DNA of 64,000 nucleotides from NCBI GenBank assembly GCA_031292275.1, contig JARLHL010000113.1, forward strand, positions 1 to 64,000, given 5' to 3'. Made by a program: the position numbers and the translations under genes. The number at the start of each line of letters is the position of its first letter. Positions within the stretch are counted from its first letter, which is position 1. Shown piece after piece: positions 1-64,000 of this stretch. The DNA is from Desulfocapsaceae bacterium. Its GTDB lineage: Bacteria; Desulfobacterota; Desulfobulbia; Desulfobulbales; Desulfocapsaceae. The notes under the pieces are model-generated. The model searched no databases. It saw nothing but the letters and a program-made list of their open reading frames with translations, and was not told where the DNA came from.

Positions 1-14
1 CCATCACCACCCGA

Positions 15-3000
15 TTGAAGGCAATCCACTCCAGACCGTACACCGCACAAAACACCTCTATCGGAGATAAAACCCGTTTATGGCGCGGTCTGGTTGTGGC
101 CTCCGTGTTCTGCCTGCCGTTTGCCTCCCAGGCCGGAGAGACGATCAACTACACCGGCAGTTCTTCGGATTTAACAACCGGCACCCTGGCGGGCTCCGAT
201 AATGCGCCGGGCAGCGTGTATTCCACGTCCAGCACCTCAGGCAATAGCGTTACGGTGAATAGTGCCGCTGGAGCCGATCCCTATCGAGTGTTCGGGGGCT
301 TAAGCGACAGCGCGACCGTCACCAACAACAGCGTCCATTTCATCAACGGCAGCATCCTCAACAACCTTTACGGCGGCTATGACGTGGGCGGATTCAACGC
401 CGCCGGCAACAGTGTCGTGATGTCCGCGGGCTTGGTCGGAGGATATCTCCTCGGTGCCATCAGCCTGACGGCGGAGGTGGTGGGCAACTGTGTCCGAATG
501 GATGGCGGGACAGTGACCAACAATATTTATGGTGGTTCCGCCAATGGGGCGGGCAAGGCTGAAAACAACACGGTCATCATGACTGGTGGCCTAGTTAAAA
601 CTAATCTTATCGGGGGATTTAGTGCTTCTGGCACTGCAACGAATAATATTGTAACGATCAAAGGCGGCGAAATACGCTTGGATGTCTATGGCGCGGACAG
701 TGGTTCTGGAAATGTGACAGGTAATACTGTAATGGTTGAAGGCGGCAAAATAACTGTGGGCATCTATGGCGGTAACAGTTGGGATGGAGACGCAACAGGT
801 AATACTGTCACGGTCAAAGGCGGCGAAATTGGTCAGAATGTTTTGGGCGGTAATAGTGGCGGAATTGTAACGAAGAATACCGTCATGATTGAAGGGGGTG
901 AAATAGCCTGGCATGTCTATGGCGGCAGAAGTTGGGGTTCTACTGTAGGAGGTGCAAGTGATAACACCGTAACTATTTCCGGCGGCAAGATTAACGGTAA
1001 TGTTTACGGTGGGAATAGTGATTCTTTCAATACTACGGGTAACACCGTAACTATTTCCGGCAACCCGGTGTTGAGTACGGCGGTGTTGTATGGAGGCTTT
1101 TCGTCATCTTTAAACAGCAGCGCCGACCATTTCTCCGGCAACACGCTCAACGTCCAAAACGGCGGTATGCTTGTCAAAGGCATCGCCAATTTTGAGAACT
1201 ACAACTTCTCCATCCCTGCCACTCTAGCCAGCGGCGGCACCATGCTGACCGTGACAAATGCCGTTGATTTGACCAATACGAACATCAATGCCCGCGTCGC
1301 TAAAAGCAGTCAGTTGGGGCAGTACATCCTGATCCAGTCGACAGGCGGCATTACGGGGACGCCCAATGGTCCCCTAGGCTCCGCCCCAAGCGCAGGCACC
1401 CCGGGCGACTACATCCTCACCAAAAAAACGATCACCCAAAACACCCTGTCGGTCGACCAATCCCTCGCCTGGAATGCAAGCGGTGCTAATGCTGCTTTGG
1501 CCCATGGCACATTCACCCTGGATGCCGGAGAAAGCTTTGAAATCGACACCCCTTTAAACAACCAGGCCGCCAACGCGGCGACCGGTTGGGATGGTCAGAG
1601 CCTGAGTAAAAACGGCGATGGGCAGTTAACGCTGAGTGGCCAAACCAACTGGACGGGCAATACCTCCCTGAATGCCGGAACACTGACGCTGGACGGCAGC
1701 GCCGGCGGCGCGCATCTCGTTGGCGATATTGTTGGCCGGAGCGGCAGCAGCTTCAGGCTCGTCAATGGCGCCAGCTTCACCGGCAGCATCGACCCGACCG
1801 ACGTCGTCATCACCGGCCCTAACAGCGTTTGGAACGACACCGGCGCCTCGGTCATTGACAGCCTGACCCTGGTGAGCGGCGGAAACTACGGCTTCACTGC
1901 TCCCGTGGGCGGGGTTTACAAAACCCTCAACATCAACGGCAGTCTGAACGGTAACGGCAACATCACGATGAACACCAACCTTGGCGCCCAGCAAGGCGAC
2001 CGGATCGTCGCCCATGAAACCGCAGGGCAGCACAGCGTCACCATCCGCAATCAGGGCGGCGACCCGAGCGGTCCCGGCCAAAGCCTGAAACTGATCGAGG
2101 TCAGCACACCTGGCTTGAGCAACGGCACCTTCGTGCTGCCCAGCGGCCAGGTCGATGTCGGGGCCTACCGCTACGGCCTGCTGCGCGGCGAGCAGCTTGC
2201 CGGCGGCGACGCGGGCGACTGGTACCTGGCAAATACCCTGGAGAAATCCAATCTGACCAACGGCGTACTGGCGGCGGCCAACACGGCCAAGTACGCCACC
2301 TTCGCCTCGCTCAACAACCTGCACAAACGCCTGGGCGAGCTGCGCCTTGATCAAAGCGGCGACGCGGGCAACGACCTGTGGATGCGGGCCTATGAAAAGC
2401 GTTACACCCTGCATCTCGACGGCTCGGTCGACCAGAAGGTGGACGGTTTTGAAGCCGGTTACGACCACCAGTTCCGCTTCGACGGCGGGCGTTTTTATGC
2501 CGGGGCCCTGGCCGGTGGCGGCCAATCGCGGATCGACAGCAACCGGGACGGTTCAGGCAGTATCGACAACAACCAGATCGGGGCCTACGCCACCTGGATT
2601 CTGGACAACGGGTTCTATGTGGACCTGATCGGCCGTCATTTCTGGTTCAGGCACGACTATAACCTGCAGCCGCAGGGATCGACGCTGCCCGAAACAGGCA
2701 GTGCCGACAACACCGCCTGGTCGCTGGACGTGGAGACCGGCAAGCGTTTTGACTGTAAAGATGGCTGGTATCTGGAGCCGCAGGCCGAGCTGAACTGGCT
2801 GCGCAACAGCCGGGCCGGATTCACCTCAAGCCTTGGCAACCGGATCACGCTGGACAGCAGCCAGACGGTCAACGGCAGGCTTGGCCTGGCCGGAGGCAAA
2901 GTCCTGACCAGCGACACAGGCCGGCTGACCCAGGTCTACGGCCGGCTGGACTGGAGCAAGGACCTGAGCTCGGATGGCCGGGTCGCGATCAACGGCAACA

Positions 3001-3170
3001 GTTTCGATGCGGTGAAAGACGACGGGGCCTGGACTGCGGCCATCGGCGTGCAGACCGCGGGCGGCGAGCAAGACAGACTGCAGTTCTACACCGAGGTCGA
3101 GGCAGGTCTTGGCAGCCCGGCAGTTAAGCAGAACTGGGGCGTCAACGTCGGTCTGCGCTGGAGCTTCTAA
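15..3170 (+). CDS. Autotransporter with beta-helical passenger; true start may be off the window
   Basis: This is a type Va self-secreting surface protein of 1,051 residues in the visible frame. Residues 24-40 are hydrophobic and end in a signal-peptidase-like SQA/GE site. The passenger, about 41-770, is rich in Gly, Asn and Thr, carries degenerate 25-27-residue repeats around 175-350 (core GNTVTVKGGEI, then VYGGNS), and has a passenger-associated repeat near 534 (GDGQLTLSGQTNWTGN). From about 788 (LWMRAYEKRYTLHLDG) to the end it matches the autotransporter beta-barrel, closing with GVNVGLRWSF, the aromatic-ended strand typical of outer-membrane insertion. The TTG at 15 is only the first start codon visible; the frame is open to the window edge, so the N-terminus may begin upstream. 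The ligand or adhesive target cannot be told from sequence. Confidence 0.9.
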   Translation: MKAIHSRPYTAQNTSIGDKTRLWRGLVVASVFCLPFASQAGETINYTGSSSDLTTGTLAGSDNAPGSVYSTSSTSGNSVTVNSAAGADPYRVFGGLSDSATVTNNSVHFINGSILNNLYGGYDVGGFNAAGNSVVMSAGLVGGYLLGAISLTAEVVGNCVRMDGGTVTNNIYGGSANGAGKAENNTVIMTGGLVKTNLIGGFSASGTATNNIVTIKGGEIRLDVYGADSGSGNVTGNTVMVEGGKITVGIYGGNSWDGDATGNTVTVKGGEIGQNVLGGNSGGIVTKNTVMIEGGEIAWHVYGGRSWGSTVGGASDNTVTISGGKINGNVYGGNSDSFNTTGNTVTISGNPVLSTAVLYGGFSSSLNSSADHFSGNTLNVQNGGMLVKGIANFENYNFSIPATLASGGTMLTVTNAVDLTNTNINARVAKSSQLGQYILIQSTGGITGTPNGPLGSAPSAGTPGDYILTKKTITQNTLSVDQSLAWNASGANAALAHGTFTLDAGESFEIDTPLNNQAANAATGWDGQSLSKNGDGQLTLSGQTNWTGNTSLNAGTLTLDGSAGGAHLVGDIVGRSGSSFRLVNGASFTGSIDPTDVVITGPNSVWNDTGASVIDSLTLVSGGNYGFTAPVGGVYKTLNINGSLNGNGNITMNTNLGAQQGDRIVAHETAGQHSVTIRNQGGDPSGPGQSLKLIEVSTPGLSNGTFVLPSGQVDVGAYRYGLLRGEQLAGGDAGDWYLANTLEKSNLTNGVLAAANTAKYATFASLNNLHKRLGELRLDQSGDAGNDLWMRAYEKRYTLHLDGSVDQKVDGFEAGYDHQFRFDGGRFYAGALAGGGQSRIDSNRDGSGSIDNNQIGAYATWILDNGFYVDLIGRHFWFRHDYNLQPQGSTLPETGSADNTAWSLDVETGKRFDCKDGWYLEPQAELNWLRNSRAGFTSSLGNRITLDSSQTVNGRLGLAGGKVLTSDTGRLTQVYGRLDWSKDLSSDGRVAINGNSFDAVKDDGAWTAAIGVQTAGGEQDRLQFYTEVEAGLGSPAVKQNWGVNVGLRWSF
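541..1065 (+). repeat. Degenerate about 78-bp repeats in the autotransporter passenger
   Basis: In-frame repeat units of 25-27 codons, for example starting at 720, 798 and 873, encode the motif GNTVxVxGGxI followed by VYGGNS. They correspond to coils of a right-handed beta-helix. This stretch is visibly richer in A and T than the flanking passenger and barrel segments, which suggests a separate history or expansion by repeat duplication. Confidence 0.75.
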
Positions 3171-3186
3171 CCAGCACTGCAGCACG

Positions 3187-3220
3187 GTAGGGTGGACAAA
3201 GCATAGCGTGCCCGCCCCAC
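3187..3220. repeat. Short imperfect hairpin of the GTAGGGTGG...GCCCGCC type
   Basis: Sixteen bases after the autotransporter stop lies GTAGGGTGGACA, a spacer, then GTGCCCGCCCCAC, which can pair with G-U wobbles. Sequences of this kind occur between genes in many proteobacteria. It could act as a weak transcription end for the autotransporter, but there is no T tract. Confidence 0.35.
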
Positions 3221-3452
3221 ACTCCTTCCCTTTCCCTGACAGCCAACACAATCACGCAGCCGTGCCGCCTGTTTGCGCGACTCAATCGTGTTATTTCATG
3301 ACACCCCGCCGTGGCAGCGTAAAACGCTAACATTTATTTGAAGTGACCATCCAAAACTGCAATCCCTTGAAAATATATTCAAAATTATACACTTACAGCA
3401 AATTGAACCAGCAAATAAAGGCATTAATTTAAAAATGATCGTTCACTTCAAT

Positions 3453-3482
3453 TTGACTAATGCAAATTAATTCACCTATTAT
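3453..3482 (+). promoter_or_regulatory. Sigma-70-type promoter for the small gene at 3555
   Basis: TTGACT at 3453-3458 and TATTAT at 3477-3482 are separated by 18 bases in an AT-rich stretch (about 3330-3550) that holds nothing else recognisable. Transcription would start near 3489, leaving a leader of about 65 bases before the small gene. Confidence 0.55.
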
Positions 3483-3554
3483 TTGTAAGGCAACATTTCA
3501 GAAGACGAATTACAGGCTTTCAATTTTCATTCAATTACAACAAAGGAAGACGCC

Positions 3555-3716
3555 ATGAAACCAATAGAACAAGAAGAAATTGAGCAAATAAAAAAACAGG
3601 CTGAAGATGAATTCAAAGCGATGTTTGGCCAACTCGAAAAAGGCACCTCTACATCGGAGCCCCGCCACCAGTTGCCGCAGGACCAGATCAACGGGAAAAA
3701 GACTTTACGGCAATAA
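3555..3716 (+). CDS. Small charged protein of 53 residues, unknown function
   Basis: I do not recognise this protein. The ATG at 3555 follows an AAGGAAG ribosome-binding site and sits about 65 bases behind a good promoter. The 53 residues begin MKPIEQEEIEQIKKQAEDEF and the first half is a highly charged likely amphipathic helix; the second half is Pro/Gln-rich. There is no signal peptide or membrane segment. Past the TAA at 3714 the same frame stays open and charged for about 60 codons, to a stop near 3900, so this might instead be the front of a longer gene broken by one stop. No neighbour gives a functional hint. Confidence 0.55.
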   Translation: MKPIEQEEIEQIKKQAEDEFKAMFGQLEKGTSTSEPRHQLPQDQINGKKTLRQ

Positions 3717-3870
3717 CCGGCACAGCGCAGGGAAATCACCGATCTGCCAAGAAACAGAGAGTGGTCAAAACGGGAAACCAGTCAGGGGAGACAAGCACGG
3801 CAGGACATGGAGGATGAGCCTCAGGGAAAGGACACAGGTGTCAGGGATTCAAACGCCATAGATAACAACC

Positions 3871-3893
3871 GGACAGGCATCGCCTGCCTGTCC
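3871..3893. terminator. Strong hairpin downstream of the aminotransferase gene
   Basis: A perfect 9-bp stem, GGACAGGCA and TGCCTGTCC, encloses a 5-base loop. On the minus strand it follows the aminotransferase stop by about 30 bases and is followed by a loosely T-rich GGTTGTTATC. It is probably the end of that transcript, though the T tract is weak. Confidence 0.5.
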
Positions 3894-3925
3894 CAAAGAT
3901 GAGAACGGGTCCTTCGTGGTCGGGC

Positions 3926-5230
3926 CTAGCTTCTCATATAGATCCTGATAGTCTCGGCTATCGTCTTGAATATTCTAACAAACTCATCCTCATCCCGTTC
4001 AAGCAGGGTAATCCGGAATCCTTTCAGATCTGTGGCAAAGGAGGTCAGGGGCACCACGCAGATGCCGGTCGCGCCGAGCAGATAATAGACGAAACGTTTG
4101 TCGCAGGCCGTTCCCGCCGGACTCACCAGAGACTCAACCAGCTTTTTGATCTCGGGATTGGCTATGGGCAGGCTCTGCCTGGAATTCAGGGCTCCATCCT
4201 CGAAACAGACGCTCATATAAAAGGCACCGTTCGGTCTGTTGACCAGCACGCCCTTCACATCCTTCAGGCAGTTGTAGGCAATATTGGAAAACCGCTCATA
4301 CCTGCGGATCCGTTCATTCAGATATCCCTGATACTCAGGATGCTGCATGACCCTGGGCAGGACCATCTGCGGCAGGGTGGTGGAGCAGACCTCAACCATT
4401 TTGGCGTTCAGAATGGAGGTGACATACTTGGCAAACATCGGATCCTTATCGCCATTGTAGACCTCCATCCAGCCGCATCGCGATCCGGGCCAGGGCATCT
4501 CTTTGGATATCCCTTTCATGGCGATGCCCGGCACTGTGCCGATCACGTCGGAAAGCGGCGAGGTGCTCATACCGTTGTAGATGATATTGTGATAAATTTC
4601 ATCGCAGATCAAAAAGAGGTCATACCGATGGGCAATCTCGACGATCTGCTCCAGGACCTCGGTGGGGTAGACCGCCCCGGTGGGATTATCGGGGTTGATG
4701 ATCAGGATCCCGGCCACAGCCGGATTGTATTTGACGTTCTTCTCAATGTCATCGATGTCGGGGTACCAATGATTGTTGGGATCCAGGATATAGGTCAGGG
4801 GCCGGTCTCCGGCATGGGCTGCCTCCGCCGAGGAATGGGTTGAATAGCTGGGCGTCGGCACGATAACCCTGGCGGTTCTGCGCAGGAACCCGAAGACCTT
4901 GGATATCGCGTCACCAAGACCATTAAAGAAAAGGATATCCTCGGCATCTATCTGGGCACGGCCCCGTTTGTTGGTCCTCTCGGCGAGAAATTCCCGGGTG
5001 GAAAGAACCCCCCGGGTCGGACAATAGCCGTAGGTGTGATCGTCCATGACCGCCTCGGCCACGATCTCCTTCATCCAGCCGGGGATCTTCTCCCCTTTGG
5101 CCACGGGATCTCCAATATTCTCCCAGTTGGTTTTCAGCCCCAGTTTCTGCAGTTTCATGCCGACATTGACGATATTGCGAATCTCGTAGGTCAATTCGCC
5201 GGCACCCATATGCACTATATCCGTTCTCAT
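3926..5230 (-). CDS. PLP-dependent class I/II aminotransferase
   Basis: A cytosolic 434-residue fold-type I aminotransferase. The visible signatures are NPDNPTG at 179-185, the cofactor-binding CDEIYH near 209-214, and the Schiff-base lysine K243 in GISKEMPWPGSRCGW. The family transfers amino groups between amino acids such as Ala, Asp or Glu and 2-oxo acids; this subgroup's exact substrate is not predictable from sequence. The start follows AGGGAG by about 10 bases. It is the last gene of the minus-strand run flavoprotein, NtrC-type regulator, aminotransferase, with a 121-bp gap that contains a candidate sigma-54 promoter, so the neighbouring regulator may control it directly. Confidence 0.88.
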   Translation of the reverse strand: MRTDIVHMGAGELTYEIRNIVNVGMKLQKLGLKTNWENIGDPVAKGEKIPGWMKEIVAEAVMDDHTYGYCPTRGVLSTREFLAERTNKRGRAQIDAEDILFFNGLGDAISKVFGFLRRTARVIVPTPSYSTHSSAEAAHAGDRPLTYILDPNNHWYPDIDDIEKNVKYNPAVAGILIINPDNPTGAVYPTEVLEQIVEIAHRYDLFLICDEIYHNIIYNGMSTSPLSDVIGTVPGIAMKGISKEMPWPGSRCGWMEVYNGDKDPMFAKYVTSILNAKMVEVCSTTLPQMVLPRVMQHPEYQGYLNERIRRYERFSNIAYNCLKDVKGVLVNRPNGAFYMSVCFEDGALNSRQSLPIANPEIKKLVESLVSPAGTACDKRFVYYLLGATGICVVPLTSFATDLKGFRITLLERDEDEFVRIFKTIAETIRIYMRS

Positions 5231-5280
5231 TTAAAACAACTCCCTCATCTGGTTAATCTGAACATGATGCCTCGCCGCTC

Positions 5281-5296
5281 CGCAAGGAACTTTCCA
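5281..5296 (-). promoter_or_regulatory. Candidate sigma-54 (-24/-12) promoter for the aminotransferase
   Basis: On the minus strand the sequence reads TGGAAAGTTCCTTGCG. It has the invariant GG and GC exactly 10 bases apart and the TTGC of the -12 box. The -12 GC lies about 52 bases before the ATG at 5230, giving a leader of about 40 bases. The gene just upstream encodes an NtrC-family activator with an intact GAFTGA loop. The -24 box is imperfect (TGGAAA rather than TGGCAC). Confidence 0.45.
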
Positions 5297-5351
5297 CTTA
5301 CCACAGCATTAAAACCAAGTCAATACAGATGGATGGAGTGTCATTACTTTG

Positions 5352-6719
5352 TCATGATTCATCATACTTGTGCAGCTTGTTCTGCAGCGTTTTTCTGGTA
5401 ATTCCCAGCCGTCTGGCCGCCTCGCTCTTATTGCCGCCTGTTTCGTTAAGCGTTTGTAATATCATATTTTTTTCAGCCTCGAACAGCGAGTTCGGACGAT
5501 CCTCCAAGGCTTGATCCAAAACAGCATCCTGCTGTCTCTGGATTGTCAGGGGCAGGCTCTTTTCGGTGAGCTGATCACCACGCATCAGGATGACACCCCG
5601 CTCGATGGCGTTCTCCAGTTCCCGGACATTGCCGGGCCAGGCATAACGGCAGAGCAGGTCCAGACAGCTTGAGGTCACACATTCCACCGTTCTTCTGTTT
5701 TTCTCGGCGAATTTCTTGACAAAATAGTTAACAAGCAGTGGAATATCTCCCCGACGGTCCCGCAGCGGCGGCACCGTCAGCATCACCACATTCAGCCGGT
5801 AATAGAGGTCCTCGCGAAAAGTCCCCTTTTTGACCTCCTCATCCAGATCACGGTTGGTGGCAGCAATGATCCGGACGTCAACCCGCAGCGTCTCTTCGCC
5901 GCCGACCCGCTGCAGTTCCTGCTCCTGCAGGACCCGAAGAAGTTTGACCTGCATGGCCTGACTGGTCTCGCCGATCTCATCGAGAAAAAGTGTGCCGCCG
6001 TCGGCCTGGACGAATTTCCCCTCCCGCCGCCGGTCCGCCCCGGTAAAGGCCCCTTTCTCATGGCCGAACAGTTCTGACTCCAGCAGGGTTTCAACCAGGG
6101 CCGCACAGTTGACCTTCACAAAGGGACCGTTGCGTCTGGCGCTGTTGCTGTGCAGGGATTCGGCCACCAGTTCCTTGCCTGTCCCCGACTCGCCGGCGAC
6201 CAGGACCGTTGCCTCTGTTGGGGCAACATACCCTATCATTTCAAGAAGTTCCATCATCGGTGGCGAGGTGCCGATGATGGAACTTTCCAGCACGGCGACA
6301 TCAGCTGCCGCCTCCCGCATCTTTTCTTTGACCTGGCGCTGCTCCAGAGCCCTCCCCAGGGTCAGGCGAAGCCGGTCAAAGTCAAGCGGCTTGGTCAGGT
6401 AGTCATGGGCACCGTGCTTGATAGCCTCCACCGCATCATCTACCGAAGAGTAAGCCGTCATGATGATGACCGGCAGGCCTGGCTGGATCTCATGAATCCG
6501 CCGGAAGGCCTCATGACCGTTCATCTTGGCCATTCGGACATCCATCAGCACCGCATCATAGCTATTCCGTTTCACGGCATCAACAGCCGTGGAACCGTCA
6601 TCGGCCTCAACGGTCCGCCAGCCCCACTCCTTCAGCATCGAAGAGAGCATGAATCGATGGACCCGTTCGTCATCCACTACCAAGACCGTGATCTGCTTGT
6701 CAGATTTTCCCACCGTCAT
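5352..6719 (-). CDS. NtrC-family sigma-54-dependent response regulator
   Basis: A 455-residue transcription activator with three domains. The receiver spans about 10-125 with acidic pair D16/D17 and phosphoacceptor D60 (VLMDVRM). The AAA+ domain has Walker A GESGTGKE at 176-183, the sigma-54 contact loop GAFTGA at 223-228 and FLDEIGE. A Fis-type helix-turn-helix fills the last 45 residues (NKSEAARRLGITRKTLQNKL). Such proteins activate sigma-54 promoters after phosphorylation. The gene follows the iron-sulfur flavoprotein by 13 bases, so the two are probably co-transcribed. No kinase gene is adjacent, so its partner is unknown; a soluble PAS kinase at 14.3-15.5 kb is one candidate but nothing links them. 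Confidence 0.93.
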   Translation of the reverse strand: MTVGKSDKQITVLVVDDERVHRFMLSSMLKEWGWRTVEADDGSTAVDAVKRNSYDAVLMDVRMAKMNGHEAFRRIHEIQPGLPVIIMTAYSSVDDAVEAIKHGAHDYLTKPLDFDRLRLTLGRALEQRQVKEKMREAAADVAVLESSIIGTSPPMMELLEMIGYVAPTEATVLVAGESGTGKELVAESLHSNSARRNGPFVKVNCAALVETLLESELFGHEKGAFTGADRRREGKFVQADGGTLFLDEIGETSQAMQVKLLRVLQEQELQRVGGEETLRVDVRIIAATNRDLDEEVKKGTFREDLYYRLNVVMLTVPPLRDRRGDIPLLVNYFVKKFAEKNRRTVECVTSSCLDLLCRYAWPGNVRELENAIERGVILMRGDQLTEKSLPLTIQRQQDAVLDQALEDRPNSLFEAEKNMILQTLNETGGNKSEAARRLGITRKTLQNKLHKYDES

Positions 6720-6732
6720 GCCGGCCCCCGTC

Positions 6733-7323
6733 CTATTCCGTAGTCACCTTCTTCAGCAACCAGGCCATATTCTCACCTAGGATCCTCAAGGTATTGATGC
6801 CCTCCTCATCTTTGGCCACCTCACCTTTCTCCCTCCCAATCCCGATATTCCAATAAGAGGAACCGACCACAATCATCTCGCTGATCAGGAAAAAGCTGTT
6901 CATGGCCTGAAAGGCATGCATCGCTCCGGCCCTTCTGGCCGCAACCACAGAGGCCCCCAGCTTGCGCTTCAGCATATCGGGATTTGCCCGGCCGACCATG
7001 CCGCACCGGTCTATCAGGGCCTTCATCTCCGAGGACACATCGGCAAAATAAGTGGGCGAGCCAAGCAGAATTCCATCGGCCCCCTCCATTTTTTCCAGAC
7101 ATTCGTTGACGATGTCATCATCGAAGACACAGCGCCCGTTCTTCTTTGTAAAGCAGCCGAAACAGGCCCTGCATCCATGAATAGTCTTCCCTGCCATCTG
7201 GACCAGTTCTGTGTCAATGCCCTCCCGGGCCAGGGCCTCCAGGCCCGTCTCCAGCAGCTGGGCCGTGTTGCCGTTTTTCCTCGCGCTCCCGCAAAATGCG
7301 ACCACCTTCAAAATTTCCTCCAT
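6733..7323 (-). CDS. Iron-sulfur flavoprotein / NADPH-dependent FMN reductase family
   Basis: A 196-residue flavodoxin-fold protein. The N-terminus has the FMN phosphate loop GSARKNGNT at about 12-20, and a compact cysteine motif C51-x2-C54-x2-C57-x7-C65 follows. That spacing matches the [4Fe-4S] site described for archaeal iron-sulfur flavoprotein Isf, so the protein probably carries FMN and one cluster and moves electrons between ferredoxin-like donors and small acceptors such as oxygen or peroxide. It is first in the minus-strand run that includes the NtrC-type regulator. The ATG overlaps GGAGG itself, so the ribosome-binding site is unclear. The physiological acceptor is unknown. Confidence 0.85.
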   Translation of the reverse strand: MEEILKVVAFCGSARKNGNTAQLLETGLEALAREGIDTELVQMAGKTIHGCRACFGCFTKKNGRCVFDDDIVNECLEKMEGADGILLGSPTYFADVSSEMKALIDRCGMVGRANPDMLKRKLGASVVAARRAGAMHAFQAMNSFFLISEMIVVGSSYWNIGIGREKGEVAKDEEGINTLRILGENMAWLLKKVTTE

Positions 7324-7710
7324 ATCTATCCGTTTTTCGGTTTATCATTCCTGGCATCCCGGTCTTCTCCGGTCTTGAGATCAGGCCCGGCCAAAGACAA
7401 GTCACGCCGCTCAGGGTCCAAGGGGGCAGACGAAGCCGACATTCCGGAAAGCCCAGGGCAAAATCACGACAGGCACCCAAAAACACATCAAAAAGTATTA
7501 ACGGGATTCACCGGACCGGGCAACTCTTTTCCACACCGCAGAACAATGGGTATAGATTCAAGGAAACGCAAGGAAAAAATTAATGACGTTCTCCTGCAAG
7601 CCAGCTATACTCTCGCAGAGCGTGGCGGGCAGACCGGCACTGCACCGGAGACAAGCTCTCCCTGTGGACGGCGCCTCTTGAAAAAAAGCACTGCAAAAAC
7701 AAGCATAATT
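7324..7710. other. Divergent intergenic region, no gene seen
   Basis: These 387 bases separate the leftward flavoprotein gene from the rightward asparaginase gene. I see no convincing ORF, tRNA or palindrome. Short AT-rich stretches near 7480-7510 and 7555-7590 may hold promoters, but no -35/-10 pair is good enough to call. Confidence 0.5.
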
Positions 7711-8196
7711 ATGGAAAAGATATTGATTCTGACCACAGGAGGAACCATTGACAAGATCTATTTTGACGCAAAAAGCACCTACGAGGTGGGGCCGCCCCAT
7801 ATCGCCGCTGTCCTGCGCGAGTTGGATCTGGCTGTTGCCTATTCGGTTCGTTCCCTGCTCAGGAAAGACAGCCTTGAGCTGACGGAGCAGGATCGGGACT
7901 CCATCCTGCATGAGGTGCTGGCCGCCGAAGAAGAAAAAATCCTGATCACCCACGGCACCGATACTATGGTTCAGACCGCCCTCCACCTGGCCCGGGTCCG
8001 GAATAAGACTATCGTGCTGACCGGATCCCTGACCCCCGGACTCTTCAAGACCTCTGACGCCCTCTTCAATATCGGCTGCGCCCTGGCCGCGGTCCAGATC
8101 CTGCCTCCGGGGGTGTATATTGCGATGAACGGCACCATCTTCCCCTATGACAAGGTCCGGAAAAATCTTGAGAAAAACAAGTTTGAAGAAATCTGA
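7711..8196 (+). CDS. Short asparaginase-like protein, N-terminal domain only
   Basis: The 161 residues match the N-terminal catalytic domain of bacterial L-asparaginases: TTGGTID near the start carries the first nucleophilic Thr, and THGTDTM carries the second Thr and Asp. Full-length enzymes have about 330 residues with a second domain; that is absent here, and the gene ends in a Lys/Glu-rich tail overlapping the next gene. It may still act as a small amidohydrolase or bind Asn or Asp, but activity is uncertain. The frame is open well upstream without homology, so the ATG at 7711 is chosen because family members begin near MKILILTTGGTID; no clear ribosome-binding site is present. A TTG at 7678 is an alternative. 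Confidence 0.75.
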   Translation: MEKILILTTGGTIDKIYFDAKSTYEVGPPHIAAVLRELDLAVAYSVRSLLRKDSLELTEQDRDSILHEVLAAEEEKILITHGTDTMVQTALHLARVRNKTIVLTGSLTPGLFKTSDALFNIGCALAAVQILPPGVYIAMNGTIFPYDKVRKNLEKNKFEEI

Positions 8197-9526
8197 TCTC
8201 CAGGTCAGGATCGAGAGGATCGTCAACGGCGGCTTCGGGCTGGGCAGACTTGGAGACGGCCGGATCGTCCTGACCGGCAAGGTGCTGCCGGGTGAACTGG
8301 TGACCATCGGGATCATCGAGGAAAAAAGGCAGTATCTCTACGCCCGGGCCGAGGCCATCGAAGAGCCTCATCCGGCCCGGATCCTCCCCCCTTGCCCCTG
8401 GTACGGACAGTGCGGCGGCTGTGATCTCCAGCATTGCAGTGCCGACCAGCAGCTCCTGATCAAGACCGACATTCTCCAGGATCTCTGCCGGCGCCAGTTC
8501 CCCAAACCGGAGGCCTTAGAGCCGAATCTCTTCCGGGATATCCTGCCCTCGCCTGTGAACTTCGGCTACCGGCAGCGAATCCGTTTGCAGGCGGATCCCC
8601 AGCGCAGGCTTGGTTTTCTGGGTCTCCGCTCCCACCGGATCACGCCCGTCAACCACTGCCCGGTTGCCGCCCCGGAGCTGAATGCTGTCCTCTCCGAACT
8701 GTCGCGGAGCAGCGCCTGCAGGACACTTCTCAACCGCTGCCGAGAACTCGAACTGCTCCTTGCCCCCCGATCCTCCAAAGTGGTCTGCCTCTTCCACCTT
8801 GACAGGAAACCGCGTCCGGCGGATATCAAACAGGCCGAAGCCCTCACAGTGGCGATCCCCTCGATCGAGAGGGTCTTCTTTCAGGGACCGGATTTTCCGC
8901 TGACCGGCCCCTTCGGCAGTAAAGAGAGCCTGCAGACCAATACCCTGCAGATGCGGCTGCCGCCCTTTGCCGAGGGTGAGGGGCCGCTGACCCTTGAATG
9001 GGAGGTAGGAGGATTCTGTCAGGTCAATCTCCGCCAGAACGAACGTCTGATCGGCGCCGTCCTCAATGCCTGTCTGCCGGGCCGGGACGAGTCGGTGCTC
9101 GATCTCTTCTGCGGCATGGGCAATTTTTCCATCCCCCTGGCCCGCAGGGCCGCCGCGCTGACCGGTTTTGAAGGCCAGGGATCGGCCATCCGTAGCGCCC
9201 GGAAAAACAGCCTGGAGGCAAGCCTTGCTAACACCATTTTCGAAAAATCCTCCATCCATCAGGCCTGCAGGGACCTCGTCCGCCAGGGCCGCATCTTCGA
9301 CTGTGTCGTCCTGGATCCCCCCCGGCAGGGCGTGCCGGGACTGGCCCGGGAACTGGCGGCCCTGACCCGGGGCAGGATGGTCTATGTCTCCTGCGATCCG
9401 GCCACCCTCTGCCGTGATCTGGCGGAGCTCACAGGGCAGGGGTTCGGGATCCGGCACATTCAGCCCATCGATATGTTTCCCCAGACCCACCATATCGAAA
9501 CCATTGTCCTGCTTGAAAAGAATTGA
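8147..9526 (+). CDS. rlmD: 23S rRNA uracil-C5 methyltransferase, RlmD/RumA family
   Basis: A 459-residue SAM-dependent RNA methyltransferase that methylates uracil C5, in E. coli U1939 of 23S rRNA. An N-terminal TRAM domain covers about 14-75. The [4Fe-4S] ligands are C83, C89 and C92 (CPWYGQCGGC) with a fourth probably in NHCPVA. The SAM-binding motif is VLDLFCGMGNFS, followed by DPPRQG and the catalytic cysteine C416 in YVSCDPAT. The start overlaps the asparaginase gene by 50 bases; a TTG at 8183 would reduce this to 14 and still keep the whole TRAM domain. The exact target (U1939, U747 or tRNA U54) cannot be settled by reading alone. A terminator follows at 9573. Confidence 0.9.
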   Translation: MTRSGKILRKTSLKKSDLQVRIERIVNGGFGLGRLGDGRIVLTGKVLPGELVTIGIIEEKRQYLYARAEAIEEPHPARILPPCPWYGQCGGCDLQHCSADQQLLIKTDILQDLCRRQFPKPEALEPNLFRDILPSPVNFGYRQRIRLQADPQRRLGFLGLRSHRITPVNHCPVAAPELNAVLSELSRSSACRTLLNRCRELELLLAPRSSKVVCLFHLDRKPRPADIKQAEALTVAIPSIERVFFQGPDFPLTGPFGSKESLQTNTLQMRLPPFAEGEGPLTLEWEVGGFCQVNLRQNERLIGAVLNACLPGRDESVLDLFCGMGNFSIPLARRAAALTGFEGQGSAIRSARKNSLEASLANTIFEKSSIHQACRDLVRQGRIFDCVVLDPPRQGVPGLARELAALTRGRMVYVSCDPATLCRDLAELTGQGFGIRHIQPIDMFPQTHHIETIVLLEKN

Positions 9527-9572
9527 CATGACGACTCTTTCCCGGTAAACGATTAGGCGGTATTTGCAGAAT

Positions 9573-9599
9573 GCGGCCTTTGATGCCGCCTTTTTTTTT
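9573..9599 (+). terminator. Rho-independent terminator after the RlmD-type gene
   Basis: GCGGC at 9573-9577 and GCCGC at 9585-9589 form a stem with a 7-base loop, followed by nine consecutive T at 9591-9599. It separates this gene from lysS. Confidence 0.85.
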
Positions 9600-9669
9600 G
9601 AGTTTGCCGGAGAGGTCCTCCCATCGCCGAAGCATCCTGGCCGAGGCGCTACCCAACCTTATTTTTACT

Positions 9670-11202
9670 ATGAATAAAGATAATCAGATATTGAAACAAC
9701 GGAGGGAGAAGGCCGAGGCGCTGGCGGCGCTCGGTGTCAACCTGTACAGCAACTCGTTCAAGCCGGCCAACGCCATCAAGGATCTGCTCCCCAAGGGAAA
9801 GCACCTGGCGCCCGAGGCCTTTGACGAGACCCGGTTCACCTACACCATCGCCGGCCGCATCCTCTCCATGCGCAAGTTCGGCAAGGCCGCGTTCTGCCAT
9901 ATTGTCGACAGCTCTGCCCGTATTCAGGTGTATGTCAAAATGGATACCGTTGGAGATGAGCAGTATGCCGCCTTCAAGAAATGGGATATCGGCGATATCG
10001 TCGGAATCGCAGGGAAGCTCTTCAAAACCCAGACCGGTGAACTCTCCGTCCAGGCCGACACCCTGACCATGATCTCGAAATCACTGCGGCCTCTGCCCGA
10101 AAAATGGCACGGGCTTACCGATGTGGAGACCCGCTACCGTCAGCGCTATGTGGACCTCATTGTCACTCCCGAGGCCCGGGAGACCTTTCGCAAACGGGTG
10201 GAGATCATTCGTCTGACCCGCGAATATCTAAACAACCGCGGGTTTATGGAGGTGGAGACCCCCATGATGCAGCCGGTGCCGGGGGGAGCCACAGCCAAGC
10301 CCTTCAAGACCCATCATAAGGCCCTGGACATGGATCTCTACCTGCGCATCGCCCCGGAACTCTATCTGAAGAGACTTCTGGTGGGCGGCTTTGAAAAGGT
10401 ATTTGAGATTAACCGGAATTTTCGCAATGAAGGGCTCTCGACCCGGCATAATCCCGAGTTCACCATGCTCGAGTTCTACCAGGCCTACGCCACCTATCAC
10501 GATCTGATGGATCTCACGGAAGAACTGATCTCCTGGCTCAGTCAGGAGGTCAACGGCACCATGGAGATCGAGTACCAGGGTACCAAGGTCAATCTGGCCC
10601 CGCCCTGGAACCGCCTGACCATGGACGAGGCCCTCGTCAGCGTCGGAGGCATCTCCCCGGAGGTCCTGACCGACCCGTCAAAGATCCTGGACCTGGCCAG
10701 AGAGAAGGGGATCAAACTGGAGGAACAGGCAGGACCGGGCAAGGCCAAGACCGAACTCTTTGAACTGCTGGTCGAGGAGAGGCTCATCAACCCGACCTTC
10801 ATAACCTCATACCCGACGGAGGTCTCGCCTCTGGCCCGAAAAAATGAGGAAAATCCTGAAATCACCGACAGGTTTGAACTCTTCATCACCGGTCGCGAGA
10901 TAGCCAACGCCTTCAGTGAGCTGAACGACCCCATTGACCAGCGGCAGCGATTTGTCAAACAGATAGAGGAACGGGGCGACGATGAGGAGGTCCACCCTGT
11001 CCTTGATGAAGACTATGTCCGGGCCCTGGAATACGGTATGCCGTCGGCAGCAGGCGAAGGCATCGGCATTGACCGTCTGGTCATGCTGCTGACCGACTCA
11101 CCCTCTATCCGCGACGTCATCCTCTTTCCGCACCTGAAGCCCGAGACCAAAGGGCAGGAGCCTGAGAAGAAACACAATCCCGGCTGCCCCTGTTCACGCT
11201 GA
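9670..11202 (+). CDS. lysS: Lysyl-tRNA synthetase, class II
   Basis: The enzyme (510 residues) charges tRNA-Lys with lysine. An N-terminal OB fold (about 60-150) binds the anticodon. The class II core shows motif 2 as RNFRNEGLSTRHNPEFTMLE and motif 3 as GIGIDRLVMLLTDSPSIRDV, both intact. The frame is open upstream through the terminator, so the ATG at 9670 (MNKDNQILKQRREKAEAL) is the sensible start; no strong ribosome-binding site precedes it. The C-terminus ends in a short Cys-containing tail, HNPGCPCSR, that is not part of the catalytic core. lolC follows one base after the stop, so lysS, lolC and lolD probably form one transcript. Confidence 0.96.
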   Translation: MNKDNQILKQRREKAEALAALGVNLYSNSFKPANAIKDLLPKGKHLAPEAFDETRFTYTIAGRILSMRKFGKAAFCHIVDSSARIQVYVKMDTVGDEQYAAFKKWDIGDIVGIAGKLFKTQTGELSVQADTLTMISKSLRPLPEKWHGLTDVETRYRQRYVDLIVTPEARETFRKRVEIIRLTREYLNNRGFMEVETPMMQPVPGGATAKPFKTHHKALDMDLYLRIAPELYLKRLLVGGFEKVFEINRNFRNEGLSTRHNPEFTMLEFYQAYATYHDLMDLTEELISWLSQEVNGTMEIEYQGTKVNLAPPWNRLTMDEALVSVGGISPEVLTDPSKILDLAREKGIKLEEQAGPGKAKTELFELLVEERLINPTFITSYPTEVSPLARKNEENPEITDRFELFITGREIANAFSELNDPIDQRQRFVKQIEERGDDEEVHPVLDEDYVRALEYGMPSAAGEGIGIDRLVMLLTDSPSIRDVILFPHLKPETKGQEPEKKHNPGCPCSR

Positions 11203-11203
11203 T

Positions 11204-12430
11204 ATGTTTGAATGGTTCATCAGTTTCCGCTATCTGCGGGCTAAACACAAGCATGGGTTCATCTCGCTGATCTCGCTGATCTCAGTGGCCGGCATCACGG
11301 TGGGGGTGATGGCGCTCATCGTGGTACTGGCGGTATGGTCAGGTTTCATCGATGGATTCCGCGATCAGATCCTGGGGCTCAACTCACACATCGTCGTCCA
11401 GCGCGCCGGCGGCGCCATGGGGAATTACGAATTGGTCCGCGATCAGGTCCTCACCGTCGACGGTGTTAAGGCAGCAACCCCTTATCTTTATGCACCGACC
11501 TTCCTCAACAGCCCATCCGGCGGCAACGGCGTGATTCTCCGGGGCATCGACCCGGCCACCGCCGAGAACGTCGTTAATCTGGCGGAAAAGATGATCAAGG
11601 GTAAACTCTCGGACCTCACTGTCGACAACGGCACCGGGATCCCGAAGATCATCCTGGGAAAAAATCTGGCCGAAAATCTGAGGGTCCAGATGGGGAGCAA
11701 GGTCCGTCTGATCTCGCCCTCCGGACCGCTGACGCCCATGGGGGTCATACCCAGGATCAAAACCTGCGTGGTTGCGGGGATCTTTGAAACAGGGATGTAT
11801 GAAATCGATTCGGCCTCCGCCTACATGACCTTGACTGAAGCCCAGGGCTTTCTGGAGATCGGCAACGTGGTCGACGGCATCGAGGTGGCAGTGAGCCGCA
11901 GCGACCTCAACCGGGCTGACCAGATTGCCAAAAAGATTGTCGGCAAAACGGGGGATGGATACATTGCCAAGGACTGGATGACCATGAATCGCAACATCTT
12001 CACCGCCTTCCAACTGGAGAAGATCGGCATCTCCATCTGCCTGGCTTTGATCATTCTGGTGGCGGCCCTGAACATCATCAGCGCCCTCATCATGGTGGTT
12101 ATGGAAAAAGGGCGTGATATCGCTATATTGAAGTCAATGGGGGCAACTTCAGCCTCCATTATGAAGATCTTCTTCTTCCAAGGGCTGGTCATCGCCCTCT
12201 CCGGCACCCTTCTGGGGACCATGGGGGGCCTGGGCCTGTGCAGTCTGCTGGCCCGCTACAAGTTCATCGAGTTGCCCTCGCATGTGTACCCGATGACCAC
12301 CCTGCCGATCAAGGTTCTTCCTGCCGATGTCACTATCGTCGCCATCAGCGCCATCCTGATCACCCTAACGGCAACGCTCTATCCTTCCTGGAAGGCGTCC
12401 AAGGTCAAACCGGCGGAGGTCCTGTCCTGA
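11204..12430 (+). CDS. lolC: Lipoprotein-releasing ABC transporter permease, LolC/LolE family
   Basis: The inner-membrane subunit (408 residues) of the Lol system, which extracts mature lipoproteins from the inner membrane for transfer to the periplasmic carrier LolA. The sequence starts with the family hallmark FISFRYLRAKHKHGFISLIS, followed by TM1 (about 25-48), a large periplasmic domain (about 50-265), and three C-terminal membrane segments in the FtsX-like arrangement. Only one permease gene is seen, which points to a homodimeric LolF-like arrangement rather than separate LolC and LolE. It starts one base after lysS and its TGA overlaps the lolD ATG, so translation is probably coupled. 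Confidence 0.92.
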   Translation: MFEWFISFRYLRAKHKHGFISLISLISVAGITVGVMALIVVLAVWSGFIDGFRDQILGLNSHIVVQRAGGAMGNYELVRDQVLTVDGVKAATPYLYAPTFLNSPSGGNGVILRGIDPATAENVVNLAEKMIKGKLSDLTVDNGTGIPKIILGKNLAENLRVQMGSKVRLISPSGPLTPMGVIPRIKTCVVAGIFETGMYEIDSASAYMTLTEAQGFLEIGNVVDGIEVAVSRSDLNRADQIAKKIVGKTGDGYIAKDWMTMNRNIFTAFQLEKIGISICLALIILVAALNIISALIMVVMEKGRDIAILKSMGATSASIMKIFFFQGLVIALSGTLLGTMGGLGLCSLLARYKFIELPSHVYPMTTLPIKVLPADVTIVAISAILITLTATLYPSWKASKVKPAEVLS

Positions 12431-13101
12431 TGGCCCTCTTCGAAGCGCAAGAAATCACCAAAACCTACCAGGAGGGGACCAAGGCGATTACCATCCTGAA
12501 GGGAATCGATCTGGCGGTAGAGGCTGGAGTCATGACTGCCATCATCGGCGCATCGGGATCCGGTAAGTCTACCCTGCTGAAGATTATGGGTACCCTGGAA
12601 GCCCCGACATCGGGACGCATGATCTTCCAGGGCCAGGATCTGACCCGAAAGAATGATATGGCACAGGCGCATTTCCGCAACCGGTCGCTGGGCTTCATCT
12701 TTCAGTTCCACCACCTGCTCCCCGAGTTCTCTGCCCTGGAAAATGTGATGATGCCGGGGCTTATCGCCGGCAGGAACCGCAAGGAAATGGAGGGGCCGGC
12801 TATGGAACTCCTGCAGATGGTCGAGGTTGACCACCGGCACAGCCACAGAGTACATGAACTTTCCGGCGGCGAGCAGCAGCGCACGGCCCTGGCCCGGGCC
12901 CTGATCATGCAGCCTGCCCTGCTGCTGGCCGACGAACCTACCGGCAACCTGGACAGCCGGGCCGGTAATCTGGTCTTCGATCTCCTGCACAGGCTGTGCA
13001 GAGAACGCAAACTCACCGCCTTGATGGTCACCCACAATATGGAGCTGGCCCATAAGATGGATGCCTGCCTGACCCTGAAGGACGGAATCCTGGCAGGCTA
13101 G
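12430..13101 (+). CDS. lolD: Lipoprotein-releasing ABC transporter ATPase LolD
   Basis: The cytosolic ATPase subunit (223 residues) that powers lipoprotein release with the LolC/E permease. Walker A is GASGSGKST, the signature is LSGGEQQRTALARAL, and Walker B is LLADEPTGNLD; the Q loop is seen in FIFQFHHLLPEFSALENV, typical of the LolD/MacB subfamily. The ATG at 12430 overlaps the permease stop as ATGA. A longer open frame upstream lies inside lolC and is not used. The gene is convergent with the dsrE-like gene, 31 bases apart. Confidence 0.95.
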   Translation: MALFEAQEITKTYQEGTKAITILKGIDLAVEAGVMTAIIGASGSGKSTLLKIMGTLEAPTSGRMIFQGQDLTRKNDMAQAHFRNRSLGFIFQFHHLLPEFSALENVMMPGLIAGRNRKEMEGPAMELLQMVEVDHRHSHRVHELSGGEQQRTALARALIMQPALLLADEPTGNLDSRAGNLVFDLLHRLCRERKLTALMVTHNMELAHKMDACLTLKDGILAG

Positions 13102-13132
13102 GCAAAAGAGGCAGGACGAGGTTGGTCTTCTC

Positions 13133-13573
13133 TCAGGTAAACATATTGATCTGGCAGTGGGCAGCCTGCTTCAGAAACTCTTCTGCGGTCATTACGGTGA
13201 CCCCATTGATCAGATCTTCTTTTTTTATCTTCATCATCTCCATGGTCATATGGCAGGCCACAAGCTGCACCCCCTCAAGGGAACAGAGTTCGATCAGGGT
13301 TGGAATATCAGGGATATTCGCCTCTTCCACCTGCTTACGCATCATGGATGATGCCAGTTGCGGCATGCCGGGGATTGCACCCATGGGGCCTATCGGATAA
13401 AATTTGAGTTTTTCAGCACCGCCTTTTTTGATCACATCAAGCCCGAAAAAGGTATAAAAGATTGTAGCCTTATGTCCGAGCCGGACAGTATTCAGGGCCA
13501 GGACCAGCGAGGGATATGCGCCATCAAGGGTCCCTCGGGAGCAGATAAACTGGTAGTTCTTTTTCTCTTCCAT
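13133..13573 (-). CDS. DsrE/DsrF-like sulfur-related protein
   Basis: A 146-residue cytosolic protein of the DsrE_2 family, small Rossmann-like proteins that often carry or transfer persulfide sulfur. Features seen are the N-terminal FICSRGTLDGAYPSLVLAL, the Met/Gly-rich GPMGAIPGMPQLASSMM typical of this subgroup, and the conserved cysteine C107 in LVACHMTMEMM, with C97 nearby. No membrane segment. The start follows AAGGAG. It lies 60 bases downstream of the marR-like gene in the same direction and has a close copy of that gene's palindrome 24 bases before its ATG, so it is the likely regulated target. The actual sulfur donor and acceptor are unknown. Confidence 0.85.
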   Translation of the reverse strand: MEEKKNYQFICSRGTLDGAYPSLVLALNTVRLGHKATIFYTFFGLDVIKKGGAEKLKFYPIGPMGAIPGMPQLASSMMRKQVEEANIPDIPTLIELCSLEGVQLVACHMTMEMMKIKKEDLINGVTVMTAEEFLKQAAHCQINMFT

Positions 13574-13596
13574 TAGAGGGATCTCTCCTTTTTATT

Positions 13597-13611
13597 GTTC
13601 ATAGTATTAAC
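13597..13611. promoter_or_regulatory. Putative MarR operator upstream of dsrE-like gene
   Basis: GTTCATAGTATTAAC is a near-palindrome differing by one base from the perfect palindrome at the marR start. On the minus strand the identity continues as ATGAACAATAAA in both places, so about 20 bases are shared. Confidence 0.6.
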
Positions 13612-13633
13612 TTCATCTGCATATTTTTTTTTC

Positions 13634-14107
13634 CTACACCAGCAGTTCCCGCACCGATTCCAGGGAGCGTTTGAGCTGCGAGAGCCCATTCAAAAGCCAG
13701 ACCCGCTGCTCCAAGGAAAACTGATTCAGGACCCCTTGGTGCATCTCCCGCCGGAAGGACAGGATTTCACGGGCCAGCCCATCCCCGCCTGCAGTCAGCT
13801 TCAACAGCTTCACCCGGCAGTCCTCAGGATCATCGGTTCGCTCCACCAGTTTCCTCCGCAACAGGCCGTCAACAATCTTCGTCACCCTGCTCTTGGCGAC
13901 GTTCAGTCGTCCTGCCAGGGCCTTCGCGGTCAGATACCGTTCGTTCTGGAACTGCAGCAGGCAGCGAAGCTCCGCATCCGGCAGACCGAACCGCTCGCTC
14001 TGATACTGCATACGTTCCTGACAACACTGAAAAAGCGCGTCGATCAGTCCCTCGAATTCAAGGACATGACGATCCGGAATATGATCTTTCCTCTCTTTAT
14101 TGTTCAT
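13634..14107 (-). CDS. MarR-family transcriptional regulator
   Basis: A 157-residue winged-helix dimeric regulator. The helix-turn-helix is at about 59-82 (LTAKALAGRLNVAKSRVTKI) and the wing at 90-105 (RTDDPEDCRVKLLKLT). Four cysteines (28, 29, 49, 97) could sense thiol oxidation or persulfide, as in some MarR proteins; this is inference. The chosen ATG at 14107 lies inside a perfect palindrome and just after a promoter, with no ribosome-binding site, so the message could be leaderless. The frame is open for 26 more codons upstream, but those would lie over the promoter. The neighbouring dsrE-like gene shares the palindrome, suggesting autoregulation plus control of dsrE. Confidence 0.88.
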   Translation of the reverse strand: MNNKERKDHIPDRHVLEFEGLIDALFQCCQERMQYQSERFGLPDAELRCLLQFQNERYLTAKALAGRLNVAKSRVTKIVDGLLRRKLVERTDDPEDCRVKLLKLTAGGDGLAREILSFRREMHQGVLNQFSLEQRVWLLNGLSQLKRSLESVRELLV

Positions 14108-14116
14108 ACTATGAAC
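14102..14116. promoter_or_regulatory. Perfect 15-bp palindrome at the marR start, putative operator
   Basis: GTTCATACTATGAAC is a perfect inverted repeat with 7-base arms around one central base. It overlaps the marR start codon (14105-14107) and the edge of the -10 box, a usual place for MarR autorepression. Confidence 0.65.
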
Positions 14117-14142
14117 TTTAACCGCAATAAATAAAAAGTCAA
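14115..14142 (-). promoter_or_regulatory. Promoter of the marR-like gene
   Basis: On the minus strand TTGACT (14142-14137) is followed after 16 bases by TAAAGT (14120-14115). Transcription would begin near 14108, essentially at the ATG, consistent with a leaderless message and the missing ribosome-binding site. Confidence 0.5.
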
Positions 14143-14170
14143 CGTCCCGGAGTTTTTCCCGAGTGCATTT

Positions 14171-14265
14171 CGAGAAACGCTCCACAGAAACCGAAGTGTC
14201 GCCATGCCGGAGCGATGCGCTTTTTGTTTTGTTATGGCGGAGGTACTGTCCAGCCGCCCCGGTTT
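14171..14265 (+). repeat. Dispersed about 100-bp element, copy G (diverged)
   Basis: Most diverged of the seven copies. It keeps GAAACGCTCC at the left, GCCATGCCGGAGCGATGCGC in the middle, a TTTTGTT box, and TGTCCAGCC...CCGGTTTA at the right, in the same order and spacing as the others. It lies between the marR-like gene start and the histidine kinase stop. Confidence 0.6.
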
Positions 14266-14308
14266 ACCGGGCACCCATGGTTGATCACCGCCGAGATTGA
14301 GCGCAGGA

Positions 14309-15526
14309 TTATCGAATCCCGCCATCTTTTATTTTTCCCGGCTGCTGTGACTCTGCCGGAAAGCGGATAATAAATTTGGAACCCTGGCCCGGTATGCTGG
14401 TGGCCATGATCTCGCCCCCGTGCCGTTCGGCGATCCGCTTGCAGATAGAAAGGCCGATTCCCGTTCCCTCAAAACTGTCCTTTGAGTGAAGGCGCTCGAA
14501 GAGATTAAAGATCTTTGCGGATTCCTTCTCATCGAAGCCAATGCCGTGATCCTCGACAATAATCTCCCATTGCCCGGTATTCTGATCCGGGTTGATCTGA
14601 CGACTGTAGATATTGATCGTCGGGACTTCACCGGGTTTATGAAATTTCAAAGCATTACTGATCAGGTTTTTCAGCAGCTGATACATCTGGCCGTAATCGG
14701 CATAGACTGAAGGCAACGACTTCAGGGTAACAACGGCATCCTCCTTGCGAAGGAAAAATTCCATGTCCAGGATCACCTCTTTGGCAATATCGTTCAGATC
14801 GATAGGAGTCATAGCCTTTTGTTGCGTCGCAATCCGGGAGTAATTCAACATGCTGTCCAGCAGCATCTGCATATGCTGAGAGGCCTTTTCTATCTGCTGA
14901 AGATAGATACTGCCCTTTGACGCAGCATCCTGAAAAAATTTGGCCCGCAGTCGATCGCTGAAGGCCTGGATAAGGAAAATTGATTCTCTGAGATCATGGG
15001 AGGCCATATAGCCGAAGGCCAGAAGATCTTTGTTCCGCTGTTCCAATTTTTCAATATGGGCTTCAAGCTTCTTCTTGATTGTCAATTTTTCCGTAATGTC
15101 CCGGTTGCTCACATACCTGCCGAGAAATTTGCCATCTTCGTCGTATACCGGCTTGCAATAATGCGAAATATACCGCTGTTCACCCTCTCGAGTTGTAATA
15201 CAGAAATTCAGATGGCAGGTACGGGCATCGGAAAAATCATCGACAAAATGCCTGACGATCATACTTCGCTCACGCTCGTGGGTGATGGATACCAGCAAGC
15301 CAGGATCAGCCTCGAAATCCTCTGCACGATAACCAGTTATCCTCTCGCATGACGGGGAGATAAAGCTGAGGTTCTGTTCAGGGGTGATCCAGTACGTCCA
15401 ATCGGAAGAGTTCTGCATAATGACCTTCAGCTTCTGACGGTTCTCCCGAAGCACAGCCACCTCCTGCTCTAATATCTTGTTTTTTTGCAGTAATTCGTCA
15501 TATGTCGGTCGAGTCGTCATAAGCAT
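14309..15526 (-). CDS. Soluble PAS-domain sensor histidine kinase
   Basis: A 405-residue kinase with no membrane segment, so it senses a cytosolic signal. A short coiled coil (about 8-35) leads into a PAS domain at about 32-148 with a PAC tail (GRYVSNRDITE). The HisKA helix carries H177 in MASHDLRESI, the phytochrome-like type. The ATPase has N box NLISNALKFHKP, G1 VEDHGIGFDE, F box-like IFNLFERLH and G2 GTGIGLSI. PAS cavities may hold haem or flavin, but no ligand residues can be assigned. There is no adjacent response regulator. An alternative start is the ATG two codons in. Its partner is unknown. Confidence 0.92.
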   Translation of the reverse strand: MLMTTRPTYDELLQKNKILEQEVAVLRENRQKLKVIMQNSSDWTYWITPEQNLSFISPSCERITGYRAEDFEADPGLLVSITHERERSMIVRHFVDDFSDARTCHLNFCITTREGEQRYISHYCKPVYDEDGKFLGRYVSNRDITEKLTIKKKLEAHIEKLEQRNKDLLAFGYMASHDLRESIFLIQAFSDRLRAKFFQDAASKGSIYLQQIEKASQHMQMLLDSMLNYSRIATQQKAMTPIDLNDIAKEVILDMEFFLRKEDAVVTLKSLPSVYADYGQMYQLLKNLISNALKFHKPGEVPTINIYSRQINPDQNTGQWEIIVEDHGIGFDEKESAKIFNLFERLHSKDSFEGTGIGLSICKRIAERHGGEIMATSIPGQGSKFIIRFPAESQQPGKIKDGGIR

Positions 15527-16044
15527 AACCGGATGTTGCAGACTACACAGTCAGGACCATGTGGGGCAAAGTGTCCTTAAACGGACAGGCTCCGCCGCAC
15601 CATACCCCGGCTATCCCTCCGTCTTCATCAGAGGAGCAAAAAGGGCCAGGCATACATAACCTTATTAAACATCGTATTGAAGATGGAGTCAATTCATGGA
15701 TATAAAATCCGTCATATGACCCGAAAATTATTAAAAAGGTACTGTCATACCCCAGAAATAAATCTGCTTGATCGGTAATATGAGACTGCACGGTTTGCTG
15801 GTATTTTCCAGAATTTTATATATAAAGATGATATCTAACAGTTATTTTTTTCTGGACAGACCCTGCTGCTGCCCCTATGCTCATTCCAGGATTTGCCAAA
15901 ATCGCGGCCTAACACCATACAGGAGAACAACTAAAAAAAGATGAGCGATTCCCTTGTTCTTCCCTGTAACAGGTAGTATTGTTACCGCACTGTCTTGCAT
16001 AACCGTTTCTGCATTTTACTCTAAACAAGCAAAGGAGAACACCA
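15527..16044. other. Intergenic region before the ferredoxin gene, with an inverted repeat
   Basis: No gene is supported in these 518 bases. A weak leftward open frame of 82 codons at 15543-15791 has no recognisable content. The inverted repeat GTAACA (15966-15971) and TGTTAC (15980-15985), with an 8-base spacer, sits about 60 bases before the ferredoxin ATG and could be an operator. TTGCAT near 15994 followed by TACTCT near 16016 is a mediocre promoter candidate. Confidence 0.45.
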
Positions 16045-16236
16045 ATGGCCAAAAAAGTCACAATTGATACAGACGAATGTATAGGCTGTCAGAGCTGTGT
16101 TGAAATCTGTCCAGACGTCTTCGGTTTCGACGATGATGAAGAAAAAGCGTATGTGCTGGAAGATTTTGATGATAATGCTGACTGCGCGGAAGAGGCCCAA
16201 GCTTCCTGCCCTGCAGACTGCATTGACATTGAATAA
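16045..16236 (+). CDS. Single-cluster [4Fe-4S] ferredoxin of the Desulfovibrio gigas type
   Basis: A 63-residue acidic electron carrier. Cysteines C12, C15 and C18 (ECIGCQSCVEICPDVF) with C55 (SCPADC) are the expected cluster ligands; C22 and C47 are placed like the disulfide pair of D. gigas ferredoxin, which it resembles throughout. An extra C59 is present. In that organism the protein can hold a [4Fe-4S] or [3Fe-4S] cluster and serves in pyruvate oxidation and sulfite reduction; the role here is inferred. The ATG follows AAAGGAGAA. It is a single-gene unit, with an inverted repeat upstream and a strong terminator at 16267. Confidence 0.95.
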   Translation: MAKKVTIDTDECIGCQSCVEICPDVFGFDDDEEKAYVLEDFDDNADCAEEAQASCPADCIDIE

Positions 16237-16266
16237 GCAGACCTTCTTTTTTTGATACGAAAAGCA

Positions 16267-16306
16267 GGCCCCGCGGCAGAGACCAATCCTGCCGCGGGGC
16301 CGTTTT
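16267..16306 (+). terminator. Strong terminator after the ferredoxin gene
   Basis: A perfect 13-bp stem, GGCCCCGCGGCAG with its complement, around a loop of about 9 bases, is followed by GTTTTA. The region from here to 16567 holds no recognisable gene. Confidence 0.85.
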
Positions 16307-16567
16307 ACCCCCATCAGCTGCAGCGTTCCTCATCTTCTCAAAAAACGTTCATCTCTCTTCCAGAAAACGTCTTCCTGACAATTTACAGCCTCCATGCATC
16401 TTATTATGCCGACAGGCAAGAGTGTAGCACGGCCAAACACCAGGAGGGCCCTCTCATGCTGCCGGGAACTCCTTTCCCTGCCCGCTCTCTTCCTTCAGGA
16501 TCGGATACGCATCCCTTCCTCCGAGAGTATCGAGACTGCCTCAATCGTGCATGCCCATGATCCGGAT

Positions 16568-16978
16568 CTACCGGCGGGCAGCTGTGCAGGCTTCAACTAT
16601 CTTGGCTTTAATGTAGCCCATAAAGTCCGCGTCATAACGATTGATATCAAAACAACGGGCATCCTGTCCAAGAAGACCGCCGGGAACAAAATCCCCCTTC
16701 TCATCAGGGTCACTGATCATATCGCCGTAAAAGCACGCTGATAACCAGCGGGGATTATCTTCGATCACGTCTACCATGACAAAAAGAGGTCTGTCCTTCT
16801 GACCGTCCTGGCTGGCGCGAAGGGAATAGGTCAACCCGGGTCTCGGATTAAAACTCAGCTTTACACCAGTCAGAGCAGCCAGATACTCCTTCAATTCTAT
16901 AAATGCCCGTCTGTTCTGCTCTGGACCATCGGTCCATTGGCCCACAAATAATTCTATTTCCTGCATACACTTATCCAT
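16568..16978 (-). CDS. Conserved hypothetical protein, 136 residues
   Basis: I cannot assign a function. The protein starts MDKCMQEIELFVGQW and has a distinctive block PRWLSACFYGDMISDPDEKG followed by VPGGLLGQDARCFD near residues 80-115, a pattern I associate with uncharacterised deltaproteobacterial proteins. It is soluble, acidic and lacks signal or membrane segments. The ATG at 16978 follows AAGGAAACTC and is well placed; an ATG four codons in is also possible. The gene stands alone, facing the ferredoxin terminator region, so context gives no hint. Confidence 0.7.
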   Translation of the reverse strand: MDKCMQEIELFVGQWTDGPEQNRRAFIELKEYLAALTGVKLSFNPRPGLTYSLRASQDGQKDRPLFVMVDVIEDNPRWLSACFYGDMISDPDEKGDFVPGGLLGQDARCFDINRYDADFMGYIKAKIVEACTAARR

Positions 16979-17519
16979 GAGTTTCCTTGCATCAATAACT
17001 TATTGGCCACCTGGAATAACTGCCCTTTCGTCCAATCTCTTCGTTATGCTCAAAATTTCATCGCCGACGGTTGATGAAAACTCCGATATTGACTCTATGC
17101 CTGCGGTGAAATTTTTCGCATGCCTTGATCTTGAGCGAAAATTCTAATTATTCAAGCAACCCTTATAATATACCAATAACAGAGGACAATCTTCTCTCTG
17201 CCTTTCCGTCGCCTCAACTCTTTATAATACCCCTAAAATGCGGGGAAACAATACCACCATGTGCCACTTGCCCTTGAATTTTCCATTTTCCTGACCAGAC
17301 TCTCGTAGAAAGGATGACCAGGACAGATCGGCATGATGATGCAAAGGGGGGGCTTCGCACCAAAAAAATGGGCAAACACCCTTGCTTGCCAGGAAAATAC
17401 GGTACAGCCCGCATTTTCCAGTTGCGATCACACCCGTGAACCAGCATAGTAAATGCGCTCATAAACCGCCAGGCGGCATCACTCCGGGCACCTCGCCCCA
17501 CAAACCGCAGAGAGGACCT
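16979..17519. other. Intergenic region without a supported gene
   Basis: About 540 bases between divergent genes. A TATAAT box at 17164-17169 lacks a convincing -35. An imperfect inverted repeat, AATTTTTCGC near 17110 and GCGAAAATTC near 17135, is present. Open frames on both strands after 17200 look like chance. Nothing else is seen. Confidence 0.45.
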
Positions 17520-18140
17520 ATGGAAAGCAGAATAATCTTTCACTCCGGAACCTTAAAACTGGAGGGTCAGATCAATCTCCTGTCGAAGGCCTCGGGTGTG
17601 GTCATCACTCACCCCCATCCCCTCTATGGCGGGACCCTGGCGAGCCCGGTGGTCGAGTCCATCGCCCAGGCCTACGCCAATAAGGGAATCACCACCCTTC
17701 GTTTTAATTTCAGAGGAGTTGAGGAAAGCGAGGGTCTGTATGACGAAGGATTGGGAGAAAAAGATGACGTCCTGGCGGCAATAAGTCTGCTCAAGGCCTC
17801 CGGCATAGATCAAATCCATCTTGCCGGCTATTCGTTCGGAGCCTGGGTCAACGCCCGGATCGCCTCCCTGCCCCCCGAGGTCTCTGCCCTGATCATGGTA
17901 GCGCCGCCGGTGGCCCTGATGGACTTTTCCATGGTCCCGCGAGAGTCCCGGCTCACCCTGGTCCTGACCGGCAGTGAGGACGAATTCGCCCCGCCTGAGC
18001 TGATCGAGCGCCATCTTCCTGGCTGGAATCCGGCGGCGGCCTTTGTCGTCATCGACGAGGCGGATCATTTCTTCTACGGCCGGTTTCGGCAGCTGGAAGA
18101 GGCGATAAAGGCCAATATCTCCTTCATCCCGCAAAAATAA
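17520..18140 (+). CDS. Alpha/beta hydrolase, small serine esterase-like
   Basis: A 206-residue cytosolic alpha/beta hydrolase. It begins with the strand pair of the fold and HPHPLYGGTL (oxyanion region), has the nucleophile elbow GYSFGAW with the catalytic Ser, an acidic residue in GSEDEFAPP, and the catalytic His in ADHFFYG. This matches a family of small hydrolases annotated as CocE/NonD or dienelactone-hydrolase-like; the natural substrate is unknown. The ATG at 17520 is 5 bases after AGAGGA; the open frame upstream has no homology. It converges on the GH18 gene 47 bases away. Confidence 0.88.
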   Translation: MESRIIFHSGTLKLEGQINLLSKASGVVITHPHPLYGGTLASPVVESIAQAYANKGITTLRFNFRGVEESEGLYDEGLGEKDDVLAAISLLKASGIDQIHLAGYSFGAWVNARIASLPPEVSALIMVAPPVALMDFSMVPRESRLTLVLTGSEDEFAPPELIERHLPGWNPAAAFVVIDEADHFFYGRFRQLEEAIKANISFIPQK

Positions 18141-18187
18141 GAAATAAGGACGGGGCGCTTCGATCGAAGAGAACCCCTGCAGTCCCG

Positions 18188-19102
18188 CTACCGTTTGCCG
18201 ATTTTTTCCGCTATCACGGAGACCAGGGAATACGGCCCCTGGACATCCCCGGAGATCTCCCAGATCATGACGCCGTTTCCGCGCTCGATGGCCAGGTCGG
18301 CCTTCCGGGCAATGGTGTCCATGCCATTATAGTTATCATTTTTAAAATCGTCGTCATGGGGATCGGCCCCCTTGGCCAGCAGTTCTTTATAGGTCTTCCA
18401 GCTGGGCCGTGCATAAAAGGGTACCCCCAGCACGGCCTTGGACTGGGGCAAGCCCCTGTCCAACCAGTATTCCAGGGCGTTTTCGGCAAGCGAATAGGGA
18501 GAGTGGGCGCCTTCCTCGTCCCCATCGTAGGCCATAATGCTCATATAATCTACGTACTCGAAGGCTTCAGGCGGTATTCCCCCGCCATTCTCTTCACCAT
18601 CCGCCACGGCTGCCGACAGAATTTTCCCCCTGGCATGCAGCTTATCGGCCAGGAGATGCATCATCAGCCCATAATTGTGCGATTGGGCAGCCCCTTGCGG
18701 ATATTCCCAATCAATATCGACACCGTCAAGTTTATAGGTCGCTAGAAATTCCAGCAGCTTTTCTGCGAAAGTCTCCCGGCTGGCAGACGATGCCGACAAT
18801 ATTTCAAATCCTGAATTCTTCAAATCAGTCCAGCCACCCACCGCAATGCTGACCTTGACGCCGTGGGCATGGGCCAATTCGACAATCTGGCGCAGCTTCG
18901 ACGGATTTTCCACCGCCCCCAGGGTCCCATCACCCGAAGAAGAGGGCACGATGAAGGCATAGTTGATATTGGTGAACTTGGCATATTGAATATCTTCAGC
19001 GGCTCCCTGCCAGGAAGGTATGTAGCCCACCAGATAATGCGCCGACAGATCTGCAGACGACAACAGCACCAGCCAAAAAGACAATACAGCGAAAATTTTC
19101 AT
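18188..19102 (-). CDS. Secreted glycoside hydrolase family 18 protein
   Basis: A 304-residue GH18 TIM-barrel protein. A signal peptide (about 1-21, LLSSADLSA) directs it out of the cytosol. The active-site strand DGVDIDWE at 126-133 is complete, with E133 as the expected acid; SIAVGGW at 85-91 and the late MIWEISGD are also typical. Such enzymes cleave chitin, chitodextrins or peptidoglycan-type beta-1,4 GlcNAc links. There is no chitin-binding or LysM domain, so it may act on short oligosaccharides or in cell-wall turnover. Copy A of the dispersed repeat begins 19 bases upstream of its start. Confidence 0.9.
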   Translation of the reverse strand: MKIFAVLSFWLVLLSSADLSAHYLVGYIPSWQGAAEDIQYAKFTNINYAFIVPSSSGDGTLGAVENPSKLRQIVELAHAHGVKVSIAVGGWTDLKNSGFEILSASSASRETFAEKLLEFLATYKLDGVDIDWEYPQGAAQSHNYGLMMHLLADKLHARGKILSAAVADGEENGGGIPPEAFEYVDYMSIMAYDGDEEGAHSPYSLAENALEYWLDRGLPQSKAVLGVPFYARPSWKTYKELLAKGADPHDDDFKNDNYNGMDTIARKADLAIERGNGVMIWEISGDVQGPYSLVSVIAEKIGKR

Positions 19103-19120
19103 AGGTTATCAAATATGTTT

Positions 19121-19222
19121 ATATGAAAGCTCTTGAGGACCAACAGCCCTGCCAGGCCAAAGTAACAAACGTTCATGCTTTGTTGCGGACGACCAGAATG
19201 GTCCAGCCATGCTGGTTTTATA
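19121..19222 (+). repeat. Dispersed about 100-bp element, copy A
   Basis: Begins TATATGAAAGCTC, contains CCCTGCCAGGCC and CGTTCATGCTTTGTTGCGGA, and ends GGTCCAGCCATGCTGGTTTT. The right half can fold as GACCA-gaa-TGGTC. It lies between the GH18 start and the ABC-F stop. The 260 bases after it hold no recognisable gene. Confidence 0.85.
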
Positions 19223-19481
19223 CGAAGAACAGCCGCTTAGATTCTCTGACTCCCGGCAGGCGTTTTCGCAGGCTCAGGCCCGGCCTGTTCTTCTTCACCC
19301 CTGAGCAAGGCTCCGTTCATATCCTGCCCAGGCAGGGACGGCTGACGGAAAAAGGCGTGCCATACAGGCTGCGCCCACAGATATCAGAAAAAGGAGGATA
19401 TCAAAGCTATAATCCCATCGGGCCGTAATGGCAAGTACCCTGGCAGAGCAATATGCCCCGGAGAAAGCAAACAGCTGTTTT

Positions 19482-21473
19482 TTAATCCTCTCCTGCCATC
19501 TGGACATCGATTTCGTCGATCTTGCCCTGGGCAATCTCCCAGCGTTCGTACCAGCGCTCCAGACGCCGTTTACACTCGTCATATTCCTTGCTGGTCCGGG
19601 ACCAGGCCTGCTCGTTCTTATAGAGATCGGGATCGGCCAGTTGCCTCTCCAGGTCTTCCTTTTCTCCTTCCAGCTTTTCGATCTCGCTCTCCGCCTCTGT
19701 CAATTTCTTACTCCACGGGCCGACCCGACGGCTCCTCTCCTGCCGCCTCTGGGCTTCCTGCTTCCGCTTGTCCTTCCGTTTCTCCTTGGCGACATCCTCC
19801 CGCGCGGTGGAGGCCTCGACGGCAATCACCGCCTCGCTTGCCGCCCTGCCGCTTTTCTCATCGGCAAGCTGCTGCATCTTGCGCAGGTATTCGCTGATAT
19901 TTCCCTCATAGAGGGTGATATGGCCGTCTTTCACCTCAAGGACCTTATTGACAAAGCTGTCCAGGAAGTAGCGGTTGTGGGAGACGACGACGATGCTTCC
20001 GTCGTACTGGGCCATGGCCTCCTGCAGGACCTCCTGGGAGCTCATGTCCAGATGATTGGTCGGCTCGTCCAGGATCATCAGATTGGCAGGGGCTGCGATC
20101 ATCTTAGCCAGCGCCAGCCTGCTCTTCTCGCCGCCGGAAAGCACCGCAACCTTTTTCTCCACCTCCTCGCCGCGAAAGAGAAAGGCGCCGAGCAGCGAGC
20201 GGGTGCGGGTCACGGTCATCTCCACCCCGGTGGTGGCCATGGTATCCAGGGCCGTCAGCTGAGGGGAAAGCTCCTGGGCCTGATGCTGTCCGAAATAGGA
20301 AAGCCTGACGTTGGCCCCGAAGCGGATCTTCCCGGCATCTGGCTCGATCAGGCCGGCGATGATCTTGACCAGGGTGGTCTTGCCCGCCCCGTTGACGCCG
20401 ACCACCGCCACCTTGTCTCCCCGCTGAAGGATGAGCTCCACATCCTGAAAGACCGCCTTATGCTTATAATGTTTGGCAAGTCCCTCCACCTCCAGCACAT
20501 CCCGGCCTGAAGGCGGCGCCGGCGGAAAGCTGAAACGAATCTGCCGCTCGTCCTCTTCCAACTCCAGGATATCCATCTTTTCCAGCTGCTTGACCCGGCT
20601 CTGCACCTGTTTGGCTTTGGTGGACTTGGCCCTGAACTTCTCGACAAAACGCATGGTCTGCCTGATCTTCTGCTGCTGGTTGTCGAAAGCGGCCTTCTCG
20701 ACCTCGCGCCGTTCCTCCTTTTCCATGACATAGTAGGAGTAGTTTCCCTTATATACAGTGAGTCTGCCAAGGCTGATCTCCCAGGTCAATCTGGTGGTCC
20801 GGTCAAGGAAGGTCCGATCATGGGAGATGATCACCATGGCCCCTTTATAGGAGCGGAGGAACTCCTCGACCCAGGTCAGCGACTCCAAATCGAGATGGTT
20901 GGTGGGCTCATCTAAGAGCAGCAGCGAGGGGGCGGCCAGGAGCATCTTGGCCAGCATCAGGCGCATGACCCAACCGCCGGAAAACGTGGTCACCGGCGCA
21001 TCGAGGTCTTCCTGCCTGAACCCCAGCCCCTGCAGAATCTTCTCAATCCGGGCCCGGATGGAATAGATATCGCTGCCGTCCAGTTCGTGCTGGATCTCTC
21101 CCTGCCGCTGGAGCAGGGCGGAAAAATCCTCGGAGTCGGGATCCACCACTGCCAGGGAATCATGGAGGCGCTCGGCCTCGGCCTGGAGAGCCAGCAGACC
21201 CGCAAAGGCGGTTTCAGCCTCCTCATAGAGGGTCCTCTTACTGACCAGAGCGCTGGATTCCTGGGGCAGATAGGCGACGGTAAAATTTTTGGCCCGGCTG
21301 ACCACCCCGTCATCGGTGGCGGCGGCCCCGGCCATGATCTTCAGCAGGGTCGACTTGCCGGCACCGTTGACCCCCACAAGCCCGATACGGTTCCCCTCAT
21401 GGACGCGTGCAGATACGTCCTTAAAGAGGTGTTTATCGCCATACCGGACATCGAGACCGTTAATCGACAACAT
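19482..21473 (-). CDS. ABC-F family ATPase (duplicated ABC domains, no membrane part)
   Basis: A 663-residue cytosolic protein with two ABC cassettes. Walker A motifs are GVNGAGKST and GVNGAGKTT, signatures FSGGW and LSGGEKSR, and Walker B LLLLDEPTNHLD and LMILDEPTNHLD. The linker between them (about 235-310) is charged and helical, as in the P-site tRNA interaction motif, and a coiled-coil C-terminal domain rich in Lys and Glu fills the last 100 residues, resembling Uup and YheS. ABC-F proteins act on the ribosome to relieve stalls or give antibiotic resistance; the specific role is not predictable. Its 5' end overlaps the radical SAM gene by 14 bases, so the two are translationally coupled. 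Confidence 0.93.
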   Translation of the reverse strand: MLSINGLDVRYGDKHLFKDVSARVHEGNRIGLVGVNGAGKSTLLKIMAGAAATDDGVVSRAKNFTVAYLPQESSALVSKRTLYEEAETAFAGLLALQAEAERLHDSLAVVDPDSEDFSALLQRQGEIQHELDGSDIYSIRARIEKILQGLGFRQEDLDAPVTTFSGGWVMRLMLAKMLLAAPSLLLLDEPTNHLDLESLTWVEEFLRSYKGAMVIISHDRTFLDRTTRLTWEISLGRLTVYKGNYSYYVMEKEERREVEKAAFDNQQQKIRQTMRFVEKFRAKSTKAKQVQSRVKQLEKMDILELEEDERQIRFSFPPAPPSGRDVLEVEGLAKHYKHKAVFQDVELILQRGDKVAVVGVNGAGKTTLVKIIAGLIEPDAGKIRFGANVRLSYFGQHQAQELSPQLTALDTMATTGVEMTVTRTRSLLGAFLFRGEEVEKKVAVLSGGEKSRLALAKMIAAPANLMILDEPTNHLDMSSQEVLQEAMAQYDGSIVVVSHNRYFLDSFVNKVLEVKDGHITLYEGNISEYLRKMQQLADEKSGRAASEAVIAVEASTAREDVAKEKRKDKRKQEAQRRQERSRRVGPWSKKLTEAESEIEKLEGEKEDLERQLADPDLYKNEQAWSRTSKEYDECKRRLERWYERWEIAQGKIDEIDVQMAGED

Positions 21474-22479
21474 ATGTAAACGTTCCTCGTTGCATTGCTT
21501 TGCCAGTTTCTATTTTGAGACGATCAGCCAGCCCGAGCCGGGCCAGCCGCTTTATATTCATGCGTTTCGGCCCGAGAAAGGCCGACAAATCCCTCTCTGC
21601 GATCCGCACGGTAACCTGTCCTGAAGGACAGGTGCCGAGCAGGGCCCGGATCCTGCGAAACCAGTCCCTGGCCACCACCAGCTCGCCGAAAGCGGGATGA
21701 TAGGGGCCGGCAAGAAGTTCCTGCTCCAGCGAGACCGAAGGCTGCAGGCCGATCCGGACCACCCGGATCCCCGCCCGGATGAAGAGTTCCCTGGCCCTGC
21801 GGGTCAGGGCGATGGCCCGATTCATGGTAAGCGGCCTATATTCACCCTTTCGATACATTTCCGCAAGTCCTGATTGGCCGACAACGAGGACCGGATAGAG
21901 GCGGACAAAGGCCGGGGCCAAATCGATTATCTCCCTCACCCCGCGTAAAAAGGACAGGCTGCTGTCGCCGGGAAGTCCAGGCATCAGCTGGACGCCCGCC
22001 TCGATCCCCGCCCGTTTTAAGTGGCCAACGGCCCGACGGCAGTCTTCCGACGAATGGCCGCGTTGGGAAAGCCGCAAAACCCTGTCATCCAGGGACTGAA
22101 CCCCCAGTTCGACAATACCGACACCCATCCGCTGCAGAAAGGCGCAGACGTCGGCATCGAGACAGTCGGGCCGGGTGGACAGGCGGATGCGCTGCACCTC
22201 ACCGCACCGCAGGAAGGGTTGTACGGCCTCAAGCATCCGAATCTGCTCCTCTGCGTCAAGGCAGGTGAAAGAGCCGCCATAAAAGGCAACCTGGACCTCC
22301 GGCCGCCTCCGGGATCTGGCCAGCCAGGCCACAATCGTCCTGCCGATCTCCGCAACGACGTCTTCCCTCTCCGAGGCCTGGCCGATGATGGAATGCTGAT
22401 TGCAAAAGAGGCATTGATGCGGACAGCCCCGGTGTGGAATGAAGATGGGGATAACCAGAGACTTTGCTGGTGCTGGCAT
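21460..22479 (-). CDS. Elp3-like radical SAM protein
   Basis: A 339-residue radical SAM protein. The cluster-binding motif is C19-x3-C23-x2-C26 in RGCPHQCLFCNQ, followed by a GGSF motif (VAFYGGSFTCL) and repeated beta/alpha elements (ELGVQSLDD, QLMPGLPGD). The order matches bacterial proteins annotated as Elp3-related radical SAM, for which the substrate is unclear; the N-acetyltransferase domain of true Elp3 is missing. It lies 35 bases after rnc and overlaps the ABC-F gene, forming a run with a likely RNA or ribosome theme (rnc, radical SAM, ABC-F). The start lacks a strong ribosome-binding site. Confidence 0.88.
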   Translation of the reverse strand: MPAPAKSLVIPIFIPHRGCPHQCLFCNQHSIIGQASEREDVVAEIGRTIVAWLARSRRRPEVQVAFYGGSFTCLDAEEQIRMLEAVQPFLRCGEVQRIRLSTRPDCLDADVCAFLQRMGVGIVELGVQSLDDRVLRLSQRGHSSEDCRRAVGHLKRAGIEAGVQLMPGLPGDSSLSFLRGVREIIDLAPAFVRLYPVLVVGQSGLAEMYRKGEYRPLTMNRAIALTRRARELFIRAGIRVVRIGLQPSVSLEQELLAGPYHPAFGELVVARDWFRRIRALLGTCPSGQVTVRIAERDLSAFLGPKRMNIKRLARLGLADRLKIETGKAMQRGTFTYVVD

Positions 22480-22514
22480 AACCGGATACTGAGTCGGAAG
22501 CGGTTCGGTGCGGA

Positions 22515-23258
22515 TCAGGATTGCCTGAGGAAACCGGCTGAACTTCTCCCGGCCAGGGCATCGGCAGCGGCCCGCTGTTCAGCCTCCTTTTTGGAACGGG
22601 CAGTACCGCTGCCCAAGACTGCTCCCTGAAAAACCACGGAGACCGTAAACACCTTCATATGGGATGGCCCCTCCTCGCTATCCAGCCTGTAGGAGGGGGC
22701 CTCGTTGTACTGCTCCTGCAATTCCTCCTGCAACCGGCTTTTTGCGTCCGCGATCAACAGGCCCTCCTTCTTCCCCTCGATGGCGGGCAGAAAAAACCGT
22801 TCAAGAAAGGCTACTACCGTCTCATAACCGCCATCTTCAAAAATAGCGCCGATCACTGCCTCATATGCGCTGGAAAGGATGGAAGACTTATTCCTGCCCT
22901 GAGAGGCGTCCTCCCCCTTGCCGAGGCAGAGAAAGCGTCCCAGATCGATGTCCCTGGCCATCAGGGCCAGGTGCGTCTCGTTGACCAGGGCGGCCCGCAG
23001 CTTGGTCAGATCACCCTCCCGCATTTCCGGATAGCGCCTGATCAGGATATGCCCGACCACCAGATCGATCACCGCATCGCCCAGAAACTCCAGGGTTTCA
23101 TTATTTTTACCGATCTGCGCCTGTTCAAAAGCAAAAGACGAATGGATCAAGGCTTTTTGCAACAAACGCAGATCGGTAAAACGGTATCCGACAATCTGCT
23201 CGAATTCACTCAGAATTTCTTTATTCAATCCTACCAGGATATTAAGATTTGTGGCCAT
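22515..23258 (-). CDS. rnc: Ribonuclease III
   Basis: The 247-residue double-strand-specific endoribonuclease that matures rRNA and other structured RNAs. The RNase III signature NETLEFLGDAVIDLVVG gives the catalytic acidic residues; a second acidic patch is in SSAYEAVIGAIFEDGG. A double-stranded RNA-binding domain covers about 165-240 (SRLQEELQEQYNEAPSYRL, then GTARSKKEAEQRAA). The ATG at 23258 follows AGAGGA; the frame continues 22 codons upstream without homology. It diverges from the tRNA-Cys gene and leads the minus-strand run with the radical SAM and ABC-F genes. Confidence 0.95.
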   Translation of the reverse strand: MATNLNILVGLNKEILSEFEQIVGYRFTDLRLLQKALIHSSFAFEQAQIGKNNETLEFLGDAVIDLVVGHILIRRYPEMREGDLTKLRAALVNETHLALMARDIDLGRFLCLGKGEDASQGRNKSSILSSAYEAVIGAIFEDGGYETVVAFLERFFLPAIEGKKEGLLIADAKSRLQEELQEQYNEAPSYRLDSEEGPSHMKVFTVSVVFQGAVLGSGTARSKKEAEQRAAADALAGRSSAGFLRQS

Positions 23259-23328
23259 GCTGTACTTTTTCCTCTTGTCAAAAAGACTCCGTATGGTATA
23301 AAGAGCGGTCTCATGTGTTTGCATTTAC

Positions 23329-23404
23329 GGCGGCGTAGCCAAGTGGCCAAGGCAGTGGTCTGCAAAACCATTATTCATCAGTTCGACTCTGATCGCCGCC
23401 TCCA
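23329..23404 (+). tRNA. tRNA-Cys (anticodon GCA)
   Basis: A complete 76-base cloverleaf with encoded CCA. The acceptor stem pairs GGCGGCG with CGCCGCC, the anticodon loop is CTGCAAA inside GTGGT/ACCAT, and the T arm is ATCAG-TTCGACT-CTGAT. The discriminator base is U, as expected for cysteine tRNA. A terminator follows at 23415. Confidence 0.97.
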
Positions 23405-23414
23405 GAGATTTCAA

Positions 23415-23448
23415 GGGTTGAGGACCTTACGGTCTTCAACCCTTTTTT
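23415..23448 (+). terminator. Rho-independent terminator after tRNA-Cys
   Basis: GGGTTGA and GACC pair with GGTC and TCAACCC around a 4-base TTAC loop, with one unpaired base on each side, followed by six T (23443-23448). Confidence 0.88.
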
Positions 23449-23639
23449 CTTTTCCCGCACCGGCAAACAGACCCGCGCCGGCCTGAAACGATCGCAAAGA
23501 CCTCCGTCCGGGAGTGTCCTGGCTGTCAAAATTCGCTGCACATTACGATGAAGGCTCCTTGGGAGATCGCCTGTATAGCATAAATATCGACAGCGCGCTC
23601 ATCCATTTTGGCAGCGAATCAAAAAAGGCGAGGACCAAA

Positions 23640-23677
23640 CCGGCCTGCCTGATCGAAAGTCATCGCAGACAGGCCGG
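23640..23677 (-). terminator. Hairpin right after the glycogen phosphorylase stop
   Basis: CCGGCCTG pairs with CAGGCCGG, extended by CTG/CAG across one mismatch, starting two bases past the stop on the minus strand, then TTTGG. The stem is strong and the T tract is short. Between it and the tRNA terminator, 23449-23639 holds only a spaced inverted repeat (ATTCGCTGC at 23531 and GCAGCGAAT at 23611). Confidence 0.6.
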
Positions 23678-23678
23678 C

Positions 23679-26171
23679 CTACTCAACAGGGACCCCCCAT
23701 ATCTCCTTGGCGTATTCCCTGATTGTCCTGTCCGTCGAGAATTTCCCCATCCTGGCTACATTCATGATCGCCATCCGAGTCCAGGCCTCCTCATCTAGAA
23801 AAACATCGTTCACCTTCTGCTGGCAGGCGATATACGACTGCAGGTCCGCCATCAGCAGATAGGGATCGTGGGGATCGAGCAGCGAGTCGACCAGGGGCTG
23901 AAAGAGGCCGGTATTGCCGCGGCTGAAAGCTCCATTGCGAATGGCGTCGATGATCTGCATGATATCAGGATTGGCCTGGCAGATCTCCCAGGGGGTCCGG
24001 CTGACGTTCAGACGTTCATACTCCGCCTCTTCGGTGGTCATCCCGAAGATAAAGATATTTTCGCGGCCAACCTCTTCCAAAATCTCGATATTGGCACCGT
24101 CCAGGGTCCCAATGGTAAGCGCCCCGTTGAGGGCGAATTTCATATTGCCGGTACCCGAGGCCTCGGTTCCGGCAGTGGAAATCTGTTCGGACAGGTCGGC
24201 GGCGGGCATGATCATCTCGGCCTGCGAGACATTATAGTTGGGCAGAAAGGTCACCTGCAGCCTGCCGGCAATGCGCGGATCGTTATTGACCACATCGCCG
24301 ATTGAGGTGATCAGCTTGATGATGAGTTTTGCCTTCCAGTAGGAGGGAGCCGCCTTTCCTGCAAAGATCATGGTGCGGGGGGCAAGATTCCGTTCCGGTT
24401 CCCGGATGAGCCGGTGATAGAGATGGATCACGTGCAGCGCATTCAGAAGCTGGCGTTTGTACTCGTGAATCCTCTTGACCTGGACATCAAACATCGTCTC
24501 TGGATTGACCCTGATCCGGCAATGGTGTTCAATATACTGCGCCAGCCGGGCCTTATTGCTTTTCTTCACGTCCCGCCAGGAGACCCTGAACCCGGAATCG
24601 TCGGCAAATTCTTCTATGCCCTGCAACTGACTGAGATCGGTTATCCAGCCCGGACCGATGGAACGCGTGATCAGATCCGCCAGTCCGCGATTGGCCATCA
24701 GCAGCCAGCGCCGGGGCGTAATTCCGTTGGTCTTGGAGTTGAACTTCCCGGGATAAAAGGCATTAAAATGGGGAAAAAGCCTGTCCTTGAGCAGCCGGGT
24801 ATGCAACTCCGCAACCCCGTTGACGGAATGGCTGCCGACTATGGCAAGATTAGCCATGCGCACCTTTTTGATCGGTCCCTCCTCGATGATGGACATTTTC
24901 CGCATCTTATTGGTGTCTCCGGGATACTGCAGGGCCACCATATCCAGAAACCGCTGGTTGATCTCGTAGATAATCTCCAAATGCCTCGGCAGCACCTTGC
25001 CCAGCAGTTCCACCGTCCACTTTTCCAGGGCCTCGGGCATCAGGGTATGGTTGGTATAGGCAAAGGTCTTGGTACAGATATCCCAGGCCTTCTCCCAGCC
25101 CAGCCCCTCAATATCCAGAAGCAGGCGCATCAATTCGGGAATGGCTATGGAGGGGTGGGTGTCGTTGAGCTGGACCGCCACGGCATCGGAGAAATTATCG
25201 AAGGTCGAGTTGTTTTTCAAATACCGCCGCATGATATCCTGGAAGGTGGCGGCCACAAAGAAATACTGCTGTTTCAACCGCAGCTCCTGACCGGCCAGAT
25301 TATGATCGGGAGGATAGAGGACCTTGGAAATGGTCTCGGAACTGACCTTGGACTCCACCGCTCCTATATAATCCCCGCGGCTGAAAAATCCCAGATCGAG
25401 TTCCCGGGAGGCCCTGGCAGTCCAGAGACGCATATTGATCACGTGATTATTCCTGAATCCGGGAATCATCATATCGCAGGGGATGGCCATTACGTCTTTT
25501 GTGTCAATCCATTTGGCCCGGTAACAGCCGTTTTCATCCAGATAACTGCTGACCCGGCCGTAAAAATGGACGGAGAAGACCGGCATTCGTCGTTCGAATT
25601 CCCACGGGGTCCCGTACCTGAGCCAGTTATCAGGGGTTTCCACCTGGTAACCGTCGATAAGCTGCTGGAAAAACAGTCCGTATTCATAGTGGATGCCGTA
25701 CCCGTAGGCAGGAATCTTCAGGGTGGCAATGGAATCCATGAAACAGGCAGCAAGCCGCCCCAGGCCTCCGTTACCCAGAGCGGCATCTTCTTCATGCTCC
25801 CGGATCTCGTCCATATCATAGCCAAGATCACCGATGGCCTTTGTAACTTCATCGAAGATGCCCAGGTTGATCAGGCTGTTTTCCAGGGAACGGCCGATAA
25901 GGAACTCCAATGACAGGTAGTAGACCCTCTTTTTTTTCTTGGCATAGAAGGTCTTCTGGGTCTGAATCCATTTCTCCACCATGATATCCCTGAGTGTGTA
26001 GGCCAGGGCCTTGTAGATATCGGTGGCGCCGGAGCGTTCGGGATCCCTGCCCTGAAAGCTCATTAGATGATGGATAATATTGTCCTTAATGGACTCAGCG
26101 CTGGTAGGGAAAAAAACCTTGGGACCCGTTGCCGAAGCAGACTGTGGCATCGCACTGTCCGTAGCTGTCAT
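23679..26171 (-). CDS. glgP: Glycogen/starch phosphorylase
   Basis: An 830-residue PLP enzyme that releases glucose 1-phosphate from glycogen or maltodextrins. The PLP lysine lies in ASGTGNMKFALNGALTIGT and is preceded by AEMIMPAADLSEQIS; the N-terminal GNGGLGRLAACFMDS and the glucan-site KDVMAIPCD block are also intact. Length matches bacterial GlgP/MalP. The ATG at 26171 is preceded by a strong AGGAGG at 7 bases, so the 19 extra codons open upstream are not used. It is a single-gene unit with its own terminator; no other glycogen gene is in the window. Confidence 0.96.
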   Translation of the reverse strand: MTATDSAMPQSASATGPKVFFPTSAESIKDNIIHHLMSFQGRDPERSGATDIYKALAYTLRDIMVEKWIQTQKTFYAKKKKRVYYLSLEFLIGRSLENSLINLGIFDEVTKAIGDLGYDMDEIREHEEDAALGNGGLGRLAACFMDSIATLKIPAYGYGIHYEYGLFFQQLIDGYQVETPDNWLRYGTPWEFERRMPVFSVHFYGRVSSYLDENGCYRAKWIDTKDVMAIPCDMMIPGFRNNHVINMRLWTARASRELDLGFFSRGDYIGAVESKVSSETISKVLYPPDHNLAGQELRLKQQYFFVAATFQDIMRRYLKNNSTFDNFSDAVAVQLNDTHPSIAIPELMRLLLDIEGLGWEKAWDICTKTFAYTNHTLMPEALEKWTVELLGKVLPRHLEIIYEINQRFLDMVALQYPGDTNKMRKMSIIEEGPIKKVRMANLAIVGSHSVNGVAELHTRLLKDRLFPHFNAFYPGKFNSKTNGITPRRWLLMANRGLADLITRSIGPGWITDLSQLQGIEEFADDSGFRVSWRDVKKSNKARLAQYIEHHCRIRVNPETMFDVQVKRIHEYKRQLLNALHVIHLYHRLIREPERNLAPRTMIFAGKAAPSYWKAKLIIKLITSIGDVVNNDPRIAGRLQVTFLPNYNVSQAEMIMPAADLSEQISTAGTEASGTGNMKFALNGALTIGTLDGANIEILEEVGRENIFIFGMTTEEAEYERLNVSRTPWEICQANPDIMQIIDAIRNGAFSRGNTGLFQPLVDSLLDPHDPYLLMADLQSYIACQQKVNDVFLDEEAWTRMAIMNVARMGKFSTDRTIREYAKEIWGVPVE

Positions 26172-26565
26172 CTCGCTTCCTCCTGTGCCCTTCATGCGAT
26201 GATGCAGGGCTTTATTGAGAGCAATCAATTTCTTCCGGGGGGCAGCCTCTCCCGGACCACCGTCAAAACACCGTATCCGTCCTCTGAGATATGCACATAT
26301 TTTATATCCAGGATATCAGTTATATGCCTGCAATACAAATTTCTACACGCCGCACTCTCAAATAAAAGATCCTCTTATGAAGAGGTATTCCCCGTGATCC
26401 CTATCCGGATCACTCCCCGGACGTCTTTTTCCTGACGGGACAAAAATGACAATCATCATTGCGCAGAGGCAGATGTCAGCCTATTCTATTGGAGAAGAAG
26501 GGGCCTCAGCGCAGATTCAGGTTCTCTGTTTCAAGAAATTTAAACCATTTTTCAGGAAAGAGCTC
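26172..26565. other. Divergent intergenic region with hairpins
   Basis: No gene is supported between glgP and the TPR gene. Two small perfect hairpins occur: CCTCT-tatga-AGAGG near 26370 and GTGATCC-ctatcc-GGATCAC at 26394-26413. Their role is unknown; they would lie in the leader of the TPR gene. Confidence 0.4.
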
Positions 26566-27168
26566 ATGGCGGTGCCAGGGATAAAAAGACAGACTTTGAT
26601 TATAGCGGTCTTTATCAGTTTTGGCTGCGGTTTTCTGGCAGGAGCCGGATTCGCAGTTTATAAAACCACAGGCCCGGCCGCCGCGATCACCCAAACCGGA
26701 AGCGATGGTGCAGGGGGCGGGATTTCCGGGGAGCAGGCGGCGGCCATCGCCGTCCTTGAGAAGCAGACCGCCGCAGCCCCCGGAGACTTCCAGCTCTGGA
26801 TACAGCTGGGAAACGCCTATTACGATACGAACCAGCCGGAAAAGGCCATCAGGGCCTACACCCGGTCTCTGGACCTCCATACCGGCGACGCCAACCTCCT
26901 GACCGACCTGGGAATGATGTACCGCGGCGCAGGCCAGCCTGAGAAGGCCATCGAATACTTTGACCGGGCCATTGCGCTTGAGCCGCATCATCAGCCCGCA
27001 CGGCTCAACAAGGGCGTTGTGCTGCTGGAGGAACTGCACAGCCCGGACAGGGCCATCGCCACCTGGGAGGAACTGTTGCGCATCGACCCCGAGGCAAAAG
27101 CCGCCAACGGTGATTTCGTACGGGACTACATACAGGAGGCAAAAAGGCAGCAGGGAGGAAGACGGTGA
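26566..27168 (+). CDS. Membrane-anchored TPR protein
   Basis: A 200-residue protein with an N-terminal membrane anchor (about 9-32, TLIIAVFISFGCGFLAGAGF) and three or more tetratricopeptide repeats in the periplasm-facing part, seen as PGDFQLWIQLGNAYYDTNQP, then GDANLLTDLGMMYRGAGQP and HHQPARLNKGVVLLEEL. TPR arrays mediate protein-protein contacts, and similar proteins assist cytochrome biogenesis or envelope complexes; no partner can be named. The ATG at 26566 follows AGGAAAGAG, and the open frame before it has no homology. metY starts 178 bases later. Confidence 0.85.
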   Translation: MAVPGIKRQTLIIAVFISFGCGFLAGAGFAVYKTTGPAAAITQTGSDGAGGGISGEQAAAIAVLEKQTAAAPGDFQLWIQLGNAYYDTNQPEKAIRAYTRSLDLHTGDANLLTDLGMMYRGAGQPEKAIEYFDRAIALEPHHQPARLNKGVVLLEELHSPDRAIATWEELLRIDPEAKAANGDFVRDYIQEAKRQQGGRR

Positions 27169-27346
27169 GCTGCCGTGCACCCGCAAGAATCTTCTTCAGG
27201 AATGGAGGCGAGCAAAACATTTCAGCGCAGGCAATGCCCCATACCCTGCAACAAACCTGTGCAAAACGAAGAGACCGGTGGCCGGACGATTATCGAGGAA
27301 GCCTGACAATATCAGCCTTCCGTTCACGACCACCCAAGGAGATCCT

Positions 27347-28633
27347 ATGAAATTCGAGACACTTGCCCTGCACGCAGGTCAGACCGTAGACCGCGACACC
27401 CTGTCCCGGGGGGTACCGGTCTACCGGACCAGCTCTTTTCTGTTCAAGAGCACGAAACACGCGGCAAACCTCTTTGCCCTGAAAGAAGAGGGCAATATTT
27501 ATACCAGGATGGGTAATCCCACCCAGGACATCCTGGAAAAACGGGTGGCGGCACTTGAAGGAGGGGCGGCGGCCCTGGCTCTGGCCTCCGGGACATCGGC
27601 CATTTTTTATTCCATCATCAATATCTGCTCTCAGGGCGATGAGGTCGTGGCATCCAGCAATCTCTACGGCGGCACCTTCGCCCAATTCGATTCGATCCTG
27701 CCGCAGCTCGGAATCACGGTTCGCATGGTGGATCCGACCGATCCCGGCAACTTCGAAGCGGCCATCACCGAGCGGACCCGGGCCATCTACTGCGAAACTC
27801 TTGGAAACCCGACCCTGAATATGATCGATCTGCAGGCGGTGGCCGACATTGCCCATGCCCATCACCTGCCCCTGCTGGTCGACTCCACGTTCACCCCCCC
27901 CTGCATCCTTCGCCCCATCGAACACGGCGCCGATATCGTCATCCACTCTCTGACCAAGTGGATGGGGGGGCACGGCGTCGGCATCGGCGGCATCGTCGTG
28001 GATGCCGGGACCTTCGACTGGACCGACCCGAAATTCGATCTGTACAACAGGCCCGACACCTCCTATCACGGCATCCGCTATGCCCATGATCTGGGCGCCA
28101 TGAATCCGGTGGCCTTCGCGCTGCGGATGCGCCTGGTGCCGCTCCGCAATCTGGGGGCCTGCATCACCCCGGACAACTGCTGGTTCTTCCTGCAGGGGAT
28201 TGAGACCCTGTCGCTGAGGATGGAAAGGCACTGCGCCAATGCCCAGGCCGTTGCGGTCTACCTGGAGGGGCATCCCCAGGTGGACTGGGTCCACTATCCG
28301 GGACTGGCTGGCGCACCGGGGCATGAGAATGCCGTCAAGTACCTGCGCAACGGTTTCGGCGGCATGATCGGCTTCGGTGTCAAGGGAGGGCACAAAGCGG
28401 GTTGCCGCTTTATCGAGGCGTTGAATTTGGTCTCGCATCTGGCCAATGTGGGGGATGCCAAGACCCTGGCCATCCATCCGGCCTCGACGACCCACTCCCA
28501 GCTGACGCCTGAGCAGCTGCAGGACGCAGGAATAGCGGATTCGATGATCCGCCTGTCGGTGGGCATCGAACATGTCGATGATATCCTGACCGATCTCGAC
28601 CAGGCCCTGGCCGGATCGAAAAAGAGCAGGTAA
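27347..28633 (+). CDS. metY: O-acetylhomoserine sulfhydrylase MetY
   Basis: A 428-residue Cys/Met-metabolism PLP enzyme that makes homocysteine from O-acetylhomoserine and sulfide. The PLP lysine is K204 in HSLTKWMGGHG; NIYTRMGNPTQDILEKR and YCETLGNPTLN are family motifs, and the length fits MetY rather than shorter MetB or MetC. The ATG is preceded by AAGGAGATCCT. It leads the run metY, metX (7-base gap), metW, cysE, cysK, which supports direct sulfhydrylation, sensible in a sulfide-rich cell. I looked for a SAM riboswitch in the 178 bases upstream and saw none. Confidence 0.94.
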   Translation: MKFETLALHAGQTVDRDTLSRGVPVYRTSSFLFKSTKHAANLFALKEEGNIYTRMGNPTQDILEKRVAALEGGAAALALASGTSAIFYSIINICSQGDEVVASSNLYGGTFAQFDSILPQLGITVRMVDPTDPGNFEAAITERTRAIYCETLGNPTLNMIDLQAVADIAHAHHLPLLVDSTFTPPCILRPIEHGADIVIHSLTKWMGGHGVGIGGIVVDAGTFDWTDPKFDLYNRPDTSYHGIRYAHDLGAMNPVAFALRMRLVPLRNLGACITPDNCWFFLQGIETLSLRMERHCANAQAVAVYLEGHPQVDWVHYPGLAGAPGHENAVKYLRNGFGGMIGFGVKGGHKAGCRFIEALNLVSHLANVGDAKTLAIHPASTTHSQLTPEQLQDAGIADSMIRLSVGIEHVDDILTDLDQALAGSKKSR

Positions 28634-28640
28634 GGCCCCT

Positions 28641-29783
28641 ATGCCCTCAATCAGCCCCAGCCCCGTCCTGCGGGGAGAAAAACACTCCTTCAGCTTCGCC
28701 CAGGCGCCTCATGAGATGGTGCTGGAGAACGGTTCGCGGATCGGACCGGTGACCATCGCTTACGAAACCTTCGGCAGGCTCACGCCCGCGAAAGACAATG
28801 CAATCCTGGTGGCCCACGCCTTTACCGGCGACTCCCATGTGGCCGGCCTCTATGCAGACGAGCCCGACGATGCCAGGCCCGGATGGTGGGATTCGATGGT
28901 CGGGCCCGGCCGGGGTATCGATACGGACAGGTTCTTCGTCATCTGCTCCAATATCCTGGGCGGCTGCGCCGGCTCCACCGGTCCTTCTTCGCTGCATCCG
29001 ACCAGCGGCAGGCCCTACGGCCTTGATTTTCCCATGGTCACTATCGGCGATATGGTCACGGCGCAGAAGGCCCTGCTGGATCATCTGGAAATCGACAGGC
29101 TGGTCGCGGTCATCGGCGGCTCGCTGGGCGGCATGCAGACGCTGGAATGGTGCGTCCGCTATCCGGACATGATCCGGGCGGCGATCCCCATTGCCACCAC
29201 TATGCGTCATTCGGCCCTGGCCATCGCCTTCAACGAAGTGGCCAGGCAGGCCATCATGGCGGACCCCAATTGGAAAAGGGGCGACTATTACGGCACCGCG
29301 GGGCCCGATACCGGCCTTGCGGTAGCCCGGATGATCGGTCATGTGACGTATCTCTCTGATCAGGCCATGCGCCGTAAATTCGGCCGCCGCCTCCAGGATA
29401 AACAGGATTTCTCCTTCGGCTTCGACGCCGACTTCCAGGTGGAAAGCTACCTGCGCCACCAGGGAAATAAGTTCGTGCAGCGCTTCGACGCCAATTCTCT
29501 GCTGTATATCACCAAAGCCTCGGACTATTTCGACCTCAAGGAGGCGCCGGGGAAGCCCTTTCGGGAGCCGGGGACAGCCGGGACAAAATTTCTTGTGGTC
29601 TCCTACACCTCCGACTGGCTCTACCCCACCTATCAGGCCAGGGAACTGGTCCAGGCCCTGAAACGCTCGGGACGGGACGTCAGCTTCTGCGAGATTGAGG
29701 CCGACTGCGGTCATGACGCCTTTCTGATTCCCGATGAGCGGCTCAACACCCTGGTGCGAGGATTTCTCGATGGACTTGCCTGA
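28641..29783 (+). CDS. metX: Homoserine O-acetyltransferase MetX
   Basis: A 380-residue alpha/beta-hydrolase-fold acyltransferase that activates homoserine for sulfur incorporation. The nucleophile S161 is in GGSLGGMQ, the family block DTDRFFVICSNILGGCAGST is present, and the C-terminal catalytic Asp and His are in TSDWLYP and CGHDAFLIP. Acetyl rather than succinyl specificity is inferred from family and from MetY next door. Seven bases separate it from metY, and metW starts 10 bases past its stop, so the three are one operon. Confidence 0.94.
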   Translation: MPSISPSPVLRGEKHSFSFAQAPHEMVLENGSRIGPVTIAYETFGRLTPAKDNAILVAHAFTGDSHVAGLYADEPDDARPGWWDSMVGPGRGIDTDRFFVICSNILGGCAGSTGPSSLHPTSGRPYGLDFPMVTIGDMVTAQKALLDHLEIDRLVAVIGGSLGGMQTLEWCVRYPDMIRAAIPIATTMRHSALAIAFNEVARQAIMADPNWKRGDYYGTAGPDTGLAVARMIGHVTYLSDQAMRRKFGRRLQDKQDFSFGFDADFQVESYLRHQGNKFVQRFDANSLLYITKASDYFDLKEAPGKPFREPGTAGTKFLVVSYTSDWLYPTYQARELVQALKRSGRDVSFCEIEADCGHDAFLIPDERLNTLVRGFLDGLA

Positions 29784-29793
29784 AGGCCCGATA

Positions 29794-30417
29794 ATGCGTT
29801 ATGATCTCCAGACCATCGCCTCCTGGATCGCTGCAGGCAGCCGGGTACTGGATCTCGGCTGCGGCAACGGCGATCTCCTGGCGTGGCTTGCCGCCCAGCG
29901 GGGCGTGAGAGGCACCGGCATCGAGAGGGATGCGGAGAAGGCCGCCGCCTGTATCGCCAGGGGATTGAGCGTGCTGCAGGGCGATCTGAATGCCGAAGTA
30001 GACGACTACCCGGACCGCAGCTTCGATTACGTGATCCTGAGCCAGACCCTGCAGCAGGTCCTGGAACCGGCAAGACTCCTGCGTTCACTGTCCCGGATCG
30101 GCAGGCAGGTCATTGTCAGTTTTCCCAACTTCAGCCACTATACCATTCGGCTGCAGCTCCTGATGAAAGGACTGGCCCCCAAAAATGACCAGCTGCCCTA
30201 CTCCTGGTACGACACCCCCAACATCCGGGTGATCACCCTGGACGACTTCCGGAGGTTTGCAGGCGAGGTGGGCTATACCATCGTCAGAGAAGCAGCAATC
30301 AACACAGACCACCATGACCGGCAGGGCCATATCGTCCGCTGGTGCACCAACCTGAGGGCCTGCTACGGAATCTTTGCCATCGAGAAAAAATTTCCCGGGA
30401 AAGCCGAAGGGACCTAG
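29794..30417 (+). CDS. metW: MetW, methyltransferase-like partner of MetX
   Basis: A 207-residue SAM-methyltransferase-fold protein. MRYDLQTIASWI and SRVLDLGCGNGDLLAWL are the family start and SAM-binding loop; YVILSQTLQQVLEP and IVSFPNFSHYTIRLQL are further MetW blocks. MetW is regularly encoded with MetX and has been proposed to assist or modulate it; no methyl acceptor is firmly known. The ATG at 29794 is 8 bases after GAAGG and matches family starts; an ATG at 29770, overlapping the metX stop, is the alternative. Confidence 0.92.
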   Translation: MRYDLQTIASWIAAGSRVLDLGCGNGDLLAWLAAQRGVRGTGIERDAEKAAACIARGLSVLQGDLNAEVDDYPDRSFDYVILSQTLQQVLEPARLLRSLSRIGRQVIVSFPNFSHYTIRLQLLMKGLAPKNDQLPYSWYDTPNIRVITLDDFRRFAGEVGYTIVREAAINTDHHDRQGHIVRWCTNLRACYGIFAIEKKFPGKAEGT

Positions 30418-30478
30418 GGGCCACGGCCGCTGGTGCATCGATTTTTTCCCTCAACCCCATCAACTCTTGAGAACAGCC

Positions 30479-31441
30479 ATGCTTACGACCGGAAAGCCCT
30501 GCATCACCTCCATCACCGCGCTCTGCGACAGTGAGGATCACACGAAGAATCACCAGCACACCAAGCTCCCGCCAGTGATCAAGAATCTGGTGGCCAACTG
30601 GAGCGCCAACGACTGTTTCGAACATATCAGTCCGGTCGCCCTGCCATCCCATGCGGCCATCATCGACATCATTCGCCAGACCCGTTCCCTGCTCTTTCCC
30701 GGCTATTTCAGCGCTGCCAAGCTGCACCAGAACAATCTGGAGTATTTCATCGGCCAGGAGACCACCGACCTCTACGATAAACTGAGCGAGCAGATCATGA
30801 TGGCCATCCGCCACGACTGCCGCCGCATGCTGCAGCCCTGCACCAACTGCGACGAGCGCAGCCACAAGCTGGCTTTAGCCTTCATCGAGGCCCTGCCTCA
30901 GGTGACCACGACCCTGGCCACCGATATCCGGGCCACCCTGGCCGGAGACCCGGCCACCCAGAGCCCCGACGAGGTGATCTTCTGCTATCCCGGCCTGCTG
31001 GCCATCTCCATCTACCGTATCGCCCACGAACTCAACCTGCTGAAGGTGCCGATCATTCCCCGGATTATGACCGAACACGCCCACAGCCTGACCGGCATCG
31101 ACATCCACCCCGGAGCCACCATTGGGCCCGGATTTTTTATCGACCACGGGACCGGCGTCGTCATCGGCGAAACCACCATCATCGGCAGGGACGTCCGCCT
31201 CTACCAGGGCGTCACCCTGGGAGCGCTGTCACTGCCGCGGGACGCCGGCGAAAAGATGCGCCACAAAAAACGCCATCCGACAATCGAGGACAATGTCATC
31301 ATCTATGCCAATTCCACCATTCTTGGCGGAGAGACCATCATCGGAGCCAATGCGGTCATCGGCGGCAATATCTGGCTCACCGAAAGTGTCCCGGCCGGCA
31401 CCAAGGTCATGCTGAAGCGTCCCGAACTGATCTTCACCTGA
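30479..31441 (+). CDS. cysE: Serine O-acetyltransferase with long N-terminal domain
   Basis: A 320-residue enzyme making O-acetylserine for cysteine synthesis. The C-terminal left-handed beta-helix of hexapeptide repeats includes [20 protein letters not shown], which carries the catalytic His residues, then [11 protein letters not shown]. About 170 helical N-terminal residues make it longer than E. coli CysE (273) and like the EpsC/plant-like group. A cluster of cysteines ([13 protein letters not shown]) lies at about 122-134. The ATG at 30479 has only weak GAGAA upstream. cysK follows 49 bases later. Confidence 0.93.
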
Positions 31442-31490
31442 CAGCCGTTCGCAAACCCTCCCCTTCATCCGACTGCAGCGAGGCAGGCAT

Positions 31491-32408
31491 ATGAGCAATT
31501 CCATAATCACAACCATCGGCAATACCCCGCTTCTCACCCTCAGCAATCTGAGCGCATCCAGTGGGGCCACGGTTTTGGCCAAGCAGGAATCTCGAAATCC
31601 CCTGGGTTCCGTCAAGGACCGTATCGCCCTGGCAATGATCGAGGCCGGTGAGCGGGACGGCCTCATCTCCGCCACGACCACCATCATCGAGCCAACCAGC
31701 GGCAATACCGGTATCGGCCTGGCCTTTGTCTGCGCCGCCCGGGGGCTGCGCCTGATCCTAACCATGCCGGAAAGCATGAGTGATGAACGCAAAAAGCTTT
31801 TACGGCATCTGGGTGCGGAGCTGGTGCTGACCCCGGCAGCCGAGGGCATGCGGGGAGCCATTGCCGCCGCTGAGGGCCTGCTCCGTTCCACCGTCGACGG
31901 TTTTATGCCCAACCAGTTCACCAACCCCGCCAACCCCGAGATCCACCGCCGGACCACCGCCGAAGAGATCTGGCGGCAGACCGGCGGGCATGTCGACATA
32001 TTCGTGGCCGGGGTCGGTACCGGTGGCAGCATCACCGGCGTCTCGGAGGTCCTGAAGCAGCGGCGGCCCGGCCTGCGGTCTGTGGCGGTCGAGCCCGCCG
32101 GTTCCCCGGTGCTGTCAGGCGGCAAGCCCGGTCCCCACAAGATCCAAGGCATCGGCGCCGGTTTTGTACCCGCGGTCCTAAACCGCGAAATCATCGACGA
32201 GGTCATCCCGGTCACCAATCAGGATGCCCTGGACATGGCGCGCAGACTGGCCGTACGCGAAGGGATACTCTGCGGGATATCCTCAGGTGCTGCGGCCTGG
32301 GCGGCGCTTAAGCTTGCCGGACGACCGGAAAACAGGGGACTCACCATCGTCACCCTCCTGCCCGACACCGGCGAACGCTACCTGAGCACCGATCTCCTGC
32401 AGGCGTAA
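31491..32408 (+). CDS. cysK: Cysteine synthase (O-acetylserine sulfhydrylase)
   Basis: A 305-residue fold-type II PLP enzyme joining O-acetylserine with sulfide to give cysteine. K42 in [11 protein letters not shown] binds [15 protein letters not shown] is the substrate loop and [10 protein letters not shown] the phosphate-binding loop. The C-terminus ends in DLLQA rather than an obvious Ile-terminated tail needed for the classic CysE-CysK complex in reverse, so complex formation cannot be judged. Position after cysE supports a paired role. A 7-bp stem hairpin lies just after the gene. Confidence 0.95.
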
Positions 32409-32422
32409 ACAACACTGCCTGG

Positions 32423-32458
32423 ACCGGCACAGGGGAGCAGCTTTGCCGACCTGCCGGT
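32423..32458 (+). terminator. Possible hairpin terminator after cysK
   Basis: ACCGGCA at 32423-32429 and TGCCGGT at 32452-32458 can pair around a 22-base loop, followed by TTAACC. The loop is long and the T tract poor, so this is tentative. Confidence 0.35.
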
Positions 32459-32600
32459 TTAACCCGATTCTGTCAGAAAGGAATTTTTTCCGGTAGACGG
32501 AAGGTGAGAGCCCGGTATGCCGTTTAGCACGTCATCGGAGAAAGCCATCCTTGAAGGACAAGGACACAAACTATTCCAGGGACACCCTGGGGAGGGAAAT

Positions 32601-33158
32601 ATGAACAACGCATCAGCGCTCCTCTGTATCGACATCCAGAATGATTATTTTCCCGGCGGCCCCATGGAACTGGCAGGGGCCGAAGCCGCGGCACGGAATA
32701 TCCGAGCCCTCCAGGGATACTTTCGGGACAAGGGTCTGCCGATCCTGCACATCGCCCATGAAATGACGCGGAAAGGCGCGAATTTTTTTCTTCCCGGCAC
32801 CAGCGGCCAGCAGATTCACAGCCTGGTGTCTCCGCAGGAAGGCGAAAAAGTGATAACCAAAAATTTTCCGAACAGCTTTCTCCACACCCCCCTCCTGGAC
32901 ACTCTGAAAGGGCTCGGTGTCACGGAGCTGACAATCACCGGCATGATGACCCACATGTGTGTCGACGCCACCACCAGAGCGGCAGCGGATCTGGGTTTTT
33001 CCTGCACTGTCGTCTCCGACGCCACTGCCACCAGGGACCTTCAGTTTGCAGGGAAAACGGTGCAGGCGGCCCAGGTCCAGATCGCCTTCCTGGCCGCCCT
33101 GAGCACCATCTGCGACCGGATAGTCGACGCTGGCGAACTGATGAAGGCGCCCTCCTAA
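32601..33158 (+). CDS. Isochorismatase-family cysteine hydrolase
   Basis: A 185-residue cytosolic hydrolase with the family triad: D11 in CIDIQNDYF, K87 in ITKNFPNSF and nucleophile C120 in MMTHMCVDATTRAA. Relatives cleave amides such as nicotinamide, ureidoacrylate or N-carbamoyl compounds; no residue here fixes the substrate. The cis-peptide region before the Cys is normal. The ATG at 32601 follows GGGGAGGG; the open frame upstream has no homology. It lies between cysK and selD but with gaps of 192 and 231 bases, so it may be its own unit. Confidence 0.9.
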   Translation: MNNASALLCIDIQNDYFPGGPMELAGAEAAARNIRALQGYFRDKGLPILHIAHEMTRKGANFFLPGTSGQQIHSLVSPQEGEKVITKNFPNSFLHTPLLDTLKGLGVTELTITGMMTHMCVDATTRAAADLGFSCTVVSDATATRDLQFAGKTVQAAQVQIAFLAALSTICDRIVDAGELMKAPS

Positions 33159-33389
33159 TCCTGCCCTTTGCAGCCTGCCGACGGGCGACCGCGGACCGGC
33201 AATGCCCCTGAAAAGGCAACGTCTCGCCTGGCAGGGATAATGCCGGAGAAGATTTTTCCCCTTGTCGGGACTGAATATCGGCTTATTATAACTTGACGAT
33301 AAAGTCCGGGGCACCTCTTCAGGTTTGGAGTCGCTCGTTTTGATGACCGCCGTTATGCGGCAGCGCAATGTTTTTTTCAGGAGAAGGAA

Positions 33390-34442
33390 ATGCAGTTTTT
33401 CAAGAAAAAGACCCTGACTGGCCTTGCCAGGACCTGCGGCTGAGCAGCGAAAATCGGTCCGGCGGACTTGTCGGACGCGCTCAATGGCCTGCAGTTCAAA
33501 CATGACGCCAACCTCCTGGTCGGGATTGAGACCTCCGATGATGCTGCTGTCTATCGGATTTCCGCGGATGTCGCCATGATCAACACCGTCGATTTCATCA
33601 CCCCGCCGGTTGACGATCCCTACTGGTTCGGCCAGATCGCCGCCGCCAATTCCATATCGGATGTCTATTCCATGGGAGGCAGGCCGCTGACTGCCCTGAA
33701 CGTGGTGATGTTTCCGGCCACCAAGCTCGACATGGGCGTGCTCAAGGAGATCCTGCGGGGCGGAAACGACAAGGTCATTGAGGCCGGGGCCTGTCTGGCG
33801 GGCGGGCACACCGTCGACGACAACGAACCGAAATACGGTCTCTGCGTCAACGGCGTCGTCCACCCGGACAGGATCATAACCAACGCCGGGGCAAGACCCG
33901 GCGACGCGCTGATCCTGACCAAACCCCTGGGATCCGGCGTCCTCTTCAATGCGGTCCGGGCCAGGGTCTTCGACAAAAGGGAACTGGAACGCTCAGTACT
34001 GCCGACCGTGGCACGTCTCAACAACACTGCCATCACCTGCGCCCTGGCCTATGATCTGCATGCCTGTACCGACATCACCGGTTTCGGCATCCTGGGACAT
34101 CTGCTGGAAATGGCGGCAGGAAGCAAGGTCCAGGCCCTGCTCGACTATGCGAACCTGCCCTTCTATGCCGGGGCCCTGGAAATGTATATGAAGGGCCAGA
34201 CCACCGGCAGCAATCGAGCCAACAGGGCCCTGGTGGCGCGCTCTCCTCTGACCATTGACTGCCGGCTCAACCGCTTCCAGGAAGAACTCCTCTACGACCC
34301 GCAGACCTCAGGCGGACTGCTGCTCGCCCTGCCTAAAGCCCAGGCTCAGAACCTGCTGCAGGACCTGCACGGGGCAGGCATTAAAGATGCCGCTCTTGTC
34401 GGCGAGATGGGGGAAGGAAGTCCCGAAATCACCATCCGGTAG
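33390..34442 (+). CDS. selD: Selenophosphate synthetase SelD, itself a selenoprotein (UGA = Sec18)
   Basis: The 350-residue enzyme makes selenophosphate from selenide and ATP for selenocysteine and selenouridine. The gene must be read through an in-frame TGA at 33441-33443: the N-terminus reads KTLTGLARTCG-Sec-AAKIGP, aligning Sec with the catalytic Cys17 of E. coli SelD, followed by the conserved Lys. Downstream DDAAVY, NSISDVYSMGG, AGGHT and DPQTSGGLL are family motifs. The ATG at 33390 follows AGAAGGA. A standard gene caller would start it at 33468 and lose the active site. It implies that selenocysteine insertion genes exist elsewhere in this genome. It converges on a lipoprotein gene. 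Confidence 0.95.
33441..33476 (+). promoter_or_regulatory. selD UGA codon and candidate bacterial SECIS hairpin
   Basis: Thirteen bases after the TGA, GTCCG (33457-33461) and CGGAC (33472-33476) pair perfectly around a 10-base loop containing GGAC and GT. Position and size fit a bacterial SECIS bound by SelB. An alternative smaller stem, GTCC-ggc-GGAC, overlaps it. Confidence 0.6.
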
Positions 34443-34493
34443 GCCACGGACACCAGTCAAATCCAGCCGCAGATATCCCTCACTCCGAAGGCT

Positions 34494-34718
34494 TTATTGC
34501 TTCTTTTCCTGTTCCTCGACCTGCTTGATATGACTCTTTTCCTGGTCAGCGGCAGTCCGGGCCCGGTCCATCGGGACCTTGACCGCCTGGATGGCCTGTT
34601 CCGCCGCTGTGTCCTGACCCTGCTCGATGACAGCTTTATCCTTTTTGTTATCGGTACAGCCGAACAGAAGCGGAAGACTGAGAAGAAGAGGTATGAGAAT
34701 ACGAAACCGTGCAGTCAT
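34494..34718 (-). CDS. Small putative lipoprotein
   Basis: A 74-residue protein. MTARFRILIPLLLSLPLLFG leads to a lipobox cysteine, C21 (LFGC), so the mature 54-residue part would be a diacyl or triacyl lipoprotein. It is hydrophilic with a Gln/Lys/Glu-rich helix (DRARTAADQEKSHIKQVEEQ), perhaps a short coiled coil. No function is known. The ATG at 34718 follows AAGGGGG; the open frame upstream is not used. It is convergent with selD. Confidence 0.7.
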   Translation of the reverse strand: MTARFRILIPLLLSLPLLFGCTDNKKDKAVIEQGQDTAAEQAIQAVKVPMDRARTAADQEKSHIKQVEEQEKKQ

Positions 34719-34964
34719 GGAAAGGCCCCCTTGTAATTGATGGTTGAACAGTGCATCCGGACAGGTTCCGGTTCTCCGGCATGGTAGCATGACTCTTCCT
34801 CTTCGAGCAATATTTATGACGGGGGACGGAAAAAACAAGGCAACGATCCTCCTGCTTACCGCCATCCATGCCTGCGGGGCCATCTCATCATCTGCAATGG
34901 CCGGCAGCGATTGCGCATACACGCATTGTGTTTATTCTATGGATAGGTTTTTACAATCCATGTT

Positions 34965-35068
34965 TTACTATGAAAGTCCCGTTTGAGCAGCGCCCTGCCA
35001 TGCCGGAGTGACGAGGCTTTCATAATTTGTTGTGGCCGGACGATCTGGTCCAGCCATGCTGACAAGGT
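34965..35068 (+). repeat. Dispersed about 100-bp element, copy B
   Basis: Reads TACTATGAAAGTCCC at the left, GCCATGCCGGAGTGACGAGG in the middle, TTGTTGTGGCCGGAC, then GGTCCAGCCATGCTG at the right. GGCcGGAC and GTCCaGCC form a hairpin with one mismatch. The rest of 34719-35120 has no supported gene. Confidence 0.88.
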
Positions 35069-35120
35069 TACCTCTCAGCGCCCCGGCCCGGCGGGGCGTC
35101 TTCAACAAGGGAGACTCATT

Positions 35121-35540
35121 ATGAAAGATACGTCTACTCTCCACCAGAAGGTTCAAGAACTCTGCGATTGTTTCGCAACCACTGATCCGCTCAAAGAGAT
35201 GTCAAAGATGGCTCAGGAAACGGATACAGAACAGGCTGCCTTGAAGTGGATTGCCCTGGCCGTCCTCCACGGCATCAACAGCAGTGCCGAATCGGTCTCA
35301 ATCGTGAGCACCAAAGACGGAAAGCTCAGGGTCACGGCACAATACAGAAAGGCTGAGCTGCCTGCCCCCGGTCCAGCCACAGCCAGGAAGGCCATTGCGG
35401 CAATACGATCCATGACCCACATGGAGGACAATTACGGTACAACGACCCTTGCCTTCGGCTTTCGCAACAGCAGTATGGATCTGAAAATCAATTCAGTGCA
35501 TGAAGCGGGAGACGACAGGGTAACCATTGTCTTTCCATGA
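35121..35540 (+). CDS. Hypothetical protein, 139 residues
   Basis: I do not recognise a family. The protein begins MKDTSTLHQKVQELCDCF, is soluble, and alternates helices with a C-terminal beta-rich part (TTTLAFGFRNSSMDLKI, DRVTIVFP). The CDC near residue 16 could bind metal but has no second pair. The ATG at 35121 follows AAGGGAG and is placed after repeat copy B; a longer reading would run through the repeat and should be avoided. A rubrerythrin-like gene follows after 165 bases that hold a small ATTGCC/GGCAAT hairpin at 35623-35644, so co-transcription is possible. Confidence 0.7.
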   Translation: MKDTSTLHQKVQELCDCFATTDPLKEMSKMAQETDTEQAALKWIALAVLHGINSSAESVSIVSTKDGKLRVTAQYRKAELPAPGPATARKAIAAIRSMTHMEDNYGTTTLAFGFRNSSMDLKINSVHEAGDDRVTIVFP

Positions 35541-35705
35541 TGGAATGTTGCTGTTCCGGCAAAAGACCACGGGGCAGACGATATGACGAAAATCCGACCG
35601 GCAGCTTAGTTTTTTTTACCGGATTGCCAAATGCCTCAGGCAATACTACCTTGTGCGGAAACACAGGGATTCTTACACACACTACGCAAACGAGGAGGTT
35701 TATTG

Positions 35706-36197
35706 ATGGAAATTTTCGAATTTGCAATCCAGATGGAAAAGGACGGGGAAATCTATTACCGGGAATTGGCGCAGGCCAGTCGGCCTACCGGCCTGCAGAA
35801 GATCTTCACCCTCCTTGCAGACGAGGAAGTCCAGCACCGGAAACTCCTCGAAGACCTGCATCAGCGGACGCCCCCCAAAGAGGGACAGCCTTCCCGAATC
35901 CTGGAGAATGTGAAAAATATTTTCATTACGATGGCAAAACAGCCACCGGGGGCCGACATGAAAGACCAGATAAATGCCTTTAAAAAGGCCCTTCAAATTG
36001 AAGAGATGAGCAGAAATTTTTATCAGCAGAAGGCTGATGAGGCCCGGGATGGACAGGCAAAGGCAATTCTTAATCTGCTGGTCAGGGAGGAAACGGGTCA
36101 TATCCGGATCATGGAAAATATTGTCGAGTTCGTCTCAAGACCGGAGCCGGGAGGCTGGCTTGAAAACGCGGAATGGCATCATCTCGATGAGTATTAG
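35706..36197 (+). CDS. Ferritin-like diiron protein, rubrerythrin family (no rubredoxin domain)
   Basis: A 163-residue four-helix bundle with carboxylate ligands for two irons: EKDGEIYYRE and ADEEVQHR in the first pair of helices, and IEEMSRNFY and REETGHIRIME in the second. Rubrerythrins reduce peroxide in anaerobes. The C-terminal FeS4 rubredoxin domain is missing, so electrons must come from a separate donor, or the protein has another role such as iron handling. The ATG at 35706 follows GAGGAGG, a strong site. A GGCCGG/CCGGCC hairpin at 36245-36270 and repeat copy C follow. Confidence 0.88.
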   Translation: MEIFEFAIQMEKDGEIYYRELAQASRPTGLQKIFTLLADEEVQHRKLLEDLHQRTPPKEGQPSRILENVKNIFITMAKQPPGADMKDQINAFKKALQIEEMSRNFYQQKADEARDGQAKAILNLLVREETGHIRIMENIVEFVSRPEPGGWLENAEWHHLDEY

Positions 36198-36244
36198 GCC
36201 GGCACAAACCGCCGCGTCAGTAGATATCTGAACAAGGAGGTGTG

Positions 36245-36270
36245 GGCCGGCGGCTTCATCAGCACCGGCC
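36245..36270 (+). terminator. Hairpin after the rubrerythrin-like gene
   Basis: GGCCGG at 36245-36250 and CCGGCC at 36265-36270 pair around a 14-base loop. There is no T run, so termination by it is unproven. Confidence 0.3.
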
Positions 36271-36283
36271 TCCGGCCGTCAGA

Positions 36284-36387
36284 TTTATGCGAAAGCTCCC
36301 CAAAAACAGGGGCCTCACCTTGCCGGAGTACTGAGCATTCAAATTTGTAATGGCTGATCAAACTGGTCCAGCCATGCCGGTTTCAGG
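36284..36387 (+). repeat. Dispersed about 100-bp element, copy C
   Basis: Left TTTATGCGAAAGCTCC, centre CCTTGCCGGAGTACTGAGC, right TGGTCCAGCCATGCCGGTTT. The right hairpin here is GGCTG with CAGCC, a compensated version of the stems in other copies. It ends 29 bases before the MFS gene. Confidence 0.85.
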
Positions 36388-36416
36388 AACAAACATTTTT
36401 AATAAAAGGAAGGACA

Positions 36417-37634
36417 GTGAAGGTTGGAACAATCGCTGCGCCGGTTGCCGGCGCAGAAAAAATCGGACTCAAAATATTGGTGGCAATCAGCTTCTCTCAT
36501 TTCTTAAACGATATGCTCCAGTCCCTGATCCCGGCAATCTACCCGCAACTAAAGAGTGTATTTTCACTGAATTATAGTCAGATCGGCATGATCACGCTGA
36601 CCTATCAGATTACCGCATCGCTGCTGCAGCCGGCGGTCGGCCTCTATACGGACCACCACCCCAAGCCCTATTCACTTGCCACCGGGATGGGATGTACCCT
36701 GATAGGCCTGCTTCTCCTTTCCACAGCCCCGACCTATGCCCTGCTGCTGGCGGCAGTGGGTCTGGTTGGACTCGGCTCGTCGATTTTTCACCCGGAATCC
36801 TCACGGGTTGCCCGGATGGCCTCCGCCGGGCAATACGGTCTGGCCCAATCGATCTTCCAGGTCGGCGGCAACGCCGGCACGGCCACGGGTCCGCTGCTGG
36901 CTGCCCTGATCGTCATTCCTCTGGGCCGGCACAGTATCGCCTGGTTTTCTCTGGCGGCACTCCTGGGCATTCTTGTCCTGTGGCAGGTGGGCGGCTGGTA
37001 CAAGCTCAGACAACTGCAGGAAAACCGGCAGAAAATGGCGCCTGCCGCCGACCGGCCGGCAATCAGTTTCGGCAAGGTGGCATGGCCGATACTGATTCTG
37101 CTGGCCCTGATCTTCTCGAAATTTTTCTATCTGGCCAGTCTGAACAGCTATTTCATCTTCTACCTGATCCATAAGTTTCATATATCGGTTTTCTCTGCCC
37201 AGATGCATCTCTTCGTCTTTCTTTTCGGCGCCGCCATCGGCACCATCATGGGCGGTCCGATCGGTGACAGGGTCGGCCGCAAGCGGGTGATATGGGGATC
37301 CATCCTGGGGGTTGCGCCCTTTACGCTGATGCTCCCCTATGTCAATCTGCTGTGGACAGGCCCGCTCACCTTTATCATCGGTCTTATGCTGGCTTCCGCT
37401 TTTCCGGCAATCCTGGTCTACGCCCAGGAACTTCTGCCGGGAAAAATCGGCATGGTGTCGGGGCTGTTCTTCGGACTGGCCTTCGGGATGGCAGGTATTG
37501 GCGCCGCCGTGTTAGGAAAGCTTGCCGATATCCGCGGCATCGATTATGTATATCACCTATGCTCTTTTCTCCCGCTGATCGGTCTGCTGGCCGCCTTCCT
37601 GCCCGATATCAGGCGAATAGCCAGAAAGATGTGA
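36417..37634 (+). CDS. MFS transporter, fosmidomycin-resistance (Fsr) family
   Basis: A 405-residue inner-membrane protein with 12 predicted segments. The opening ISFSHFLNDMLQSLIPAIYP, the block GLGSSIFHPESSRVARMAS and the central GGPIGDRVGRKRVIWGS are characteristic of the Fsr-like group, which exports fosmidomycin and probably other small molecules by proton exchange. The natural substrate is unknown. The start is GTG at 36417 with AAGGAAGG upstream. An amidohydrolase gene follows after 70 bases in the same direction. Confidence 0.9.
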   Translation: MKVGTIAAPVAGAEKIGLKILVAISFSHFLNDMLQSLIPAIYPQLKSVFSLNYSQIGMITLTYQITASLLQPAVGLYTDHHPKPYSLATGMGCTLIGLLLLSTAPTYALLLAAVGLVGLGSSIFHPESSRVARMASAGQYGLAQSIFQVGGNAGTATGPLLAALIVIPLGRHSIAWFSLAALLGILVLWQVGGWYKLRQLQENRQKMAPAADRPAISFGKVAWPILILLALIFSKFFYLASLNSYFIFYLIHKFHISVFSAQMHLFVFLFGAAIGTIMGGPIGDRVGRKRVIWGSILGVAPFTLMLPYVNLLWTGPLTFIIGLMLASAFPAILVYAQELLPGKIGMVSGLFFGLAFGMAGIGAAVLGKLADIRGIDYVYHLCSFLPLIGLLAAFLPDIRRIARKM

Positions 37635-37704
37635 TCTTCAACGGTTCCACAGGGCTATCCCGGAATGGGGCAGGACCGGGCCACAGGTGCACCAGAGGTG
37701 ATCT

Positions 37705-38598
37705 ATGCTGAAACCCAAGATGCCCTCCCTCTTTGACAGGGAGGACCTGAGAGTCCCCTCGGGCCTCCCTGCCGTCATTGACGCCCATGTCCATATTTTC
37801 CCTTTCGGCATCTTTACAGCAGTGTGGAAATGGTTTGATGAAAACGGCTGGCGTATCCGCTACCAGATCCGCTCTGACCAGGTTATTGATTTTCTGCTGG
37901 CCCATGGCGTTGCGCACATTATTGCCCTCCAATATGCCCACAAGGCCGGTATCGCGCGGATGCTCAACTCCTATATGGTTGACAAATGCCGCGCCCATCC
38001 GGGAAGCCTTACCGGGCTTGCCACCGTTTTTCCGGGAGAACCCGAGGCAGAAAAGATCCTGCAGGAGGCCTTCGACGCCGGGCTGGCCGGACTGAAGCTG
38101 CATGCCCATGTACAATGCTTTGACGTGAATTGTGAACAGATGTATGGAATCTATGACTGTTGCCGGATCAATAAAAAACCCATCCTGATGCATATCGGCC
38201 GGGAACCCAAGAGCGCCGCCTACCGCTGCGACCCGCATCAGATGTGCAGCGCCGAAAAATGCGAACAGATCGTCAAGGATTTCCCGGATCTGAAGATCTG
38301 CGTCCCCCATCTGGGGCTTGATGAAGTCTCGGCCTATAAAAAGATGACCGAAACCTACGACAATCTCTGGCTGGACACGGCCATGGCGGTTTCCGGATAT
38401 TTTCCGCTTAAGGAGGCACTTGACCTCAGCTCCTACCGGGCTGACAGGCTGATGTACGGATCAGATTTCCCGAGTATCCCCTATGCCTGGGACCGCGAGT
38501 TGAAGAGAGTACGGTCAGATAATCTCCCGGAAGATTTCCTGGAGAGGTTCTGCTGCAAAAATGCAGTAGAGTTCTTCAACCTTGAGATTCGGCCATGA
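37705..38598 (+). CDS. Amidohydrolase-2 family metal-dependent hydrolase
   Basis: A 297-residue TIM-barrel hydrolase or decarboxylase of the amidohydrolase-related family. The metal ligands H28 and H30 are in DAHVHIFP; KLHAHVQ, LMHIGRE and VPHLG follow in order, and the last Asp is in YGSDFPSIPY. Relatives include ACMS decarboxylase and resorcylate decarboxylase as well as simple amidohydrolases, so chemistry is open. Several extra cysteines (CRINKK, CSAEKC, FCCKN) are unusual for the family. It is probably co-transcribed with the MFS gene. Confidence 0.85.
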   Translation: MLKPKMPSLFDREDLRVPSGLPAVIDAHVHIFPFGIFTAVWKWFDENGWRIRYQIRSDQVIDFLLAHGVAHIIALQYAHKAGIARMLNSYMVDKCRAHPGSLTGLATVFPGEPEAEKILQEAFDAGLAGLKLHAHVQCFDVNCEQMYGIYDCCRINKKPILMHIGREPKSAAYRCDPHQMCSAEKCEQIVKDFPDLKICVPHLGLDEVSAYKKMTETYDNLWLDTAMAVSGYFPLKEALDLSSYRADRLMYGSDFPSIPYAWDRELKRVRSDNLPEDFLERFCCKNAVEFFNLEIRP

Positions 38599-38659
38599 CA
38601 GGGCGCAACAAAAAAATGGAGAAGGGAAAGACTGATGCAGGAAAATGCCTCTGTCCCCA

Positions 38660-38696
38660 ATCGCTATGGCCGGGAAAAGGTCACAGCCATAGCGAT
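38660..38696. terminator. Perfect 11-bp hairpin between convergent genes
   Basis: ATCGCTATGGC and GCCATAGCGAT pair perfectly around a 15-base loop, between the convergent amidohydrolase and PEP-CTERM genes. No T tract on either side, but the position suits a bidirectional transcript end. Confidence 0.5.
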
Positions 38697-38720
38697 CGGA
38701 ACATCAGGCAAAGGTGAAGA

Positions 38721-39386
38721 TCATGCCTTTTTTCTGCGAATCACCGCAAGGCCGGCAAGGCCTGCGCCGAAGAGGATCATGGTTGCAGGCTCAGGAACCG
38801 CAGCCCCGCCGACCGCGCCACCGGAGATAAACTCCTGATTGACATTCCCGGCCGGGGTATAAATCCGTACAGAGCTGTAATCAAAGGTAAGAAGAGGATT
38901 TGTTACGGTCTCAAAGGCCAGCCTCATCCATTCGTCCTCAGCACTGACGTTTGCTAAGGATTCCCCTGAGGTAGCCTCGGGAGAAAATACACGCCACATG
39001 GCAAACTGAATCTGCCCGATTACTGATGCCTCCGTGGCCAGATGTAACTGTGTGTTCAACCAGGCGGCCTCCATATACTTCAACAGGCTGCCAACCGGGT
39101 CGGCGGCATCGTAGAACCTTGCCCCTGTCAGATCCAGGGGAGAAATGGTTCCAATGTTGACTTCAAAACCAGTGTTGGGAATGCTCGTTTTTACATTGAT
39201 ATCCAAACAGGTAATACCACCGTCGATCGCATTCCCGTCCAGATTTGCTGTAAGATCCCCGACCATATGTGTCCCGTAAGTTGGTATTGATGAGCCATTA
39301 ACAGGGATAGTTATGGTACCGGCAAAAGCGGATTGAACAGAAAGCCATACGGCCAACAAAAGGGTAGAAAACGTAACTTTAAACAT
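38721..39386 (-). CDS. PEP-CTERM exported protein
   Basis: A 221-residue exported protein. It has a signal peptide (1-22, LSVQSAFA) and a C-terminal sorting tail: VPEPATMILFGAGLAG followed by a short hydrophobic stretch and RRKKA, the PEP-CTERM signal recognised by exosortase EpsH-type enzymes. The middle, about 23-190, is Ser/Thr/Asn-rich, and the block around IGQIQFAMWRVF is typical of PEP-CTERM proteins of unknown role. Exosortase and exopolysaccharide genes are not in the window but should exist elsewhere in the genome. Two lone cysteines are not conserved motifs. Confidence 0.9.
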   Translation of the reverse strand: MFKVTFSTLLLAVWLSVQSAFAGTITIPVNGSSIPTYGTHMVGDLTANLDGNAIDGGITCLDINVKTSIPNTGFEVNIGTISPLDLTGARFYDAADPVGSLLKYMEAAWLNTQLHLATEASVIGQIQFAMWRVFSPEATSGESLANVSAEDEWMRLAFETVTNPLLTFDYSSVRIYTPAGNVNQEFISGGAVGGAAVPEPATMILFGAGLAGLAVIRRKKA

Positions 39387-39964
39387 TGTAAATCTCCGAT
39401 ATTTTGTATTGATCTGTAATTAATTCCTTCAACAACAACTTTGAGATCCCGTTGATCTCTTTTGATAACTATTTATAAATTCAACCTAACAAGTATCTCT
39501 TTTTCAGAATCCTCCTCATTATGTTTATAATTCAAGGCATCCAACTCCATCACCTCACTATCAGAAGTAGTATACAAATTGCATGCCAACAAGTAAAAAA
39601 CCTAACATATCCTAACATATAGAATATTTACACGGCAGGAGCTCCCGAAAATAGCCAGGTAAAGAGTTCAGTAATACGGAATTTTTCCGATAATACGGAT
39701 TCTGAAAGCCGAACACTCGATAAACCGGCAGGGCAAAACCGGGTTGACCGGCCGCAATGAGACATACAGTTTTCTCTCTCCTGTATGGCAAGGCACCAGA
39801 TTTCAAGGAGTTTTTAGAAGGAGATAAGACGCTGAAATTATAGATAGGTTCGTTGACAGGAGCAATACCTTGCCTTACTTTTCTCCACAAGCATCCATCT
39901 CCGGCAAGCAAAACACCCGCAGCAGGGCTGGGAGACTGCGTCAAAGAATTTATAAGGGCAGCAT
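39387..39964. other. AT-rich divergent intergenic region with a short direct repeat
   Basis: About 580 bases without a supported gene. The 39420-39620 part is notably AT-rich. CCTAACATAT occurs twice head-to-tail near 39600-39620. An open frame of 110 codons on the minus strand (39612-39944) has no recognisable content and no ribosome-binding site. Confidence 0.45.
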
Positions 39965-41158
39965 ATGACCGATGTGTCTGATTGTACCGAAACCGGAGTT
40001 TCCCGTCCCCTCGTCCTGCTCATGGCCATAGTGAACGGGGTTGTTATTGCCAACCTCTACTACAGCCAGCCCCTCCTGGCAGAGATTGCCCGCGACCTTC
40101 ATATCAAAGAGTCCCAGGCCGGATTCATAACGGCCCTGACCCAGACCGGCTATGGCTTTGGGCTTTTCCTCCTTACTCCTCTGGGAGATAAAACCGAGAG
40201 AAGACGCCTCATTGTCATCCTTACTCTTTTAGCATCAGGAGCGCTGGCCATAACCGGGTCAGTGCATTCCGCCACTGTCCTTCTGTCCATGAATTTCCTG
40301 ATCGGTCTGTTGTCGGTGGTGCCCCAGATCATCGTACCCTTTATCGCCACTCTTTCCGGACCTGCGGAAAGAGGACGGAATGTCGGGACAGTGATGAGCG
40401 GGCTGCTTATGGGCATACTGCTGGCCAGGACTGTGAGCGGCTTTATCGGCGCTCATCTGGGCTGGCGGGCTGTTTATTTCTGCGCGGCCCTGGCTATGAT
40501 CCTGCTGGCCGGTCTCATCCGCCTGCTGATGCCCGCAAGCAGCCCGAAGAACGGCCTCCACTATCTGGAACTGCTCACCTCCCTGCCGGGACTGCTACAG
40601 AAGGTCCCTGTCCTGAAGGAGGCGGCCCTGAGCGGGGCCCTGCTTTTTGCGGCCTTCAGTGTCTTCTGGACCACTCTGGTCTTCCACCTGGAGTCGCTGC
40701 CCTCGCATCTGGGGGCGCAGGCGGCGGGATGTTTTGGCCTGGTAGGCGCCGCCGGAGCCATAGCCGCCAGCGTCAGCGGCCGCCTGGCCGACCGGCTGGG
40801 TGCCCGGCGGATCGTCGCAGCCGGAAGCGCATCCATACTGCTGGCCTGGATTCTGATGGGACTGGGTGGAGCTTCCCTGGTGATTCTCGCCTGCGGTGCA
40901 GCCCTTCTCGATCTGGGAGTCCAGGGGGCCCATGTCGCCAACCAGACTCGAATCCTCGCCCATATGCCCGAGGCCAGGAGCCGGATCAACACCATCTACA
41001 TCGTGTCCTTTTTTGCCGGAGGCGCCTGCGGCTCACTGGCCGGCACCGCCATCTGGACGCGCAGCGGCTGGCCGGGCGTCTGTCTGCTCGGGGGCGCGCT
41101 GATGGGGCTGGCCCTGGTGGCCGGCACGGCCCCCTTCAGGCACAATACCGCCAACTAA
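39965..41158 (+). CDS. MFS transporter, YnfM/multidrug-like
   Basis: A 397-residue inner-membrane transporter with 12 predicted segments. GVVIANLYYSQPLLAEIARD at the N-terminus and LTPLGDKTERRR (the loop 2-3 motif) are typical of a drug/H+ antiporter subgroup of the major facilitator family. The cargo cannot be predicted. The TAA stop at 41156 is contributed by the end of repeat copy D, which begins there. No divergent regulator is adjacent. Confidence 0.9.
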   Translation: MTDVSDCTETGVSRPLVLLMAIVNGVVIANLYYSQPLLAEIARDLHIKESQAGFITALTQTGYGFGLFLLTPLGDKTERRRLIVILTLLASGALAITGSVHSATVLLSMNFLIGLLSVVPQIIVPFIATLSGPAERGRNVGTVMSGLLMGILLARTVSGFIGAHLGWRAVYFCAALAMILLAGLIRLLMPASSPKNGLHYLELLTSLPGLLQKVPVLKEAALSGALLFAAFSVFWTTLVFHLESLPSHLGAQAAGCFGLVGAAGAIAASVSGRLADRLGARRIVAAGSASILLAWILMGLGGASLVILACGAALLDLGVQGAHVANQTRILAHMPEARSRINTIYIVSFFAGGACGSLAGTAIWTRSGWPGVCLLGGALMGLALVAGTAPFRHNTAN

Positions 41159-41257
41159 CCAGCATGGCTGGACCAGACAGGCCGGCCACAGCAAATCACC
41201 AAAGCTCGTCACTTCGACAAGGCAACGCCTCCGCTCTGACGAAACTTTGATATAAAG
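41155..41257 (-). repeat. Dispersed about 100-bp element, copy D (reverse orientation)
   Basis: On the minus strand it reads ATATCAAAGTTTCGTC, then GTTGCCTTGTCGAAGTGACG, TTTGCTGTGGCCGGCC and GGTCCAGCCATGCTGGTTA. Its final TTA is the complement of the stop codon of the preceding MFS gene. The following 190 bases, 41258-41449, hold no recognisable gene. Confidence 0.88.
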
Positions 41258-41449
41258 AAAAAAAGAGACAGCCGCCGATCATCTTCCCTCTTCCTGCCGC
41301 AGCATCCCCGCTGCACCCCTCAAGTCCGGACATCCAGGCATTTTTCAAGGATGCAGCCACATCTACCCAGTAGGCAGACAGCCGCCGGCTTACAACCGAC
41401 TGCAATCTTTCTTTCTTCATTATTTTTCTTCTTCCAATGCAATTTCCCA

Positions 41450-41504
41450 TTGACACCTCATTAATATTTAATATAAGTTAATATTAATCTATATTAAATA
41501 TTAA
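41450..41504 (+). promoter_or_regulatory. Promoter with overlapping 44-bp palindromic operator
   Basis: TTGACA (41450-41455) and TATAAG (41472-41477) are 16 bases apart, a near-consensus promoter. A perfect inverted repeat with 15-base arms, TTAATATTTAATATA (41461-41475) and its complement (41490-41504), covers the -10 and the start site; the 14-base centre itself contains TTAATATTAA. This is the expected layout for autorepression by the XRE-cupin regulator encoded 39 bases downstream. Confidence 0.75.
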
Positions 41505-41543
41505 CAACATATCTCCCTCTCCCTGATCTCCACGTGAGGCACA

Positions 41544-42086
41544 ATGAATATCGGCACACTCTTAAGAAAATACAGAAAGGAACAAAAATTGACCCTGAAG
41601 TCGGTTGCGGAAAAGGCCTCTATCTCGGAAGGCTTCCTCAGTCAGGTGGAAAATGATGTCAATTCGCCCTCCGTCGACACCCTGATCCGGATCTGCAGCG
41701 CTATAGGCGTCAATGCAGGGGACCTCATCTCCCTGGCCAGCAAACAGGAAAAAATAGTCCTGATAAGAAAATCGGAATGGGACGATATCGACCTGTCCCA
41801 CACCGGCTTTGTAACCCGCCGGTTCTTCCCCCCGGACTCCCGGAGCGTCATCGACACCTCCATCCTGGCGGTCGAGGCGAGCAAGTCGATCCCGGCGCGA
41901 AAAAACATCAAAAACGGCCAGGAGGTCCTTTGCGTGCTGAAGGGCTCCATCGAGCTGATGCTCAGTGACGAGACCATCGAGCTGCGAGAAGGGGACTCCG
42001 TCCATTTCTGGTCCAATCCCGAACGCCAGAAAATCACCAGCACCAGCACCGCCACCAGCTTTGTCCTATGGGTGGGAACCCTTTAA
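41544..42086 (+). CDS. XRE-cupin transcriptional regulator
   Basis: A 180-residue two-domain regulator: an XRE helix-turn-helix at about 5-60 (LTLKSVAEKASISEGFLSQV) and a C-terminal cupin barrel at about 105-178 (NGQEVLCVLKGSIELMLS, LREGDSVHFWS). Proteins of this build bind a small ligand in the cupin and control adjacent catabolic genes, for example PuuR-like regulators. The ATG at 41544 follows GTGAGG. The gene lies between a strong palindromic promoter-operator and, 47 bases on, the thiolase operon, so it very likely controls itself and that operon; the inducer is unknown. Confidence 0.9.
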   Translation: MNIGTLLRKYRKEQKLTLKSVAEKASISEGFLSQVENDVNSPSVDTLIRICSAIGVNAGDLISLASKQEKIVLIRKSEWDDIDLSHTGFVTRRFFPPDSRSVIDTSILAVEASKSIPARKNIKNGQEVLCVLKGSIELMLSDETIELREGDSVHFWSNPERQKITSTSTATSFVLWVGTL

Positions 42087-42133
42087 GCAGACTGTAAAGA
42101 CATCTCAACCACAACCAATGAGGAGACCGGTGT

Positions 42134-43570
42134 ATGATCACATTCAGTAAGCAGCAATTAAAAATCCCCAGACTCCAGAGACCCGTCTATCTGGTGACGG
42201 CAGGCCAGTCCAAATTTGACCGCGCCTTCCCCGACAAACGCACCGAAGAGCTCTGCATCGACGCCTTCGTCATGGCGGCCTCCCTGCTCGATATTTCGCC
42301 TGCCGATCTCAAGCGTTCGATCCACACCTGCTATTACGGCCACTTCGCCGATCATTTCGGAGATCAACTGCTGGGGGAATCTGTCATCCATGACCGGCTG
42401 GGCCTGGATCCCCTGGGAAACGTCGGGGTCAAGACCGGAGGGGCGACAGGCGGATCGACCATATGGGAAGGGGTAAAGGCCGTGGCCTCCGGCTACTCGG
42501 ACTGCGTCCTGGTCATGGGCTGGGAGAGGATGGACGAGGTCCCTACCGACGAGGGCAATTTCCTCATCTCCTGCGCCGCCGACAAGGACTGGGAGTCGCC
42601 GCTGGGCCACATCTATACCGGCTACTATGCCGTCATGGCCCAACGCTATTGGCAGATCTTCGGCAGATCGGAGGATTCTTTCCGCAAGACCCTGGCAGCG
42701 ATCGCCGTCAAACACCACGGCTACGCCCGCTTTAACCCCTTCGCCCATTCGCCGATGAAGATCACCGTCGACGATGTGTTGAATTCGCCGGTTGTGGCCT
42801 ATCCCCTGCATGCCCTGGACTGCTGCCTGATGAGCGTCGGCGCCGCCTGCACCATCCTCTGCGACGAGGAAACCGCCTTTAGACTCACCAAAAACTCCAA
42901 GAATAAACCCCTGCGCATCTGGGCCGCCGCCGGCTCACACACCCTGCGCCCCGCCGATCGGCGGCATATGGACATCCCGCTGCTGCCCCACGAGACCGCC
43001 GATCAGTACAAAGATCTAGGCGAGCGTTTTCCAGGCGGCGAACGTTATCCGGGCTTCACCGGTTTTCTGGCTGCCCGGATGGCCGCCTATTACGGGTACG
43101 GCATGGCCGGCATCACCGACCCCATGGAAGATCTCGATGTACTGGAACTCCACGACGCCTTCACCATCAGCGATGTCCAGACCTATGAGGATATCGGCCT
43201 GCGCCCTTACGGCTATGGCCGTGACTATGTGGAGTCGGGTGACTGCTACCATACCAATCCCCACACCGGACAACCCGGCAGGCTGCCGTCGAATCTTTCG
43301 GGAGGACTCATCGGCTGCATGCACGCGGTGGGCGCCACCGGCATCATGCAGACCCTGGAAGTCGCCACCCACATCTGGAACAGATGGGAGGAGATCCACG
43401 GCGACGAAAAGACCTGGAAAGACTTCAACCGCGAAAAGCCCGACGACTGGACCAGCCTCCAGGTCAGGGGCGCCCGGAGAGGCATGGCCATTAGCCATGC
43501 CGGCGTCGGCTCCCATGTCACGGCCACGATCCTGATGGATCCGGATCATCTTATGAAAAAAGATGCCTAA
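42134..43570 (+). CDS. Thiolase-like protein lacking the usual nucleophilic cysteine
   Basis: A 478-residue thiolase-superfamily protein closest in layout to SCP-x-type and DUF35-partnered thiolases. The late motifs are kept: ELHDAFTISDVQTYEDIGL, the basic His in GGLIGCMHAVGATG, and HAGVGSH in place of the classic C-x-G. But the loop that normally holds the nucleophile (ACASGGxA) reads KTGGATGGST at 100-109, placing Gly103 where Cys is expected. It may therefore do a Claisen or retro-aldol step without an acyl-enzyme, or be a structural subunit. The DUF35 protein starts 12 bases downstream, as in the BbsA-BbsB pair of toluene degraders. The start follows GAGGAGA. Confidence 0.82.
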   Translation: MITFSKQQLKIPRLQRPVYLVTAGQSKFDRAFPDKRTEELCIDAFVMAASLLDISPADLKRSIHTCYYGHFADHFGDQLLGESVIHDRLGLDPLGNVGVKTGGATGGSTIWEGVKAVASGYSDCVLVMGWERMDEVPTDEGNFLISCAADKDWESPLGHIYTGYYAVMAQRYWQIFGRSEDSFRKTLAAIAVKHHGYARFNPFAHSPMKITVDDVLNSPVVAYPLHALDCCLMSVGAACTILCDEETAFRLTKNSKNKPLRIWAAAGSHTLRPADRRHMDIPLLPHETADQYKDLGERFPGGERYPGFTGFLAARMAAYYGYGMAGITDPMEDLDVLELHDAFTISDVQTYEDIGLRPYGYGRDYVESGDCYHTNPHTGQPGRLPSNLSGGLIGCMHAVGATGIMQTLEVATHIWNRWEEIHGDEKTWKDFNREKPDDWTSLQVRGARRGMAISHAGVGSHVTATILMDPDHLMKKDA

Positions 43571-43582
43571 AGGAGGGCTATC

Positions 43583-44173
43583 ATGAGCATGCACGGACAG
43601 GTTTTTGTCAAAAACAACCAGTACAAAATGAGAGGCGACTTCCATCACCTGACGCCCAACACCCCGATCCGCGACGCCGATAACGGCTGGAGGCTTTTGG
43701 GTGTAACCAACCCAAGGGATATGACCTACATCCATTCCTATGGCGGCGAGGCGGTCTTCTTCGAATCGCTGAGCCAGAAAAAGCTGCTGGCAACACGCTG
43801 TGACAACAGAAATTGCGAGAGTGAGGGGACTATCCATATCCCCTTCCGGATCCATTGTCCGGACTGCCTTGCCAGAAACACCATCATCGATCTGACGGAT
43901 ATTGCCAAAAAGACCGCCCGCATCCACACCTTCATGGTCTGCGCGCGGTCCGGGGCCTTCAATGTACTGGCAAAACCCATCACCTTCATCAATATCGAGT
44001 TCGACGGTGTGCCGACGATCCTGATGAGCTATCTCAGTCTTGGCGAACCGGCCTTCGGGATGAAGGTAGTGCCGATTTTCAAGACCAGTGAGCCGACCTT
44101 CACCATTCTGGACCTCTCCTGGGTCCCGGAGGGAACAAAAAATAACCAGCTTCCCGAGGGCTTCGCCTTTTAA
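43583..44173 (+). CDS. DUF35 zinc-ribbon/OB-fold protein, thiolase partner
   Basis: A 196-residue protein of the DUF35 type: a zinc ribbon with C-x4-C (CDNRNC) and C-x2-C (HCPDC) at about 74-95, then an OB-fold (VLAKPITFINIEFDGVPTIL). In archaeal and anaerobic systems such proteins bridge thiolase and a second CoA enzyme or hold the CoA thioester. An extended N-terminus of about 70 residues is longer than usual. It is 12 bases behind the thiolase-like gene with AAAGGAGG before the ATG, so a complex of the two products is likely. The gap to the ligase gene is 209 bases with no supported gene. Confidence 0.85.
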   Translation: MSMHGQVFVKNNQYKMRGDFHHLTPNTPIRDADNGWRLLGVTNPRDMTYIHSYGGEAVFFESLSQKKLLATRCDNRNCESEGTIHIPFRIHCPDCLARNTIIDLTDIAKKTARIHTFMVCARSGAFNVLAKPITFINIEFDGVPTILMSYLSLGEPAFGMKVVPIFKTSEPTFTILDLSWVPEGTKNNQLPEGFAF

Positions 44174-44382
44174 TCCGGGCACCGGTCCGCACATCGCATG
44201 TCCAAAAAGGGGAAGGCCCTGGGCCCCTGGCGGGTCACCGATTGGCAGGAAAAGGGATTTTAACGGTGTCTTGCCAGAAACCGAATCTTGAGATCGCAGA
44301 CATTATCACTTCAGGGAATCTTGAACAGGGAGGCTCGCATTCAAGATTACCTTCACTATCTTACATTGAGGGGGAGGTGAAA

Positions 44383-46038
44383 ATGCAGAGGCCAGACATC
44401 ACAGCGGGAAAAATGACCATCAGTGACATGGTAGATATTCTTGCAGAAAATTTTGGAAATTCCATTGGGCTGGAATATCACGAACTGGGCATCAGGCACA
44501 ATTTCAGACAGTTGCGGGAACTCTGGGACCAGGTTGCCAAAGGCCTGATGGCCCTGGGTATCGCCCGGGGTGACAAGGTCGCCATCTGGGCCAACAACCT
44601 GCCGGAATGGGTCTATACCCAATATGGAAGCGCCCGGATGGGGGCGGTCCTTGTCACCGTGAACACCAACTACCGCAGCAGTGAACTTGAATATCTGCTC
44701 CGGCAGTCCGACGCCACAACCCTTATCCTGACCGGCGGGGTACGTGAGCCTTACGAGTACATCAGGATCCTGAACACGGTCTGCCCGGGCATCGCTGACA
44801 GCAGGCCCGGGAACCTCAGCGAAAAAAATCTCCCTTTTTTGAAAAACATCCTCTACCTGGGAAAAGAGAACATTGCAGGGATGTACAACTGGGACGAGGT
44901 CCTGAGGAGGGGGGAGACGGTCACGGATCCGGAATTTCAGGCAAGACGGGCCCAGCTTCGGCCCGATGATGTCATCAATATGCAGTACACCTCGGGAACG
45001 ACTGGATTTCCCAAAGGGGTCATGCTCTCCCATACCAACCTGATAGGCAATGCGCTCAGCATGGCCGAGTGCATGAAGCTGACTTCCGACGATACGATGT
45101 GCATCCCTGTCCCCTTCTTTCACTGTTTCGGCTGTGTTATTGGCACTCTCACCTGCATGGTCTCCGGCGCCGCCATGGCCCCCGTGACCTCCTTCAGCGC
45201 CGCCGATGTGCTTCGGACTGTCGAGGCCTCGCGATGCACGGCCCTTCTCGGGGTGCCGACCATGTTTATTGCCGAATTCGAAGAAATGGACAGGCAGGCC
45301 TATGATACTTCCTCGCTGCGTACCGGCGTCATGGCCGGCTCCACCTGCCCCGTCGAGGTCATGAGACGGGTGATCGAGGACATGGGGGCGAAGGAGATGA
45401 CCATCGTCTACGGCCAGACCGAGGCCTCACCCGGCATCACCCAGACCAGGGATCACGATTCTCTGGAGCTGAAGACCACCACGGTCGGCCGGGCCCTGCC
45501 CCACGTCGAGGTCAAGATCGTCGACCCGGTCACCGGAGAGGAACTGCCTGTTGGCCAACAGGGAGAACTCTGTACCCGGGGTTATCATGTCATGAAGGGA
45601 TACTACAAGATGCCCGAGGCCACAGCCAGGGCGGTGGACAAGGACAACTGGCTGCATACCGGCGATCTCGGCGTTATGGACGCCAACGGCTACTGCAGCA
45701 TTACCGGCAGGATCAAGGACATGATTATCCGGGGCGGAGAAAACATCTACCCCCGGGAGATCGAGGAGTTCCTCTATCTCCACCCCAAGGTCAAAGATGT
45801 CCAGGTGGTCGGCGTCCCCAGCAGAAAATATGGAGAAGAGGTGGCGGCCTTCATCCTGCTCAAACCTCGGGAGGAGGCCACGGACAAAGAGATGGCCGCC
45901 TTCTGCAGGGAGCGGATATCTTTTCACAAGATTCCGAAATACTTCTTCTTTGTAGATCAGTTCCCCACAACGGCCAGCGGCAAGATCCAGAAATACAAAC
46001 TGAGGGAGATCGCGAAAACGCGCCTGGAAGGGTGCTGA
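44383..46038 (+). CDS. Acyl-CoA ligase (AMP-forming, medium/short-chain type)
   Basis: A 551-residue ANL-family enzyme that activates a carboxylic acid with ATP and CoA. The P-loop is YTSGTTGFPKGVMLSH, followed by VYGQTEASP, HTGDLGVMD and the hinge GRIKDMIIRGGENIYP; the catalytic lysine of the C-domain is in TASGKIQKYKL. The sequence resembles FadK/AcsF-like fatty acyl-CoA synthetases. In this operon the likely substrate is a branched short acid such as isovalerate, by association with the dehydrogenase downstream. The ATG at 44383 follows GGGGAGGTG. Confidence 0.92.
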   Translation: MQRPDITAGKMTISDMVDILAENFGNSIGLEYHELGIRHNFRQLRELWDQVAKGLMALGIARGDKVAIWANNLPEWVYTQYGSARMGAVLVTVNTNYRSSELEYLLRQSDATTLILTGGVREPYEYIRILNTVCPGIADSRPGNLSEKNLPFLKNILYLGKENIAGMYNWDEVLRRGETVTDPEFQARRAQLRPDDVINMQYTSGTTGFPKGVMLSHTNLIGNALSMAECMKLTSDDTMCIPVPFFHCFGCVIGTLTCMVSGAAMAPVTSFSAADVLRTVEASRCTALLGVPTMFIAEFEEMDRQAYDTSSLRTGVMAGSTCPVEVMRRVIEDMGAKEMTIVYGQTEASPGITQTRDHDSLELKTTTVGRALPHVEVKIVDPVTGEELPVGQQGELCTRGYHVMKGYYKMPEATARAVDKDNWLHTGDLGVMDANGYCSITGRIKDMIIRGGENIYPREIEEFLYLHPKVKDVQVVGVPSRKYGEEVAAFILLKPREEATDKEMAAFCRERISFHKIPKYFFFVDQFPTTASGKIQKYKLREIAKTRLEGC

Positions 46039-46072
46039 GACCTCTTCTCCCGCCAAGCAGATGAGGAAGGCC

Positions 46073-48022
<1,950 letters not shown>

Positions 48023-48035
48023 TTGGAGAGAGCGC

Positions 48036-49205
48036 ATGAAGACATATTCTTTCTTGAATTTTGGCCTGGGAGAGACCGCCGGCCTGCTACGCGAGTCGGT
48101 CCGCGACTTCGTCCGCAGCAAGATCGCCCCTCTGGCGGCCGAGATCGACCGCAACGACTCCTTCCCGCCAGAGCTCTGGCAGCAGATGGGAGAACTGGGC
48201 CTTCTGGGCATCACCGTCCCCGAAAGGTACGGCGGCGCGGAGATGGGATATTTAGAACATGTCATCGCCATGGAGGAGATCAGCCGGGGCTCGGCAGCAG
48301 TGGGACTGGCCTACGGGGCCCATTCGAACCTCTGCGTCAACCAGATCAAGCTGAACGGCACCGAGGAGCAGAAACAGCGTTATCTGCCCGGCCTGGTCGC
48401 GGGGAAGCAGATCGGCGCCCTGGCCATGAGCGAGGCAGGTGCCGGTTCCGATGTGGTCGGCATGCGCCTTGCCGCAGTAAAAAGAGGGGATTGCCACATC
48501 CTGAACGGAACCAAGATGTGGATCACCAACGGCCCTCATGCCGATGTCCTCGTCGTCTACGCCAAGACCTCGCCTGAGAGAAATCAGCAGGGGATCACCG
48601 CCTTTCTGGTGGAAAAGACCATGCCGGGATTTTCCACCAGCCCCAAGCTGGACAAGCTGGGCATGCGCGGCTCTCCCACATGCGAGCTGGTCTTCACCGA
48701 CTGCGCGGTTCCCGATTCCCATATCCTTGGCCGACCGGACCAAGGAGTACACGTGCTGATGAGCGGGCTGAACTTTGAACGCCTGGTACTGGCCGGCGGC
48801 CCTTTGGGGATAATGGCGGCCTGCATGGACGTGGTGCTGCCCTACATCCACAGCCGCCGGCAATTCGGCAGGGCCATCGGCGAATTTGAACTGATGCAGG
48901 GCAAGCTTGCCGATATGTATGCGACCTGGAACGCCTGCAGATCCTATGTCTATACCGTGGCACGGGCGGCAGATCGCGGCGGCGGCATCAGGAAGGACGC
49001 CGCCGCCGCGATCCTCTATGCGGCGGAAAAAGCGACCTGGATGGCCCTGGAAACGATCCAGTGCCTGGGCGGCAACGGCTATATCAATGACTATCCGGCC
49101 GGCAGGTTTCTGCGTGACGCCAAGCTCTATGAAATCGGCGCCGGCACCAGCGAGATCCGACGGATGCTCATCGGCCGGGAACTCTTCCAGGATACGATGG
49201 AATAG
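48036..49205 (+). CDS. Acyl-CoA dehydrogenase, isovaleryl-CoA dehydrogenase-like
   Basis: A 389-residue FAD enzyme. [13 protein letters not shown] and [19 protein letters not shown] are family motifs. The catalytic base fits isovaleryl-CoA dehydrogenases: E248 in [17 protein letters not shown] rather than the C-terminal Glu of other members, where Gly (EIGAG) is found. This supports oxidation of isovaleryl-CoA in leucine or isovalerate breakdown. Methylcrotonyl-CoA carboxylase, needed next, is not in the window, nor is an ETF. The ATG at 48036 follows GGAGAG. It ends the operon and meets the efflux genes head-on at a hairpin. Confidence 0.92.
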
Positions 49206-49219
49206 AAAGGCAGGTTTAT

Positions 49220-49251
49220 CCACCGACGCCGGTGACATGATACTCCGGTGG
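49220..49251. terminator. Hairpin between convergent operons
   Basis: CCACCG at 49220-49225 and CGGTGG at 49246-49251 pair across 20 bases, between the acyl-CoA dehydrogenase stop and the outer-membrane factor stop. It probably marks transcript ends in both directions, but there is no T tract. Confidence 0.4.
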
Positions 49252-49262
49252 TTCGGCACTGT

Positions 49263-50732
49263 TCAGGGATTTCCGCCAGGCTGCCAGCCACCGCCCAGGG
49301 CCTTGAACAGGGCCACCATGTCCAGAGACAGGCGCTGTTCACTCAGCACAAGCTGATCCTGAGACTGGGCAAGGGAGAGCTCGGCCTGCAGCACATTGAC
49401 AGCGTCAACCAGCCCCAGCTCATATTGGCCCCTGGAGATATCCAAAGCCTGTTTGCTCGAGGCAACAAAGACCTGCAGATTTTTGCAGGTCTCCTGCTCC
49501 CGGGCAAATGCCACCATGGTGTTTTCGACCTCCGCCAAGGCAGCGAGTACGGTCTTTTCATAGACAATCTGCGCCCTTTCCCGGCGGCTGTCGCTGGCCT
49601 CCACGCCCGCCCGGGCCCGGCCGGCATCGAAGACATTCCACTTCACCGCGGGTCCCACAGACCAGAGCCGACTGCTCGACGTCACCAGATCCGAAAGATT
49701 GAGGCTTTCGACCCCCAGAAAGACCGAAAGCGAAAAGCGGGGGAAGAGATCCGCAGTGGCCACGCCCACATCAGCCGTAGCGGCGGCCAACTGGCGTTCA
49801 GCCCGGCGGATATCGGGCCTCTGCCGGAGCAGCTCCGATGGAAGCCCCACGGGCACCTGGGGAGAAACAGAGGGAATAAGGCCCTTGCCGGTCAGCTCCG
49901 CCACCAGAGTCTCGGGCGTCTGGCCGAGAAGCAGGGCCAGCTGATGCATGGACTGCCGGGCAGCAGCCTCAAGGGCGGGCAGCTGAGAGACGGTCAGGGC
50001 CAGTTGGGCCTCTGCCTGCCTGACGGCGAGCTCATTGCCGAAGCCCAGTTGAAACCTTTTTTTGAGCATGTCGAGGGTCTTTTCCTGCAGATCGCGGCAC
50101 TCCCCGGCGACGGTAAGCCGCTGCTGGGCACCCCGCAGTTCCAGGTAATTCCGGGAGACCTCCGCCACAAGGGAAACCAGCACGTCCCTGCTGTCCTCCA
50201 CCGTGGCGGCAAGAGTGGCATCGGCCTCCTCTACTGCCCTGCGCCTGCCGCCGAAGACATCCAGCTCCCAGCCGGCATCAAACCCTGCCTGATAGAGATC
50301 CTGATTGATCTGAGAGGACTGCTGCCCGACATTAAACTGACTGAGGTCCTGGCCAATCTGCCCCGACAGGGCGTTCAATCCCGTCTGACTGCGGGTATAG
50401 GCTGCCGATGCATTGAGGCTGGGAAAACGGTCTGCTGCGATCATCCGCCGCTGAGCCCTGGCCTCGCGGATACGGGTCTCGGCGATCAGGATATCCTTAT
50501 TGGAGGCCAGGGCTCTGGTAACCAGGGAGTTAAGGACGGGATCGTTGAAAAGCGTCCACCAGACAGCAAGATCCGGTGTCTCCCCAGCAGGTGCAGCGGG
50601 TGCAGTCCACCGGGCAGGCATGTCCGGATCGGGCTGCTGATAGGACGGCCCTACCGCCATGCAGGCGGCAAGCAGCACGGTAACCACCATGCCAAGGATC
50701 TTTTTCAGCCAGTGCATCATCACAAAGGACAT
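49263..50732 (-). CDS. Outer-membrane efflux lipoprotein, NodT/OprM family
   Basis: A 489-residue TolC-like channel. It has a lipoprotein signal with C24 in VLLAACMAVGPSYQQP, and two repeats of the long helical hairpin (GWELDVFGGRRRAVEEADA and PAVKWNVFDAGRARAGVEA) that build the periplasmic tunnel and barrel. It provides the outer-membrane exit for the RND pump encoded 10 bases upstream. The frame is complete. As the third gene after the adaptor and pump, it makes a self-contained tripartite system. Confidence 0.94.
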   Translation of the reverse strand: MSFVMMHWLKKILGMVVTVLLAACMAVGPSYQQPDPDMPARWTAPAAPAGETPDLAVWWTLFNDPVLNSLVTRALASNKDILIAETRIREARAQRRMIAADRFPSLNASAAYTRSQTGLNALSGQIGQDLSQFNVGQQSSQINQDLYQAGFDAGWELDVFGGRRRAVEEADATLAATVEDSRDVLVSLVAEVSRNYLELRGAQQRLTVAGECRDLQEKTLDMLKKRFQLGFGNELAVRQAEAQLALTVSQLPALEAAARQSMHQLALLLGQTPETLVAELTGKGLIPSVSPQVPVGLPSELLRQRPDIRRAERQLAAATADVGVATADLFPRFSLSVFLGVESLNLSDLVTSSSRLWSVGPAVKWNVFDAGRARAGVEASDSRRERAQIVYEKTVLAALAEVENTMVAFAREQETCKNLQVFVASSKQALDISRGQYELGLVDAVNVLQAELSLAQSQDQLVLSEQRLSLDMVALFKALGGGWQPGGNP

Positions 50733-50742
50733 CCTCTAAATT

Positions 50743-53700
50743 TCAGGTAAAGGGCGGGGAATTCACCGGCCTCGAAGAGCCCTGAGCCAACAGAGCCTGG
50801 CCTTTTTGCATCCGCCTCCGCAGCCACTGCATGGCATCATCCACATAGGTAAAGACCACGGGAATAACCAGAAGGCTCAGGAAGGTAGACGTAATCAGTC
50901 CGAATATCACCACGATAGCCATAGGAGCCCTGAAGCTCGGGTCATTGCCCAGGCCTAGGGCGATGGGCAGCATGCCGGCACCCATGGCGATGGTGGTCAT
51001 CACAATGGGGCGAGCCCGCTTGAGGCAGGCGTCGAGCAGGGCGTCGCGACGGCTGAGCCCCAGCTTTCGCCTGGCCATCAGGACATATTCAACCAGCAGG
51101 ATGGAGTTTTTCGTCGCAATCCCCATGAGCATAATCAGACCGATCATGGCCGGCATGGACAGGGCCGTCCTGGTCAGGAAGAGGCCCAAAAAGGCGCCGG
51201 GAACGGAAAGCACAAGCGCAGTGAGGATTGAAAAAGGCTGGACAAAATCCTTAAAGAGCAGGACCAGGACAATGTAAATGCACAGGACGCCGGTTATCAT
51301 GGCCATGCCGAACCCCGAAAAGAGCTCGTTCATAGCCTCCGCGTCGCCCACCGGGGCCAGACTGACGCCAGGCGGCAGATTTTTCAGGCTCGGCAGGGCC
51401 AGCACCTGGTCCTTGATAATCCCCATCTCTTTGCCGTTCAGCTCAATCTCGAAATTCACGTTGCGCAGCCGGTCATACCGATCGATCTCAGCCGGACCGC
51501 TGGCAAGGCTCAGCTGGGCGAGGCTGCCCAGGGTTACCGGACCGCGGGCGCCGGGAATGCTCAGGTGCGATAACAGCTCCGCGTCCTGTCGGGCCTCGGA
51601 GCGCAGCTTCACCAGTATCGGGACCTGGCGGAGAGCAAGATTCAGTTTGGGCAGATACTGCTCATAGTCACCGGAGGTGGCCAAACGCAGGGTGTCGGCA
51701 ATGGCCGACGACGTCACCCCCAGGTCGGCGGCGCGGGCAAAGTCCGGACGGATGACAAGCTCGGGACGCACCAGGCTGGAACTGGCGCTCACATTGCCGA
51801 TACCGGGCACAGTCCTGATTTCTCCCTCGACTTTTCCAGCGAGGATATCCAGGGCCTGGCCATCCTCGCTGGCCAGAACCAATTCATATTTTTCCCCACC
51901 CAGCCCGATCTTGATCCGGGTGCCCGGCAGTGTCTCCACGGCCTGGCGCAATTGGGACTCTATCTCGTGTTTTTTGACCCCATGCCGCTCGCTACGCGGG
52001 GTCAGATTAATGGTCAGAGCGGCCTTGCGGACCTCAGCTGCACCCTGCAGGGCGAAGGGATCGCCTCCGGACCTGCCGCCCCCCACCGCCGTATAGACCA
52101 TCCTCACATAACGATTGGACTCCACCGCCTTCCGGGCCTGCTCAGCCACGGCCAGCGTCTGCTGGAAGGTGCTGCCCGGGGGCAGCTCCAGAGAAACCAT
52201 GGTCTGAGACAGGTCGTCCGCCGGCATGAAGCCTGTCGGCAGCATGCCGGCCAGCAGGAAGGAGCCGAAGAAAAGCACTGTCACCACCACGGCAGTGCGC
52301 AGCCGATGCTCAAGACACCAGACCACCCAGACCGTATAACGCCCGAGCCACCCCGGATCCCTCCGAGGCTTGACAAAGGGCTTGAGGATATAGGCGGCCA
52401 TCATCGGCGTCAGCGCCCGGGCCACCACCAGTGAAAAGAAGACGGCAATGGATGCCGTCCAGCCGAACTGGACAAAGAACTTGCCGACGACACCGCTCAT
52501 GAAGGCAGTAGGCAGGAAGACCGCGATCAGCGAAAAGGTGGTGGCTATGACCGCAAGACCGATCTCGTCGGCCGCCTCCATTGCAGCCTGATAGGGAGTC
52601 TTTCCCATTCGGAGATGGCGCATGATATTCTCGATCTCCACAATGGCATCATCCACCAGGATGCCCACCACCAGCGACAGGCTGAGCAGGGTCACCACGT
52701 TGACGGTAAATCCCAGAAAATACATGCAGGCAAAGGCTGGGATTACGGAAAGGGGCAGCGCGGTGGCCGACACGAGAGTGGCCCGCCAGTCCCGCAGGAA
52801 GAGCCAGACGACGATGATGGCGAGAATCGCCCCCTCGTAGAGCAGAGACATGGAACCGTGATAGTTTTCCCGAACAGGGTCCACAAAATTAAAGGCCTCG
52901 ACAAAGGAGATCTCCGGAAACCGCTGCTGGAGCTTGACTATCTCGGCGCGCACACCTTTATCGACCTCGATCTCACCGGAGCCGCGGGATCGGGTGATCT
53001 CAAAGCCCACCACCGGCCTGCCGTTCAGCAGGGCAGCCGAACGCTGCTCCGCCACCGTATCGGTGACGGTGGCTATCTGATTCAGCCGTATATGCCGGCC
53101 ATCCAGGAGCGGTATGTCCATTTCGGCCAGCTCGGCTGCCGACTGGATCGAGCCGATCACCCGGATGGACTGTTCCGACCCACCCACATCGGCCCGGCCG
53201 CCGGCGGCCTCCTGCTCGACCAGCCGCAGTTGCCGGGAGACCTCGGCTGCCGTCACCCTGAGGGCAAACAGGCGTTGGGGATCGATCTCGACCTGGATCT
53301 GACGGGTGACGCCGCCCACCCGATCCACCGAGCCGACGCCTTTCACGGAAAACAGGGCCTTGTTCACGGTATTGTCGACGAACCACGACAGGGCCTCGTC
53401 GTCCATTCGATTGGAGGCCACGGTATAGGTGATGATGGGCAATCCGGCCAGATCCATCTTGGCTATCACCGGATCCAGCATGTCGCCGGGAAGATCGGCA
53501 CGAATGCGCGACACGGCATCGCGGACGTCGTCAACGGCCTCCGTGGTGGGTTTCTCCAGCCGGAATTCGACGGTGACAGTGGCGCTGCCGTCCTGTACCT
53601 TGGTGTAAATATGCTTGACGCCCTGCAGAGTGGCGATGGAATCCTCGATCTTCCTGGCCACATCGACCTCCATCTGCCCCGGCGACGCACCGGGAATGGA

Positions 53701-53847
53701 GGCCGTTACCACCACCGTTGGAAGGTCGATATCGGGATAGTTCTGGATCTTCATGGCCCTGAAACCGGCCAGGCCCATCATGGTGAGCAGAAAGAAGAGG
53801 ACGATCGACTGAATCGGGTTTTTGATCGACCAGGCGGAGACGTTCAT
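50743..53847 (-). CDS. RND efflux pump, HAE-1 type inner-membrane subunit
   Basis: A 1,034-residue proton-driven pump. It has TM1 followed by a porter domain (YPDIDLPTVVVTASIPGASP), the TM4 proton-relay acidic pair in GILVDDAIVEIENIMRH, a second porter domain (TGFMPADDLSQTMVSLELPP), and the C-terminal GIATKNSILLVEY. Length and motifs fit drug or toxic-compound RND pumps, not heavy-metal ones. The four-base ATGA overlap with the adaptor gene shows coupling. There is no local regulator; substrates are unknown. Confidence 0.95.
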   Translation of the reverse strand: MNVSAWSIKNPIQSIVLFFLLTMMGLAGFRAMKIQNYPDIDLPTVVVTASIPGASPGQMEVDVARKIEDSIATLQGVKHIYTKVQDGSATVTVEFRLEKPTTEAVDDVRDAVSRIRADLPGDMLDPVIAKMDLAGLPIITYTVASNRMDDEALSWFVDNTVNKALFSVKGVGSVDRVGGVTRQIQVEIDPQRLFALRVTAAEVSRQLRLVEQEAAGGRADVGGSEQSIRVIGSIQSAAELAEMDIPLLDGRHIRLNQIATVTDTVAEQRSAALLNGRPVVGFEITRSRGSGEIEVDKGVRAEIVKLQQRFPEISFVEAFNFVDPVRENYHGSMSLLYEGAILAIIVVWLFLRDWRATLVSATALPLSVIPAFACMYFLGFTVNVVTLLSLSLVVGILVDDAIVEIENIMRHLRMGKTPYQAAMEAADEIGLAVIATTFSLIAVFLPTAFMSGVVGKFFVQFGWTASIAVFFSLVVARALTPMMAAYILKPFVKPRRDPGWLGRYTVWVVWCLEHRLRTAVVVTVLFFGSFLLAGMLPTGFMPADDLSQTMVSLELPPGSTFQQTLAVAEQARKAVESNRYVRMVYTAVGGGRSGGDPFALQGAAEVRKAALTINLTPRSERHGVKKHEIESQLRQAVETLPGTRIKIGLGGEKYELVLASEDGQALDILAGKVEGEIRTVPGIGNVSASSSLVRPELVIRPDFARAADLGVTSSAIADTLRLATSGDYEQYLPKLNLALRQVPILVKLRSEARQDAELLSHLSIPGARGPVTLGSLAQLSLASGPAEIDRYDRLRNVNFEIELNGKEMGIIKDQVLALPSLKNLPPGVSLAPVGDAEAMNELFSGFGMAMITGVLCIYIVLVLLFKDFVQPFSILTALVLSVPGAFLGLFLTRTALSMPAMIGLIMLMGIATKNSILLVEYVLMARRKLGLSRRDALLDACLKRARPIVMTTIAMGAGMLPIALGLGNDPSFRAPMAIVVIFGLITSTFLSLLVIPVVFTYVDDAMQWLRRRMQKGQALLAQGSSRPVNSPPFT

Positions 53848-55037
53848 TGCGGACTCCCGGACTGATCGCCTAGGGGGTCGACAACACGAACCGTGTCGCC
53901 GTCTACGAGGAAAGCCGCCCCGGTCGCCACCACCCTGACGTCGGGTTCAAGACCGTCCAGGATTTCCATGGCCTCTTTCTGGCAGCGGCCGGTCTGGACC
54001 TTGGTCTGGTGCACCGTATTTCCCGGTGCCAGGCGATATACATAGCTAAATCCGTCCCGCCGGACCACTGCGCTCTGCGGCAGGGTCATGGCCCTTTTCC
54101 GACCAAGTTCAAAAGCGCCCCGTGCAAACATCCCGGCCTTCAGGCCGGAATTGGCGGGAACATCGACATATACCAGCCCCATCCTGGTCTGCGGATCGAC
54201 CGTCGGTGCCGGCATCCGTACCAAGCCCCGGGCCCGGATATCGCCGGGCCCAGTGATGGAGACGGCCTGGCCGATGCGAATGAGACGCAGCTGTTCGGAG
54301 GTCACCTCCGCCCGCCACTCCAGCCTGCCGGCCCGAATAAGACGAAAAAGCTCCTGGCCCACAGCGGGGACTGTACCGATTGTGACACTCCGGGCAGAGA
54401 TCACTCCGTCGTCGGGGGCCGCGACCATAGTCTGCTTGAGCCTGGTCTGCTGATTGAGCAATTGGGCGCGGGCAGCCTCCAGCCGGGCTGCGGCCGTACG
54501 CTCGGCGTTAAGGTATTCACTGATCTGCTGGGCACTGATCACTCCCGGACCCTGCGCCTTGCGGGCCCGGTCGGCATTGGCTTTTGCCTCGGCCAGCGCA
54601 GCGCCGGCCTCGGCCACCGCAGCGCTGGCCTGGGCTACATCGGCCTTGACGGTGAGACTGGAGAAGACCGCCAGAATCTGGCCTGCGCGGACCTCTGCAC
54701 CGACATCGACCCGGACCTCGACCAACTGCAATCCATTGAGTTCCGCTCCGATGGTAGCTTCCTGCCAGGCGGCAATACTGCCATTGGCGCTGAAGGTCTC
54801 CAGCCAGTCGGCAGAGACCGGGACCGCTGTCGTGACGCTGAGCGCGGGACGGATATCTGCTGCGACCTTCAAATCCTTGATGGTGATCTTGGTTGCCGCA
54901 TCACCGGAACCGCCGCCCAGGCGCCACCACAGGACGCAAAGGATCAGCATCAGGGTAAAAAAAACAAGTATCCCCGGCATCACCCACCTTTTCACCATTC
55001 TTTTGCTGTTCAGAATCTTCATATCTCTCGGTGCCAT
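53844..55037 (-). CDS. RND periplasmic adaptor (membrane fusion protein)
   Basis: A 397-residue adaptor anchored by one segment (about 20-40, VMPGILVFFTLMLILCVLWW). The lipoyl-like halves flank a helical hairpin (SISAQQISEYLNAERTAAA-like region, about 150-190), and a beta-barrel with TVPAVGQELFRLIRAG follows. It links the RND pump to the outer-membrane channel. The ATG at 55037 is preferred; ATG at 55022 (after GAGAG) and TTG at 55061 are alternatives, and none has a clear ribosome-binding site. Its gene overlaps the pump gene by four bases. Confidence 0.92.
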   Translation of the reverse strand: MAPRDMKILNSKRMVKRWVMPGILVFFTLMLILCVLWWRLGGGSGDAATKITIKDLKVAADIRPALSVTTAVPVSADWLETFSANGSIAAWQEATIGAELNGLQLVEVRVDVGAEVRAGQILAVFSSLTVKADVAQASAAVAEAGAALAEAKANADRARKAQGPGVISAQQISEYLNAERTAAARLEAARAQLLNQQTRLKQTMVAAPDDGVISARSVTIGTVPAVGQELFRLIRAGRLEWRAEVTSEQLRLIRIGQAVSITGPGDIRARGLVRMPAPTVDPQTRMGLVYVDVPANSGLKAGMFARGAFELGRKRAMTLPQSAVVRRDGFSYVYRLAPGNTVHQTKVQTGRCQKEAMEILDGLEPDVRVVATGAAFLVDGDTVRVVDPLGDQSGSPQ

Positions 55038-55148
55038 AAGTCGAAGTTCCGTATCCGACAAAGAAGTTTTTGTGAGGAGGTGCGAGGCATAGAATTGTCC
55101 GTCGAAGTATCTGGAGGGGGCAGCACGCAGACCCCTTCTCTTTTTATT

Positions 55149-55251
55149 TGTATGAAAGTCTCATGTAAGTGGCGGCCTTGCCATGCTGAAAATGACGAGC
55201 TTTCACGTTTTGCTGCGGCCGGCATGACTGGTTCAGCCATACCGGCTTATT
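55149..55251 (+). repeat. Dispersed about 100-bp element, copy E
   Basis: Left TGTATGAAAGTCTCATG, centre CCTTGCCATGCTGAAAATGA then CGAGCTTTCACG, right GGCATGACTGGTTCAGCCAT and CCGGCTTATT. Its right-end TTA at 55247-55249 is the complement of the stop codon of the DUF5329 gene. Confidence 0.88.
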
Positions 55252-55630
55252 TGTTCACCGGTTTTAAAAGTCGATGCAGAAAGGCATTGGCAGGCAGCGC
55301 CTCTTTTCCTGGCTCACGGACAAGATAGGGTTTCCCCGAAAAAGAGGAGGAAGACCCTGCTTTATCAATAAACTCTTCGGCAGTATCGACACGATTACGA
55401 GCCTTATCCAACTTCAGCCGCAGATGTGCAGCAGCCTCAACGGCAGTATATTCATTACCGTTTCGAATAAATACAACATCGGAACGTTTTTCCAAAACAG
55501 TGAGCATGGCGTTTATCCGTGCCTCTTCATATGACGGCATCGCATGAGCCCTTGCACCTGAGAGCACAATCATACAGAAGAAAACGAAAAATAATACAAG
55601 ATGAAATGCATGGCGAAAAAGATATCTCAT
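55247..55630 (-). CDS. DUF5329 exported protein (YfeK-like)
   Basis: A 127-residue periplasmic protein with a signal peptide ending SGARAHA at about 30. The mature part follows the DUF5329 pattern: YEEARINAMLTVLEKRSDV, FIRNGNEYTAVEAAAHLRLK, RVDTAEEFIDKAGS, then FSGKPYLVREPG. Function is unknown in the family. The conserved Cys before FIRNG and in the C-terminal RCPG block are replaced here by Val and Glu, so a usual disulfide is lost. The ATG at 55630 is chosen at the signal peptide. Its stop codon coincides with repeat copy E. Confidence 0.8.
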   Translation of the reverse strand: MRYLFRHAFHLVLFFVFFCMIVLSGARAHAMPSYEEARINAMLTVLEKRSDVVFIRNGNEYTAVEAAAHLRLKLDKARNRVDTAEEFIDKAGSSSSFSGKPYLVREPGKEALPANAFLHRLLKPVNK

Positions 55631-56437
55631 TGTCTTTTTGCAATCCTTCGGCTGAATCAGGAAGAGACTCACCCCGTTTTGGCTAGGAGGTTGTGCAATC
55701 CCCGATCACAGTGACCGGTGCGAAGACGTTCCCTGGCAAGCCCTGAACTATCTGATCTAAGATATCCGCGAATCAATCTGTTGCAAAGAAAAAAAGGAGA
55801 GACAAGCCTGACGTTTGCATTGCCCTCATCCTGTCCCGTAACCATGCTTTGCGTAAAATGAATCGGTCTCCCGATTCAGGAATTATACGCTTGCATAGGG
55901 TGTTGTTCATCTGATCCTGCCATGCCGGTGCATCTGTCAGCGAGGCCGCCGTCGCGGGGTGGCAAATCAACCTCCTGCGGGTATGCGGGGACGAATTGAT
56001 AAAAAAACCGCCGCCATCCCGGGAGAGCACCTCATGCTGCCGTGTCGCCATGGAAGGACGGGGCCTGAAAAGATCAGAGGCACCGGAAAATGGTGGTACT
56101 TTTACCTCCTTTTTCGACTCCTGTACAGGGGCCAAGGCGGCAAAGCCCTGTCTTCGTCATAAATATCATAAACAATTATCGCACCATGCAGATGAGGCAC
56201 AGGAGAAAGAATAAGACCAGAGTCTGGCATATTTTTCGCATACAGTGGCTCTTGAAAGGATTTTACTCCTTGCTGGTCAAGAGGGGAATCTCAGATGGAA
56301 TCTCTACAATTTATATGAAAGTCTCGTCAAAGCGGCGGCCTTGCCTTGCCGGAGTGACAAGCGTTCATGCGTTGTTGCGGCCGGGTCCTGTCCGGCCTAG
56401 ACGCGCCGGTTCGTTAGAAAACAAGACAGCTGTGAAT
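55631..56437. other. Gene-poor region with half repeat and repeat copy F
   Basis: About 800 bases with no gene I can support. Short open frames on both strands look like chance and have no ribosome-binding sites. A probable truncated right half of the dispersed element lies near 55888-55935 (TGTTGTTCATC, then CTGCCATGCCGGTGCAT). The last 130 bases hold copy F and the leader of the hybrid kinase gene. Confidence 0.5.
56312..56411 (+). repeat. Dispersed about 100-bp element, copy F
   Basis: Left TATATGAAAGTCTCGTC, centre CCTTGCCTTGCCGGAGTGAC, then TTGTTGCGGCCGGG. The right stem is perfect here, GGCCGG and CCGGCC around a 7-base loop, although the GGTCCAGCC box is lost. It lies 27 bases before the hybrid kinase start; a reading frame runs through it, so gene callers may overextend that gene. 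Confidence 0.87.
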
Positions 56438-59152
56438 ATGACAAAAAGCAACATTCATCATAACAATACGTTTTCATTAATCAATTCGTGGTCAATCAGA
56501 ACTCTGTTAACGCTGCTCATCCTTCTGGCAATCCTGCCATCAATGGGAATCATTGTCTATTCTGCGATCGAGGAGCAGAAAAATGATTACAAAGAGGTAA
56601 AGACGAGAATTCTCCAGACTGTCGAGAATCTTGCCGGCTATCAGGAGACTATCACGCTTGCTACGCGGCAGATGCTCCTGACCATGGCTCAGCTCCCTGA
56701 GATTCAAAACGGCGATATTTCTGCCTGCAACGACCTCTTTCGCGATGTTATGCGTTCAACACCCTTCCTGGACGCCATCTTCACTGTGCAGCCGGACGGA
56801 CGGCGCCTTGCAGGAATGAGGCCGGAGATATCATTCTTCAATATTGCCGACAGACAATATTTCCAGCAGGCCCTGACCGACCGGGATCTCGGGGTGGGTG
56901 AGTTTCAGGTCTCAGGCGCCACCAGCAATCCTATTTTGCCCTTTGTCTATCCGATAGAGGACGGAAAGGGACAGCTGCGGGGTGCGGTAATCACCGGCTT
57001 CAAGCTTGAGCAGTATGAGCGATTTCTGTCGCAAAGCCTCCTCCCGACCGGGTCGATTGTCGATATTGAAGACCGGAGGGGGATCCGTCTGTGCCGGTAT
57101 CCGCAATCGGATAAAGGATCCATGGAGGGAATCGGGCAGCCTGTCAGCCAGAAGATCTGGAAGGAGATTTCAGGGCCCCTCCCCCAGGGAATCTATCTGG
57201 ACACCGGCCTGGACGGGATCCACCGCATTTACGGCTACATCCAGATCCGCCTGCGCGAAGAGGACAGCCCGTACCTGTATATCCGGGTCGGAGTCCCTGA
57301 AGAGACTGCCTATGCCAATGCCAGACAGCATCTTTACAGGAACGCAGGGCTCATCTGTCTGGCCGCATTCCTTGCCCTGGCGGCGACCTGTCTTATCGGA
57401 AAAGTCATCATTATCGACAGATTAAAAAGGCTCGTGGCCTTTTCCGGACGACTGGGCGCGGGCGATTTTCATGAACGCTCAGGACTGTCCCCCCTGCTGG
57501 GCGGAGAGATAGGCGCACTGGCCCGTGCCTTTGATTCCATGGCTGCCGATCTGGAGGCGCGGGAGAGGGAGCGTCGGCTCTCCGAAGACGAGATCAACCG
57601 GCTCAATCACCGCAATCAGCTCATCCTGAACACCGCCGACGAGGGGATCGTCGGCCTGAACTCTCGCGGGAATGTCATCTTCATCAACGCCAAAGCCACA
57701 TCCATGACCGGCTACAAGGCCCATGAAATCCTGCGCCAGAACCTGCACCAGATGATCCATCATTCCAGACTTGACCGCACCGCCTACCCCCTAACAGAAT
57801 GCCCGATGCACGAGACCATTACTGCAGGGACCACCTGCAGGGTCAGAGACGAGGTCCTCTGGCGCCAGGACGGAACCTGTTTCCCCGTGGTCTATTCAAG
57901 TGCGCCGATCCTGGAAAAAGGCAGTATCATCGGGGCAGTCATCACCTTCCGGGATATTACCGAGCGCAAGAAGGCGGAACAGGTGAAAAAGGTCATGGAG
58001 CACCAGCTCTATCAATCCCAGAAGATTGAGTCCATCGGAACGTTGGCCGGCGGAATCGCCCACGACTTCAACAATATTCTGACCGCTATCCTGGGAAATA
58101 TCCAGATCGCTCTCTTGAATGTATGCAGTCCCTGCACCGTAACCAACGAGATACAGGCCATCTACGACGCCGGGAAACGAGCCAAGGATCTGGTGCAGCA
58201 GATCCTTGCCTTCAGCCGCCAGACGCAACCCCGTTTTATCTCCCTGCAGATCGCTCAGATAGCCAGGGACGCCCTGAAGCTGCTTCGCCCGGCCATCCCC
58301 CGCACCATCCAGATATTGGAAAACTTTCAGGGCGCCGGCCCGGTGATGGGCGATCCGGCCCAACTTCGCCAGGTCATCGTCAACCTTTTCACCAATGCAT
58401 CCCACGCCATGCGGGAAAATGGCGGCATCCTGAGCATCGGCCTGTATGAAATCCATATTTCCGCAGGCCTCCCTCATCCCGACCTCAGCCCCGGACGCTA
58501 CATCAAGCTCACGGTCAGCGATACGGGCTGCGGGATTGCCAAAGACGACCTGCAGCACATTTTTGATCCGTTCTTCACCACCAAGTCAAAGGATGATCGG
58601 ACCGGGCTGGGTTTGTCGGTGGTCCATGGCATCCTCAGCAGGCACAAAGGGGCCGTCGCTGTCCGCAGCGAGTTGGGAAAGGGAAGCTGCTTCGAGCTCT
58701 TTTTCCCCTGCATTGAAGAGCAGGCAGACATCGAAGACGCGCAGGAGGCATCACTTCCTGAAGGCACCGAGACCATACTGCTGGTCGACGATGACAGCAT
58801 TATCATCGAGTTGGCGCAGGAGACCCTGGAACGGCTTGGCTATCGAGTAGTTACAACAAACTGCAGTGCCGCGGCCCTGAAGGATTTTCAGGCTCAACCG
58901 GAGAAATTCGATCTGGTCATTGCCAATCAGACCATGCCGCAATGGACGGGGTTGGAGCTTGCCGAGCATATCCTGGATCTCCGGCCGGGTATCCCGATTA
59001 TCCTCTGCACGGGCTTTGGCGATGGAATGCTGCAGGAAAAGGCTGAAAAAATCGGCATCCGCCACATACTGATGAAGCCGCTGATTATCAGCCAGATGGT
59101 CCGGACCGTCAGAGAGACCCTGGAACGTCATTCGGACTCCCCACAAGCCTGA
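56438..59152 (+). CDS. Membrane hybrid histidine kinase with defective receiver
   Basis: A 904-residue sensor. TM1 (about 21-43) and TM2 (about 301-325) flank a periplasmic Cache-type domain; a HAMP linker (to about 378) and a PAS domain (about 382-515) follow. The phosphoacceptor is H542 in GGIAHDFNNILTAILGN; the ATPase has NLFTNASHAM, VSDTGCGI and TGLGLSVVHGI. A C-terminal receiver (about 780-898) keeps the acidic pair (VDDD), Thr and Lys (LMKPL), but the phosphorylated Asp is Asn830 (LVIANQTMPQW). The receiver thus cannot take phosphate in the usual way. The ATG at 56438 is picked because upstream codons run through repeat F. No partner regulator is adjacent. Confidence 0.92.
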   Translation: MTKSNIHHNNTFSLINSWSIRTLLTLLILLAILPSMGIIVYSAIEEQKNDYKEVKTRILQTVENLAGYQETITLATRQMLLTMAQLPEIQNGDISACNDLFRDVMRSTPFLDAIFTVQPDGRRLAGMRPEISFFNIADRQYFQQALTDRDLGVGEFQVSGATSNPILPFVYPIEDGKGQLRGAVITGFKLEQYERFLSQSLLPTGSIVDIEDRRGIRLCRYPQSDKGSMEGIGQPVSQKIWKEISGPLPQGIYLDTGLDGIHRIYGYIQIRLREEDSPYLYIRVGVPEETAYANARQHLYRNAGLICLAAFLALAATCLIGKVIIIDRLKRLVAFSGRLGAGDFHERSGLSPLLGGEIGALARAFDSMAADLEARERERRLSEDEINRLNHRNQLILNTADEGIVGLNSRGNVIFINAKATSMTGYKAHEILRQNLHQMIHHSRLDRTAYPLTECPMHETITAGTTCRVRDEVLWRQDGTCFPVVYSSAPILEKGSIIGAVITFRDITERKKAEQVKKVMEHQLYQSQKIESIGTLAGGIAHDFNNILTAILGNIQIALLNVCSPCTVTNEIQAIYDAGKRAKDLVQQILAFSRQTQPRFISLQIAQIARDALKLLRPAIPRTIQILENFQGAGPVMGDPAQLRQVIVNLFTNASHAMRENGGILSIGLYEIHISAGLPHPDLSPGRYIKLTVSDTGCGIAKDDLQHIFDPFFTTKSKDDRTGLGLSVVHGILSRHKGAVAVRSELGKGSCFELFFPCIEEQADIEDAQEASLPEGTETILLVDDDSIIIELAQETLERLGYRVVTTNCSAAALKDFQAQPEKFDLVIANQTMPQWTGLELAEHILDLRPGIPIILCTGFGDGMLQEKAEKIGIRHILMKPLIISQMVRTVRETLERHSDSPQA

Positions 59153-59277
59153 CACGGAAAAAGACCCGTGAACTGCCCTTGAGAAAAACAATGTGATGCT
59201 GTTTCTTTTTATGATAGTATCTAAAAAAATACATCATAATCACTCCTTCCCTCAGTCCACCAGGAGGCCATTTTCTC

Positions 59278-60423
59278 ATGCGTGCAGCCTTCATCGTCAT
59301 ATTGATACTGCTCTGTTCATCCCTTTCCATCGCCAAGGAGTACGGCCAATACAACCCGAAGCAAATTCTCACCGTATCGGAATCACCTTCCGGGAAAAAG
59401 TATGGCATCGATATCGAATACCTGGATTTAATGATCAATAATCTGGCCCTTCACGCCAAGAACTATCCTCCCCAGTTTGATACCCCCCGGGACAAGCAGC
59501 AGGCCGTCAAGGATGTGACCGCACTCTCGGGGATGCTGGGCACTCTGACCAAGGGGCCGACCCCGAATCCGGAAATACTCCGGCGGGCAGGATTCCTCAA
59601 CAGCATGGGCCACAACCTCGACATCCCTGGTTCTGCGGAAAAGGCGGCGTCGGATCTCCAGAAACTCCTCTCCATCGCCCCGACGGATTCGGGCGGGAAT
59701 TATATATACGGGACCTTCCTGGCAGGCTCGGGCAAGGCAAAAGAGGCCCTTCCCTACCTGAAGCAGGCCCTCGCCTCAGGCGAGGCCGATGCCTCCTATG
59801 CCCTCGGAACGGCCTATCTGTTTCTCGGAGATGAACCCAAGGCTCTGGAAAACCTGGAGGCCTACAGACAGAACAATCCCGATGACGCTTCCATAGCGAG
59901 GCTCTTAGACGGGATCCGGAACGGCACGGTGCAACGCATGACCTCCGGGCGCCCTCCCGCAGAAGACCATCAACCGCCTGCCGGCCCTGAGAAACCGGGC
60001 CAGAAATCCACCAGCGAGGCCGAAAAGCTCCTGGATTCTCTGGATGCAAACGGACAGGTGCAGCAGGCGATTGGAAGGATGGTGGACCTGCAGATCAGAC
60101 AAAAGCCCGTCCTCGCCCCGTATAAGGGGGTGATCCTCAAATTCTTTGAAAAATATATAAACTATGAGACCCTCAGACTAGAACTCGCAAGGATGTATAC
60201 AGAGGCCTTCACAGAATCGGAGCTCAGGGAGATCAATGCGTTTTATGCCACGCCGACAGGAAAACGGCTTGTAGCCCAGAATCAGGAGATCATGAAAAAG
60301 GCCGGTGAATCCGGTGTACGGCAGGTTCAGGCGCACCGCTCTGAGCTGGAGCGAATGATTCAGGACGAGGCCGAGCGCCTGAAAAGGGCCTCCGAAGACC
60401 GGCCAAGTCCCTCCGCTCCCTAG
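59278..60423 (+). CDS. Exported TPR protein with DUF2059 domain
   Basis: A 381-residue exported protein. A signal peptide covers about 1-19 (ILLCSSLSIA). Residues 45-215 hold TPR-like helices (SGGNYIYGTFLAGSGKAKEA, DASYALGTAYLFLGDEPKAL), then a Pro-rich linker and a C-terminal DUF2059 domain (about 255-350; YTEAFTESELREINAFYATP, then GKRLVAQNQEIM). DUF2059 proteins are periplasmic and of unknown role. The ATG at 59278 is 10 bases after AGGAGG. It converges on the binding-protein gene at a strong hairpin. Confidence 0.85.
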   Translation: MRAAFIVILILLCSSLSIAKEYGQYNPKQILTVSESPSGKKYGIDIEYLDLMINNLALHAKNYPPQFDTPRDKQQAVKDVTALSGMLGTLTKGPTPNPEILRRAGFLNSMGHNLDIPGSAEKAASDLQKLLSIAPTDSGGNYIYGTFLAGSGKAKEALPYLKQALASGEADASYALGTAYLFLGDEPKALENLEAYRQNNPDDASIARLLDGIRNGTVQRMTSGRPPAEDHQPPAGPEKPGQKSTSEAEKLLDSLDANGQVQQAIGRMVDLQIRQKPVLAPYKGVILKFFEKYINYETLRLELARMYTEAFTESELREINAFYATPTGKRLVAQNQEIMKKAGESGVRQVQAHRSELERMIQDEAERLKRASEDRPSPSAP

Positions 60424-60460
60424 CTGGCCATTCCCGGACCATTCCGCCCTGATACGACGA

Positions 60461-60487
60461 CTGCCGGCGGACATCTCCTGCCGGCAG
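60461..60487. terminator. Hairpin between convergent genes
   Basis: CTGCCGGC at 60461-60468 and GCCGGCAG at 60480-60487 form an 8-bp perfect stem with an 11-base loop, between the DUF2059 gene and the binding-protein gene. It may end transcription from both sides. Confidence 0.5.
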
Positions 60488-60507
60488 GAAAACATCCCGT
60501 CGAAAGA

Positions 60508-61521
60508 TCACTCCAGAAAAGGGCTGAGAAGCAGCCCGCCATCGGCATGGCCTGCATTCAGCCTGCGCTCAAGCGCGAGCGGGGACTGCCGGCCAAGGTT
60601 GCGTTCGTAGATATCCCCATACGAACCGACGGCCTGCAGGACTCGGCTCTGCCAGCCCTTCTCCAACCCCAGCTCCTGGGCTTCAACCGGCATGGCCCCC
60701 GCCCCTCCGGGCCTCCACGGACTTTGCCGTTCCTCGCCGCTGATCAGGCTGTGCACGGTCCAGGCGACGATGGCGGCCCACTGCCCGTCGTTTGCACCCG
60801 TCGCGGCCAGTACCGGAAAGTCAACCAGGGAGTCGGGCAGGATGCGGCTTTGCCTCTGATCGACGCCCCGGACCTGCCGGATCGAGGCCAGAGCCGTACG
60901 CTCACCGGCCAGGGCCTGGCAGTTCCGGGCCAGATAGGCATCCATCATCTCCCCCTCCTCGGAGAAGGCCCGGCGCAGCCAGCCCTGGTGCATGGTATCA
61001 AAATAAGCCTCGAGACTCTGCTCTACCCGGCTGCCGGTCATATAGCAGATGCCCTTCCCGGACAGACCGGAAGCCTTTTCAACGGAAGAGTTTTCGGGGA
61101 CCATAATCCCATGGGATTCAATATAGACCACGGGGCCGGGCAGGACCCTGCCGGCCAACCGATTGTCTGCGATCTCGGAGCCGGTAAGAAAGGCGATATC
61201 GGCACCGATCTCTTTCTTGCCCTCCGGCAACGCATCCCAGGCCGAAAACTCCATCCGATCCGCCGAACCCAGCACGGCTTCGGCCACTGCCCTGCAGACA
61301 TCCACCTCGATCCCCTGCCAATGCCCGCCTGCATCTCTCTTTGCCAGTCCCGGACGGACAGCGCCGCTGCAGCGGACGATGCCGTGGGCCTTCACCCGCT
61401 GCAGGACCTCACCGGCACAGGCATCTTGGCCAGCGGCACCGACGAGGATCAGGGCGATCAGAAGAAAGCATGGAGCCAGAATCATTTTCCGGCGGCTATG
61501 AGCGGACTGGCGAGGGGGCAT
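60508..61521 (-). CDS. Solo amino-acid ABC transporter substrate-binding protein
   Basis: A 337-residue periplasmic protein with a signal peptide (about 12-36, LLIALILVGAAGQDACA) and the solute-binding family 3 fold; VLQRVKAHGIVRCSGAVRPG and GIEVDVCRAVAEAVLG match the general amino-acid binding proteins AapJ/BztA. No permease or ATPase genes are nearby, so it is either a solo receptor or works with a distant transporter. The ATG at 61521 lies one base after the phosphoesterase stop, indicating one transcript. The frame is open 26 codons further upstream, inside the phosphoesterase gene; that reading is unlikely. Confidence 0.85.
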   Translation of the reverse strand: MPPRQSAHSRRKMILAPCFLLIALILVGAAGQDACAGEVLQRVKAHGIVRCSGAVRPGLAKRDAGGHWQGIEVDVCRAVAEAVLGSADRMEFSAWDALPEGKKEIGADIAFLTGSEIADNRLAGRVLPGPVVYIESHGIMVPENSSVEKASGLSGKGICYMTGSRVEQSLEAYFDTMHQGWLRRAFSEEGEMMDAYLARNCQALAGERTALASIRQVRGVDQRQSRILPDSLVDFPVLAATGANDGQWAAIVAWTVHSLISGEERQSPWRPGGAGAMPVEAQELGLEKGWQSRVLQAVGSYGDIYERNLGRQSPLALERRLNAGHADGGLLLSPFLE

Positions 61522-61522
61522 A

Positions 61523-63583
61523 TCAGTTCGCCTCTTTGTAGGTGCCGGGCAGGGGGTTGAAACCCTCCGGAATTGTGTTGACCATTCCCTGCCGGACATC
61601 CTCCGGTATTATCCCGGTGACCTTGCAGCCCTGGCTGCCGTAGTGCGGCAGCGAAGAGATCACATCGTCCGGGATGATCGCCAGTTCGGCCGGGAGCAGC
61701 GGAGCCTGCCCCATCAAACGTCCGGGGTCAAATCCGGACAGCAGACTCTCCGATAGAGGTGAGTTGATATCACGCGGCCCCAGGTATTTCTGATGAAAGC
61801 CCGGTGGACCGAAGACATTAAACTTTTCGGAATTGCCGGCGGCCAGGGCCCGGGCCTCGTCCGGCAGACTGGCCAACGGCGGCAGCCCGAAGATGGTGTT
61901 GATGGTCTCGATCACCGCATTGTGGTCGCCTTCCACATGGGAGACGACATGGGTCCGGGCATAAGGAGAGATCAGGATCAACGGCACCCGGATACCGCGG
62001 GAGAGGGGCAGCCTGTCGGGACCGTAGGAGAGGATCCGGGGCGGGACATGATCATAAAAGCCGTCGGATTCATCATAGGTGATTATGATCGCGCATTGTT
62101 TCCAGATTTCCGGATCTCGGGCGATGGCGTTGACCACCTTGGCCGCCATGGCCTCGCTGAGCTGCCTGTCGGTGTAGCCGGGATGATCGTCGTCACCCGC
62201 TTTGGTTGCATTAATGACCGCCACCTCATCCTCGGGGGTATCGGCCCTGGTAATGGCCGGTTTCAGCCCCATCTGGTTGGTGAAACCGCCACGGATATAA
62301 AAGACTCCGCCGTCGGGAAGACGGCGGTTGGCCATGTCGCTGAAGAAATCGGCCAGTCCCCGCAGGTTGGCGCTCGCCTCCGGGGTATTGGCGATATAGC
62401 CGAAATACTGAGCCCCGTTATGGTGGCTGACATAGGAAGAATGCGTGGCCAGGCCACCCGCATCGGTAGCCTCCTGATCATAGCCCTCCTGATACCATCG
62501 CCACTCCACCGGCCTGGTCTTCATTTTCCGGATAAAAGGGATGTCCTTCCCGATGTCAGCCAGGTCAAAGCCCGGATCGCGATTCCCGGACATAATCCTG
62601 CCTACCCTGCTGCCCATGAAGGTCAGCGGCAGGCTGGCAAAGGTCAGGTTGGAGGCGATATTGTCGTCTTTGTAGTTTTCCTGGCTGCTGCCGGCTGGCT
62701 GCCGGCCGGTGCCGGTCGTATCAAACTGCGATCCGTAGAAAGGTTGGGGATCGTTGACCAGCGGAGGACCCTGGGTAATGCCGCCATGACCGTTGACGGT
62801 GATGCTCAGGCCTCCGGGACCGTGTTTAACCCACTGGGTCTCCCCCGACTGACCGGCGATCATGGCCACCGCATTGGGGGTGGAAGGTGTATCCTCCGTG
62901 GCAAAGATATTGTCAAAGATGGTGAATCGGCTGGCCCACTGCCAAAGGAAGGGGATGGTATCGCAGTCGATATGGGCCATGACCAGACGGGCGAACTGGG
63001 TCCCCTCGGCAATATTTGCGGCTCCGCCCCTGGAGGCGAACCGCTGGTATTCATCGGCAGCAAAGCCGTCCATCCGCGCCACTCCCCCGACCACGTTTAT
63101 CTTCTTTGCCAGTCCGGCATGGGAGTGGTCGACACTGTCGACAACGCTGGCGTTCTGTTCGGGTCCGATCCGGAAGGGCTGGACGGTCACAATCCCCCCC
63201 CCCGCATCGGTATAGGTCTGGATAAAGCCCGGCGTATCTTCGGCAGACCGGGGCTTTGTCCTGTCGGAATACAGCCCGTTTACACCTGGAAAGGTGCCGA
63301 ACTCGTTGTCAAAAGAATGATTTTCATTAAATATGATAAAAACATACTTAATCTTCTGCCGCAGCAGCCGTACAAGCTCGTCCTGGGACAGCGCAGGTTC
63401 CTTGTGGGGGGCGCGGAAGTATGGAGCCAGTTCCGGCCCGACATCGGGCTGGGCGGTCAGCGCAGGAATCTTCGTCTGCTGATCCTTAGATGCCGTCCCA
63501 GCGTGGGCCACCGGCAGAAAACACGGCTGCAGCAGGGAAACCGCAACCAGCGGGGCCAGAATAGATGTCATCAATCGCCTCAT
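61523..63583 (-). CDS. Secreted phosphoesterase, phospholipase C/acid phosphatase family
   Basis: A 686-residue exported phosphoesterase (PF04185 type). A signal peptide ends at about 28 (FLPVAHA). The family opens with FIIFNENHSFDNEFGTFPGV, a metal and nucleophile region, and continues with NIFATEDTPSTPNAVAMIAG, ITYDESDGFYDHVPP and VSHVEGDHNAVIETINTIFG. Relatives are phospholipase C and AcpA-type acid phosphatases. The length with about 100 extra residues in the middle fits the larger subgroup; the substrate is unknown. A strong GAGAGGAGAG precedes the ATG. It is the first gene of a two-gene unit with the amino-acid-binding protein. Confidence 0.9.
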   Translation of the reverse strand: MRRLMTSILAPLVAVSLLQPCFLPVAHAGTASKDQQTKIPALTAQPDVGPELAPYFRAPHKEPALSQDELVRLLRQKIKYVFIIFNENHSFDNEFGTFPGVNGLYSDRTKPRSAEDTPGFIQTYTDAGGGIVTVQPFRIGPEQNASVVDSVDHSHAGLAKKINVVGGVARMDGFAADEYQRFASRGGAANIAEGTQFARLVMAHIDCDTIPFLWQWASRFTIFDNIFATEDTPSTPNAVAMIAGQSGETQWVKHGPGGLSITVNGHGGITQGPPLVNDPQPFYGSQFDTTGTGRQPAGSSQENYKDDNIASNLTFASLPLTFMGSRVGRIMSGNRDPGFDLADIGKDIPFIRKMKTRPVEWRWYQEGYDQEATDAGGLATHSSYVSHHNGAQYFGYIANTPEASANLRGLADFFSDMANRRLPDGGVFYIRGGFTNQMGLKPAITRADTPEDEVAVINATKAGDDDHPGYTDRQLSEAMAAKVVNAIARDPEIWKQCAIIITYDESDGFYDHVPPRILSYGPDRLPLSRGIRVPLILISPYARTHVVSHVEGDHNAVIETINTIFGLPPLASLPDEARALAAGNSEKFNVFGPPGFHQKYLGPRDINSPLSESLLSGFDPGRLMGQAPLLPAELAIIPDDVISSLPHYGSQGCKVTGIIPEDVRQGMVNTIPEGFNPLPGTYKEAN

Positions 63584-64000
63584 TGTTCTCTCCTCTCTGT
63601 TGGATCGTATCGCTAAAAGCCGTCCATGCAGGCCGAATGGGATCGGTCAGGATGGCCCAGCATCATGGTAATGTATCCTATTACGGCCTTTTTTTACAGG
63701 TCGACCGCTCTTTTTCCGATCGGACAGTCATTATCCTATCCGCCAAAAAGCCGGATTGTATCAAATTTTGATTAAATTATTGTCTCTGCCCCTGCCCACA
63801 CATGAGGGGGCATGTTCATGCAGCCCCACCCTCGGGCGGAAGAACCAAGGCCGAATGATACAGACCTCGAGGTTATTTTATCACCCTTTCAGTCGTTATT
63901 TGATCTGAGATATCAAAAATATTTATGAGACAGCATGCAATACACTTTGAATTTTTGGCCGGACTCGCCTATAATCAATAAATGAAGATGCAGCATTGAT
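63584..64000. other. Intergenic region at the window end
   Basis: No gene is supported. The leader of the phosphoesterase gene occupies the left part; I looked for a Pho box and saw no convincing tandem repeat. A good rightward promoter sits at the extreme end. An ATG frame at 63926 stops after 17 codons and has no ribosome-binding site. Confidence 0.45.
63947..63975 (+). promoter_or_regulatory. Sigma-70 promoter facing out of the window
   Basis: TTGAAT (63947-63952) and TATAAT (63970-63975) are exactly 17 bases apart. Transcription would start near 63982, so the gene or RNA it serves lies beyond the window. Confidence 0.6.

Follow-up and report, generated by a model that had tools for sequence, protein, structure and literature searches.

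Several MarR-family proteins sense sulfane sulfur through cysteines, namely E. coli MarR, P. aeruginosa MexR and OhrR, and S. aureus MgrA, and excerpts of the same account state that these proteins react to oxidants as well (PMC11211675). On the side of the sulfur carriers, DsrE2 of the A. vinosum type is described, in an excerpt of PMC12998232, as having two transmembrane helices. Whether DsrE-type, TusA and YeeE/YedE genes serve oxidation or disproportionation in Desulfobacterota is actively debated. The literature on the YTD cluster and DsrEFH type II in Desulfobulbales names no MarR regulator in the portions available (PMC13293266, PMC13047784, PMC12998232, PMC9751629; "MarR" in PMC13047784 belongs to the name of an author), and none is seen in the opening of the abstract that describes the DsrE3A-DsrE2B-TusA cluster of Metallosphaera cuprina (PMC4175335). 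In the literature on MarR proteins and other regulators found with sulfur genes, no description of the MarR presented here was found. The marR-dsrE pair described below probably forms a control unit that responds to sulfur and has so far escaped description; its layout recurs in distant sulfate-reducer relatives, next to other genes for handling sulfur. Its parts are of known kind; their arrangement is new.

The window, that is, the whole stretch of DNA that was analysed, comprises 64,000 nucleotides from a Desulfocapsaceae bacterium. Its marR and dsrE genes lie on the same (minus) strand, separated by 60 bases, and the locus contains the following features:

13133 to 13573, minus strand: dsrE2-like sulfur-carrier gene, 146 aa (PF13686), with an invariant Cys in ACHMTMEMM
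13585 to 13590, minus strand: Shine-Dalgarno AAGGAG of dsrE, read from the sequence
13597 to 13611, no strand: operator 2, between marR and dsrE, with no promoter of its own by promoter search
13634 to 14107, minus strand: marR, MarR-family regulator, 157 aa, with its ATG inside operator 1 and with conserved C28-C29 and C49
14102 to 14116, no strand: operator 1, a perfect palindrome that extends over the -10 end, the predicted start of transcription and the ATG of marR
14115 to 14142, minus strand: predicted marR promoter from the promoter search, with -35 TTGACT (14142-14137), a 16-bp spacer and -10 TAAAGT (14120-14115)

The marR product scores 41.1 bits against Pfam MarR_2 (cut-off 27) and 37.2 bits against MarR (cut-off 24.6), which places it in PF01047/PF12802. 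The dsrE product scores 134.8 bits against Pfam DrsE_2, PF13686 (cut-off 25), and a genome search finds its gene to be the only PF13686 gene, in single copy; it reaches 97 bits against the NCBIfam equivalog SulfCarrDsrE2 (NF047629), below the cut-off of 210. The cysteine of ACHMTMEMM, which is presumably sulfur-binding, is kept in all 18 of the 18 aligned relatives. There is no match to PF04143, the YedE type, anywhere in the genome of the window, and TusA matches lie only at other places in the genome and not beside dsrE; the marR-associated unit is reduced here to marR-dsrE2 alone. On its far side, dsrE is convergent with an ABC-transporter ATPase gene that ends at 13101 and that we take to be LolD-like. 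A PAS-domain sensor histidine kinase gene (14309-15526) lies directly 5′ of marR and has the same orientation.

The preliminary description reported a palindrome at the marR start and a near copy before dsrE, and both are confirmed, at 14102-14116 and 13597-13611, respectively. Operator 1 is GTTCATACTATGAAC, a perfect 7+1+7 palindrome that holds the marR ATG (14107-14105) in its right arm on the minus strand. Normal promoter spacing would place the start of transcription at, or up to a few bases 5′ of, the marR ATG. The marR mRNA should thus be nearly leaderless, which is consistent with the absence of a Shine-Dalgarno sequence before marR. Autorepression of marR is predicted, since a dimer on operator 1 would cover the -10 end, the start site and the start codon.

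Within the MarR family, the regulator falls into a subfamily of its own with 30 loci in 27 genomes of Desulfobacterota, related loci that are not independent of one another. A protein search gave a match in 14 of 193 related genomes, and a profile made from 16 of the matched proteins gave a match in 14 of 395 genomes sampled across the phylum, with one genome (G000) common to both sets. The profile matches have E-values of 1e-47 or better, with nothing further down to the limit of 1e-20. When the orthologous loci are anchored on the ATG, which builds the ATG into operator 1, 27 of 29 have a 15-mer palindrome lying over it. These 27 also have a -35 box of the TTGAC type that starts 35-40 nt 5′ of the ATG, with the variants TTGCC in L069 and TGGAC in L078. 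L077 was left unanchored: it keeps the palindrome, and its start is a TTG downstream of it. At the 27 first sites, the mean best joint promoter score is 9.8 of 12, compared to 7.3 (sd 0.9) in shuffled sequence.

An operator matrix gives 13.1-23.9 bits for the 27 standard loci, and -3.7 and -18.6 for L035 and L040, which lack the palindrome at the marR start and were left out when the matrix was built. Both are additional marR copies, found in G095 and G125, genomes that each carry a standard copy too. Neither L035 nor L040 has DsrE2 or TusA within its own gene cluster, and L040 has a weak DsrE match ~1.9 kb from marR.

Further sites in the genome of the window were proposed as a subject of search in the preliminary description, and the scan returned no multitude of unrelated ones: exact matches to GTTMATASTATKAAC in the 4,138,390 bases are two only, operators 1 and 2. 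Six further sites stand at two mismatches and score 11.7-14.6 bits, compared to 22.2 and 23.9 for the operators, by a matrix from which the window was excluded. Of these six, five overlap an ORF of at least 80 aa. With such low scores and overlaps, the scan gives no support to a wider regulon in this genome. The exact pattern GTTMAYANTRTKAAC was sought in 14 genomes (~53 Mb), which are 13 genomes with this MarR plus G070, a genome unmatched in the 193-genome protein search. It occurs at 13 sites, 12 of them at the locus of this MarR (one of them 5′ of a FadL gene, in G050), and the reversed control pattern occurs once. The single off-locus match (G138:C7:40303-40317, L090) likewise lies over a start codon, that of a different small MarR-like gene. 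It may represent convergence, as if two unrelated MarR genes shared the same self-operator design.

Read on the minus strand, operator 2 is GTTAATACTATGAAC, which differs from operator 1 by one change in a comparison across orientation. The site lies 22 bases past the marR stop codon and ends 23 bases 5′ of the dsrE ATG (13573). A common leader of about 20 bases was also claimed for the two genes, and this claim survives in part: ATGAACAATAAA is found at both palindromes in the window, with AATAAA behind the operator at each. In G001, the nearest relative and of the same genus, the two leaders, AACAATAAAGAG and AACAAATATGGAG, have no such six-base tail in common. The AATAAA is therefore probably a coincidence near the A-rich Shine-Dalgarno region. 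A conserved leader peptide starting from operator 2 was likewise considered and rejected, because the 9-codon frame of the window, MNNKKERSL, which overlaps the dsrE start, is not kept in relatives. The corresponding frame is different in G001, stops after two codons in L039 and enters dsrE in L028.

Among the relatives, 110 bases around each marR stop were scanned for a second site with a leave-one-out matrix and a threshold of 9 bits. A second site scoring at least 9 bits is present at 13 of 30 loci, compared to 0.5% of 3321 background windows, and begins 16-23 nt past the marR stop in 11 of the 13 (74 and 8 nt in the others). Operator 2 is missing at the remaining 17 of 30 loci. Its presence or absence switches six times on the protein tree, and at least three switches are forced by well-supported branches, which indicates that operator 2 has been gained or lost repeatedly. 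The proposal that DsrE-family levels are set in parallel with the regulator is upheld insofar as the operator before dsrE is real, and it lacks the promoter signal at operator 2 that parallel control would use: sigma-70-like promoter scores at the 13 second sites are 7.0, compared to 7.2 (sd 0.8) in shuffled sequence.

The genes that accompany this MarR handle sulfur at most loci. Of the 30 loci, 23 carry a DsrE2-type gene (PF13686) within the marR gene cluster, 18 carry TusA and 13 a FadL-like porin; some of the loci reach contig edges. The DsrE2 proteins beside the same MarR go down to 20% identity with that of the window. Of the seven clusters without DsrE2, two (L012 and L066) lie close to the end of a contig, two (L037 and L039) have rhodanese genes, and three (L079, L035 and L040) show neither feature. 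By Pfam, L037 carries a rhodanese; L030 carries DrsE_2, two divergently encoded Sulf_transp (YeeE/YedE) proteins and Toluene_X/FadL; and L070 carries PF13686, TusA, a nitrate-reductase-gamma membrane protein (DsrM-like) and a Fer4/CCG protein (HdrD/DsrK-like). We take the names DsrM, HdrD and DsrK to denote likenesses only. On sequence grounds, this gene company (DsrE2, TusA, HdrD/DsrK-like, YeeE/YedE, rhodanese) ties the MarR to sulfur much more firmly across the phylum than the window could, and sulfur sensing by the regulator is strongly suggested by it. The small sulfur-responsive unit that was first proposed accordingly holds up as one regulator with two operators and a sulfur-handling target, specific to its locus, with a predicted response to sulfur.

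Other arrangements were seen in the same neighborhoods. The DsrM-like and HdrD/DsrK-like genes follow TusA in the marR operon (L070:7258-9281) in several Desulfobacterota and are possibly an electron-transfer module for the sulfur relay. Operator-like sites with three mismatches (GTAAATnnTATGAAC) stand before divergent YeeE/YedE pairs at L031:7037, L032:6822, L033:1860 and L034:1262, which suggests that the transporter may be in the same regulon as marR. Strong operator copies at L012:1057 and L066:6660 lie ~330-400 bases 5′ of FadL-like porin genes that adjoin this marR; a role of the porin in sulfur or polysulfide uptake is a guess.

The mechanism that we propose begins with marR and dsrE as one operon, transcribed from a single sigma-70 promoter 5′ of marR. 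A MarR dimer on operator 1 would repress its own nearly leaderless mRNA, and a dimer on operator 2, past the marR stop, would block the polymerase, so that leaky transcripts would end after marR and dsrE would be off. Persulfide or polysulfide would then modify Cys28-Cys29, perhaps Cys49 too, the dimer would leave both sites, and the DsrE2 carrier would be made. As a whole, one operon with a MarR repressor on both operators, released by reactive sulfur at cysteines, is moderately likely. Its parts differ in strength: the MarR very probably binds both operators, its action as a repressor can be predicted with good confidence, and the balance tips slightly toward reactive sulfur species, acting through the cysteines, as the signal.

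The cysteines themselves allow more than one reading. The four noted in the preliminary description are there (C28, C29, C49 and C97, numbered from the ATG). The vicinal C28-C29 pair is present at 30 of 30 loci, partly by selection, since all 16 proteins of the profile have it; C49 is present at 28 of 30, replaced by T in L037 and by S in L067, and C97 is found in the window protein alone among 16 aligned. In the monomer model (pLDDT 90.6), helices span residues 12-40 and 44-55, with the CC pair in helix 1 and C49 in helix 2. The model has the MarR fold (PDB 2rdp, Z 16.2, rmsd 1.8, 140 residues), and its best-matching solved relatives are of the YusO and MepR types, ordinary MarR folds that are not thiol sensors. 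By a rough mapping from stretch ends, the CC position is unlike that of the MexR sensing cysteines, and we take it to be unlike those of OhrR and MgrA as well. The pair could be structural, metal-binding or peroxide-sensing. An AdcR-like zinc site was considered as well; the best NCBIfam match, AdcR, stays at 36.3 bits, compared to a cut-off of 175. The solved relatives and the position of the CC pair favor an alternative in which the same regulator and operators answer a non-sulfur signal (a small organic ligand, a metal or peroxide) and the cysteines are structural, as does the range of ligands that the MarR fold binds according to excerpts of PMC11211675. Such a signal is nonetheless unlikely, given an invariant CC, a nearly invariant C49, and sulfur-transfer neighbors at 23 of 30 loci with rhodanese instead at two more.

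What operator 2 does is the other point on which readings divide. Since no sigma-70-like promoter is found there, it is more likely a roadblock to elongation than a control on a dsrE promoter; a block of elongating polymerase at this site remains a tentative reading, put at somewhat below an even chance. A T-run of at least six follows the marR stop at 7 of 13 loci with the second site, compared to 1 of 17 without, in a post hoc comparison of related loci that was made once the runs were noticed; it could aid polymerase release, and in the window an A-run, not a T-run, follows the stop. A real second dsrE promoter, of which operator 2 would be part and which would be regulated in parallel to marR, would explain why the site is immediately 5′ of the dsrE Shine-Dalgarno, and operator 1 does lie on a promoter. 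Scores at the second sites are at the shuffled level, however, while those at the first sites rise well above theirs, which makes this promoter improbable; one of a non-sigma-70 or poor-consensus kind is possible. A repression loop, in which MarR dimers would bridge operators 1 and 2 over ~505 bp, could draw on two strong sites at near-constant spacing at many loci, but that spacing is dictated by the length of the marR gene, and more than half of the loci lack site 2. We know of no MarR dimers that loop DNA of this length unaided, and the loop is quite unlikely. That the palindromes arose by chance at an A+T-rich start and leader is extremely improbable: two such sites with three mismatches arise in 7 of 100 shuffles of the window, which makes them unremarkable in the window alone, and chance is refuted by their uniqueness in the genome and their conservation across the phylum.

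Read most broadly, operator 2 would be a promoterless, regulated roadblock by which one repressor gates both its own promoter and read-through into the sulfur gene while the complete marR message passes, and the locus would found a phylum-wide class of reactive-sulfur-sensing MarR proteins of sulfate reducers; this broad version is doubtful. With its conserved repressor and defined operator, the unit offers a direct handle on the debated sulfur genes: it predicts which genes group together, and the inducer of the MarR would reveal the sulfur species that the pathway handles.

Among known systems, as far as excerpts of these describe them, the unit most resembles sulfur-trafficking clusters, ArsR-type sulfane-sulfur repressors and the sulfane-sulfur MarR proteins. 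Unlike the YTD cluster and DsrEFH type II, the window unit is without YedE and TusA, and its DsrE is of the PF13686 type (PMC13293266, PMC13047784, PMC12998232, PMC9751629). The Metallosphaera cuprina cluster also places a DsrE-type carrier by TusA and Hdr-like genes, in an archaeon (PMC4175335). Hyphomicrobium sHdrR/SoxR (PMC12423496) and SoxT (PMC11582611) share with it a sulfur-linked repressor, sulfur-oxidation/Hdr-like genes and YeeE-like transporters nearby, the response to sulfur being a predicted one here; sHdrR/SoxR, which are sulfane-sulfur repressors of sulfur-oxidation genes, are of the ArsR type and from an alphaproteobacterium, whereas the window regulator is a MarR from Desulfobacterota (PMC12423496). 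With the sulfane-sulfur MarR proteins it shares the MarR fold, a cysteine-containing repressor and sulfane sulfur as the likely modulator, which in this case we infer (PMC11211675). The targets of those proteins are genes for drug efflux, peroxide or virulence, whereas the window-type MarR is found in sulfur-trafficking operons, with its helix-1 CC pair at a different place and its operator over a nearly leaderless start (PMC11211675).

Follow-up and report, generated by a model that had tools for sequence, protein, structure and literature searches.

A clade of thiolase-fold proteins without catalytic cysteines, its DUF35 partners and its branched-chain operon in a Desulfocapsaceae bacterium

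Examination of a 64,000-nucleotide stretch of DNA from a Desulfocapsaceae bacterium (contig JARLHL010000113.1 of assembly GCA_031292275.1; hereafter the window) established that a thiolase-like protein, coded for in tandem with a DUF35-type protein, belongs to a clade from which both of the catalytic cysteines of thiolases have been lost. With the nucleophile gone and His74, His340, His397 and His455 strictly kept in each of the 65 Cys-free homologues compared, the sequences suggest an active enzyme that would be unable to form an acyl-cysteine. The explanation favoured here, tentatively and at a little under even probability, is that the pair may break a short branched 3-hydroxyacyl-CoA by aldol-type chemistry, the chemistry, its direction and the substrate all being predicted. 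The clade, its active-site residues and its branched-chain operon appear undescribed in the literature searchable here. Relevant genes and codons are collected in Table 1.

Table 1. Genes of the cluster and active-site codons of the thiolase-like protein, numbered along the window
Feature	Position	Strand	Evidence or remark
HTH (Cro/C1) + weak cupin regulator	41544..42086	+	Pfam HTH_3 8e-13, Cupin_2 6e-06
Cys-free thiolase-like protein, 478 aa, NF004982/PRK06365-type	42134..43570	+	
His74 codon, DHF motif (73-75)	42353..42355	+	invariant 65/65 vs 2/17 Cys thiolases
Gly103 codon, nucleophilic-Cys position of thiolases	42440..42442	+	Gly 65/65 vs Cys 17/17
HDAF motif, His340-Phe343	43151..43162	+	Ala342 in place of second catalytic Cys (HDCF)
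His397 codon (MHAVGATG), catalytic His kept	43322..43324	+	65/65 and 17/17
His455 codon (SHAGVG), new invariant His	43496..43498	+	65/65 Cys-free homologues
DUF35-type partner, 196 aa, zinc ribbon + OB fold	43583..44173	+	
AMP-forming acyl-CoA ligase	44383..46038	+	NF009233 763 bits vs cut-off 832
Acetoacetyl-CoA synthetase	46061..48022	+	TIGR01217 903.6 bits vs cut-off 520.9
Isovaleryl-CoA dehydrogenase	48036..49205	+	phmmer + motifs

Active site, predicted fold and ancestry of the thiolase-like protein

Residue counts were taken from an alignment of the 65 Cys-free homologues with 17 related Cys-bearing thiolases. Residues 100-109 of the window protein read KTGGATGGST, and HMMER and PDB alignments placed the nucleophilic Cys of both the archaeal acetoacetyl-CoA thiolase (6ESQ) and BbsB (7PXP) against Gly103, a substitution that the first-pass annotation had noticed in the window protein and that proved to be uniform among its homologues. 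The second catalytic Cys has likewise gone, position 342 being Ala in 65/65 Cys-free homologues as opposed to Cys in 17/17 Cys thiolases; this HDCF Cys is also absent from BbsB and 7YVY, both of which have the thiolase fold. The same annotation had considered the basic His of MHAVGATG and an SCP-x-type His to be retained. The former is indeed so, whereas the latter claim stood only in part: His340 is invariant in Cys-free homologues (65/65) and Cys thiolases alike, but position 453 on the HN[ILV]GG strand, which is His in 17/17 Cys thiolases, has changed to Ile in the window protein, the His now being located two residues further on. Additional invariant gains of the Cys-free clade are D73-H74-F75, Y161, R272 and R315.

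In the AlphaFold2 model (pLDDT 88.0, pTM 0.91) a helix comprising residues 102-118 begins at the Gly103 site, the N-terminus of this helix (N-alpha-3) being the usual position of the nucleophilic Cys in the family. C124, the residue singled out at the outset as a possible occupant of that position, is modelled instead as the first residue of a strand (124-131), and is not a substitute nucleophile because it is variable, being present in 48/65 homologues and replaced by Val, Thr or Ser in the other 17. C395 was recorded in 53/65 homologues, and C231 in 64/65 but likewise in 14/17 Cys thiolases; a hidden nucleophile was consequently rejected, there being no clade-specific Cys that is also invariant. 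Model confidence is low in loops 73-78 and 136-150, which leaves the position of His74 uncertain.

Structural comparisons, in which values within 1 Z unit count as ties, returned 4YZO (Z = 48.2), 7YVY (47.8), 6ET9 (46.4) and BbsB (44.5), followed by PhlC (42.3), Ltp2 (41.3) and Sal (39.8). Values of 46-48 to archaeal thiolases indicate a thiolase fold. In both fold and sequence the protein is nearer to Cys thiolases (7YVY, 6ET9) and the uncharacterised 4YZO than to the aldolases, the profile E-values to 9MYR (1e-45) and 6OK1 (1e-39) being weaker than those to Cys thiolases.

The possibility that the Cys loss might be shared by a clade was borne out. In a careful tree rooted on ordinary AtoB thiolases, from which the trait columns were taken out and in which Ltp2 and Sal were not included, the 22 Cys-free sequences sampled were monophyletic with support of 100/98; a larger quick tree grouped all 65 Cys-free sequences together (SH-aLRT 95), and the clade is of single origin. 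Members of its main subclade are 74-92% identical to the window protein, and are distributed among bacteria (Desulfobulbales, other Desulfobacterota, Myxococcota, Spirochaetota, Krumholzibacteriota, Latescibacterota, Planctomycetota, Neomarinimicrobiota and Aminicenantes) and archaea (Lokiarchaeota and Thermoplasmatota), although single odd taxa could be mis-binned because many of the sources are metagenome bins. The window protein matched NF004982 (PRK06365, 'thiolase domain-containing protein') over its full length (E 8e-209), scoring 694.0 bits against a cut-off of 695, with eight relatives above the cut-off at 699-718 bits. The NF004982 model itself carries no function.

The DUF35 partner and comparison with known systems

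The two reading frames are co-directional and separated by 12 bases, as the first-pass annotation had described, and the product of the second is a DUF35 protein by fold (zinc ribbon plus OB) and by four zinc-ribbon Cys ligands (C73, C78, C92 and C95) that are invariant in partner orthologues. By VIA Z its model was closest to Shy, the partner of Sal (9MYR_B, Z = 12.6), 3IRB (12.4) and 6HTJ (12.3), which are ties, with lower values for ChsH2 (11.5), the DUF35 protein of 6ESQ (9.8) and BbsA (8.8). The window protein scored under the Pfam gathering thresholds for both PF12172 zf-ChsH2 (13.0/23.2 bits) and PF01796 OB_ChsH2_C (16.1/27.1 bits), matches at E values up to 1 being recorded with 28/32 and 21/32 orthologues, respectively. 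The gene adjoins that of the thiolase-like protein in 50/50 main-clade loci with both flanks. The two products are predicted to form a heteromeric complex.

An undescribed CoA enzyme complex had been envisaged when the pair was first noticed. The kind of complex is not, however, undescribed, because Sal with Shy and Ltp2 with ChsH2 are precedents, both being Cys-free retro-aldolases of the thiolase fold that have a DUF35 partner (PMC12329534), and the family is itself already modelled as NF004982/PRK06365. These steroid aldolases are a closer functional precedent than the archaeal HMG-CoA synthesis and BbsAB systems with which the pair had been compared. The Comamonas testosteroni bile-acid side-chain aldolase Sal-Shy (9MYR) resembles the window pair in having the thiolase fold, a Gly in place of the nucleophilic Cys and a DUF35 protein, in complex with which Sal promotes the retro-aldol cleavage of a 3-hydroxyacyl-CoA (PMC12329534); it differs in deploying YDCY in place of HDAF, in having a DUF35 domain fused to a hydratase with a Cys3His1 rather than Cys4 zinc site, and in its steroid substrate. 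The steroid aldolase Ltp2-ChsH2 (6OK1) similarly combines a DUF35 partner with a thiolase fold devoid of thiolase chemistry, but acts on a steroid C17 tertiary alcohol using Tyr294 (YDHF) as base and Tyr344 as acid. The respective catalytic pairs are Tyr302/Cys304 in Sal and Tyr294/Tyr344 in Ltp2 (PMC12329534). The catalytic Tyr of the YD[H/C][F/Y] motif is absent from the window family, which has His340 at that position in 65/65 homologues; because this Tyr is His and Sal Cys304 is Ala, the Ltp2/Sal mechanism is not transferable and a different acid-base set would be needed. Judged by these residues, the window family is not a member of the Ltp2/Sal aldolases, and would at best work like them.

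Of the Cys-bearing systems, the archaeal thiolase-DUF35 complex resembles the window pair in fold (Z 46.2-46.4), DUF35 partner, His340 and His397, but has the nucleophilic and HDCF cysteines and no His at position 455. BbsAB, the benzoylsuccinyl-CoA thiolase (7PXP), resembles it in fold, Zn-finger DUF35 subunit and HDAF motif, but BbsB keeps the nucleophilic Cys and serves an aromatic pathway. The best fold match, ST0096 from Sulfolobus tokodaii (4YZO), also has no Cys at the nucleophile position (Ser in the alignment), but differs in its loop (DNTSGSGG) and motif (HDMA); we know of no function for this protein.

Operon, gene neighbourhoods and the canonical isovalerate route

The window genes form a cluster of six co-directional genes (41544-49205) in the order regulator, thiolase-like protein, DUF35 protein, ligase, acetoacetyl-CoA synthetase and isovaleryl-CoA dehydrogenase (IVD), with no hydratase gene among them. 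A homologue of the regulator adjoins the thiolase-like gene in 33 clustered loci. The IVD assignment was indicated by a phmmer match of 8.7e-181 to isovaleryl-CoA dehydrogenase 4O5M, compared with 7e-94 for the best non-IVD match, and by the presence of the IVD motif YEIGAGTSE and of ERLVLAGG. Probable ATG starts for the ligase and IVD genes are those given in Table 1, the longest reading frames commencing from TTG at 44242 and 47994, respectively. Scans for promoters and terminators gave yields no higher than in shuffled sequences. The gene set is whole or nearly whole in most same-family relatives that carry the thiolase-like gene, the encoded protein being 88-92% identical; a more distant relative (G033) has a divergent copy (44%) adjoined by an acetoacetyl-CoA synthetase and a different acyl-CoA dehydrogenase.

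The comparison of neighbourhoods drew on 43 named loci of the main clade that had 3.5 kb or more on each side; the 50-locus main-clade set includes relatives that partly duplicate these. An acyl-CoA dehydrogenase was located nearby in 36/43 main-clade loci and in 16/17 both-flank loci of other subclades, and an acetoacetyl-CoA synthetase (>45% identity) in 11/43 main-clade loci from several phyla. An enoyl-CoA hydratase-like gene comes after the DUF35 gene in three loci (L089, L091 and L096). CoA transferases were recorded in five of the six f41 loci; BKACE genes were recorded in a spirochaete and Lokiarchaeota, and the carriers of CoA transferase or BKACE genes also include Smithella. In the three deeper subclades the pair adjoins an isobutyryl-CoA-mutase-type enzyme (large and small subunits, with MeaB), CoA transferases or AtoB, the mutase being present in 5/6, 2/7 and 3/4 both-flank loci. 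Where MCM has Tyr89 and Arg207 and HcmA has Asp117, these mutases carry Phe, Gln and Ala, respectively, residues that would fit isobutyryl-CoA-type substrates without a second carboxylate; a 2-hydroxyisobutyryl-CoA mutase type was rejected on account of Ala at Asp117 and Phe at Ile90. The mutase cluster is similar to that of Syntrophothermus, to which isobutyrate isomerisation has been assigned (PMC5017805). The theme common to the various neighbourhoods is short branched acyl-CoAs plus free acetoacetate.

In the window genome, which is 99.98% complete, HMG-CoA lyase gave no match at E <= 1e-40, and no orthologue of the methylcrotonyl-CoA carboxylase (MCC) beta subunit was found, the best candidate having 34% identity and adjoining propionyl-CoA-pathway genes. 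The host IVD is consequently without the usual downstream route, the canonical MCC plus HMG-CoA lyase sequence for isovalerate reported in Desulfococcus multivorans (PMC5109826). Among ten genomes with the Cys-free family, the MCC-beta orthologue was missing in nine and HMG-CoA lyase in seven. One relative (G028, locus L149) has both a canonical MCC/HMG-CoA lyase cluster and a Cys-free thiolase operon, and the two are therefore not necessarily equivalent. The pair does not belong to the classical HMG-CoA lyase family (NF004283), matching thiolase and DUF35 models only, and could at most be an analogue of that enzyme. Formation of acetone from 3-hydroxyisovaleryl-CoA followed by acetone carboxylase was considered and set aside, PF08882 being unmatched in 58 relatives, a weak negative given that the controls were equally without a match. 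The acetone pathway of Desulfococcus biacutus was likewise rejected as a parallel, no DUF35 protein or aldolase being mentioned for it.

Proposed reaction and alternative explanations

The first-pass annotation had offered a different C-C bond reaction or a scaffold role, and it is the former that is the better supported. In the proposed cleavage, His340, His397, His455 or His74 would deprotonate the 3-hydroxyl of the substrate. The C-C bond would then break, the thiolase oxyanion hole would hold the resulting enolate of the CoA ester, and a second His would return a proton to it; the products would be acetyl-CoA or propionyl-CoA and, released free, a ketone or an aldehyde. For the window operon the carbon source would be isovalerate or leucine, entering via IVD, and the simplest free product would be acetoacetate, captured by acetoacetyl-CoA synthetase. 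By analogy, such a role would be favoured by the characterised DUF35-partnered thiolase-fold relatives without the nucleophilic Cys, which are retro-aldolases. The gene logic of the family also matches the order acyl-CoA dehydrogenase, hydratase and aldolase, as in the operon logic of Ltp2-ChsH2, and genes of free acetoacetate or CoA transfer recur near the pair. A single 3-hydroxyacyl-CoA dehydrogenase bait gave no match in the 50 main-clade loci, although a true thiolase would depend on that step. Against this, isobutyryl-CoA-mutase-type neighbours are found in three subclades, and we know of no aldol step for these; moreover, the operon has no hydratase and nine of the ten genomes have no MCC-beta orthologue, so that an HMG-CoA-like substrate would have no evident source. 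Aldol-type chemistry by the pair, with no acyl-Cys intermediate in the breaking or making of the C-C bond, is put at somewhat less than an even chance.

A narrower version, regarded as rather unlikely, is that the pair replaces HMG-CoA lyase non-homologously, or serves a biotin-independent leucine/isovalerate route, through His-based cleavage of a branched 3-hydroxyacyl-CoA to acetyl-CoA plus acetoacetate (or a ketone). This would apply to anaerobes that have IVD and acetoacetyl-CoA synthetase together with no recognisable MCC or HMG-CoA lyase.

Decarboxylation or other enolate chemistry, in which the Cys-free site would bind a malonyl-CoA-like or beta-keto acyl-CoA and stabilise the enolate left by loss of CO2, is unlikely. 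Cys-less ketosynthases stabilise such an enolate, His340 and His397 are both kept and would suffice for the purpose, and mutase-type genes adjoin the pair in the deeper subclades, but these mutases belong to a type whose substrates have no second carboxylate. Likewise, TbSLP, which is thiolase-like but has no thiolase activity, decarboxylates malonyl-CoA at a slow rate, whereas Sal does not (PMC12329534).

It is distinctly improbable that the protein is a thiolase after all, cleaving or making a 3-ketoacyl-CoA with another Cys or free CoA as the nucleophile. The nearest solved folds are mostly Cys thiolases, BbsAB is a DUF35 thiolase that likewise has HDAF, and C231 is widely conserved; however, the two thiolase cysteines were lost together, the catalytic His was displaced, and none of the remaining cysteines is both invariant and confined to the clade.

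A very low probability attaches to a non-catalytic scaffold or CoA-binding chaperone serving the acyl-CoA dehydrogenase, mutase or acetoacetyl-CoA synthetase in the manner of the DUF35-bridged HMG-CoA synthase complex. The pair does accompany several acyl-CoA enzymes, and both PhlABC and archaeal HMG-CoA synthesis offer cases of enzymes bridged by DUF35 proteins (PMC12329534), but the level of identity between Desulfobulbales and Lokiarchaeota, like the absolute conservation of polar residues surrounding the former active site, exceeds what a scaffold needs; a mere scaffold is therefore disfavoured, the site having been rebuilt and strongly conserved. Equally doubtful is the synthetic direction, an aldol-type condensation of acetyl-CoA enolate with a ketone or acetoacetate (HMG-CoA-synthase-like, or giving a branched acyl-CoA), since, although aldol chemistry is reversible, the archaeal sister thiolase feeds HMG-CoA synthase via DUF35 and Lokiarchaeota and Thermoplasmata carry the gene, the operon, with its acyl-CoA ligase, IVD and acetoacetyl-CoA synthetase, appears catabolic and the hosts, to judge from their names, are mostly sulfate reducers or fermenters.

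Conservation at 74-92% from sulfate reducers to Lokiarchaeota, taken together with the rebuilt site, points to an important role that is not yet assigned. The database label is that of a thiolase-domain protein, and a thiolase function is very unlikely given the missing Cys, so that an erroneous step has probably entered the metabolic reconstructions of many uncultured anaerobes and Asgard archaea. Should the pair be an aldolase, it would reveal, beyond steroid catabolism, a branch of thiolase-fold aldolases that lacks the Cys and works with His, and may explain the carboxylase-free handling of branched-chain acids in some anaerobes.

Further thiolase-like proteins without the nucleophilic Cys

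Alignment placed Ser at the position of the nucleophilic Cys in ST0096 of Sulfolobus tokodaii (4YZO), the top fold match of the window protein, where the Cys is thus also absent, and its motif reads HDMA; a crystal structure therefore exists for another uncharacterised Cys-free thiolase-like protein. A second Cys-free family, with a TGGTTG loop and Tyr-x-Pro in place of HDAF, is encoded by tandem gene pairs accompanied by tandem DUF35-like genes; in Lokiarchaeota it adjoins BKACE and the main thiolase-like/DUF35 pair, and a spirochaete carries one such pair. A third family, with an adjoining DUF35-like gene, combines a GGATG loop and HDAF, yet keeps His at 453, and possibly represents an intermediate state.

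Features in the window and at other loci (L)
Feature	Location	Strand	Remark
Second family, tandem thiolase-like and DUF35-like genes	L094:11442-14712
Same	L095:11379-14621
Same	L099:13175-15567
Same	L085:1247-3013
Third family	L083:583-1779
Third family	L086:3801-5033
Third family	L092:3661-4890
SelD-like ORF	window 33300-34442
PEP-CTERM-type exported protein	window 38721-39386	(-)	tail VPEPATMILFGAGLAGLAVIRRKKA
Canonical cluster for leucine/isovalerate: genes of HMG-CoA lyase, both MCC subunits (alpha, beta), a hydratase and IVD	L149:6805-13279		relative G028

Other genes

The relative G028 possesses both the canonical cluster and the Cys-free operon. In the window, the SelD-like frame extends upstream across a single in-frame TGA (RTCG*AAKIGP); since this falls at the usual active-site Sec/Cys position, SelD is itself probably a selenoprotein.
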